DNA of 47,738 nucleotides from Pigoraptor vietnamica (lineage: Eukaryota; Opisthokonta; Filasterea). The stretch is taken from the NCBI GenBank assembly GCA_943704525.1, contig CALSCQ010002215.1:1-47738 (forward strand), given 5' to 3'. The position numbers and the translations under genes are program-made. Of the stretch, positions 1 to 47,738 are shown piece by piece (the first letter of the stretch is position 1; each line of letters opens with the position of its first letter). The notes under the pieces are model-generated. The model ran no database searches. It was not told where the DNA came from and worked only from the letters and a program-made list of their open reading frames with translations.

Positions 1-896
1 CCGGGGGGCCGGCGGGGGGGGCGGGGGGTGTTGAGGGCCGGCCCGACCGGTGGCCGGCGTGCCGTGCAGTCTGCTGACGTGGCAGCGCCCGTTCATGTTC
101 GCTGCGGCAAATCCAGCGATCTTGTCAGCCACAATCTCTGCGCACGCGGGTGCAGAAATGGGGAAGTGACTCACCAAGCAATTACAAACGCTGCCTGACG
201 AGTGCTCGGCCTCTAATGCGCATGCCATCGGACCCTGCCGATTGATCTTACTCTGTCCCTTGCCGGGCCTACCGCCGGCGCCGCCGGGCCGCCGAATGCA
301 TATGGAACTTATCATAGTGATTTTGGTCCCATACGGTCAGTTCCATATGGGCTGTCTGAACCGACGGTGCGTGCCCTAAAGATAATCTATGTATATAAAT
401 AAGTCATCCTGGAGTTAGCTGCATCATGGCGTCCTCACGGCGACTAATCCGATGCTGCCTTTGTTCGCGCCGGTGTGCCGCAAGACGGCAAACTGACCGT
501 GACTGACCGTGACCATACCACATACCGTGACGCTGACGCCATGTTTCATGCATAATGCATCAAAATCGAAGGCACGCAGGGCTCGCCGTTTGCACTCAAC
601 GGACTCAACGGACGAGTGCTCAATACAGCGAGGGCGCCATGGGCGCCATTCGACCGAACAAAAAGGTACTGACCTGCCGTCCGCAGTTGGGCGTTGTGGC
701 GCACCCCGGATGCGCAATCAGCGAACGGGGTCACGTGCACGGCGACACCTCACGGTCACCATACCGGAACGGGGTTTTTTCTCGGACTGCGCGCCACTGT
801 TCGAGGCAAGCGCCTTCGAGCAGCCTTTCTCACTCACTTCAGCGCGCGCGCGTGCAGGGAGAGGGGCTGCTTCCCCCCTCCGCGGACGCCGTCGCC
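1..896. other. Gene-free left flank
   Basis: I see no supportable gene here. The first 60 bases are an extreme G/C run, followed by mixed sequence with short tandem reuse of a gtgaccgtgac-like word around 497-530. Several open frames cross 509-1154 but none resembles a family, and their overlap in every frame is what GC-rich DNA gives by chance. The last part should hold the promoter and 5' leader of the receptor kinase that starts at 897. A TCACGTG box lies at 731-737. Confidence 0.6.
299..349. repeat. Inverted repeat, 10-bp arms
   Basis: CATATGGAAC at 299-308 is matched by its reverse complement GTTCCATATG at 340-349, with a 31-nt spacer. It lies in the gene-free flank about 550 bp before the first start codon. 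It could be a hairpin, a regulator site or a chance match; nothing else ties it to a mobile element. Confidence 0.5.
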
Positions 897-3800
897 ATGC
901 GCGCAGGCGCGGTGCGGCGGGCGCGCCTCGGAGCGCTGGCAATGTTTGTCGTGCTGTCCGCCGCGTGTTTCCACCCTGCATCGGGAGAGTGGCGCGCGTG
1001 CCCTGCGCGCTTCTTTGGGCTCGCCTCGGACGACACGCCGAAGTCCTGGGACTACTCGTGCGGGACGGGCACGTGGCAAGGGTGTGTTGTCCGTTGGGTT
1101 TTGCACGGGTGGCTTGATCGCGTGGATGCGCAGCGATTCGCTGATGCGCTCTAGTGCCCGTTGCTCACTGAAATTGGTTGCGCAGAAAGCGCTTCACTGC
1201 CCTCTGCGATGTGCTGCCTGCGGGGAATGGCACCGCAGAGGTGCTGTCGGTCACACTGCGGTACGTGGCCCCTCCTAGCGTCGCTGGCAGCGAGTCGCTT
1301 GCCACGGCATGGCGCGAGGAGGCGTCTGGGAAGCAGACAACGACGCTCGTCGTCGGTCCCCCGGGCAGCACCGTGCGGCCGTCCACGCGCGACGGCTCAG
1401 ACGTTCCGAATGCCGACGTCATTGTAGTGAAGCGCGCCATCACCGCCAATTACACGTCCGCGCTGCTCGCGGCAGACCTGTGCGCACTCCCTGCGTCCGG
1501 AGGCACGATCGAAATCGAGGCAGGCACAGTGACAGATCCCCTCGCGCCCCTGCTGCCGCCCGACTCTGACGCGGAGCTCCAAAACACAACGCTTGCGCTT
1601 GTTCCGCGGGTCGCCGGTTCCGCCGTCCGTTTTGCGCGGGGCAGGACAGTGGGCCCCCTTGTCACGGTGGGCCTCGGCGCCAGCGTGGTGCTCGCGGGCA
1701 TCGCTTTTGAGGACACGGCGGGACCCGTCGTTTTGGCGCGCAATGGCGGGCGCGTTGAGCTGCGCGACTGCGTGCTGGCGCGGATTGCCTCGATCGGCGA
1801 CGATGACGCCATATCGGGCGCGGCGCACGCGACTGGCGACGGCTCTGTTCTCACTGCGGTGCGCTCGGTGTTTACAAACAACACGGCCTACACCGGCGGG
1901 GCGTCGTTGTATGTGTGCGAGGGGGCCACTCTGAGCGTGGACGGATGTCGCTTTGAAGGTAACCGCACCCCCGCAATCCCGTGTGACAAGCTTGTGCGCA
2001 CTCTGACACCTCCCGTTGCAGGCAACAAGGCGACGTTCGGAGGGTCCGTTGTGGCGGTCGACGCGGCGTCCATTGTGCTGGCGAACTCGACGTTCCGTAA
2101 CAACACGTGCACGGCGGACAACCTTGCGATGAAGGACACGCTCGACGACGTGCCCATATCGGCGTCGGGCGGCGCCGTGCTGGTCTCCGGCAGCAACGGC
2201 CACATCAGCGTCTCGGATTCGACATTCATCGGTGAGTGCTGATTACCGCACAGTCCCACGCCCCTCATGCAGTGCCGCTCACCGCCAGTCGTCGTGTGCA
2301 GGCAACAGCGCGGAGGCCGGCGGGGCCGTCTCGATCATGCAGTACAGCGGCCGTGGGGCGCCGGCTGTCTTCCAGCGGTGCGTGTTCAGGGACAATGTCG
2401 CGAGCGTGGCTGCGGGCGCTGTGCTTGTGCTCGAGTTTGTCGCGCGGCTCGAGTCGATGTCCGCTGGCTTTGAGGACTGCGTCAGCGCGGGTAACGCGGC
2501 CACGATGATGGGCGGATTCGCCGCGCTACTATCCACCGCGCGCGCGCACGTGTCGAACAGCGCCTTCAGCAAGGACGTTGCGCAGACTGGCGGCGTGTTG
2601 TGAGTATTGTCATGCGTACGCTGCTCCGTGTGTCTGGCGAAGGGCTGACTGTCCTCTCTCTCTGCAGTCACGTGTCCGCCGGCCGCCTTGTCGTGGAGGG
2701 TTCGACGTTCAGTGAGAGTTACGCGTACAGCGGCGGGTGTCTCCGGTTCGGCGAGAGCTCGGTCGGCGAAATTCGCAACTCGACCTTCATCGACAACGCT
2801 GCGAGCGATGGCGGCGGTGTTTTGGAGCTGGATGGCGCGGCGGGCGTGCTGATGGACGGGTGCGTCATGACTGGCAGCGAGTCGCGGCTGGGGGGATGCA
2901 TCACGGCGTATGGGAAGGTCAATGGGCGCGCGGGGACCACGTGGCTCAACGTGACGCGAACGTACGTCCACGAAAACAATGCGCAATTTGGCGCCGTCCT
3001 GTACGCTTCGCAGTACGCTGTGGGTTCGCTCACCGGCGTTGGCAAGGTGCGCGGCACATCGCCCTCGCGCACCGTTGCGCTCCGTGTCGTCGTCGACGCC
3101 TCTACCTTTGCGAACAACAGCGCGTACGTCGGCGGCGTGTTTGCGCTCGAGGGCAGCCTTAACGCGGAGGTGTCGAACTCGTCCATGCGCGGCAATCTCG
3201 CAGCCCAGGCGGGCGGCGCCGTGTACCAGACGAACATGGCGACCCTCCGCGTCTCTGGGGGCGACGCGAGCCTCAACACGGCCAATGGCTTTGGCGGTTC
3301 GTTTTACGCCGACTTTTCGTCGCATCTCTTTCTCGTCAACGCGACGGTTAGCGAATCGATGGCGCTGCTGAGCGGCGGCGCTGCATACGTTGCCCTTGGA
3401 TCGCGCTTGGACATCTCCAATTCCACCCTCTCGAACAACAAGGCGTACGTCAACGGCGGCAGTGTGTGCGTCGTGAGCTCGGCGACGGGCATCGTCTCCT
3501 CGTCGTCCATCTCCAAATCTCTCGCGGGCGAGTCCGGGGGTGGGTGTTCATGCGTGCCTCTTTGTGGTCGGGCTCCTGAAGCGGACTTTGCTGTTCGTGC
3601 ATTTGTGTGCGCGCTAAGCGACGCTTGCGTTTCCAGGCGCCGCATTTGTGGGATTCAGTTCGGACCTCGTGGTCATGGACTCTTCTCTCGCGAACAACTG
3701 TGCGCGGATGACGGGCGGTGCAGTGCGAGGGAGTGGCGACGGGTCCTTGACCCTCGTGCGCAGGTATGGCGGATCGCATTGCCCTGACCTACCCGCACGG

Positions 3801-6800
3801 ACACGCACTCGACGCAAACAGTAACACTCACGACGCACCCTCCTGCAGCACCGTCAAGTTCAATGCAGCGCGGTTTGGTGGCGCCCTCCACGCGCTCCTC
3901 CTCATCCGCATCAAGGCGGTCGATGTGTCGTTCCGCTACAACACGGCGCTGTACACTGGCGGAGCGATTCACATGGAGGTGCGTGGCCGTCGCGCCTCTG
4001 CATCTTTGCTCGATGCAGTGTGCTGTGCGTGTGCGTGGTAGAGCTGGAAATGCAGGGAAAAGAAGACATCCGATGATGAATGTGCCTTGCGCAGGATGCG
4101 ACCAGCCTCAGCATTCTTCGCTGCGCCTTCCACGCGAACCACGCGACGGCCGGGTACGGCGGCGGCATTCTCTTGGGCGGCGTGGCGCACCTGGAGGCGG
4201 TCGAGTCGAAGTTCACGGCCAACAGGGCCGCGGTGGACGGCGGGGGCGTGTGCTCCAGCGCCCTCGAAACGATTGCGAGTTCATGCTCGGAGCTGTTCCC
4301 TGAGCTGCAGACGGCGAATTCGGGCACTTTGCGCCTGTCGTTCACGAACTGCTCCGCAGTGGGCAACGCGGCGGCCGGTCGTGGCGGTTTTCTGCGCCTC
4401 GAGGGCGGCAAAACGGTGCTCGACGGCGGCTACTTTGCGAACAACACGGCAGACCAGGACGGCGGCGCGATTCACTTTATTGGCTATTCGCCGGTGCGGG
4501 TGCTTGGCGGCACGCAGCGCAGTACGGAAGCGCCACCCTCGGCGTCTCTGTTGATTGGCAACCTCACGCTGGAGGGTAATGGGGCCGGTAACGTGGGCGG
4601 GGCTGTGTACCTCTGGCAGGGTACGGCGGACTGCGACGTGACGGTGGGCCGTGTTGTGATCCGCAACAACGCTGCGGAAACGGGGGGCGGCGTGTTCAGC
4701 GAGACGCCGTGGTTTGTGCCGCACGTGATACTGCCCACGTGGGTCTACAACAACACGGCGCGCTCTGGCCTCGGCGGGGACATTGCCACGGCCGGATTGC
4801 GGCTGCATATCGAAGTGCCCGATGCTGTCGGCGTGCTGACGGCCGTGAACAACGCGCGGGCTCCCAACATCACGGCGCTGAATGTCATGCTCTGGGACAA
4901 GATGTTCGGCGGCCGCGCGTTCCCGGCGGAGGGCCAGCGGTTCTACTCGGGCGACATTCTACCCGCCATGAAGGTGTCCCTCCTCGACCTCACCGGACAG
5001 CCGTCGGCGTTCTTCCGCGGATCACCCGAGTTCGTCTCGGCCACTGTCGCGCCTCTCGGCGAAAGCAGCGGCGCCGCTCCGGTGCTCGTGGGAGGGGGGT
5101 CGCGGACGCTCGACCACGGCACGGTCATGTTCGATCGCCTCGGAATCCACGGCCCCGCGGGATCGTATGTGCTCAACTTTTCAATGGAGGCCGTGGGCAT
5201 GGTGCAGCGGTGGGTCGCCGTTACCGTCACCCTGTCGCCGTGCGCGATGGACGTCGGCCGCTACGAGGTCAGCGAGCGCGTGAGTGGGATCATGACCGTC
5301 ACGTGCGAGAAGGTGGTCCTCGGGGCGTCCTCGCGCGGGCTCAGCGACGGCCAAATTGTGGCGGCCGCAGTGCCGGCCGTGATTATCTGCGGCGCGATTG
5401 CCGTGGCGGCGCTTGGATTTGTGCGGCGGTACAAGCAGCGCGTCAACAAGGAAGCGCACGCGAAATTTGTGCGCGAGAGGATCGACGGCCACGACGAGCT
5501 GGAGGGCCTTGAGGTGCCCCGCGCGGGCATCAAGGTCGACGGCCAGATCGGCGAGGGGGTGGGTTTCCCCGTGTTGCTTGGCCAAGGACTGCTGTCTGTA
5601 TGCATCAGTGACAGAGGGAACTGATGCGATTGTGTGCGCAGGAGTTTGGCGTCGTCAGCAAGGCGCGCCTGTTCACGCCGACGGGCTGCCGCTTGTGTGC
5701 CGCCAAGGCTCTCCGCGAGGGCGCCAGCTTTTCTCAGCGCAACGCGTTTGTGCAAGAGGCTGAGATTATGCGCAAAGTGCCGCCGCACCCGAATGTTGTG
5801 GCGCTCGTTGGCACGTCGCTCCGGTGAGTGGCTGCAGCGTATGCAACGGACGCAGTGCTGGGATGTGACTGCGATGCTCACGCTGCGTTCGTCGCAGGGA
5901 GGAGCCGATGTATCTGCTGCTGGAGCTGTGCAGCGAGGGTGACCTGCGGTCTCACGTGACGGGCATTCCCGAGCATATTCAGGGCACGCCGGCCGTGCTT
6001 GCGCAGTTGCTCAGGTGGGCGCACGCCGATTGTGCGACGAGTCTTTGCTCACTCACTCGCACCCACTGCGTCCGATTGCTACTGACACAGGCTCCAATGC
6101 AGCTTTGCGTCCGACATAGCGAATGCGATGCACCACCTCAGCGAATGTCGCATCGTCCATCGCGACCTGGCGGCGAGGAATGTCCTCCTGCACACCACGC
6201 CCCAAGGCGGCCTCGTCGCGAAGGTGCGTACACCCTGGGTTCTGTTCGGTTCCTCGCAAACATCAACGGACTCATTCTTGCGCAGCTGAGCGATTTCGGA
6301 CTCAGCCGCGCCCTCAACCCCTCGGAGGACCAGTACTTCCGCCGGCGCACGCGTCGCCTGCCCATTCGGTGGCTCGCGCCCGAGTGCATCAAGCAGCGCG
6401 CGTTTTCCACGGCAAGCGACGTGTGGAGCTTCGGCATTGTCCTGTGGGAGGTGGGACTGCGCTGTGTGTGAGTGGGAGTGCGCTGCGTCTGAGCGACTGC
6501 GCTGTGAGTGTGGCGGTGCAGCGCCGAAGGGGGGTATAGTGTGGCAGCACAATTCGTGCATCTATGGGAGCGGCCTTGCAATGTGCGGCTCGTTCTCTAA
6601 TGCGTTCCTGTGAGCAGATGATGTCGTTTGGGATGCAGCCGTATTACGGCGTCGACAACCACCTGGTGTCGCGCCTCATCGTGTCTGGACACCAGCTCGA
6701 GTGTCCCGCGCACTGCCCGCCGGACCTCTACAATGTGATGCGCGCCTGCTGGCACCCCGATCCGAGCCAGCGCCCGTCGTTCGCAGACCTTGTCGAGAGC

Positions 6801-7367
6801 TTTGCGCTTGGCGGCGAGGCTGTATGTGTCGGTGCGGAGGCGGACACGATCAGCGTGGGACCCACGGACGCGCTACCGCCGGCTAAACCGGTCGCACTCC
6901 CGAGGCAGAGCTTCTTCGACTCGGTCGCAGAGTCGGTGCGCACTGCGTTTGGCGGCGCGCGGCGGAGCCTCCACGGCGATTTCGGCTCGGTGCCTGGCAC
7001 CGCGCGGCTGCAATACCAGCTCTCCATGGCAAGCCTGCTCCAGACGGCGTCCGCTGCTGAGCTGGGCGAGTCGCAGGCTGTCGTCGCCGCTCCTTCGGCC
7101 ACTGCGTCTCAAGCGGAGTCGGTGACACCAAGGCAGCACGAATACGACAACGTGCACTCGTCGGAGGACATGGCGGTCTCGTGGAGTGCGTCGGACACGC
7201 TTGGAACGTCGCAGTCGGCTACGTCCATGCTGAGCACGCCGTCGTTTCCTGCGCGCATCCGCACGTCGCTTCTCGCGTCGTCCGTGGGGGAGACGCAAGT
7301 TCGCAGGCAGAGTGTGGCGTGGGTCAGCCCTGCCGAGAACGGGAAATTGCTCGACAGCGATGCGTGA
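897..7367 (+). CDS. Receptor tyrosine kinase with Pmp-like beta-helix ectodomain
   Basis: Thirteen exons: 897-1081, 1186-1958, 2022-2231, 2302-2599, 2668-3539, 3637-3763, 3849-3978, 4095-5558, 5642-5823, 5898-6014, 6103-6223, 6286-6450, 6618-7367; 1,797 residues. The start at 897 opens a signal peptide (basic MRAGAVRRAR, then a hydrophobic core). The ectodomain holds about twenty repeats of the type N-x-A-x-x-GG-A/G (NNTAYTGGAS, GNKATFGGSV, NNTADQDGGAI), the signature of the polymorphic outer membrane protein repeat, expected to fold as a beta-helix. One membrane helix lies near residues 1285-1307, followed by RRYKQR. The kinase (about 1345-1610) has every catalytic element: IGEGEFGVV loop, AAK lysine, EAE glutamate, HRDLAARN, DFG, activation-loop tyrosine in DQYF, PIRWLAPE and CWHPDPSQRPSF. 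HRDLAARN and PIRWLAPE mark a true tyrosine kinase rather than TKL. The C-tail of about 190 residues is Ser/Thr-rich. Ligand unknown. Confidence 0.9.
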
Positions 7368-7759
7368 TGTAACTTGTTTGTTACTAATCACGTGATAAAG
7401 TGCGTTGCCATGAAGGTCCCTGCCTCCTCCTAGCAACACCCGACACAGTGTATTTGAAAATACGTCAAGAAAATTTTTATGATTTCCAGGCTCGATTCAA
7501 TATAACTGGCCCTCTCGTTTTCGTTTGAACAGATGCCCGGCTTCAGTCTGCACTTGCACTCCCACACGACCTCTCCATTAGAGCGCGGGAGCTGACGGCA
7601 GACGCGTGTTTGTCACGCACACGCGCGGCACATAACAAGCAGTCTTGTTGGCGCACTGTCACGCGAGAAGCGACACTCTTGCCATCACGTGACGAATGGT
7701 GTCGGTTCTGAGCGAGACCCAAAGCTAGTCGTCGCGTCGCGCCTTTGCGCAGCACCGAC
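7368..7759. other. Intergenic region between receptor kinase and dynein
   Basis: No gene is visible. The 3' side of the kinase gene has a short GTAAC/GTTAC inverted repeat just after the stop and an AT-rich patch around 7450-7490. Two TCACGTGA palindromes lie at 7388-7395 and 7685-7692; the second is 68 bp before the dynein start codon. Confidence 0.5.
7685..7692. promoter_or_regulatory. Palindromic E-box TCACGTGA
   Basis: An eight-base perfect palindrome in the presumed promoter of the dynein gene. The same core recurs between other genes in this window (7388, 34188 and 44325 exactly; 25755 and 41798 with one end base changed). TCACGTGA is a classic site for bHLH and bHLH-ZIP factors of the Cbf1/USF/TFEB type; use in this organism is inferred only. 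Confidence 0.45.
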
Positions 7760-10700
7760 ATGGCGTCGCCGCAGGTGAGAGCTGCCGTTGGGTTGGGATT
7801 TGTTAGGCCAAACTGAGAGCTGTTTTCACCCCGCAACCATGCCGCGTCTGCGAAGCGCGTTGGCTGTGCATGCGTGTGCATGTCTGAGACTATTCGCTTG
7901 CGCTGCTAGGATGCACTGCCGGCGATTGCCCGTAAGTCTCCGGACGATCTCGCGCGCCATCACCGCATCAACTCTTCCAAGCCGCTTAAGGCGGGGCAGA
8001 CGGTGGATGCAAAGAAATTGCTGTCGCGTCTCTACAGCACGAATGGCGCCATTCCGCCGACCATCACGGCCGAGTCGATGCGCTCGAAGGGTGCGTGCAC
8101 GTGCTCGCGTGCCATGTGTGTCCCTGGGCGCGTTCGGCTCTCCTCTCAACCGCATCCTTGCGGCCGCGCGTTTCCAGGCGCGCACATTGCACCCACAAAG
8201 CAGCGCAAGGTCACGTTCCCTCAGCAGCTGCCGCCCATCACGCGCGATGGCGAGCCGTTGCCGCGCTCCGGATTCCGTTCGCCTCCCCCGCAGCCGCCAG
8301 CACTCGCCGCGACACCGCGCACGCTTTCTGCGGCACAGCAGCGCGAACTCTTCCGGCTGATTGGTATGTGCACTATTGCGGTGCGGCTGTGCGTCGTGCG
8401 ACAGTGACGCATGCGCAAGAGACGGAGGCAGAAAGGCATGGCCGCGTGTTGACGCGCGTGGCGTTGTGTTCTGTGTTTTTCGCAGAGAACTTTGAGAAGC
8501 ACTCGGAGTCGTACGAGTTCAGCTACCTCGCGCCCATCCGGGGCGTGCGCTTCAACCCCTATCGCATGCGCATCGTGACACACGCCGAGGTGGACCCCGA
8601 GAACTACTTCACCATCAGCAACAACGGCGTCACGCACTACTTCCACGGCGAGATTGGTGCGGCGCGGCGGCATGCGCGGCTGTGCGCGGAAACTGTCGTT
8701 GACGCGAAAAAAAAACGCAAACCCACGCGCACTGTCCTTTACGCTTACCCGCCTATTCCTTCGCAGACATCACGCCGTTGAATGTCTGGGTGCGCGAGTA
8801 CGAGACGTTCCACCGGCTGCTCAAGATTCCGATCTTCTCGCAATACCGCATGTGGAAGCCGTTTTCGGTGTGGCGGAGGAACGTGACGCACAAGAAGATG
8901 GTGGCGTGCAAGGAGGCCCTCGCGAAGAACGTCTTCCTCCTCAACCCCGTGCTGCAGGTCACGCTCATGCGCGTGCACGACGCCTGCCGAAACTTCGCCG
9001 CCAAGCGACTGTTCCGCGTGGACGCCGACGCCACCTACACCCTCAAGGACTTTGTGCGTGTCCAGGAGGACCACATGCGCCAGCTGCGCACCGAATTTGC
9101 CGCGTTTGAGGTGCGTGGCATGTGCGTTTGCATATGCAGCGCTGTGCGTTGTTCGCTGGCTTGCGTGAGCGATCTGTGCGGCCTTGGAGTAATCACGCGT
9201 GCGTGGACAGGCGGAGGTCCAGCTGAACGTGCTCGATGCGTGCAAGGCGGACGTGACGGCGGCCGGCTTTACGCTCGAGGCGGACATTTCGGAGCTGACG
9301 TACATCCAGCAGGCCGAGCTGCGCGCCAAGTACGCGCGCATCGCCCACTTTATCCGCCTGTGCGACTACCTCGTGTTCTCTGCATTCCGCAGCCTCGTAA
9401 TCGGGTCCGTCACGGACCTCTGCGCGCTGGTCGCGTGCGAGGTGCCTAAGATTGTCGTGGTGGGTGCCTCGCATCACTCGCCGCATACGAGTGCGGCAGT
9501 GCGCGGCGGAGTGCGTTCCGTCTGGCTGTCTGCTGATGCGCTGTGTGGCCGCCGCAGGTGAACGAGGAGCGGAAGGAGGTGCCCCGCGCGCCCCTCTTCC
9601 ACGTGCAGATTGAGCTGCATGCGCGGCAGCTGCGCTTCAGCCCGGGCGTCGGCCAGTTCCAGTGGATTATGGAGAAGACGTTCCAGTCGTTCCTCGACTT
9701 CGTCGCCGGCATCCGAAACCTCGTCTCGCTGGTGGGCACCGGGTCCCTGTTCCCGTCTGTCTCCCGTGCACTACTGCTGCTCTTCAATTCCATCTAACGC
9801 TCACCGTCCGCGCAGCCCATGTATGAGCAGTTCACGCGGCCGCGGTTTGTGAGCAGTGCCGGAGACGAGTCGCTCGCGGACGGACCCCAGCTGGGACCCA
9901 CGGCATTTGACGACGACCACAAGTACCAGGCAGCCGTCGCCAAAACGCGCGACTCTGTGGCGCTTGCGTTTGAGCGGTCTGCGCACTACGCGGCGTCGTT
10001 TTCCGAGAGCCTCTCTGTGTACTTGGAGAACACGTCGCTGGACCTCGACAAGCTCATGGCGGCGCAGACGAGCCCGGCGTTCTTTGGGGAGCTGCTCGCG
10101 CGGTTCAACGGCCAGTGCGCTATGATGCAGGCGATGCCCGAGACGCAGCAGGTGCTCTTCCTCCGCGTGGACACGCGCGGGCTGAAGGAGCTCTTTGTGC
10201 CGTCGCCGCTCGGCTGCTTCACGCACGTGCGACAGGGCATGCCGGGCCTCATTGCCTCGCGCACGCGGGCCCTGCTGCAGGAGATCAACGCGAACCTGCG
10301 CCAGGTGTCGTCGATTCCATCGACCGTGGACGAGTTTCTCGAGCACATTCGCTTCCTCGACGCGCTTAAGGGCACTGTCGGCGCGCTCGCCAACCAGTGC
10401 GCGGAGCTCGAGGGCATGTTTGCGCTCACGCAGGAGTACGAGATCTCGCTCAACGTGGAGGACTACGCGCTGTTCCAGACGCTGCAGCCCACTTTTGTCG
10501 CTCTGAAGGACGCGATTGCGGCGGCGGACACGATTCGCGAGGAGCGCACGGGCGTGTTCTCGGAGGAGGTGATGCGGCAGGTGGAGCGGCTGCGGCTCGA
10601 GGCCCTGCAGACGCAGCAGAACCTGCAGAACCCAATGCTCGCCAGCCGCGACTCGGGCGTGGAGACGGTCCTCCAGTTCCTCGGGAAGATCGAAACGGCC

Positions 10701-13700
10701 CTCGCGCGGTTTGCCGAGCGCGCGGGTGTTCTCACGTCGCAGCAGAAGGAGCTTGGACTCATTGCATCGCGCCACGAGGAGCTCGAGCACCTGCGCCGCG
10801 ACTTTGACCTGAAGCGGACGCTGTGGACGTCGCTGTCGGAGTGGGACTCAACGCTGAGGTACGCACAGTTCCGTTGTTGCGGGTGCCTTTTTTGCTGTCC
10901 GTGCGCATCTGATGGCATTGTTGCTCACTTGTGTGTTCCGTGCAGCGCGTGGCTGGAAACGCCGTTTCTCAAGCTCGACATCGAGGCCGTGGGCGCGGAG
11001 CTTCAGCGCTACCGCCGCGTGATACAGCAGAGCCGTGCCGGGCTGCCGGGGAACAACGTCGTCCCCCTCCTCGACTCGAAGGTGTCGCGCTTCGACGACG
11101 TCTTCCCCGTCATCAGCGACCTGCGGAACCCCTCGCTGCGCGCGCGGCACTGGGACGAGATGTGCGCGGTTATCGGGCAGGACTTTTGGCGCGAGGGCGA
11201 CGTGCGCCTGTCGGAGGTGCTCTCGCTCAGCATTGGCCGCTTCCGCGAGCCCGTCGCGCGCATCTCCTCGAAGGCGTCGAGCGAGGGCGCGCTTGAGGCG
11301 ATGCTGAACCGCGTGGATGCCATGTGGAAGGAGACCGAGTTTGTCGTCAAGCCCTACCGCCCCGACCTGAAGGTGGGTTGCAGCGTTGTCGTTGTGAGGT
11401 GTGGATGGCGCGCGAGGGTCTATGGTTTGTTTGCTCACGCGTCGGGTCCCGCAGGACATGTTTGTGCTCACAAATGTCGACGAGATCTACGAGAAGCTGG
11501 ACGACAGCCTCGTGACCATCGGCGCCATCCGGGGCAGCAAGCACATTGGGCCGATTCGCGGGCAGGTGGAGGAGTGGAACCGGCTGCTGCGCGTGTTCTC
11601 GGGGACGCTCGACCTGCTGCTCACGTGCCAGCAGCTGTGGATGCGCCTCGAGGCCCTGTTTGGCATAGTCGACCTGCAGCGGCAGATGCCGCAGGAGTAC
11701 CGCCTCTTTGCGTCGGCCGACAAGAGCTTCCGCGAGATCATGTGGCGCACGAACAACAAGCCCAACGCGATGCGCGCGGGCACGGCGTTTGGGCTACAGG
11801 ACACGCTGCAGCACAACATCACTGCGCTCGAGGGCGCAGAAAAGTGCGTTGACGAGTATCTTGACGCGCGACAGCAGATGTTCCCGCGCCTGTACTTCCT
11901 TTCGCGCCGGCAAGTGCTCGAGGTGATTGGCCAGAGCAAGAACCCTCTGAGCGTACAGTCGGTCGTCGGCTCGCTGTTCGCCGGCATCGAGGCGCTCGAC
12001 TACTCGGTGCAGAACAAGGCGTACGAGTTCAAGGGTGCCGTGTCGTCGGAGGGCGAAGTGCTTGCGTTTGCAAAGACGGTCAAGCCGCGCAACACGGCGG
12101 ACGTGTGGCTCAGCGGTGTCGAGGACGCCATGGTGTCGTCGCTCAAGCGCACGCTGAAGCAGTCGCTGCTCGAATTTGACGGCAAGACGCAGCCCGAAAT
12201 GATTGGCTCGCTGCCGGGACAGGCGATTGCGCTGCACTCGCAGATTGCATGGACCCGCGTGGTCGGCTACTCGATCGAGACGGGCGCGCCGGCGGAGAAG
12301 TTCACGTCGATGCTCGACGAGTGCGAAGACGTGAGTGCACTGCAGCTTTCAGACCCTGACCCGTGTTCTTTCGTGTGGCTCGCTGACGTTTTGTGTTTTC
12401 TGCGCAGCGCATCGACGCCCTGTGCGACATGGTCCGCGACGACCCCGACGCCCTCCGCCGCAAGACGGCCGCGTCGCTGCTCACGCTGGCAGTGTACCAG
12501 CGCGACATCTTGGGCGTGCTGTCGCAGCTACCGGTCCCCGCGGAGGCATCGACGTTCGAGTGGCACGCGACCCTGCGCTACTATTGGGAGCCGGACGAGA
12601 ACACGGCGGTCGTGCGCATTGGCGACGGCACTTTCAAGTATGGCTTTGAGTACCTGGGCGCCTGCCAGCGGGCCGCCGTCACGCCCCTCACGCAGCGCTG
12701 CTACCTTGCGCTGGCCACGGCCATGCAGCACAACGTGGGCGTGGCGAGCGCGGGGCCGTCTGGGGTGGGCAAGACGGAGATGATGCGCGACATGGCTCGT
12801 GCCCTCGGGCGCTTCTGCGCGGTTTTCAACTGCTCGGCGGGCATGGATGCGGGCACTGCCTTCCGTCTGTTTGCGGGTGCGGGCCAGTCGGGCTGCTTCA
12901 GCATCCTCGACGACGCCGACCGCTCGCGTCCGGACGTGCTCTCGGTCATCGGACAGCACATTCGCTCGATGAAAATCGCCAAGGACTCCGGCGCAGCGTC
13001 GTTCTCGCTCAACGGCCGCGACGTGCGCTTGGAACCGTCGGCGGCCGTGCACCTGACGATGCGCTCCGGCGCTGAGCGGCGCAGCAAGATTCCGCCCAAC
13101 CTGCGCGCCCTCATGCGCCCGTTTGAGGCCGTGGCGCCGCCGCAGTCGTTTGTCGGAGACGTCTTGCTGCTCTGCGAAGGCTTTGACGAGCCCCAGCGCC
13201 TGGCGCGGCAGCTCGAGACGATGCACGGATTGCTGGCAGAGCGCCTCTCCGGAACCGCGGCGCACTACGACTGGGGTCTCCGCGCGCTGCGGGCCATTGT
13301 GTCGCTGGCGGGGCAGCGGCGCCGCGCGTGGATGGAAACGACCGAGGACGAGATTGTTGCGTCATCCGCGTACGACGTACATTTCCCGCGCATGCTGGCC
13401 GAGGACGCCCCCGCCCTACGCGCCGCGGTCGCCGACGCCTTTCCTGAGGCGCGCTCGCTGCAGTCGGCGTCGGTGGGACTCCTCTCGGCCTCGCTCTCGG
13501 CATCGAGCAGCGCCGCGCGCGAGACGTTCCAAATGCAGCAGAACTACTTGCACTCGGAGGGTGACGCGCGTGCCCTGCGGCAGGCCATCACGGCGGCGAT
13601 CACGGCGGGCGGACTGCAGCCGGTGACGCGCATCGTGGACACGGCCGTGCGCCTCCGAATGGCGCTCGACTCGCTTCAGCCCGTCGCCATTGTCGGACTG

Positions 13701-16700
13701 GCAGGTTGCGGGAAGACGGCCACGTGGCAGACGCTCGCGCGCGCCATGAATGTCCTGCGGGCGCTGCCTGCGCGGGAGGCCGATCGTAACCTCGCCACCC
13801 GCCGGCTGCACTCGACGTCCGATGGTGCGCTCACGCCTTCAGCGGCTGTCAGCGCGACTGGGAAGCCAGAGACGCCTCCGCCCGAGCAGAGCGTCGAGGC
13901 CGTGTGGTGCGCGGCCGTGCGCGCCGGGGTGATGACGCCCTCGGAGCTTTTTGGGGAGCGCCGCGAAGGGGGGCAGTGGGCGGACGGCGTGTTCCCTGCG
14001 CTCTTCCGACAGGAGGCGCCCGAGGGCACACTGGAGCGGTGGATTGTGATTGACGGACCCGTCGACGCGGACTGGTCGGAGCAGCTCAACACGCTGCTGG
14101 ACGACACGCGCACTCTGTGTCTCCCATCCGGCGAGCGGCTCCGCATGCCTGACAACATGCGCATTCTCCTCGAGACGGTGGATCTGTCGACCGCGTCGCC
14201 CTCGACGGTGACGCGGTGCCGCGTCGTGGCGATGGACCGGCCCCAGGACTACTGGATGCCGATGGCCCAGTCGCGCATAGCACGCACGGCCGCGCGGCTG
14301 GGGTATGCCGACGACCTGGTGCCGGACCTTCAGCGCCTGTTTGCGACGGTCATTCCCGCCGGGCTGAAGTACGTGCGGGACTCCGGCGAGGAGCCGCTGC
14401 CGACGCAGGATCTCGGCATTGTGGAGAGCATCTGCACGCTCCTCGACGCCGTGGCCGTGGTCCCGAAGGACGCGCCATTGATGCAGGGCGAGGACGTGCG
14501 GCGCATCGTCCACGGCGCCTTCGCCTTTGCGTTTGTGTGGGGCGTCGGCGGCAGCTTTTCGGACGCCGCGCGCGTATCGTTTGATCGGTTTGCGCGCGTG
14601 GCGCTGGACGGCCTGGAATGCAACTTTCCCGCGTCCGGCTCCGTCTTTGATTACCACTTCAACAACCGCGAGGGGACGTTTGTCAAGTGGGCGGACCTCG
14701 TGCCGACGGGCGCGTCGTCCGAGGCCGTGCCTCGCTCGCACGACATGCTCTTTACGACGCCGCAGACAGTGTGCTACGACACGCTCATCAACTACTATGT
14801 CGAGCAGGGACGCCCGGTGCTCCTCACTGGGCCCCCGGGGACGGGCAAGAACCAGATCGCCGCGCGCTACATGCAGCGCCGCCGCGAGAAGGAGGGCTTC
14901 CTCACCGGCTCGGTCGCGTGCCACGGGCGCACAACGGCGGACCATCTGCGCCAGTACCTAGAGGGGTCGCTGGTGCGGCGCGCGGACGGTGGCCTCTCGC
15001 CGCCCCCCGGTCGCCGCATGCTGATGATGCTGCTCGACCTAAACGCCGACGCGGACGACGAGGCGGAGCGGTGCGGGGACGGCGTGTGCTGGGGCACGCA
15101 GATGGAGCTGCTCGCGCAGATTGCGTCGCAGGGGGGCTTTCATGCCAAGTGGACGCCGACCTTCCGCCGCCTTTCGGGCGTCTCGTTCATTGCGACGTGC
15201 GGATCGACGGAGAGCGGGCGGCGCGCTGTCCCTGAGCGCCTCTCCCGCCACGTGGCCGTGGTGTGCGTGCCGGTGCCCACGCAGGAGACGTTCCTGTGGA
15301 TTGCGAACACGGCGCTGCAGGGCTTCCTCGCGCCGTTTGCCGACGAGGTGCGCGCCATTCGCAACCAGTTTGCGTCGGCCATTGTGGCGCTGACGCAGCG
15401 CATCGCGGGCGACTTCCCGCCGGTGCCGACGCGCAGCCACTACATCTTTAGCCTGCGCGAGGCGGCGCGCGTCCTCGTCGGCATGACGCAGATGCGCCCG
15501 CTGGAGGTCTTCACGAAGGTAGACGCCGTGCGCGTGTTTGCACACGAGTGTGCGCGCGTGTTTCACGACCGCTTTGTCGATCCCCTCGAGCGGCGCCGCT
15601 TCAACGCCGCCTTCGCCGAAATCCAAGAGTCGTTCTTTGGCGCGTCCGCGGACAAGATTACCGCGGCGGGCGACCTCGTGTTCGGCGCCGTGGCAGGCTT
15701 CAATGGATCGACCGTCAAGTCGCCCGTGTACACGGAACTGGACGTCGAGAAGCTCTCGGCGTTCCTGCAGGAGAAGCTGGACGAGTACAACGTCAAGTGC
15801 CAACAGTCGGTGCGCCTCGTCTTCTTCCCGGAGATCACGAGAACGTTTGTCCGCATCCACCGCCTCCTCCGCCAGCGGCGCGGTTCGGCACTGCTCGTCG
15901 GCGCGCGGGGTTCGTGGCGGTCGTCGCTCGTGCGTTTTGCGGCGTACCTTGCGAGCATGGCCATTGTCGTCGTGGACGCGTCGAAGTGGTACGGCGTGGA
16001 GCAGTTGCGGGAGGACCTGCGCAAGGCCGCGCGCGCCGCGGGGTCGCTCGGGGTGGACATTGTGCTGCTGTGCAGCGAGTCTGTGCTGGAGGAGCCGTCG
16101 TTCCTCGACGACCTGAACTGCATGCTGGGCACGGGCACCATCCCGAACCTGTTCAAGGCCTCCGAGCGCGAGGAAATCATCGCCGAGGTGCGCCAGTTTG
16201 CGATTGAGGCCGGCTGTCCGGACACGCCCGACTGCGTCACGGCGCACTTTTACGAGCGCGTTAAGGATCGCGTGCACGTGGCCATGTGCTGCTCGCCGGG
16301 TCCCCTCCTTGCCCGCCGCCTGCGCGAGTACCCTGCGGTGCAGTCGCGCTGCTCGGTCGTGTGGGTGGACGGGTGGACCGAGGAAAGCCTGGCGGCGATT
16401 GCGAGCGTCACCATCGAAGGCCCGCTCGCTGCCGATCACCTCGGGGGCATCGACGTCGCGCAGAAGGTCGTCGCGGTGTGCACCAAGGCGCACGGGTGCG
16501 TGACCCGCATTGCGTCGCGATACTCGGACGAAACCGGTCGCCAGTTTCACGTGACGAGCGCCGCCTACGACGACATGCTGCAACTGGTGGCGCAGCTCAT
16601 GGAGAAGCGGCGAACGACCATTTCGACAGGTGCGTCACGGCCCTTTGTGGCGTGTGGCTGTGGCGTGTGGCTTCTTGTGACGTCCGTCGTTACGTCTGTG

Positions 16701-19700
16701 TGCCGCCCGCACAGCTCGTTCGTCTTGTCTTTTCCGTGCATTCTCTGACCCGTTGTCTGTTGCGCAGGCCTCGCTCGCTTTGGCGCCGCCGTCGACCGCG
16801 TGTCGGCGCTCCATCAGCAGCTCGCCAAGCTCCACCGCGACTTCGGCAACGTGGAGCTCCAGATGACGCAGCAGAAGGCGGATATTGAGTACTACGTCAC
16901 GCGCCTTGTCGACGAGCGCAAGCTGCACGAGGACGCGCTGGCGCAGATTTCAACCGACGAGGCCTTTGCGTCCGACCTCGACGCGGAGATCGAGTCGCTG
17001 GTGCGCCTCACTGAGGAGGAGATTGCGGCCGCGGTCCCGGCGCTCGAGGGCGCGATCGCGGGTGTGCTGGGCATAGAAGAGGCGGCGATGACCGACCTGC
17101 GCACCATGCGGCGGCCCGCAGTCACCGTGCAGCGCGTCATGGAGGCCGTCTGCGTCGCGTTTGGCGTCCCCGCAGACTGGCAGTCGGGCGTGCGCCTCCT
17201 TGAGGACCCGAAGTTTGCGTCGAACGTGGCGAACTTCGCGCGCGATGCCGTGCCCGAGGTCGTCTTCCGCAAGCTCATGACGTACACGGAGACGCCCGAT
17301 TACGATCCCGACCAGATCGGAAAGCGCTCGGCTGCCGCGCAGGCGCTGTGCCTGTGGACGCGCGCGCTGGTGAATTATGCGAAGGCGTCGCGCAGCGTGG
17401 AGCCGCAGCGGCAGAAGATTGCCAAGATGCGCGCCGACCTCAAGGAACGCCAGGCGCGCGCGTCGGAGCGGCGCGGGCGCCTCGCGCAGTCGACCGAGGA
17501 TCAGGCGCAGCTGCAGCGCGAATACAACGACAAGCTCAAGGCCGTCGACGTCCTGAAGGTCAAGTACGACGAGCTCCTTGCGAGGCGCGAGCAAGGCGCG
17601 GCGGTGATTGCGGGCTTCGCGGGCGAGTACTCGCGCTGGATGGAAACGGTGCATCTGCTGAAGAAGGAGGAGAGCACGGTCGTCGGCGACACGGTCGTCG
17701 CCGCCGCGTGGATCGCGTATGCAGGCGCGCTGACGCAGGAGTACCGTCGCCTGCTTGTCGCGGAAATCCGCGGCCTGTGCGAGCAGGAGGGCCTTGCGTG
17801 CTCGATGGACGTGACGGTGCCCACGCTCGTCGCCGACCCCAACGACATGGCGTCGTGGCGGCAGAGCGGCCTCGGCGCGACCGAGACGGCCGCCGAGAAC
17901 GCGACGCTCGTGACGCGCTCGCTGCGATGGCCGCTGCTGGTGGACCCGCAGCTGGAGGGCGCGCGCTGGATCACGCGCCTCGAGTCGCCAAACGGCCTTC
18001 GAACGCTCAAGTGCTCCGACGCGGGCTTCCTGCGCGCGCTGGAGTCTGCGGTGCGGCTGGGCCAGCCGGTGCTGCTGATGGACATTCCCGAGGGCGGCGT
18101 GGACCCCGCGATCATGCCGCTGCTGCGCCGGCAGATCTACCGGCAGCATGGGCGCGTCCTTGTGCGGTGGGGCGAGACAAGCGTCGACTTCGACCCCAAC
18201 TTTCGCCTGTATGCGTGCGTGCGGCGAGCCAACCCGCGGCTCTCCATGGACTTCTGGTGCGTGTGAGCTGCCTGTTCCCAACATTTTCGAATTGCTGCAC
18301 ATGTAACTTTCACTGCGCCGGCGTATTGCTGATGCTGTTCTGTGTGGTGTGTGCAGGCAAGCCTTCAATGTCGTCTCGTTCCGCGAGTCGCCCGAGTGGA
18401 TTGAAGACGCGATGCTCTCGGCGGTATTTGGCCACTTCGCACGCGACGACGAGGACCGCCTGAGCGAGCTGGTTGTCGACACGGCCCGCTTCCGCACGGA
18501 GCTCGACCGCGTCGAGGCGCTTGTGCTCGAGCGGCTGTGCGCCGGCACGGGCTCTGCGATCGAGGACGATGCGCTCATGGCGGAACTTGGCGTGGCGCAG
18601 AAGCAGGCGGACGCGGCCCACGCGCAGATGGAGAACGCGAACAACGAGCGCGCGGCGATTGCGGCGCGGCGCGAGAAGTTCCGTCCGCTTGCTGCCAGCG
18701 GCGCGCACATGTACCTCGCCACGGACGAGTTTGTGCGCCTCAACCCCCTCCTCCAGTTCTCGGTGCCCGACTTTGTGAACCTCTATGCGCTGGCCCTCCG
18801 CAAGTGCGTGGCGGGGGCGCGCGACGACGGGTCTGTGGACGTCGACGCTCTCCTGAAGGTGGTTCCCGCGCAGCTCTTCCAGCACGTGTCGCGCGCGCTG
18901 CCGGAGGACGAAAGCCGCGCGTTTGCGATTATCTTTTGCGGGCGCATCCTTCGAGCGCGCGGGGCCATTAGCGATACGGACTGGCGTGTGCTCCTCGCCA
19001 CCCACCGCCCCTCGGGCGTGTGCCCGCCGCGCCCGGACGTCGACTGGCTAACGCCCGAGGCGTGGGAGGCGGCGATTGGGCTTGGGCAGGCCGTGCCTGC
19101 GTACGAGCGCCTGTGCGCGGACCTCAGCGCCCGCACGCGAGTCTGGCAGGTGCGTTTTGCGACCTGTGTGCTTGTGTGGTGTAGTTGTGCAGCGCGTTTG
19201 CTTTGCGCATTGCGTCCTCTGATCCCCGTTTCGTCACGCAGGCGTTTGGTGAGAGTAAGGTGCCCCACCGCGAGCCCCTCCCCGATCCTTGGGCCGCCGA
19301 ACTCAACGACATTCAGCGGCTGATAGTTACCAAGACGCTGCGTCCGGACATGGCCGTGCCCGCAGTGCTCGACTGGGTGGAGCGCGCCATCGGCGAGGGC
19401 TTCGCTCCCCGCGCCTTTGACCGCTTCCGCGGCATTTTCCAAGAGACGTCACCGTCGACGCCGCTCCTGCTCATCCTCGGCGAGGGCGCGGACCCGGCGG
19501 ACGAGCTCCTCGCTTTTGCCGCCGAGCAGGGGAAGGCCGCGCGCATGCACGTGCTTGCGCTCGGTGAGGGCGCGTACGAGGGCGCGGAGGCGCTGCTGGA
19601 CAAGGCCGCGAAGACGGGCGACTGGGTGTTCCTGCAGAACTGCCACCTCGCGGGCTCGTGGATGGCACGCCTGGAGGAGATTGTGACGACGCTGTCTGGC

Positions 19701-21626
19701 GCGGAAACCCCCGTGCACCACGACTTCCGCCTGTTCCTCAGCTCGGAGCCGTCGCCGGACTTCCCCATCACGCTCCTCCAGCAGTGCGTCAAGATGACGT
19801 CCCAGCCTGCCACGGGCATTCGCGCCCGCCTGTCACGTGCCATTGTCAACTACGAGCGCCCACCGGCGGCGCTGGCGGGAAACACCGAGGCCGTGACAGC
19901 GTGGCGCCGCCTGACGTTCGCCGTCGCCATGATGCACGTCGTTCTCACCGAGCGCGTGCGTTTCGGCGTCGGCACCTCCATCTCGCGGATCCTCGCGTTC
20001 AGCGACAAGGACCTCGTGATGCTTGGCGTTGCCGTCAATGCGGCGGCTGTGCGCGCGGCGCCTCTTGCGTCGCAGCTGCGCTACCTGCGCCATGCCTTCG
20101 CGGAGGTCATCTACGGGGGCCGCCTGGCCGACCAGCGCGATCGCCTTCTCCTGTCGCAGTTTGCCGATTCGTTCCTCTGTGAGGGCGCGCTCTCGGCTGG
20201 ACACGCGTTCAGCGAGGCTTACCGCACACCTGAAGGGTCCACGTACGCCGACTTTGCCCGTTACGTCGACTCGCTCGGCGCGACGACGGACATTGGCATT
20301 TTCCGCGTGGACCCCGCCGAGGCGATTGCGTCGAACGCCCGCGCCGGCCGTCGGCTGCTGCGCATGGCCCTCTCGCTGCAGCCGTGGCATGTTATTGGCA
20401 CGCGCGCGGCGGTGGCAGAGCGCCTTGCGCTGGAGCGTGCCCACGCGGTGCTATCGGCGCTGCCGCCGTTTATCGAGACGGAGAATGCCTCCGAAATGGC
20501 GCTGCCGAAGGACGGGAAGGGCCGCCTCACACCGCTCTCTGCGTTCGTTCTCCGGGAGGGCCTTCGTTACAACGCGCTCATCACGCGGCTCAAAACAGGC
20601 TGCGATGCCGTCATTCGCGCGGCGACAGGGGGCTCCCTCCTCACGACGCAAGTGCAGCGCCTCTTCGACGCCCTCGCGGCCGACCAGGCACCCGCCGAGT
20701 GGCGCTTTGGGTTTGTGCCGACGAACAGTGCGCTCATAGCCTTCCTCGAGGACTTGAACAAGCGCGTGGCCTTTGTGCGCGACTGGATCGCCAAGGGGCC
20801 GCCGCCCACGGTGTGGCTGCCGGCATTCTTCAGCCCGCGCGGTGAGTGGTGGTGCCGGGATGGAGTGCGGCTATTGTCTTTCTGATGACACTGACGTTGT
20901 CGATTGCGCGCAGCATTCCTGGCGACGGTGCTCCAGGCGCACGCGGTGAAGACAAGCACGCCCGTCGACCGGCTCACGTTCTCCCACCGCGTGGACAAGA
21001 GCCCGCTGAAGCCGCTTGCCGATGGCTCGGTTGCTGTGAGCGGCCTCTACCTTGAAGGCGCTGACTTTGACGACAACACGCTCAAACTTGTGGATACGCA
21101 TGTGGCGCACGGTTCGCAGGTGTGTACTGCGCGAAAGCCACCGTGTAGGATCAAAAACGCTGACTTTTTTTTTCCTGGGACAGGCCCAAATGCTTCCTGC
21201 GATCCGTTTCACGCCGACCACCGACGCGGCGGCAAAGACGCTGTCGTACTGCTGCCCAATGTACGCCATGTCTTCCGCGTGCGTCGAGAGTGGCGCCCGC
21301 TCGTCAGACGGTATGTCGACAATTGTGAGCAGTGCTTGCTCGGACGAAGCCGTCTGTACTCATCGTGCCACTCACTTTGCGCAGAGCGACTGTCGTCCAC
21401 CATCTGCGACGTGTGGCTGCCGTCAGACCACGGGGCGGTGCACTGGCTGCCGCGCGGCGTCGCCCTCGTCTGCCGCCCCGCCGACCACGTGCAGCCGAGG
21501 GCGGCGGCCGCGGCGGCGCAGGCAGCAGCGCCAGTGCGCGCCACGAGCCGCGCGGGCCTCGAGGGGCACCGCGACAGCCCGATCAGCGACGGCCTGGCCA
21601 CCTCCGCCATTCCCGAATCCCAGTGA
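7760..21626 (+). CDS. Axonemal dynein heavy chain, single-headed inner-arm type
   Basis: Seventeen exons: 7760-7774, 7910-8090, 8178-8363, 8486-8656, 8767-9110, 9211-9459, 9558-9731, 9816-10858, 10946-11372, 11455-12330, 12408-16629, 16768-18256, 18357-19149, 19242-20841, 20914-21119, 21184-21310, 21385-21626; 4,114 residues, the usual length of DNAH6-class chains. Order: N-terminal tail and linker (about 1,330 residues), AAA1 (GPSGVGKTE, near 12752), AAA2 (GLAGCGKTA near 13696, Walker B WIVIDGPVDADW), AAA3 (GPPGTGKN near 14829), AAA4 (GARGSWRSS near 15900), coiled-coil stalk with microtubule-binding domain (about 16800-17560), AAA5, AAA6 and a C-terminal domain ending WLPRGVALVC plus about 45 Ala-rich residues. 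The tail motif FHRLLKIPIF with KPFSVWRRNV recalls DNAH6, so that class is my best guess. Walker B of AAA1, the AAA3 P-loop and the AAA4 P-loop lysine are altered (see findings). It moves the axoneme with FUZ and DNAAF5 encoded nearby. Confidence 0.92.
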
Positions 21627-21834
21627 AAATCTCCGTGAAATACACTGTTACAACATGTTACGCTTCAAATGCGAGATCTCGTGACTTGGAGCCCTCTGTG
21701 AGTCTTTCGCCGTGTTCCGCAGCCAACACGCTTTTTTTCGATCCACTGAGGGCTGTAGCCGCTGTGTGTTGCGAGAAGAACCCCTGCAATGGCGTAGGCC
21801 TGTCTCGGCTCGTCCGCTCGGTCGCCCGGCAACC

Positions 21835-24675
21835 ATGGCGGACGGCGCCCCGTGCGACTTTGTCGACATCATGGACACGCTGCCCGCCATCATCCCCGAA
21901 AACCCGTGCGCGGAAGGCGTGGGCGCGCGCGCGGTAGGCCCGCTTGGCTTCGAGGTGCACGCGGCGGATCCGCTTGAAGTGCATGGGACGGGCGACATGG
22001 CGCCGCACTCGCCGCACGCGAGCGCCGACGGGTCGGGGTGGACCGACGTGGCGGAGGAGCCGCCGGCCAAGCGACGGCGCGAGGGCGACATGGGCGAGGC
22101 GTCCGGGGACGACGCTCCACCGGTGGCCTTTAAGGCGCGTGCTATGCTCGCGCTGCCTCGCTGATTTCGGATCGCGTTCACTAACAGATTGCTTCGCTTG
22201 TGCTGCAGATAACGCGGCCAGACACCTCCACGCACACATGGACATGCCTCGGACCAGGTCAACCGCGGCTATTCATTCAGCGACGCGCTGGGGGAGGTGT
22301 GTGGAGCGCATCTGTGTTTATGTGGACGCGTGCATGCAGCTTCGACGTGTCTGTTGTCTGCATGTCCACCACTTTATGGCTGACGTGCCTCGCCGCAGAC
22401 CTGCCCGTGTCGTCCGGCAGCAAGAGCAAGCCGATGCGCCTTCCCAGCGACGCACAGGACGTACTCTCCTTCCGCAAGTGCGCCGGTCGCCCGTCCGCGG
22501 ACTTTCTTGCGCGCTTTGTGGGCATGAGCGAGGCCACGCACGTGATTCGCCTCAAGCGGAAGAGGAACGAGCAGGACGCGCTTCCGAACAGCCGCAAACA
22601 CTTTATGCAGCAAATTCGCGACGCCTTTGTCGCCAATTACCATTCGAACGTGCGCAGGGACGCGGTGGGGGCTCCTTGCCGATGTATGGCCTGTGGTGCG
22701 TATGCGTGCTGCGCATCATTGACGCTCGTTCTTTGTTACCCTGGCAGCGCTTTCGATTCGGGTCCCTCCTGCTGGACCGCCTGACGGACGCGCGGGTCTC
22801 GCTCGTCATCAATCTTTATCGCGATGGTTTCACCCTCGGTTTGGACGAGTCTGTCGTGCATCGGTACGTGCAGTGCTCCAGCGCGCGAGACCCACGTGTG
22901 CGCCCCTTGCGATTGTGTGCCAACAGGGGCTGCGCTCGCAGGTACGATGGGCCGGCGCGCGATTTTTTTGCGGCGATTGACGCGCAGCTGATTCCAGTCG
23001 AGCTGTCGGACATTGTTGATGCCCTCCCCGCGCGGCACTTTTGCAACGGAGGGATTGTCGTGGAAATGCGGGACGCGCGCTTCATGCCGGCCCCTGCGCA
23101 GGCGCGCGCCGTCGGGACCGGGATGCCGGGGTCGCAGGGCCAGGGGGCTCCGGTGCTACCGTCGTTTGCGCCAGCGGCCGCGCTGCCTCTCGACGCCACC
23201 CGCCCCTCCGTGCGTCGCGTATTGCTGCGCGCTTCTCCGTCCGCACTGCTAGGCGACATAATGCAGGTGTGTTCAAATGCATGGCATCGCGTGCAGGGCG
23301 ATTGTGTGCGACGGTGATGGCGTTCTCACACTGCTTTCCGTCACGTCGTTCAGCTCGCCAGCGAGGGGGAAGCTGGCAGCGCACACTATTCGGACGATGA
23401 CTGCGTGCGGCTCGAGCGCAAGCTGCTTCTCCAAGTGCGCGCGCCGATTTGCCTCGATCCCTCAACGCTCGTCGCGTGCGTTGCAAACGCGCAGACGTAT
23501 GGCGCTCGCAAAATAGCCGCCGCTCTGCGCGGGCACACGCGACGGAGTTGGTTTCCGACTGGGCTGGACGGCGTTCGCCGGTCGCGTTTTGCGCTCATCA
23601 ATTACCTGGCGCGATCGAAAAAAGCTGCGGTGCCGTTGGTCGAGTCGTTGGCCGAACCGAAGCGGGAGCCGGCGACCTCTGCGGCCGCTAGTCCCTCTGG
23701 GGATCGTGGGGTTGACGCGCGGGATGCGGGCGAGGGCACCCGCGAGCGCCCGGGTGCGCGCAACTCGTTCGACCCGCTGGAGAGGTGCGATGCCGATGCC
23801 AGCCCATTGCGTCTGTTGTGCCAGTCGCTGTGTTCCTGCCGCAGCTCACTCTGTGCGCGATGCAGGACGGCCATTTTGGCAGCAGAGGCGCGCATCGAGC
23901 CGCCAAAGACTGGGCCGAAGTTTCCGCCCAGGCGGGCACTGCCGCCGTCGTCTACGCAGCAGCCGGTCCCCGTGCGCGTCGTCCGGTTTGAGTCACGGCC
24001 CCCGGCTGGACAGACGCAAACAGCCGTTACATCTTGTTCTCTGGAAGTGCGGCAACATCAGAACGGAATGCACGAGTGCTTTGTGCGCACGTGGCAGGGC
24101 CAGGACACGGGCCAGAACGGGGAACTTTTCCTGTAAGTGTGCACAACGACATGCCTGTGCGCGCTTGTCCCGTCATCCCGCCATTCACTCGGCTGTGTTT
24201 GTGTCGCGCAGGTTCTACTTGGGACTGCGGGAGGCCGCCATGGGCTACGTGACGCAGTTTAAGCGTCTGTACATGTCCGAGGGCAATGCGTGCACGCTGG
24301 ACAAGGAGATTTCGATGGCAGACCTTGCTCGCCAGCACGAGGAGAGGCAAAAGCAGGCGCAGGCGGCGCCGGCCCAGTCGCACTCGCAGCCCGCGCAGTT
24401 GCCCTCGCAGTCCCCGTCGCAGCCTGCCCAGCCGCCATCGGCACAGCCTCCGGCAGCACATGCCGCCGCGCGCACGGCGAATGCGGTGGGAATGGGCGCG
24501 GGGATGCCAATGGGTGGCGCGTCCATCCAGCAGCGTGCCGTCGCCGCCCTCTCGGCCGCGCAGCAGCAGCACCTCATACTACAGCAGCAGCAGCAGCAGC
24601 AGCAAGCGCCTGCTTCGCTGGGCATGGGGCTCTCGGCGCCCGTGCAGGCCGCCATCCAGGCGGGCAATGCGAACA

Positions 24676-24706
<31 letters not shown>

Positions 24707-25601
24707 AGGGAGTGCGCCGGGCGACGGCGCCGCGGTGCGTGTTGTCCGCATGGTTGCACATTCGGCCTGAGATGGCGTGCTGGCACTGACGTCAGTCGTT
24801 CCCCTTGCGCGCAGATTCGTCCCCCTGCGGCAGGGCGAGGCGTCGTGCCTGCAGCCGCTGCCATTCGGGGCCCACGCCCTCCTGTGCGCACGGTATGTCC
24901 TTCGTATTGCCGGCGATTGTTTGGGACCTCTGACAAAACGTGTTGCCGCTGTCGCAGGTGCCAGCTGCTGTGCGGCCTCCCATGCGGCCACAGGGTGAGT
25001 GCGTTTGAGAGTGGTGTTTATAGTTGCAGAGCTAACTTTTAAGGTTTGCCACGCGCAGGCCACACCGGTCCGGTGACACCCGTGCAGGCTCAGCTTACCC
25101 AGCAGCAGCAGCAGCAGCTCGCGCGAAGTCTGCAGCAGCCACCGCAACCCAAGTTACCGCAAGGTGTGTGATACTGTAATGCACGGTGGGCTCAACAATG
25201 GAGTTGACGCGCTCGCCCATTCGACAGCGCGTCCGCCTGTGGCTGCCGCCGGAGCTGCCCAGCCGTCCGCTGGCCAGGCGCAACAACCGCCATCACCGGC
25301 ACTCGCTGCGCCAGCCCCCCAACCCGCTGGCCAGGGCGGCGCAGGCGCGCAGGGCCAGTCGCTGTCGGTGCATCAGCAGCTTGTGCAGCTGCAGGCGGCG
25401 CTGCAGACGCCGAGCAACTACCCGCCGCACGTGCTTCAGGCCATACGCAACAAGTTTACGCACCTGCGACAGCAGTACCAGCAGCAGCAGGCCGCGCAGC
25501 AGCAGGCCTTGCAGCGCGGGGCGGCGCAGCAGCAGGCGGCGCTCGGGGGCATGGGTCGCGGCGTCCCTCCCCAACCCACGGTGACCCCGAAGCCGCAGTG
25601 A
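21835..25601 (+). CDS. SPT20: SPT20-family subunit of the SAGA complex
   Basis: Start at 21835, stop at 25601. Confident exons: 22399-22664, 22748-22863, 22942-23266, 23354-23784, 23866-24132, 24212-24734, 24815-24892, 24958-24994, 25059-25163, 25228-25601. Exon 1 runs from 21835 to about 22138, and how it joins 22399 (directly, or through a small exon near 22222-22296 or 22258-22296) is unclear. The core matches SPT20/FAM48: RVSLVINLYRDGF, then LIPVELSDIVDALPARHF and GGIVVEMRDARF, then RRVLLRASPSALLGDI and a segment ending APICLDPSTLVACVANA. A second conserved block reads ELFLFYLGLREAAMGYV. The N-terminus is acidic with a KRRR nuclear signal; the C-terminus is rich in Q, P and A with eight consecutive CAG/CAA codons at 24582-24605 and an alanine run near 24678-24706. 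SPT20 holds the SAGA histone acetyltransferase core together. An 81-nt intron at 23785-23865 is inferred because it removes an out-of-character Cys-rich stretch and keeps frame. Confidence 0.85.
24582..24605 (+). repeat. CAG repeat coding polyglutamine
   Basis: Seven CAG codons and one CAA inside the SPT20-like gene, followed about 70 nt later by a GCG run coding polyalanine. Both are in frame, and such tracts are common in SPT20 C-termini. Length variation between isolates would be expected. Confidence 0.8.
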
Positions 25602-25713
25602 TGCGAGGAGCAAGGAATGAACATTCGCGCCTCCTGCGGGTTGGCACTTTTGTGTGGTGCACACCTTGTCCGTTAAAATTTTATGCCAAGACATAAAACA
25701 GCGGCAAATTCGG

Positions 25714-26017
25714 CCAATTTATTCCCGAAGATTTGACCAATCGCATGGCCAATCGCACGTGACGGCGTGGACAGAGGGCGTTCCCTTAATTTCTCAGCCA
25801 ATGGGCGTGCGGATCACGACGGGGCGACCAATCGGATGCAAGGATGAGCTGCGACTGGCGAACATCAGCGCGGAAGCCACACCACACCCAGCTGGTTCGG
25901 CCGCGCACAGCCACCGTTCCATGCGCTGTGTTTGGGGTGCAGTGAGCACATGCCAGCCACGCGGGCATCACGCACGCCGTGGCACGCGGCAGTGAGTCCA
26001 TGCCGGCAAAGTATAAT
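25714..26017 (+). promoter_or_regulatory. CCAAT-rich promoter of the ammonium transporter
   Basis: The 552-bp gap 25602-26153 holds no gene but five CCAAT boxes, all on the plus strand (25714, 25737, 25749, 25798, 25828), a GCACGTGA box at 25755-25762 and a TATA-like TATAAT at 26012-26017, about 140 bp before the start codon. CCAAT clusters are typical NF-Y/HAP sites. That they drive the transporter is inferred from position. Confidence 0.5.
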
Positions 26018-26153
26018 AGGGTACGCGCCCTCTCTCTGAGATCCGCGCGTACAGTCCACTCGGCAGCTGAAAACCGGCGGTTCGGCTTCGAAAGCGACGT
26101 TGAGTTCGGCTTCCCCTACAGCTTTGTGAGCATTGCAACTTTTGAGAGTGAAA

Positions 26154-28019
26154 ATGTCTGACCCGAACGCCACGGACCTTGCGGCGGACCCCGCTGGCGC
26201 GGCGGCGCTCACGGGCGCGGCGCTCTTTGTGGATGGCGACGTGTCCTGGGTGCTCATTTCCACTGCGCTGGTCTTCATGATGACGCTCGGCCTGGCCTTC
26301 TTTTGTGAGTGTCGCGTAACTGCGGTTTGTTTTTTCCCTCGCTTGCTGCGGCCGCAGTGCTGACCTGTTCGCCCTTCTGCAGACGCGAGCCTTGTGCGCG
26401 AGCACCACATGAGCGACACACTCTTCAAGACCATCATTTCGATGGGCGTCATCACTGTGCAGTGGGTCCTCTTCGGCTACTCGTTTGCGTTCGGCACCAA
26501 CAACGCCTTCTGGGGCGACTTCCGCTGGGGCGGCTTCATCGACCTTGGCAACGAGGCAGTCAACGACGGCGGTGCGCGCGAGAAGTACGCTACGAACATC
26601 GACGCACTCGCCTTTGCCGTCTTCCAGATGAGCTTTGCGGTAATCACGCCGTCGCTTATTACGGGCGCCGTTGTCGGCCGCATGAAGTTCATGTCATTCC
26701 TCGGTGAGTACTGTTGTCTGGACTGCCTGGCCGATCCGTCGTTCCCTGCTAATATCACGGCATGATGCGCCGCGCAGTCTTCCTTACCCTGTGGACGACG
26801 CTGGTCTACGACCCGATTGCACATTGGGTGTGGAGCCTCGACGGATGGCTTCACAAGCTTGGGGTGCGTGTCCCATTCGCCGGCACGGCGTTCATGCCCA
26901 CTGTACTCACTCTGACCACTGATGGCGGCAGGCCCTTGACTTTGCCGGCGGCTCTGTCGTCCACATTTCGGCGGGATTCTCGGCACTCGTTGCTGCAATT
27001 ATTGTGGGCAAGCGGCCGCATATGGAGCGCGACGACCCCGAGCCGCACCTTCCCTTCAATCTCCTCGGAGCTTCGATGCTTTGGATCGGCTGGTTTGGAT
27101 TCAACGGTGGAAGCGCGCTCTCGGCCGGCCACGTCGCTGCCCTTGCTCTTACTAATACGCAGGTGCGTGGTGTGCATATTGGAATCACATGTGTGGCCCC
27201 TCACACAACGTCTCTTCCCCAGATCTGCGCCGGGACGTCCATGCTCACGTGGGCTATCATCGATTATGCCGTGACACGCCGCAACCACCTTGATGGCGCT
27301 CTCTATGGCGCCGTTGTCGGCCTGGTCATCATCACACCGGCTTGTGGTTTCGTGTATCCAGGTCGGTGCATCATCCAGATCGTCCAGAGCTGAGATTGAT
27401 CTGGCACCGTGCTAACTAACAGACGTTTGAAATGGCCCTTGCAGGAATGTCGATTGTTATTGGCGCGTTTGGAGCGGCCATCTCGTATCTCGTTCTGTGG
27501 TCGTGGAAGAAATGCGCACACCTTCGAATGTGCGACGATAGTCTCTACGTGTTCTGTTCGCACGGAGTCGGAGGTGTCATCGGGTCGTTTATGACTGGTG
27601 AGTGAGTGTACCTAATTGTGATGTGTACATTTTTTTTTGTTTCTTGTGCTGAAGTACTTGCACACGCATTCACAGGCCTTTTCGCTACTACGAGCGTCAA
27701 TTCGGCGGGAGCGGATGGAGCATTCTATGGCAACCCCAAGTTGCTCCTCTATCAACTGGCGGACATTGCGAGCACAGCAGCTTGGTCGGTGGGAGTGACT
27801 GCGTTCATTCTCTTCCTTATCAAGGTAAGCTCTTTTCAATTCTTCAAAAGTGTTGCCCCACCCTAATCTCACGCTGCTGCGCAGTTTACGCTGGGGCTTC
27901 GTGAGGAATCGCACATCACGACATCGCCAAGCAGTACAGCCGAGATGGGCAAGAGCGTCGGCACCACCCCTGTAGCCGACACTGTGCGAGACTTTAACTC
28001 GGAAGTCGTTCCGGTCTAA
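26154..28019 (+). CDS. AMT: Ammonium transporter (Amt/Mep family)
   Basis: Eight exons: 26154-26304, 26383-26703, 26778-26863, 26932-27162, 27223-27361, 27445-27597, 27676-27824, 27885-28019; 454 residues, normal for the family, with about eleven membrane helices. The family signature DFAGGSVVHISAG carries the first pore histidine and CSHGVGG the second; the aspartate before AGG is also present. The N-terminus places a short soluble lead before the first helix (SWVLISTALVFMMTLGLAFF). The cytoplasmic tail is short, starts LGLREE and keeps only part of the usual regulatory C-tail. It should carry ammonium across the plasma or a vacuolar membrane. The last exons and introns are clearly lower in GC than the upstream genes. 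The gene converges on FUZ with 233 bp between stops. Confidence 0.95.
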
Positions 28020-28041
28020 GAGTCCAAACGACCAATATGTA

Positions 28042-28047
28042 AATAAA
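28042..28047 (+). terminator. Poly(A) signal AATAAA of the ammonium transporter
   Basis: AATAAA lies 23 bases after the stop codon inside an AT-rich stretch. Position and sequence fit a canonical polyadenylation signal; transcript data would confirm it. Confidence 0.45.
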
Positions 28048-28252
28048 TATATTCCAAAAAAATGTACACATACAAATATTGTATACAAATGTTCAATGGG
28101 CAAAGTTTTGCTCCAATTAATTAATACGCATTTAGATCAGTGGAGAAAGTAGAAAGAGTCCCAATACATAAATTATTAACTGTCTACAGTGAGAATTTAC
28201 AGTGCCATACTTCACTCCTCCAATCGAAGCCTGAACATTCGACAAAATTATA

Positions 28253-30023
28253 TTAGATAAACATTTTTGTGTGCAGCAGTCCAGAACCAATGGAGTCACA
28301 TATTGAGGACATAGCGTAAACTGGAACGTGGTCCTCGAAAAGGCACATAATAGTTGCTTGTGTTTGCCGAAGCGAATACACTTTCCAACCCTACAATAAA
28401 TTTCGTTTAGAATTTCCGGAAAAGCAAGCGCTCAACATAATGGTAACAAGTACCTTAACAACGGAGTATAGTTCGACTGGAAAATGATGTCCATCCCAGT
28501 TCGAAGAAAACGGGTCGTTGTCGCTGCCCATCTCCGGGAAGAAGGCACTCATTGCAACGAGAAAAGAAGCGATTGCGTCTCTTCTCGCGTTCGCGCTCTC
28601 GTCGGCCTTGCCTTCGGTGGATCGCGTCCATGTAATGCATCGACGGCTGACTCTGTGCAGAACGACGACGCTACACCCAATAACATGTCACTCTTTGGGG
28701 AACTCAACTATTGCGAAACAAAGAAGCCCACCTAGCCACAGCAGGATCGACCGTAATGTTGGCTGGAAATCCCTTCGGCATCCATTCGATCCATGTGCGT
28801 AGGGTAGTCAGCGCTGGCGTCCAATGCGCGGCGAAAAGCTGCGCACGAGTGGGCAGGCAGTGTTATGAGGTTCTATCGTCAGTTCGAGACAACAACGGTT
28901 GTTACTGCGTCGCACCTCCTCAATAGCTTTCATAGCCGGCGAAGGGCCGCACAGTACAACTACGGCAACCCCAGCGATGGGATAGATAACAACGAGCCGG
29001 TGAGGCACCTGTTTCGTGCGAGAAAGTGTCAGTGAGTATTACAGAGTATTGTACAGAGTTTGAACATGTGGCCACCTGAGGACTTGCCGTCGGCAAATAT
29101 ACAGGGATGTCGTGCATGGTTGCAGAGGGAAGCGACGACACCAATGCAGCGAGAAGCGTTGTCTCGTTCGCGCTCAGCTTCCACCTGCAACTCAAAGATC
29201 AGTTCTTGTCACGAGATCGTAGCTACGTCTGCGCGAACACACACCAGCTGTCCGTCGCGGCAACGGTGCAGCCTCCGGCGATCAATGCGGCATAGCTGCT
29301 ATCCACGCTTGCTGCAAATGCGTCAAGGTACTTGCGGGCAATGGGCATGTCGGGCGCATAAGCGGTCTCTGTGGCCCGCAAAACAAGCGGCAGAACGCCC
29401 TGGCCGTCGAAAAGCGTGTCGAGCAGGCGGAATGCTGCCTGTTGGCAGAATTTTAAGCCGTTGCTTCCAGTATTGCTGGGACACACAAAGCAGGCACACA
29501 GAGCAGACAAGGACTTAAAGGGATGCTTACCCGACAGTCGCGCTTCAGGCGATCTGCAGGCTGAGAGCCCACCACGCCGTCGATGCCACGCAGCAGAACA
29601 AGAGCCTCAAATGCAAGCGATAATACGCGGTCCTCGGAGGTGGCCAACGGGCCCTTCGGGTCGGAGATAAGAATCAACGTCAAGCTGCAACGAGCGAGGG
29701 TCAGTGGCGACGGTCGTGGCACACAAACAGAATTGCCACACCATAATAAGGGCGCGCCCTCGCACAGAACACCTGTCGTGGAACACGCGCCAAGCTGTGC
29801 GTTGCGCAGCGCTTTCTTCGCCGACGAGTGACACTCCCTGTCCGGCGCAAAACATGTGCACGCCATTCAAGGCTCCCACGGCAGGAAAGGACGGCTGCAG
29901 GTGGGATGGGTGAGAATGGACTCGGGCATCTCGGTCGCACTCGGCACCCACCGCCGCCATGCCCCCGTACGTGCGCGTGAAGAGGGGAATGCCGCCCCCG
30001 GTGACAGCCACAAGGCACGCCAT
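28253..30023 (-). CDS. FUZ: Fuzzy (FUZ) planar-polarity effector, ciliogenesis
   Basis: Nine exons on the minus strand: 30023-29952, 29894-29773, 29684-29531, 29438-29245, 29184-29076, 29008-28916, 28838-28732, 28652-28454, 28390-28253; 395 residues against 418 in human. Phases agree throughout and several blocks match FUZ closely: GIPLFTRTYGG, ALNGVHMF, FHDSLTLILIS, VAATDSWWKL, DIPVYLPTASP, VPHRL and VLCGPSP. FUZ is a longin-fold subunit of CPLANE, which with INTU and WDPCP recruits intraflagellar transport proteins to the basal body. Exon 1 ends at a 57-nt in-frame intron (29951-29895) whose removal restores the family spacing. The last five exons are AT-richer than the window average. It is divergent from the SDR gene at 30187, 163 bp apart. 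Confidence 0.9.
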
Positions 30024-30186
30024 GGCTTGCTCTGGACTGCCTGCTGTTGCAGTGGGACCAGTCGGTGGTTTGTGTCTGTGTCAAAGAGTGCCCGTCGAAG
30101 GAGGCGTGACGTCATCATAAGGGCGGCAGATTGGCTGAAAACGCGACACGGGTGGCCTCGCAATTCGCACTCGCGTTGCAAGTGCC
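30024..30186. promoter_or_regulatory. Shared promoter of FUZ and the SDR gene
   Basis: Only 163 bp separate the two divergent start codons, so the core promoters must share this stretch. A perfect CRE-type palindrome TGACGTCA lies at 30107-30114, near the middle. No TATA box is evident. Confidence 0.5.
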
Positions 30187-31410
30187 ATGGCCCGCGAGTA
30201 CGACGCTGTTGCGCGTGCGGCGGCGGCGGCGGTGCTGGGTGCGCTGGTGGCCGCCGTGGGCCTGCGGCTCCTCACGCGGCGCAGGGGGTGGCGGAGCGGC
30301 GGCGCATTCTTCCGCAACCGCGTCGTGTGGGTTGTCGGCGCGAGCTCGGGCATTGGCGAAGGTGCGTGCATGCAGCCAGCCCGCCGTCCGTGGCTCTGCT
30401 GATGGACGGGGCGCTTGCAGAACTGGTGTATGCCTTTGGCCGCTGCGGGGCCCGCCTCATCATCAGCGCGCGGAGGCACGACGAACTCCAACGCGTGCGC
30501 GCCGAGTGCGAGCGCAGGCAACTCGAGGTGCGTTGCTGTGGCAGGCGCTCTCTTCGCTCCGTTTTCTGACCACTCCCCGCGCAGGAGGGCGTCGATGCAC
30601 TACCGCCGCGCGTGCTGCCCCTCGACCTGGCCGACGCCCCGTCCCTCGCCGCGCGGTCGGCGGAGGCACTCGGCTGCTTTGGCCATGTCGACGTCGTCGT
30701 GCTGTGCAGCGGCATTTCGAGCCGGGGCTTTGCGGTGGACACGCAGGCAAGTGTGCGAATGTGCCTCCGGGCATCCCCGGTGCTGTTGAGTGCCTGCCCT
30801 CACAGCCTGGTCTGGTCGCAGATGGACGTCGACCGCCGCGTGATGGAGGTCAACTACTTTGGTCCCGTCGCCGTGGCCAAGGCGCTGCTGCCGAGCATGG
30901 TTGCGCGGCGCAGCGGCCACCTTGTCGCCATCAGCAGCGTGCAGGGCCTCGTCGCCATTCCCTCGCGGTCGGCCTATTCGGCATCCAAGGTGAGCCACAG
31001 GGCGCCTGAGGCGCGGGTGCACGCAATTGTTCGAATGTAACATCTACGTTCATTTCGCACAGCACGCGCTCCACGGCTTCTTTGGGAGCATACGCGCAGA
31101 GCTCGCCCCAAGCGGCGTTGACGTAACCGTCGTCTGTCCCGGCTATGTTCGCACCGCTCTCTCCCTTAACGCCCTCGCGGGCGATGGGTCGCGCCACGGC
31201 GTCATGGACGACACAACAGCGCGTGGCATGGCGCCCGCAGACCTCGCCGCGCGCATTCTCGTGGCCATTCAGCGCCGCGAGGCCGAGGTCGTTGTCGCGG
31301 ATGTGACTGCGCGCGCGGCCGTGTGGCTCCACCGCTTTCTCCCGCGCCTCCTGCGCATCGTCCTTGCACGCCGCGCCGCAAAGGAGCTGGCGCAAAGGCC
31401 GCCGCAGTGA
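30187..31410 (+). CDS. DHRS7B: Short-chain dehydrogenase, DHRS7B-like, membrane-anchored
   Basis: Five exons: 30187-30361, 30421-30527, 30585-30746, 30822-30989, 31063-31410; 319 residues (human DHRS7B has 325). An N-terminal hydrophobic anchor is followed by the NAD(P)-binding GASSGIGE, then [14 protein letters not shown], the NYFG asparagine, the catalytic serine in AISS and YSASK with the Tyr/Lys pair, and CPGYVRT. All active-site residues are present. DHRS7B proteins act as NADPH-dependent reductases of the ER and peroxisome, linked to ether-lipid synthesis; the exact substrate here cannot be read from sequence. The third intron (30747-30821) has a GC donor (GCAAGT), fixed by frame and by family continuity of [10 protein letters not shown]. 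Its stop is 42 bp from the BRF1 stop on the other strand. Confidence 0.88.
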
Positions 31411-31452
31411 GCATCGAACTGCATGTGCGTGCGCTCGGCACCCGCCCATAAA

Positions 31453-34105
31453 TCAGTCGTCGTCATAGTCGCCCTCAAGAGCGTCATTCACCGAATAGCC
31501 CAGCACAGCCGCGAGGTTCTCTTCCTCAGCGCCCCCAGCCGCGACGTCGTCGCCATCCCCATCCCCGCCAGACGCCTGCGCAGCCCGAGGGCCGTACACT
31601 GACAGCGGCGTCACAGCGCGCGAAAAAGCGTGTTTCTTGGCGTCCTCTGTCGGCTGCGGCGCGGGCGGCTGCGGCGCGGTGGCATCGCCCCCCAGGCCCT
31701 CCAGGACGGCGTAGTTGATCTTCTTGGACATGCGGCGGCTCGCCAGCATCTGCCGGATGGCCTGCTGCGGGTTCTCGGCAGGCTCGCGCTCCTTCTTCTC
31801 CGCGCGCCGCCGCTTTCGCTGCGAACAACAATATTCCATCACACAGTGCACGCCGAAGAGAGGAGAGGAGGCTTAACGCCATGCCTGCATGCGCGAGGAG
31901 AGGTCCAACGCACCTTGCGCTCCGGCGGGGGACGTGCCACGCCCTCTTCGCGCGCCGCTGCTTCTGCTCGCTCCTTTTCTGCACCCGCCCGCAATTACGG
32001 TTGAGCTAGGCAGGGCACAACGCATCCCACAGAGGCACACGGCCCATTCCGCATGCCCACCGGCTTGCTCCTCAATGTACTCGATGTTCATGGCCCGCCA
32101 CAGCTCCGCCTTGACGCGCGCGTCGTCTTCGCCGAGGAGCATCTCGTCCACTTCCGAGTCGGCAATGTCCGAGAGCGTGTCCTCGCACTCTTCGGTCGCC
32201 GACGGTTGCTCCGTCCCGGCACTCCCGGGCACCCGCACCAGCGCCGCTGTTTGCGCGGCCAGGAAGGCCTGCGACGACGGTCCCGCGCCCCCCGCTGCGC
32301 CATCCGCCGCATTAGCTCCCACCAGCGTCAGCAGCCAGCGTAAAGCGATGCAAAGGCAGCCACTGCAACGCACAGCAATTGGCATCACCCACCCGAGTCG
32401 CGCTCAATCACGCGGAACTCGTCGCTGTCGAGCACGCGGCGCATCTCGGCCGCAATGGCCTCCTCCCCCGCTTCCGTCAACAGCCGCACGCCCCCGGCCT
32501 GCGTCTGCCCCGCCTGCCCCGTCTGCCCGGTCGGCGCGGGCAGGGCCGTCGCGGGCGCGGCCTGCTTGAGGCGGGCGCGCTTGCGGGCCTGGACAAACGA
32601 AGGAGGGTCGCACTCTTCCTCGAGGTCGATAGTCTGAAACTCGCGCGGCGTGAGGCCGCCCGAGGGCGTCTCCTCAAATTCATCGAGCCTGCGCAGCATA
32701 CAAAGAGAGCCCATTAGACCATGATGGAGAAAGTTGAGACTGTCCCGTCACTCGCCTCTTGCGGAGCGTGACGTCGCAAATGCGCACAACGTTGATAATC
32801 TCCTTCTGGGTGCGGCTGAAGCCAAACATTCGCGCGGCAATGAGGAGACCTGCAGTGCCGCCAACACGCGGTCAGAATGGCTCGCTTGAATCATTGACGA
32901 GTGCCCACTGACTCCACGACACGGGTCACACAGAGGAGCACGGGTGTCCGCATTCCACTCGCGCACATATAATCAGCCACATGGAACGGTGCTCACCCGC
33001 GCCGCAGATGCCCGCGGGACGCCGGCCGACCTGCATCCAGTCGCGCTTCATGCGTGCGACAAGGCGCAGCGCCGTCATGGCCACCTCGTGCGTCTTCTCG
33101 CCAAATTCAAGCTTGTGTGCGAAGCGGAAGATGTACAGCGAGGGATCTGCCGAAAGTGGTGCCAGTCAACGCACGCACCGCAATGGCCTCGGGAAGGTCC
33201 AAACACACCCACCGATAATGGGAACGCGGATGTTCAGTGCGCGGCAGAGCTTCAGGAATGTGCTACCAAGCGTGTACACGTTGACCTGCGGCATGTCTCT
33301 CGTCAGTAGCGAGTTCGTTACTCTGAAACGCCGTGTGTCGCAGCGCCAGCCGAAACTCCCCACCTGCAGGACGTCCGAAAAATCAAGCAGCATGTGGGGC
33401 GTCTGCTCCGTGCGGCAGACAATGTAGAGGCAGGCGGCGACCACGTGCGTCGTCTTGCGGCCCTGGATGAAGTTGTACTGTACGGCGAGCTTGAAGTACT
33501 GCTGCGCGGCCTCCACGTGGTGCGCGTTCAGGCGCAGCGCGGCAGCGACAGTCGCAATGCGCCGCCGCCCTACAAACGGCCCAATGAGCGTCCAAATAGC
33601 ACCAACAAGGTGCGCTGGTCCCAGTGTAAATACGAGGAAACAAAATGCATACGCACCGTTGCTCAGGGTGACCTCGCGTGACTCGCGACCAAAACCGTGG
33701 TGGAAGCCCGGGGCAATGGAGCACGACTTGGGACCTGCAGATCATGCGCCGTCGTTGAGAAAATGCCCCGTGCGCCCACGGTGCGGCGAGGCTTACCCTC
33801 TGCCGAGACGAATTGGCCCACGACGCTGTTGCCGCCATTGTTTGAGTCTGTAAAAGTAACCTCGGACACTATGATGCTGTCTTCGAGAACCTGTTGGAGA
33901 GAGCGAAAGAAAACACGGCGCAAGCACAGCGTCGCACAAATCCTTCAAAGAAATAGTGATAATAACAAAAAAAACCACTTCCAACGGCAATTTGCAGACG
34001 ACCGCACAGCCGCATTGGTACATAGCCGCAGTGCGTGCACACGGCGTTGCCGCGAGCCGGGTCGACGTCTATGTCCGCCCCTCCGCAGCTCGTGCAGGCG
34101 CGCAT
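31453..34105 (-). CDS. BRF1: TFIIIB subunit BRF1
   Basis: Eleven exons on the minus strand: 34105-34022, 33890-33797, 33734-33657, 33569-33364, 33285-33213, 33146-32997, 32849-32756, 32688-32393, 32315-32061, 31978-31914, 31818-31453; 586 residues. Domains in order: zinc ribbon (CTSCGG ... CTHCG), B-reader/linker [11 protein letters not shown], two cyclin folds ([58 protein letters not shown]), [13 protein letters not shown], the ARVKAELW block and the BRF homology segment [12 protein letters not shown], then an acidic end. BRF1 bridges TFIIIC, TBP and RNA polymerase III at tRNA and 5S promoters. The intron 32755-32689 begins GC (AG|GCGAGT), because a GT choice would shift the frame out of LRKRLDEFEE. 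The junction 32392/32316 uses a weak GGGAG acceptor and is the least certain. Confidence 0.93.
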
Positions 34106-34356
34106 CTTCGGAGCATGCGAAAGCGGTGCTAGTGCGACTAATCTGCTGCGCTTTTTGTTGAAATGCGCGCCACTCCTGATGACGCCGTCACGTGACGAGA
34201 CCGGACACCCACACGTGCCAAAGTGGCTTGCGCCAAGGGCGCTATAAGCGCCCTTGCTTGCGCACTTGCATCACCAGGGCGCTCCACGTGCAAGGCAAAA
34301 ATTCACTACCAACGCCTATTCGAAACACACATCCTCACGCTGTCCCGCGCCGCACC
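34106..34356. promoter_or_regulatory. Shared promoter of BRF1 and PYROXD2
   Basis: A 251-bp divergent gap. It contains GTCACGTGAC at 34187-34196, a further CACGTG at 34212-34217, and a perfect inverted repeat with 9-bp arms (34235-34243 and 34247-34255) whose centre reads CTATAAG, a possible TATA element about 110 bp before the PYROXD2 start. The BRF1-side core promoter is not obvious. Confidence 0.5.
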
Positions 34357-36476
34357 ATGCTAGCGTCTGCCGCTCGTCCCCGCGCCCAGCGGTGGCTGGG
34401 TGCTCGGTGTCGTGCGTCGCTGTCGTCAGCAGCTGGCACCGCGAATGCCACGCCCTCCCCATCGGCGCACCTCCTGACGCCGGCCGGGCAATTGCGATCC
34501 CAGTACGACGCGGTTATCGTTGGCGGTGGACACAACGGCCTCGCCGCAGCAGCGTACCTTGCGCGTGCTGGGATGAGTGTTGCGGTCTTGGAGCGTCGCC
34601 ACGTGCTCGGCGGCGCCGCTGTGACCGAAGAAATAGTACCGGGATTCAAGTTCTCCCGCGCTTCGTACCTGCTCAGTCTCCTTCGGCCTGCTGTTGTCAA
34701 GGAGCTTGATCTCCGCCGCCATGGGCTGCGCGTGCACCTGCGGAATCCGAGCTCCTTCACGCCGCTGCCGGACGGTCGCTCGCTCATCCTGGGCGCAGAC
34801 CACGCTGCGAATCATGCGCAGATCTCGCAGTTCTCGAAGCGGGATGCCGACAGGTATGCGGAATACGAGGCCATGCTCGACCGAATTGGTGGGTAGCAAA
34901 CTGGGCGGGGCGCTTTCTGCGACCATTGAGCGACTTGGCTGACGGCCGTTGTCCCGCATGCAGTGCGCGCCATCGACCCGCTCATCGACGCCGTTCCGGT
35001 GGATGCGGAGGCTCTTGCGTCTGGCGGCATGCGGGCGGCCATGCGTGCGCGGTCGTCCCTGCAGCCGCTGATGCGCGCGGCCTGGGCACTACGCGGCGAC
35101 CTTCCGCAGTTTCTGGAGCTGATGACGGCGCCCGCTTCCAACGTGCTCTCGCGGTGGTTTGAGAGCGAGCCGCTGCTGTCGACCCTTGCGACGGATGCGG
35201 TGATTGGCGCGATGGCCAGTCCCCACAGCCCCGGCAGCGGATACGTACTGCTGCACCATGTCATGGGGGAGCTGGAGGGGGTGCGCGGCGCGTGGGGCTA
35301 TGCCGAGGGCGGCATGGGCGCTGTCTCCGCCGCAATTGCCTCCGCCGCACGCGAGGCTGGCGCGCACCTCTTTGCGAACGCCGAAGTCTCTCGCATTGTG
35401 GTGGAGAACGGCCGCTGTGCTGGCGTCGCTCTCGGCGACGGTACTGTTGTGCGCGCGAAGGCGGTGCTTTCGAACGCGACGCCCCAGCGGACCTACCTCG
35501 AGCTGCTCGGGGCGAACGAGCTGCCGTCCGACTTCCGCGGGGACATTGCGCGCATCGACTACAAGTCGCCGGTGACGAAAATCAACGTCGCCGTGGACCG
35601 CCTGCCGAACTTCACGGCGATGCCCACGGTCGGCAACACCCCCGGCCCGAACCACCCTTGCACGACGCACCTCGGCGCGCAGACGATCGCGGAGATCCAC
35701 GCGGCGTACTTGGATGCCGTCGCAGGGCGGACATCGCGCAGGTACTTTCCGTTCTGGGTCGAACATGTCTTGCGCGGTGCCTGTCTTTTGACCTCTTTGT
35801 CGTTGTTCGTTTGGCGCAGGCCCGTCATCGAAATGTGCGTGCCCTCTGCGCTGGACCGCACCATCGCCCCGCCCGGCAAGCACGTGATCACGCTCTTTGT
35901 GCAGTACACGCCCTATCGCCTGGCACAGGGCAGCTGGGACGACCCCGGCGCACGCGAGCGCTTTGCGGACCACGGTGCGTCCATGCGCAGCTGTCGCGTC
36001 TACATGTGGCGACGTGCTAATGCTGCATCCCGCGACAGTGTTCTCCATCATCAACGAGTACGCACCGGGCTTTTCGCAGTCGGTGATTGGCCGCGACATT
36101 CTCACGCCCGTCGACCTCGAGCGTATCTTTGGGCTGACCGGCGGAGTGGGTGCTAATGACAACACAGCGATGGGGTCGCTTTGCTGTCCTTTCTAACGCT
36201 ACTGCCCGCAGAACATTTTCCACGGCGAGATGTCTCTGCACCAGCTGTATATGTTCCGACAGAAGCACCGCTCGCCCATCCATGGCCTCTACCTGTGCGG
36301 GAGCGGCGCGCACCCAGGTGGGCCACGCGTACGCATGCTAACCCTGCCATTGCCTCGCGCGCCGTCGCGTGTTACTGACCATTGTGCCCGCAGGGGGCGG
36401 CGTGATGGGGGCGCCCGGTCGCAATGCGGCGTCGATTGTGATTGGGGACATGAAGGGGGGCAGGGGGGCCAAGTGA
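34357..36476 (+). CDS. PYROXD2: PYROXD2-like mitochondrial FAD oxidoreductase
   Basis: Six exons: 34357-34888, 34964-35741, 35820-35974, 36039-36145, 36212-36317, 36394-36476; 586 residues against 581 in human. The N-terminus is a likely mitochondrial presequence (Arg/Ala/Ser-rich, no acids in about 26 residues). The FAD-binding fold begins [21 protein letters not shown] with the following ERR, and LGGAAVTEE is conserved. The C-terminus is typical: [36 protein letters not shown] and RNAA. PYROXD2 belongs to the phytoene-desaturase-like FAD enzymes; the animal protein sits in the mitochondrial inner membrane or matrix and its substrate is not settled. The stop lies 12 bp from the ACBD6 stop on the opposite strand, so the transcripts almost certainly overlap. 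Confidence 0.93.
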
Positions 36477-36488
36477 TGCCTGTAAAGG

Positions 36489-37941
36489 TCACCGCCGCAC
36501 CAGGCGTATTGGGACCGCGCGCCGCCTCCGCTGGGCCATCCACAGCAGCGCGCACGCGACAGCCACCGCAGCCACCCCACGCCACGGCACCGCGCACACG
36601 GCACCCCGCAGCCACCTGGACCACGACCGCCGCGGTGCGGGTGGTGCGCTCTCGTGCACAGACAGATCGTCGTCCGACTCCTCCGATGCAGCTTCTTGAA
36701 CTGCGGCCACGGCCAACGGGGCAACGTCCTCGCCCACCAACAGCGCTCGAATGCGCTCGCACGTGGTTGTGTCGGCGGGCGAGCATCCGTCGTCGTCGCG
36801 CGCGTCGGGGTCCGCGCCGGCTGCCAGCAGAGCGCGCACGACACTCTCGTGCTCGCAGGCACAAGCTGCACACATAAGCCATTTTAAGCACACGAGGATA
36901 CGGACAAAATCACTGCTCAAGGTACACACCGTAGTGCAGCGGCGTCTGCCCGGCAGCATCCTGCGAGGGAAATAATCGGAATGTCAGCGGCGATGCGCGC
37001 TGCTTGGAGTCGCACAGGGACGAGACGCACCCTCACAGCCACGTCCGCACCGGCCTTGATGAGCAGCGCGACGATTTCGGCGTGGCCGCGGTCGCTCGCC
37101 CAGTGGAGCGGCGCCATATCCTGCAGAGCCAAATCGGGCTCGCTCAGCGGTCGTTACAAGGCACAGGCAAAACGGCGGTGGGCGTTACGTGCCTCTTCGT
37201 CAAGCGCATTCAGCGTTTCCGGCCGCAGAGCCGCAGCCACCCGAGCGCCATTGCCCTCCTTGCACCAGTCCCAGAGCGTCTTTGCGTCGTCACTGCGGCA
37301 GCGCTTCGTCAGCAGCCGTGTCCCGGCGTCCCTCGTCCGCTTTACTCCGCCACTACCCCACTGTGACCTGAGAAGGCTCCACAGCCGCGCGGCAAAAGGA
37401 AAGAGAGCGGCGCCCACTCACCTCAACTCGTCCTCAGGCGGCGCCGGCTGACTCACAACCACATATCCCGAGCGGTCGACGGCGCGCCCAGCCTGCGCAC
37501 CACGCGCTGTCAGTGCCAGCCATGTCTCCCACTGCATGCAGCACACGCACCTTTGCCTGCAAACCCTCTTCGCCACGCGGCACAAGCCGATCGGCCTCCT
37601 CAATGTAGCGGCGCACAGCTTCGGCGCGCGGCATGTCTCCGAGTGCACTCCAGGCGTCCCTGCCGCACACGAGCCACGACAGGCAGAATACATGAGGCAC
37701 ACACACGAGCACAATAGCGGCACGGCAGCACACATCGTGCGAAGGGTCACTGCTGGCGAGACCGGCGCACGCACCACTTTGCGCGGCCGACCATGTCGAG
37801 CATGGAGGGGCGCGCCGTGTCGCATCGGCCCTGCGTCGCCTGCTTGTACAGCCCGTAGAAGACGAGCTTCTCCGCGTTCCCAAGTGACGCGCCACTCCGC
37901 GCTATGCGTGCGACGGCGTCGTCAAAGGCCGCCTGTGCCAT
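36489..37941 (-). CDS. ACBD6: ACBD6-like acyl-CoA-binding ankyrin protein with tail anchor
   Basis: Seven exons on the minus strand: 37941-37775, 37659-37551, 37492-37422, 37292-37193, 37120-37031, 36960-36930, 36865-36489; 314 residues. The acyl-CoA-binding domain (first 85 residues or so) has [23 protein letters not shown] and [10 protein letters not shown], matching the ligand-binding helices of ACBP. Three ankyrin-type units follow: [29 protein letters not shown] and [20 protein letters not shown]. After a Glu/Asp stretch the protein ends in one hydrophobic segment ([14 protein letters not shown]) flanked by arginines, which I read as a tail anchor. ACBD6 binds long-chain acyl-CoA and supports protein N-myristoylation in animals. 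The intron 37192-37121 has a GC donor (GAG|GCACGT), required by frame. Confidence 0.9.
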
Positions 37942-38175
37942 GGCTGGCGGCTGTGGTGAGGCAGTGCGAGGCTGTTCGTTTTCACGCCATCCTCAGTTTT
38001 CAAAAGTGAAACGCCACAGTTCGTCGCAGTGACGCACTTGTGACGTCCGACCAATTCAGCCAGCCGGTGTGTTGAACTGTGCCACTAACGCGCACGCGGC
38101 GCACTTTTCCACGGGACGCACATGAAGGCGCCTTGAAACCGCTCAGGCCGCGTTCGTGCTTCTGTGCTCGGTGCG
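37942..38175. promoter_or_regulatory. Shared promoter of ACBD6 and PHF20-like genes
   Basis: A 234-bp divergent gap. It carries a near-CRE TGACGTCC at 38041-38048 and a CCAAT box just after it. No TATA box is visible on either side. Confidence 0.4.
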
Positions 38176-40659
38176 ATGGGTGCGTAGGGCTGCTGTGGGC
38201 GTGTACTTTCTGCTCTCCGCGCAGATGCTGACACTGCGCGTCTGTGTGCAGCGGACGCCGACTCGTCATCCAGCTCGTCCGAGTCCGAGGGGGACAAGAG
38301 CCTCGAATTCGGCGGCTTTACGTACACAATAGGCATGCGCTTGGAGGCCCGTGACGCATGGGGACAGTGGTAAGCTCACGCGCGCGCCTTCTGTCTGTCG
38401 GCTGCCTCTGGAGCCCTGAGGACCGTTGCACTTTTAGGTTCCCGGCCGTCGTGCGCGGTGTGTGCCGCGAAGACAATACGGTGTGGGTGCATTTCATGAA
38501 CTGGGCGGAGCGCTTCGACGAGTGGGTCTCTGCGGAGGCGGGGAGGCTGCGACCGGCGGCCGTCGGGGCATCCTCCGCTGACCTCATTGCGGAGGCCAAG
38601 CGGCGCACGCTCGAGCTCAAGAAGCAGCGCCGAGAGGATCGGCGAGCGCGCGAGCGGGCCTTACGCGCCGCGCAGAATGCCAAAGTGGCCGCGACGGTGG
38701 AGGGCCTTGTTGCTGGCGAGACGCGCCCCGAAGTGAAGGTGGAGGACGAGGGGAGTGCGCAGCCGTCCACTGGCGATGCCGATGGCTTCCGGTGCCCATT
38801 CCCGGGTTGCGAGAGGACTTTTTCGAAGAAGAATGCGGTGGAGTGCCACGCCAAATTTGCTCACCGGCCACGCAAGCCGCCCGCGGAGGGCGCGGCGGCG
38901 AAGGGCCCTGCGGCGGATGGGGACCCGCAGGCGCAGGCATCGCGCAAGCGGCGTTCGGTGGAGAAGGATGCGAGCGACACGCAGCCCGGTGGTGACTCAA
39001 AGAGGCGCCGTAGCGGCGGGGATCCGTCCGATGAGATGCCTGGAGCCACGCGTGCGGGACGTGCGAAGGTGAGTCTCCGTGCCCCTGCCACGACCGTGCT
39101 TTGTCGGGGGTGAAATACATACGAATCATTTCTGCCTTCGCTCAGGATGACGAGGGCCCCTCAGAGCTGTTTGGCTATCGGCGGGGTCAGCGCGTGCTTG
39201 CGCGGTGGCAGGACCGGCGCATCTATCCCGCGCGCGTGCTAGGCTTCAACCGCGACGACTCAATCAACGTGGTGTTTGACGACGGGAAGAGCTACCGCAT
39301 CACCCACCTCAACATATTCCCCTTCAGTCGCGATGCGCTCGCCAAGCAGAACGAGCGCAGGGCGGCGTACATGCGGGGGTTCAAGGGCGGCGCGCGGCCG
39401 GCCGTGGACAGCCCGCTGGCCACTGCGCCAATGTCTCCCGCCGTCAATGCCAGCGCCGCGCCTGCGCAGGCAGCGATTGTCGATGGCGCAGTTGGGGGCG
39501 CTGCGGTCGTGGAGGGTGTCCTGGTCGATGGGGAAAGCGCACGCGGGCCTGCACTGGACCGCGTGCGGCAGCGACGGAAGAAGAAGGACCGCGCGAAGAC
39601 CAAGGCAGAACGCAGGGCGGAGCGCCTCGCTGCAAGCAAGCGCGCAGGAATGGGCGGGGGCGCGGGCATTTCGGCACCGGTGCAGGCCTTGGTGGTCGCG
39701 CCGAGCCAGCCGCTGCTGCCCGGCGGGGCCCTTGAGAGCGCCGCGGGTGTTGCCGTGGGTGCCGCAGGCGACGATGCGAGGGGCCTCGGGGGCGAGGGTG
39801 TGCACTCGCAGGACGTGCAGGCCGATGCGCCGCTGAAGCCCGCCGGCGCGGCCGTGGATGGCGCGCTGGGGCGGCGGTCGCTGCGGATGAAGCGACCAGC
39901 GGCAGACACCCGAAAGGTACGGCCATTGCGTGCAAATCGGCAATGTACCCAAAGGCGCACTGCCCCATTCCTGACGGCGCGCACATTTTGGGAGCAGCGC
40001 GACGGCGTTGTTCGATGCTGCGGGTTCAGCGACGAGCACGGCTTCATGATACGCTGCGATGGATGCGCCTCGTGGCAGCATGGCTACTGCGTCGGCGTGC
40101 ACCCCGACAGCGTGCCGCCGCGATACCTGTGCACCGCATGCGGGCCCGCGAGAAGTAAGTTGTCAACATGTCGATTGTGCTGCCGCTGAGTTGCTGACCG
40201 TTTCTTGCGATAGCGGCTCCTCCGCCGAACCGGGACGGCCTCGCGGGCGTGCCCAATGGACGGACCCGCCTGGGTGATCGCCTGCGGCTGTGCGCGTCCA
40301 TGCAGGGCGACACGATGGCTGTCCTGCGCGCGCTGCGGGCCGTGCGCATGTCGGGAGTGCTGTCACGGTAAGTGATGCGTCTGTGACGTGTTGTCCGGTG
40401 GTTGGGTCGCTGAGCAATTCCAGTCGCACTCCATGCGCAGGGAGAAATTTGCGCCGCACGTCACTCGCGGGCTGCAGGCGCTCGAGGCGCACGTCAAGCG
40501 ACTGGAGGCGGATTTCGGGGGTGGGTGGGGTGCCAACGTGCCGAGTGGGTATTGACAGGAATACTGATGCGACGCGAACGAACAGCACTCGAGGGTGTGG
40601 GACTTGAGGGAGACGAGGTGCTCAGCAAGTTGCTGACGGCGTACAGGGACCACCAATGA
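38176..40659 (+). CDS. PHF20-like chromatin reader (Tudor, C2H2, Tudor, PHD)
   Basis: Exons: 38176-38179, 38252-38369, 38438-39068, 39146-39916, 39998-40154, 40214-40367, 40441-40520, and possibly 40559-40659 (671 residues). If the last 38-nt gap is not an intron, translation ends at 40555 (649 residues). The tiny first exon (ATGG) is inferred: it gives MADADSS through a normal 72-nt intron. Domains: MBT/Tudor-like fold (TIGMRLEARDAWGQWFPAVV, HFMNWAERFDEW), a basic charged stretch, one C2H2 finger (CPFPGCERTFSKKNAVECH), a second Tudor (GQRVLARWQDRRIYPARVL, VVFDDGKSYRI), an Ala/Gly-rich basic linker, and a PHD finger (CCGFSDEHGFMIRCDGCASW ... CTAC). The set matches PHF20/MBD-R2, the methyl-lysine reader of the NSL acetyltransferase complex, but the zinc finger lies between the two Tudors. 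Its end is 14 bp from the MOCS2B stop. Confidence 0.82.
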
Positions 40660-40673
40660 GGCTGACGCACGCT

Positions 40674-41282
40674 TTACTGCGCGTGTGTGTGTCCATGGCC
40701 GTGCGTGTGGCCATCGCGGTCGTGAGCGGGATGGGGGCCGCCCTGCAGCGCCTGTTTGCCCGCCCACGCGCACTCGCAGTTCTCCTTCCACGAGGCGCCC
40801 CCGTCCGCGTACACCTCCTTCTTCCATATCGGCACAGTGGCCTTCAGGACGTCGATCATGTGCGCCACGGCGTCGAGTGCGTCGCGGCGATGCGGCGACG
40901 ATGCGGCCACAACTACGCTCGCCTCCCCGATTGGCACGTGACCGAGGCGGTGGTGCACGGCGGTCGCGATGAGCGAGGGCCAGCGGGCCGCCGCGTCCTC
41001 GCACAGGCGGCGCATCTGGCGCTCGGCCATTGCGACATATCCCTCGTACTCGAGGCGTACGACGACACGGCCTGAAGTGTGACGGGTTAAGGGTCAATAC
41101 AGGGCCAATACAGGCTCGTAACGTTTCGTGGCTCCACTGTCACGGCACACACCTCCAAATGTGTTGCGGGTTGTGCCCACAAAGACGCTGACTGCGCCGG
41201 CGGCTGGGTCGCCCACGAGCGCCATGACGGGCTCGACGGCCAGCGCCTCACTCGTCACGGCCACGCTGATGCGGCACGCCAT
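40674..41282 (-). CDS. MOCS2B: Molybdopterin synthase large subunit (MoaE/MOCS2B)
   Basis: Two exons on the minus strand, 41282-41153 and 41071-40674; 175 residues. MoaE motifs are clear: GAVSVFVGTTRN, VVVRLEYEGYVAMAE, HRLGHVPIGEASVVVAASSP, DALDAVAHMIDVLKATVPIW and KKEVYADG with the catalytic lysines. It forms a heterotetramer with the small subunit and inserts two sulfurs into precursor Z to make molybdopterin. The C-terminal tail is unusual: about twenty residues in which every second or third is histidine (DGHTHG, HGHTHAQ). The start codon follows the MOCS2A stop by 25 nt on the same strand, in a different frame. Confidence 0.95.
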
Positions 41283-41307
41283 CTCGCCGCGGCACCCCAG
41301 CGCGCCC

Positions 41308-41717
41308 TCACCCGCCGCTCAACGGGGGGAACACGGCAACTTCGGCGCCGTCGCGGAGGGCAACGCGCGAGGTCCCTTCAATGTGGTCGCAATCGACGGC
41401 AAGCGCGAGGGAGCTGCTCACGGACCCCAGGCTACGAGCGGGGGATGCGTCAGATAAATGCGCGTCCATATACTATACTCATGCACGCGCAAGCATGGCG
41501 ACGGTATGTGTGCGTTGTGTGTCCGTAGTTATGTCTGCGTCTTCGTCTACGTCGCGCACACGCACCCCGGCCAGAGACCAGTGATTTGCGTGAGTAGCGC
41601 AGCCCCAGCGACGGTCCCGTCCGCGTCCACCTGCACATCCACGTCCTCCGCCGACGACACACCGGCAAGTTCGCGCGCTCGCGCAAAGAAGAGCACACGG
41701 ACACGCACACAAGCCAT
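41308..41717 (-). CDS. MOCS2A: Molybdopterin synthase small subunit (MoaD/MOCS2A)
   Basis: Two exons on the minus strand, 41717-41566 and 41431-41308; 91 residues. The ubiquitin-like fold is recognisable: VRVLFFARARELAGVSS at the start, LAVDCDHIEGTSRVALRDGA near the end, finishing AVFPPLSGG. The terminal Gly-Gly is what the E1-like enzyme MOCS3 thiocarboxylates. The single intron (41565-41432, 134 nt) ends GCTCGTAG. The ORF lies directly upstream of MOCS2B on the same strand with no room for a separate promoter of normal size, which suggests one bicistronic mRNA as in animal MOCS2. A more upstream in-frame ATG exists (41846) but would add a non-conserved 43 residues. Confidence 0.9.
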
Positions 41718-41904
41718 GCTCGCTGCGATGGCCGCAAGGGAGGGGATGTCCCTTCGCACTTGACGACTGATCTGCCGTTCGGCCGTTGGGTCATCAGTCA
41801 CGTGGTGTGGGTGCGTGGGCGCCACTTTGACGTCTGCCTCTTTCATACGTCCGTGTGCATTGGAGGCGTGCTTGTCTTTCGCGCGTGTTCTGCTGTCGCC
41901 GAGA
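41718..41904. promoter_or_regulatory. Shared promoter of MOCS2 and HYKK-like genes
   Basis: A 187-bp divergent gap with TCACGTGG at 41798-41805 near its middle. No TATA box is evident. Confidence 0.45.
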
Positions 41905-43038
41905 ATGGATCCCGCGGCGGCAAACAGCGCAGAGCCCGCCGCACGCCCCTCGCTGTCCGAGGGCGAGGCGTTGTCCCTGCTGCTGGCGGCGTATGGGCTG
42001 ACGGCGGTGGGCCGCCTGGAGCCCTTGCCCAGCTACGACGACCAGAACTTCCTCGTGCGATGCGGTGGGTGCGGTGCGCAGGGTGCGTGCTTTGTCGTGC
42101 AGTATGGGATGGCTCATTTCGCCCTCACTCGCCCTTTTCTGTGTGCAGCAACCGGCGAGGCCTTCGTGCTGAAAATTCACAACGCGGCGGAGGACGACGC
42201 CATCATTGACATGCAGAACGCGCTCCTGTGCCATCTCGACGCCCGCGGCATCCTCGTCCCGGCCGTCGTGTCCTCCCTCTCGGGGCAGTGGACCGTGCCA
42301 CACGATGTGCGCGGCTGCGTGCATGCCGTGCGTCTCCTGCGGTACGTCCCCGGCACTGTTTTGCGCGACGCCCGCCACACCGTGTCCCTACTCCGCGACC
42401 TCGGCGGCTTTTTGGCAAGGATGGACGACGCCCTGTGCGACTTTTCGCACCCTGCGGCCGACACTCGGCAGCTGCGATGGGACGTCGCGCGCGTCCTCGA
42501 GTCGCGTGACCGGCTGTGCGCCGTGGCGTCGGAAGAGCGCCGGCGGGTGCTTGAGGCCATTTTGGACGAGCTGGAGGTCCGCGTGCTGCCGCGCCTGTCG
42601 GGCCTTCGCCACGCGGTGGTGCACAACGACGCGCACGAGTTGAACGTGCTTGTCGACGGGGCGTCGGGGCGCGTGGCCGCCGTGATCGACTTTGGGGATG
42701 CCGTGCGCACGGCCGTCGCGTGCAACCTTGCAATTGCGCAGGCATACGCCATGATGCTCGCCAACGGCTCCAACTGCGACGAGGACATTGCGGGTCGCCC
42801 CGGGGCTGCGTTTGCCGCGGTGCGCGACGGGTACGAAGCGGTGCATCCCCTGCAGGCCGAGGAGCGCGCGCTGCTTCCATGGCTTGTGCTCGCGCGCCTG
42901 TGCATTTCCGTGCTGTCGTCGGCGCACAAGCAGCAGCTGTTTCCAGACGACCCCTACGTGAGGATCAGCGAGGCGCCCGCGTGGAAGCTCATCGGCCAGC
43001 TGTGGCCGGCGCTGGCGGAGGGGTCGTTTCCGGCATGA
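41905..43038 (+). CDS. HYKK: Hydroxylysine-kinase-like aminoglycoside phosphotransferase-fold kinase
   Basis: Two exons, 41905-42064 and 42149-43038; 349 residues (human HYKK 373). The start at 41905 is preferred over an in-frame ATG at 41815 because the latter adds unconserved sequence lying in the shared promoter. Motifs: LPSYDDQNFLV near the start, FVLKIHNAAEDDAIIDMQN with the nucleotide-binding lysine, the catalytic HNDAHELNVLV and the metal-binding VIDFGD. These are the APH/choline-kinase signatures, and the PSYDDQN block is the AGPHD1/HYKK type. The animal enzyme phosphorylates 5-hydroxylysine with GTP in lysine catabolism; a related small-molecule kinase is possible here. Confidence 0.85.
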   Translation: MDPAAANSAEPAARPSLSEGEALSLLLAAYGLTAVGRLEPLPSYDDQNFLVRCGGCGAQGACFVVQYGMAHFALTRPFLCAATGEAFVLKIHNAAEDDAIIDMQNALLCHLDARGILVPAVVSSLSGQWTVPHDVRGCVHAVRLLRYVPGTVLRDARHTVSLLRDLGGFLARMDDALCDFSHPAADTRQLRWDVARVLESRDRLCAVASEERRRVLEAILDELEVRVLPRLSGLRHAVVHNDAHELNVLVDGASGRVAAVIDFGDAVRTAVACNLAIAQAYAMMLANGSNCDEDIAGRPGAAFAAVRDGYEAVHPLQAEERALLPWLVLARLCISVLSSAHKQQLFPDDPYVRISEAPAWKLIGQLWPALAEGSFPA

Positions 43039-43203
43039 AATCGGGGGCTTCATTCACACACGCACACACACGCACACACAGACGCTGGCGAAGACGGCAA
43101 CGCTTTCCTCACACCCCGCAGCGCACTGGCGACAGCAACGACACGCGGCGGACGCTTTCTGCGACATACACACAATTCACAACGCGCAACGCACACGAGT
43201 CGA

Positions 43204-44124
43204 TCACGCGGCGAGTTCGTCGAGGGCCGCGCGCAGGTCGCCGTCGTGCGCGTCCAGCAGTGCGACGCAGACACCTCGATCAAACCCCATCTCGACAAGC
43301 GCCTCGAGCGCCCGTGGCCACCGCGACACTGGCTGTTCCGCCGTCTCCACTGGCGCCGATGTTTGCGCGCCCTCTGCAGCTGCCGCGGCGGTCGCCCCGC
43401 CTTCGCTGCGCTGGGGTTCGGTGGGCGCGGCGTCTCGCCATCCCTCGTCGCCCGCAATGTCCGCAATCGCCTCGCCCAGCGCGGAGATGTGATCGCGCGC
43501 ACTCTCGCTCACTCGGCGCACCCTCTCGCGGACGGCGCCGACCAGCTCCGTGGCCATCTCGCTCTCCCGAACCTTCTGCACGGCGTCCGTGACGGCAGCG
43601 TGGAGCACCAGGCTGCCGTAGTACGCCTCGTTGGCGATAAACTCCAAGAGCGACGGCTCCCAGTTATGGCAGTGCGCCACGATGTCGTCCGGGTCGCCGG
43701 AGGGGCCCTCGCTTGGTACTGTTGCGTCGACGGTGGGGCGAACGTCCGTGGCGGACTGGCCGGTGGCCGCGGGTTCGCCGCGCAACACGGCGCCACTGCT
43801 GTCAATCACGACGAGTCGGAGAACACCATGCTGAGCCCCTTCTGCCACGCGGACGGCCGCGGCGAGATCCTCATCGTTTTCTAACGTTACAGAGTCACCT
43901 TCCTGCGGGCACGTGCGTGTTAGCAGAGTCCAGCCGAGTGCCGCGGTACCTTGTCTTACCTCATCAATATACTTGAGCCCAAACGACGCTGTGAGTGACA
44001 GCGCATGCGCCACATTTGCTCGCAGTGCGTCCACCGTGAGAGTGCTTGGATCGGGCACGCAAATGCGCCGCCCCGCTCGGCCGCCCTGCGAACTCCAAGT
44101 TGAGAGCGCGAACACACGCGGCAT
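43204..44124 (-). CDS. PB1-UBA domain protein, p62/NBR1-like layout
   Basis: Two exons on the minus strand, 44124-43960 and 43902-43204; 287 residues. The 57-nt intron (GTAAGA ... CCGCAG) splits the acidic OPCA loop, and its removal restores YIDEEGDSVTLENDEDL, a classic PB1 motif. A low-complexity linker, a helical middle (about 130-215) with a YYGSLVL stretch, and a C-terminal UBA (ALEALVEMGFDRGVCVALLDA) follow. PB1 plus UBA is the outer framework of the autophagy receptors SQSTM1 and NBR1, but there is no ZZ finger and no FW domain, and no convincing WxxL LIR. It may be a ubiquitin adaptor; the autophagy role is inference. Confidence 0.75.
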   Translation of the reverse strand: MPRVFALSTWSSQGGRAGRRICVPDPSTLTVDALRANVAHALSLTASFGLKYIDEVRQGTAALGWTLLTRTCPQEGDSVTLENDEDLAAAVRVAEGAQHGVLRLVVIDSSGAVLRGEPAATGQSATDVRPTVDATVPSEGPSGDPDDIVAHCHNWEPSLLEFIANEAYYGSLVLHAAVTDAVQKVRESEMATELVGAVRERVRRVSESARDHISALGEAIADIAGDEGWRDAAPTEPQRSEGGATAAAAAEGAQTSAPVETAEQPVSRWPRALEALVEMGFDRGVCVALLDAHDGDLRAALDELAA

Positions 44125-44405
44125 ACGAGACTCAGGTGATCAACCCACGGTGATTTCAATGGTGAGCATGTCTGCGGCGTCGGCGCGTCGGCGTCGGCGT
44201 CGGTCGGTCGCGCGCCCGGCCCTCTTTCTTGCAAAAGTCAGCGAATGGGTCACACAGTCTGCGTAACAACGGCGACACAACAAAAACAGGTCAACGTCAT
44301 CGGTCACGTGCTGCTATAGATTTGTCACGTGACACTTCTGTGACGTCACGCGGTTTCACTGGCTCAAAACGCTTTTCCTGTACGGCAGCTTTTGCATAAC
44401 AAAAG
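44125..44405. promoter_or_regulatory. Shared promoter of PB1-UBA gene and conserved unknown gene
   Basis: A 281-bp divergent gap with the densest set of sites in the window: TCACGTG at 44304-44310, GTCACGTGAC at 44324-44333 and TGACGTCA at 44341-44348, all within 45 bp. GTCACGTGAC equals the CLEAR box bound by TFEB-type factors in animals, which is suggestive next to a p62-like gene, but only as inference. Confidence 0.5.
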
Positions 44406-45284
44406 ATGCCCCCACGAAAAAGAGAGCGCGAGAGCGACCCTCCCGGCGTCCCGACAACCACAGCGGCGTGGACTGAGGCGCTTGCGTCCTACCCGCGGGC
44501 GGTGGAGGCGTTGTCGAGGGCGCGGCGTGCGGAGGATGCCGCAGACACTGTGGCGGCCCTCGACGCGCGCGTGCGCGGGGCTTTGCCGGCAGCGGTCCAC
44601 GGGCGATCTCCGCCGCACATGACACACAGTGAGCTTGCACTTGTCGTGCGATGGAAACTGAAGGCACGTGACACTGTAATTGCGTGGATTCGTTCCATTA
44701 TGTGCAGAGGCTCAACACCCTTTTCCGCAGCGAGGGAAGTTCCGCCCCAACCTACAGCGCCTCGCAGAGTCGAACGGCGACGCGGACGTTAAGCGCGTGA
44801 CGACGGATGCGTTTGCAAAGGCAGCCACCGGGGCAGTGCGCGCGGCAGCTTCGTCGCTCGTGGACGGACTCCGAGGGGTCGGCCCAGCCACGGCCACAGG
44901 CAAGCGCGCAGTTGTATGTGGCGTGTGCAGTGCGGGGGTCGGCCTAACAAACGCACTCGCAGCCATTCTCAGCATCGCTGCGCCCGCAACGTTTGCATTC
45001 ATGTCCGACGAGGCGCTCGCGGTGACCGTCGGCAAGCCGGAATACACAATGGCCGCGCTCGAAACGCACACAAAGTGGGCGCGCGACAAGGCCGCCGAGC
45101 TCAGTGCTGCGGGTGGGAGGGTGTCACACGCACACGCACACGCACGGACGGCCGTGCCTGACGCATGCTGCACGCAGGCACGCCCTGGACTCCAGACGCC
45201 GTCGAGCGGGCGCTGTGGGCGACAGTAGTCCTTGCGCGCCTTGCCAATCCTCCCGCTAAGAAGCAGCGCGCCACCGACGACTGA
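44406..45284 (+). CDS. Conserved protein of unknown function with GVGPATA motif
   Basis: Four exons: 44406-44663, 44731-44899, 44963-45112, 45178-45284; 227 residues. I recognise the pattern as a protein found across eukaryotes but not a named function. The N-terminus is basic (MPPRKRERE) and could be a nuclear signal. A helical region ends VVRWKLK, followed by RGKFRPNL, then LRGVGPATATAILSIAAP and FAFMSDEAL. GVGPATA followed by a helix resembles a helix-hairpin-helix DNA-binding turn. The C-terminus is WTPDAVERALW and a basic QRATDD end. Two of its three introns (44664-44730 and 44900-44962) start with GC, both needed to keep the conserved blocks contiguous. Confidence 0.75.
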
Positions 45285-45331
45285 GACGATGGGGCGTCCC
45301 GAAGGCGCAGGCCGTCCCTTGGAGTTGGAAT

Positions 45332-46585
45332 TCAGCGGCGTGGCGGCGAGCGTCTGCCGTCGTCTGCTCCCCGACGCGACTGCGCGTCTGTAGCAGGGGT
45401 TGCGCGCGTGTGTTCGCCGTGTCTTGGGTAGGAAGGAGGGCCCATCCCCGGCTTGTTGCTGCGCGCCAAATGGGTTATGGAATGCACATAATGGCGGTGC
45501 AATGCCCACAAAAGTGAAATGGACGAATGAGAACGCGAGGGACGAGGCATGCAGATGCTTGCGAGTCTGTGCGCGCGTGTGGCAGCAGTGTGTGCATGCA
45601 AGTGTGCGTGTGGGTCCGACGTGGTGTGCGTGAGTTGCGTGTGCTGGTGAATGGTACACACAAGGGACGTTTGAACGGCCGGTCGCGCCCGCCGAAGCGC
45701 AGCTGTCCAGACTCCTTGCGTCCGCCAAAGCCCCCGCCTGCGCACGCCGCTGTCAGCGCCACGGGCCACGGCGGCACAACGGGCACATTCGGCCCGGCAA
45801 CCAGGTCGCCATGGCACACATTGAACAGCTGCGACTGAACCCACCGAGACGGCGAGGCACCCAGCCAGGCATGGTCCGCTCGTGCTCAAACTCGACAATA
45901 ACTTGGCGGCCGTCAATCTCCGCCTTGTGCGCATCCTGTGCGGCTTCCAGCTCTCAGTCCATGCGCAAAACCAGTGGTCGCAAAAATGCAGCGAATACAT
46001 CTTGGGCAACGCCCGCCAAGGCTCCCATTCGAACAGCCGCCAAGACAGCGTACCCTGTGTGCGTCGCGCGCGGCTCTCTCGGACTCGAATTCGACAAAGG
46101 CATACGGGCGCGGCAGTCCGGTGGCTGCAGTGACGCGGCCCATCCATCAGCACAACCGCACTCAGACACACTGGCCGCACATGCCCACCTATGTCACGCA
46201 CGCGACGGAGTGAGAGAATGGCCCCAAATCGCGCGAAGAACGCCCGCAGTGCCTCTGTGGAGGTGGTTGATGTGAGAAAGAAATGCACGGCGGTCAGTCG
46301 CCCGTGGAATCACACACCGTCGTCCGTTTCGGCCGCGATGCGCCCAACAAAAAGAGTGCGCCGTGCGTCTGACGTGACCTTGGGATCCCGAGACGCGTCG
46401 TCTGCAAGTGGAGAGAGCCGCAATTCAGCCAAAAAGCAAAGAACAGTGGTGGGTTGCGCGGCGTGTGACGTGCACCCACACTTTGCGCGCATGGCCCGCA
46501 CGACGGCGCGGTCGTGGGGCACCGTGTCCGTGCCATCGATGCTCCCCGCTTGCAGGGGCGAGTATGTCGTCGCCAGCCACGACAT
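45332..46585 (-). CDS. SNRNP35: U11/U12 snRNP 35 kDa protein (minor spliceosome)
   Basis: Seven exons on the minus strand: 46585-46480, 46401-46318, 46254-46189, 46124-46054, 45935-45845, 45737-45662, 45458-45332; 206 residues. The match is unmistakable: [20 protein letters not shown] at the N-terminus, an RRM with RTLFVGRI as RNP2 and RPYAFVEF as RNP1, [14 protein letters not shown], and [20 protein letters not shown]. The last exon is Arg/Pro/Ser-rich like the animal tail. SNRNP35 is the U11 counterpart of U1-70K and is specific to the U12-dependent spliceosome. The final intron (45661-45459, 203 nt) is the longest assigned in this gene; its boundaries rest on frame and the RS-like end. Confidence 0.92.
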
Positions 46586-46732
46586 TGCAGAGAGTGGGTG
46601 CGTCGCGGAGGATGGCGTCGCTCCTTTTGAGCACAGGTACTGAATCTCAAACAGAGCCGAGCGTTGTGTGAGTCAGAATGGAGTCCATGGTGGGGCTTAG
46701 CATATCTCCAATCAATCCACATACAGCTTTAT

Positions 46733-47738
<1,006 letters not shown>

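Follow-up and report, generated by a model that had tools for sequence, protein, structure and literature searches.

The source from which receptor tyrosine kinases (RTKs) drew their ligand-binding parts before animals is an open question, and one locus of the Pigoraptor vietnamica genome poses it directly. Is a gene in which repeats of the chlamydial polymorphic membrane protein (Pmp) type run into a tyrosine kinase a single receptor, and what would such a receptor sense? The locus lies in a window of 47,738 nucleotides (64% GC over the whole window), the full stretch of DNA that was analyzed, and related genes were sought in the genome (32.5 Mb, 1395 contigs). Our reading, to which we give a probability of roughly 0.82, is that the gene encodes an RTK of a unicellular holozoan in which a Pmp-type rod, probably a right-handed beta-helix, stands on a membrane-proximal domain and senses a surface-bound or polymeric ligand. 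The gene would then belong to a clade of tyrosine kinase receptors equipped with an adhesin-type repeat rod.

The gene occupies positions 897..7367 of the forward strand, exactly where a sequence-only reading of this DNA had placed it. Its splice model, built by hand from the genomic sequence alone, begins with an ATG at 897, closes with a TGA ending at 7367 and encodes 1801 aa in 13 exons (897-1081, 1186-1958, 2022-2231, 2302-2599, 2668-3539, 3637-3763, 3849-3978, 4095-5558, 5642-5823, 5898-6014, 6091-6223, 6286-6450 and 6618-7367). In this manual model, all 12 introns are GT-AG and 62-167 nt long, and a single frame is kept across the 13 exons. The protein starts with a putative signal peptide (aa 1-30, 897..986), called from hydropathy, which peaks at aa 9-29. 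The ectodomain, 1250 aa long, contains a repeat region (aa 166-1095, 1496..4784) with some 23 Pmp-type rungs, each 26-27 residues long, and a membrane-proximal domain (aa 1096-1280, 4785..5339), which has no Pfam match and is common to sister receptors by HMM. The one membrane helix that had been proposed is found at aa 1285-1307 (5352..5420), the strongest hydrophobic stretch in the protein (hydropathy 2.62). It is followed by a juxtamembrane segment (5421..5528) containing KEAHAKFVRERID, which looks very similar in an alignment with the sisters on contigs C753 and C904, by the kinase domain (aa 1345-1613, 5532..6800, exons 8-13) and by a tail of 188 aa. A dynein gene adjoins this gene according to a Pfam search, which would fit a flagellate.

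The repeats stand far above what composition alone produces. The 1250-aa ectodomain has 24 copies of the motif [FVYML]xx[NSDG]x[AST]x(2-4)GG, whereas 1000 shuffles averaged 1.4 and never exceeded 7, and both signatures of chlamydial Pmp repeats are present in excess: FxxN with 12 copies (mean 2.3 and maximum 8 in 1000 shuffles) and GGA[ILV] with 8 (mean 0.6, maximum 4, same number of shuffles). The commonest distance from one GG to another is 27 residues (12 pairs). A rung HMM, trained on the window protein and C904 and run over frames of at least 250 aa, finds 23 matches in the window protein and none in five shuffles of it. A chance origin of the repeats is excluded. The Pfam profile Chlam_PMP matches five stretches of the protein with a modest score of 27.1 bits (cut-off 20.6). 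The roughly twenty Pmp-type repeats counted by the sequence-only reading are a fair estimate.

Motif counts, rung HMM and Chlam_PMP point to a right-handed beta-helix as the probable fold of this region. Parallel beta-helices of this kind have coils of about 22-30 residues, a range that includes the 27-residue period, and the Pfam Beta_helix profile exceeds its cut-off in five sisters. That profile has no match in the window protein, and AlphaFold2 models of the single exons 5 and 8, computed without relatives, reached mean pLDDT values of 36.4 and 33.0. None of 40 Foldseek matches to the poor exon-5 model had E <= 0.001; pectate lyases and tailspikes among these rows were discounted, with E ~1 or worse. 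A PDB sequence search with exon 8 returned one match, at E 0.34. A PDB profile search with the repeats also returned a single match, to a Tetrahymena transmembrane protein at E 8.9e-15.

This last result bears on where the rod came from. That it was gained from bacteria by transfer, instead of being an old eukaryotic module, is suggested by the chlamydial name of the nearest profile, Chlam_PMP, and by the trichomonad Pmps, which are treated as suspected transfers (PMC6701047). Yet the sole PDB profile match is a ciliate protein, a single scan of bacterial and archaeal contigs gave one weak match (36% over a short stretch), and repeats of this kind bear little phylogenetic signal. We consider such a transfer unlikely.

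Whether the repeats and the kinase belong to one protein is answered largely by exon 8. The splice model derives from genomic sequence and introns divide the kinase, so an adhesin gene and a neighboring kinase gene might have been misread as one. However, exon 8 (4095-5558) by itself covers everything from the final repeats to the first part of the glycine loop of the kinase, with membrane-proximal domain, transmembrane helix and juxtamembrane segment in between. The same fusion is found in two sisters without any splicing: on C542 (L045), repeats, membrane-proximal domain, transmembrane helix and kinase N-lobe share one intronless 1239-aa frame (Pfam Beta_helix 37.9 bits, PF07714 90.4 bits), and on C184 (L026) a beta-helix and a kinase N-lobe share a 1562-aa frame (34.9 and 76.1 bits, respectively). 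Because exon 8 spans repeats to glycine loop and C542 carries the fusion in a single frame, we conclude that these are not two genes, a division that the earlier reading had named as fatal to its proposal and to which we now attach almost no probability. An assembly misjoin was also considered and rejected, since the same architecture recurs in the sisters. The predicted polypeptide thus has the order of an RTK, with signal peptide (by hydropathy), ectodomain and a single transmembrane helix ahead of the kinase.

The kinase itself is complete, as had been claimed from its HRDLAARN and PIRWLAPE motifs. PF07714 matches aa 1345-1613 with 261 bits (E 1.2e-77), and GEGEFG, K1375, the αC glutamate, HRDLAARN, DFG and APE are all present; D1478 and D1500 are in place, and PIRWLAPE forms the P+1 region. 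Judged by these motifs the catalytic site is intact, and tyrosine kinase activity is predicted. PF07714 spans both the TK and the TKL group, which leaves room for a TKL serine/threonine kinase that resembles a TK, the placement that the earlier reading had set against its own. Against it stand HRDLAARN and PIRW in place of a TKL loop of the HRDLKxxN type, and the PDB search, in which the best 60 of 2523 matches (E 0.001) are all TKs; among the matches listed, an EGFR construct that contains the kinase twice comes first, then FGFR4 (3e-56) and FAK. In a maximum-likelihood (ML) tree of 35 rows, the TKs, including the window kinase, separate from BRAF, IRAK4 and TGFBR1 with moderate support (93/89), the TKL side being represented by these three references, two of them (TGFBR1 and IRAK4) hand-entered sequences that form long branches. 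The window kinase does not group with RAF, IRAK or TGFBR. On loop, P+1 region and placement it is a TK, and we regard a TKL identity as extremely improbable.

Within the ML tree (midpoint-rooted for drawing, with nine rows made up of partial exon chains, 160-242 aa long), the window kinase falls in a clade of 16 rows, all from this genome. Its support of 94/96 narrowly misses the starred level, and the window row is in none of the starred sets. Across the genome a degenerate HRDLAARN pattern finds 28 sites, of which 26 read HRDLAARN, one HRDFAARN and one HSDLAARN. The HSDLAARN site is that of the C184 kinase.

Sister genes, whose existence the sequence-only reading had left to be counted, are indeed present: 13 of the 16 kinases in the clade have evidence, of varying strength, for a Pmp or beta-helix ectodomain (the window gene, C83, C184, C327, C397, C465, C542, C753, C787, C848, C904, C1076 and C1367), the other three being C446, C788 and C416, the last with no assigned ectodomain. 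Pfam Beta_helix exceeds its cut-off in five sisters (C184, C397, C787, C848 and C542). In C397, C787 and C848 the matching frame precedes the kinase exons, to which it is tied by strand order. C465 and C327 have no match to this profile. Chlam_PMP clears its cut-off in the window gene and C1367, whereas C904 falls short of it at 11.8 bits. The rung HMM adds 12 matches each in C1367 and C904, 10 in C848, 6+6 in C1076, 6 each in C327 and C184, 5 each in C787 and C465, 4 each in C542 and C83, and 1 each in C753 and C397, with 0 matches in all shuffles of the sister frames. For C753 there is, in addition, a match to the window ectodomain (2.9e-7), and its repeats are visible by eye.

The stalk is shared as well. 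An HMM of membrane-proximal domain, transmembrane helix and juxtamembrane segment, seeded with the window gene, C904, C542 and C753, recovers seven non-seed sisters: C1076 (1.8e-24), C465 (2.3e-23), C83 (2.3e-15), C787 (2.9e-15), C327 (8.6e-14), C1367 (4.6e-13) and C397 (1.2e-8). Weak matches confined to the transmembrane and juxtamembrane end occur in C446 (2.8e-6) and C816 (2.7e-5), and also in C788, C354 and C117; because such matches extend to kinases that lack repeats, only full-length matches are counted as the shared domain. Two members of the clade appear to carry other modules upstream of the kinase, the link again being strand order: C446 has Kelch repeats and Bmp/PnrA, the latter at 27-32 bits in each of three consecutive frames, and C788 has laminin-G (68 bits) with Big_9. 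The rung HMM has no match in the nine-row sister clade, for some members of which the upstream sequence is short, and one of these, C716, has EGF repeats within the kinase frame. Kinase matches on the further contigs C602 and C1333 are preceded on the same strand by ectodomain matches, as are those on C191, there with a gap of 5.7 kb. A Fisher test relating ectodomain to kinase clade was not counted as evidence, because the genes share ancestry. By their shared repeats, stalk and kinase, these genes are a family of RTKs with Pmp-type ectodomains, of a lineage-specific holozoan kind.

Similar repeats are found on a second class of receptor. Matches to 7tm_3, the class C seven-transmembrane (7TM) domain, occur on 10 contigs, and on five of these (C100, C456, C461, C466 and C723) the 7tm_3 match is preceded on its strand, at a distance of 0.5-2.8 kb, by a Pmp-type match, C461 being included on four Chlam_PMP matches that are all below the cut-off. 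C456 (3.1e-18), C100, C723 and C466 (4.8e-4) match the window ectodomain. The clearest case is C100, where one 670-aa frame holds repeats (four rung HMM matches of 7-12 bits), a stretch like the membrane-proximal domain (HMM 36 bits) and 7tm_3 at 155.6 bits. In C456 the repeats run into 7tm_3 in one frame and continue in further exons, with scores below the cut-offs (7tm_3 pieces 13-23 bits, Chlam_PMP 18.8 bits). C1046 resembles these by eye and scores 34.4 bits for the membrane-proximal HMM; it has no 7tm_3 match and was left out of the count. By hand tabulation, which gives lower bounds, at least nine of the 33 contigs listed with Pmp-type matches are tied to a TK and at least five to 7tm_3 within 8 kb, and 19 have no listed partner.

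We lean, with some reserve, toward a single cassette, the Pmp beta-helix rod with its membrane-proximal domain, that has been set on two unrelated transducers: the RTK clade, where 13 genes give evidence of it, and class C 7TM receptors, where the number is four to six. Its replacement by Bmp/PnrA and Kelch or by laminin-G within the same kinase clade suggests an open-ended recognition repertoire, possibly directed at bacterial surfaces. With one ectodomain type also on the GPCRs of a single genome, the recombination of ectodomains with transducers becomes visible.

The genome also encodes a phosphotyrosine toolkit. Counted by exon, it has 31 SH2 and 16 PTP Pfam matches. C68 carries a Src-like gene with an MGC start and an SH3 domain (both by eye), an SH2 domain (PF00017) and a kinase closest to Fyn/Src (~1e-114), whose HRDLAARN loop is readable only across an intron; the vertebrate Src loop HRDLRAAN was absent from the genome search. 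On C1247, SH2 and then PTP matches follow in order on one strand, as in SHP phosphatases. A Src-type SH3-SH2-TK gene and an SH2-PTP phosphatase are marks of Holozoa.

In the mechanism we propose, the rod would project from the cell surface and bind a ligand that is surface-bound or polymeric, with prey bacteria or other cells as its likeliest source. Ligand would cluster the rods, and the kinases thus brought together, presumably as dimers, would be activated in trans. They may then phosphorylate Tyr1514 (6334..6336), the sole tyrosine between DFG and APE and a putative autophosphorylation site, as well as tail tyrosines such as Tyr1728 (7143..7145). The latter lies in the motif YDNV, which we take to be an SH2 docking motif of the pYxN type, and SH2 proteins of the cell would dock on the tail phosphotyrosines. 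That the receptor recognizes microbes or prey is a guess; if the rods do read bacterial surfaces, they would offer a tractable system in which to study how premetazoan cells recognize prey or microbes via phosphotyrosine.

The rod might instead serve mainly as an adhesin, fastening the cell to bacteria, to a substrate or to other cells, with a kinase that does no more than report on adhesion or adjust it, as in signaling of the DDR or integrin-linked type. The FxxN and GGA repeats are described as adhesion motifs of chlamydial Pmps, and the trichomonad Pmps as surface proteins (PMC6701047), and the 19 of 33 Pmp-type contigs without a listed kinase or 7TM partner are compatible with such a role. 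Two findings nevertheless speak more for a sensor than for adhesion by itself: class C 7TM receptors bear similar repeats, and a kinase from the window gene's clade seems to have a solute-binding fold, Bmp/PnrA. We hold a role chiefly in adhesion to be possible and rather doubtful, and prefer the sensing receptor.

Lineage-specific RTKs of choanoflagellates and filastereans, among them Monosiga RTKA and RTKB, were reportedly described by Manning in 2008 and Suga in 2012. Lineage-specific RTK ectodomains are known in both groups (main text of PMC8662651), and the window protein resembles these receptors in its ectodomain, single transmembrane helix, HRDLAARN-type TK and genomic SH2/PTP toolkit. 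It differs in that its ectodomain is a Pmp/beta-helix rod; neither "pmp" nor "beta-helix" occurs in that main text. Our literature search found no Pmp/beta-helix RTK among the papers it covered, which included a small part of those returned by looser queries and stopped short of key kinome papers, and we provisionally regard this ectodomain on an RTK as apparently new.

The passenger of chlamydial Pmps is a predicted beta-helix, and the window protein shares with them the FxxN and GGA[ILV] repeats. Unlike them, it continues into a transmembrane helix and a TK, and neither the Pmp middle domain nor the autotransporter barrel is among the four Pfam families that match it at E <= 10. The Pmp-like surface proteins of trichomonads are eukaryotic proteins with Pmp repeats and, in most cases, a transmembrane helix near the C-terminus; they differ in having short tails with endocytic motifs, and the word "kinase" is absent from the main text of the source (PMC6701047). 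The 2025 survey of holozoan GPCRs describes glutamate-type receptors with varied ectodomains, such as the 5'-nucleotidase and ephrin-receptor-like domains of choanoflagellates (PMC12716839), and its main text contains none of the terms "pmp", "polymorphic", "beta-helix" and "pectin". The Tetrahymena protein, annotated as "Transmembrane protein, putative" (3634 aa, PDB 7w5z chain U2), has repeats of the same type in a ciliate. Venus kinase receptors are RTKs whose ligand-binding module also occurs in class C GPCRs; they bear a Venus flytrap module where the window protein has a repeat rod, and a kinase near the insulin receptor.

Pmp repeats also occur on a receptor of another class in this genome: on contig C100 (29998-32007, minus strand; loci L051 and L014), they share a single 670-aa frame with a class C 7TM domain, the latter matching 7tm_3 at 155.6 bits. 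The ectodomain profile matches chain U2 of PDB 7w5z, a Tetrahymena transmembrane protein of 3634 aa. This match hints that such repeats are spread more widely among eukaryotes.

Other ectodomains are found in the clade of the window kinase. On the minus strand of contig C446 (L031), a bacterial-type Bmp/PnrA substrate-binding fold (27-32 bits, in three successive frames) and Kelch repeats all lie 5' of a transmembrane helix (TM) and tyrosine kinase (TK), to which they are linked by their order on the strand. The clade member on contig C788 (L035) carries laminin-G-like and Big_9/cadherin-like domains upstream of its TM and TK. In a sister kinase on contig C184, the catalytic loop reads HSDLAARN (11323-11346, minus strand), the HRD arginine being replaced by serine. 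A member of the nine-member sister clade, on contig C716 (L033), combines four EGF_2 stretches and a kinase within a single 848-aa frame.

Adjoining the receptor gene in the window is a dynein heavy chain gene (9798-18263, plus strand) with an axonemal 2/5/8 coiled-coil match under the family cut-off. Domain matches on the same strand identify an Spt20 SEP domain frame (21938-23314) and a frame with PHD and Tudor-like domains (39035-40186).

Elsewhere in the genome, contig C68 (L020) encodes a Src-like kinase with an MGC start, an SH3 domain recognized by eye, SH2 and TK. Contig C1247 (48744-52397, minus strand) holds SH2 and tyrosine phosphatase matches, which resemble SHP phosphatases in following that order on one strand.
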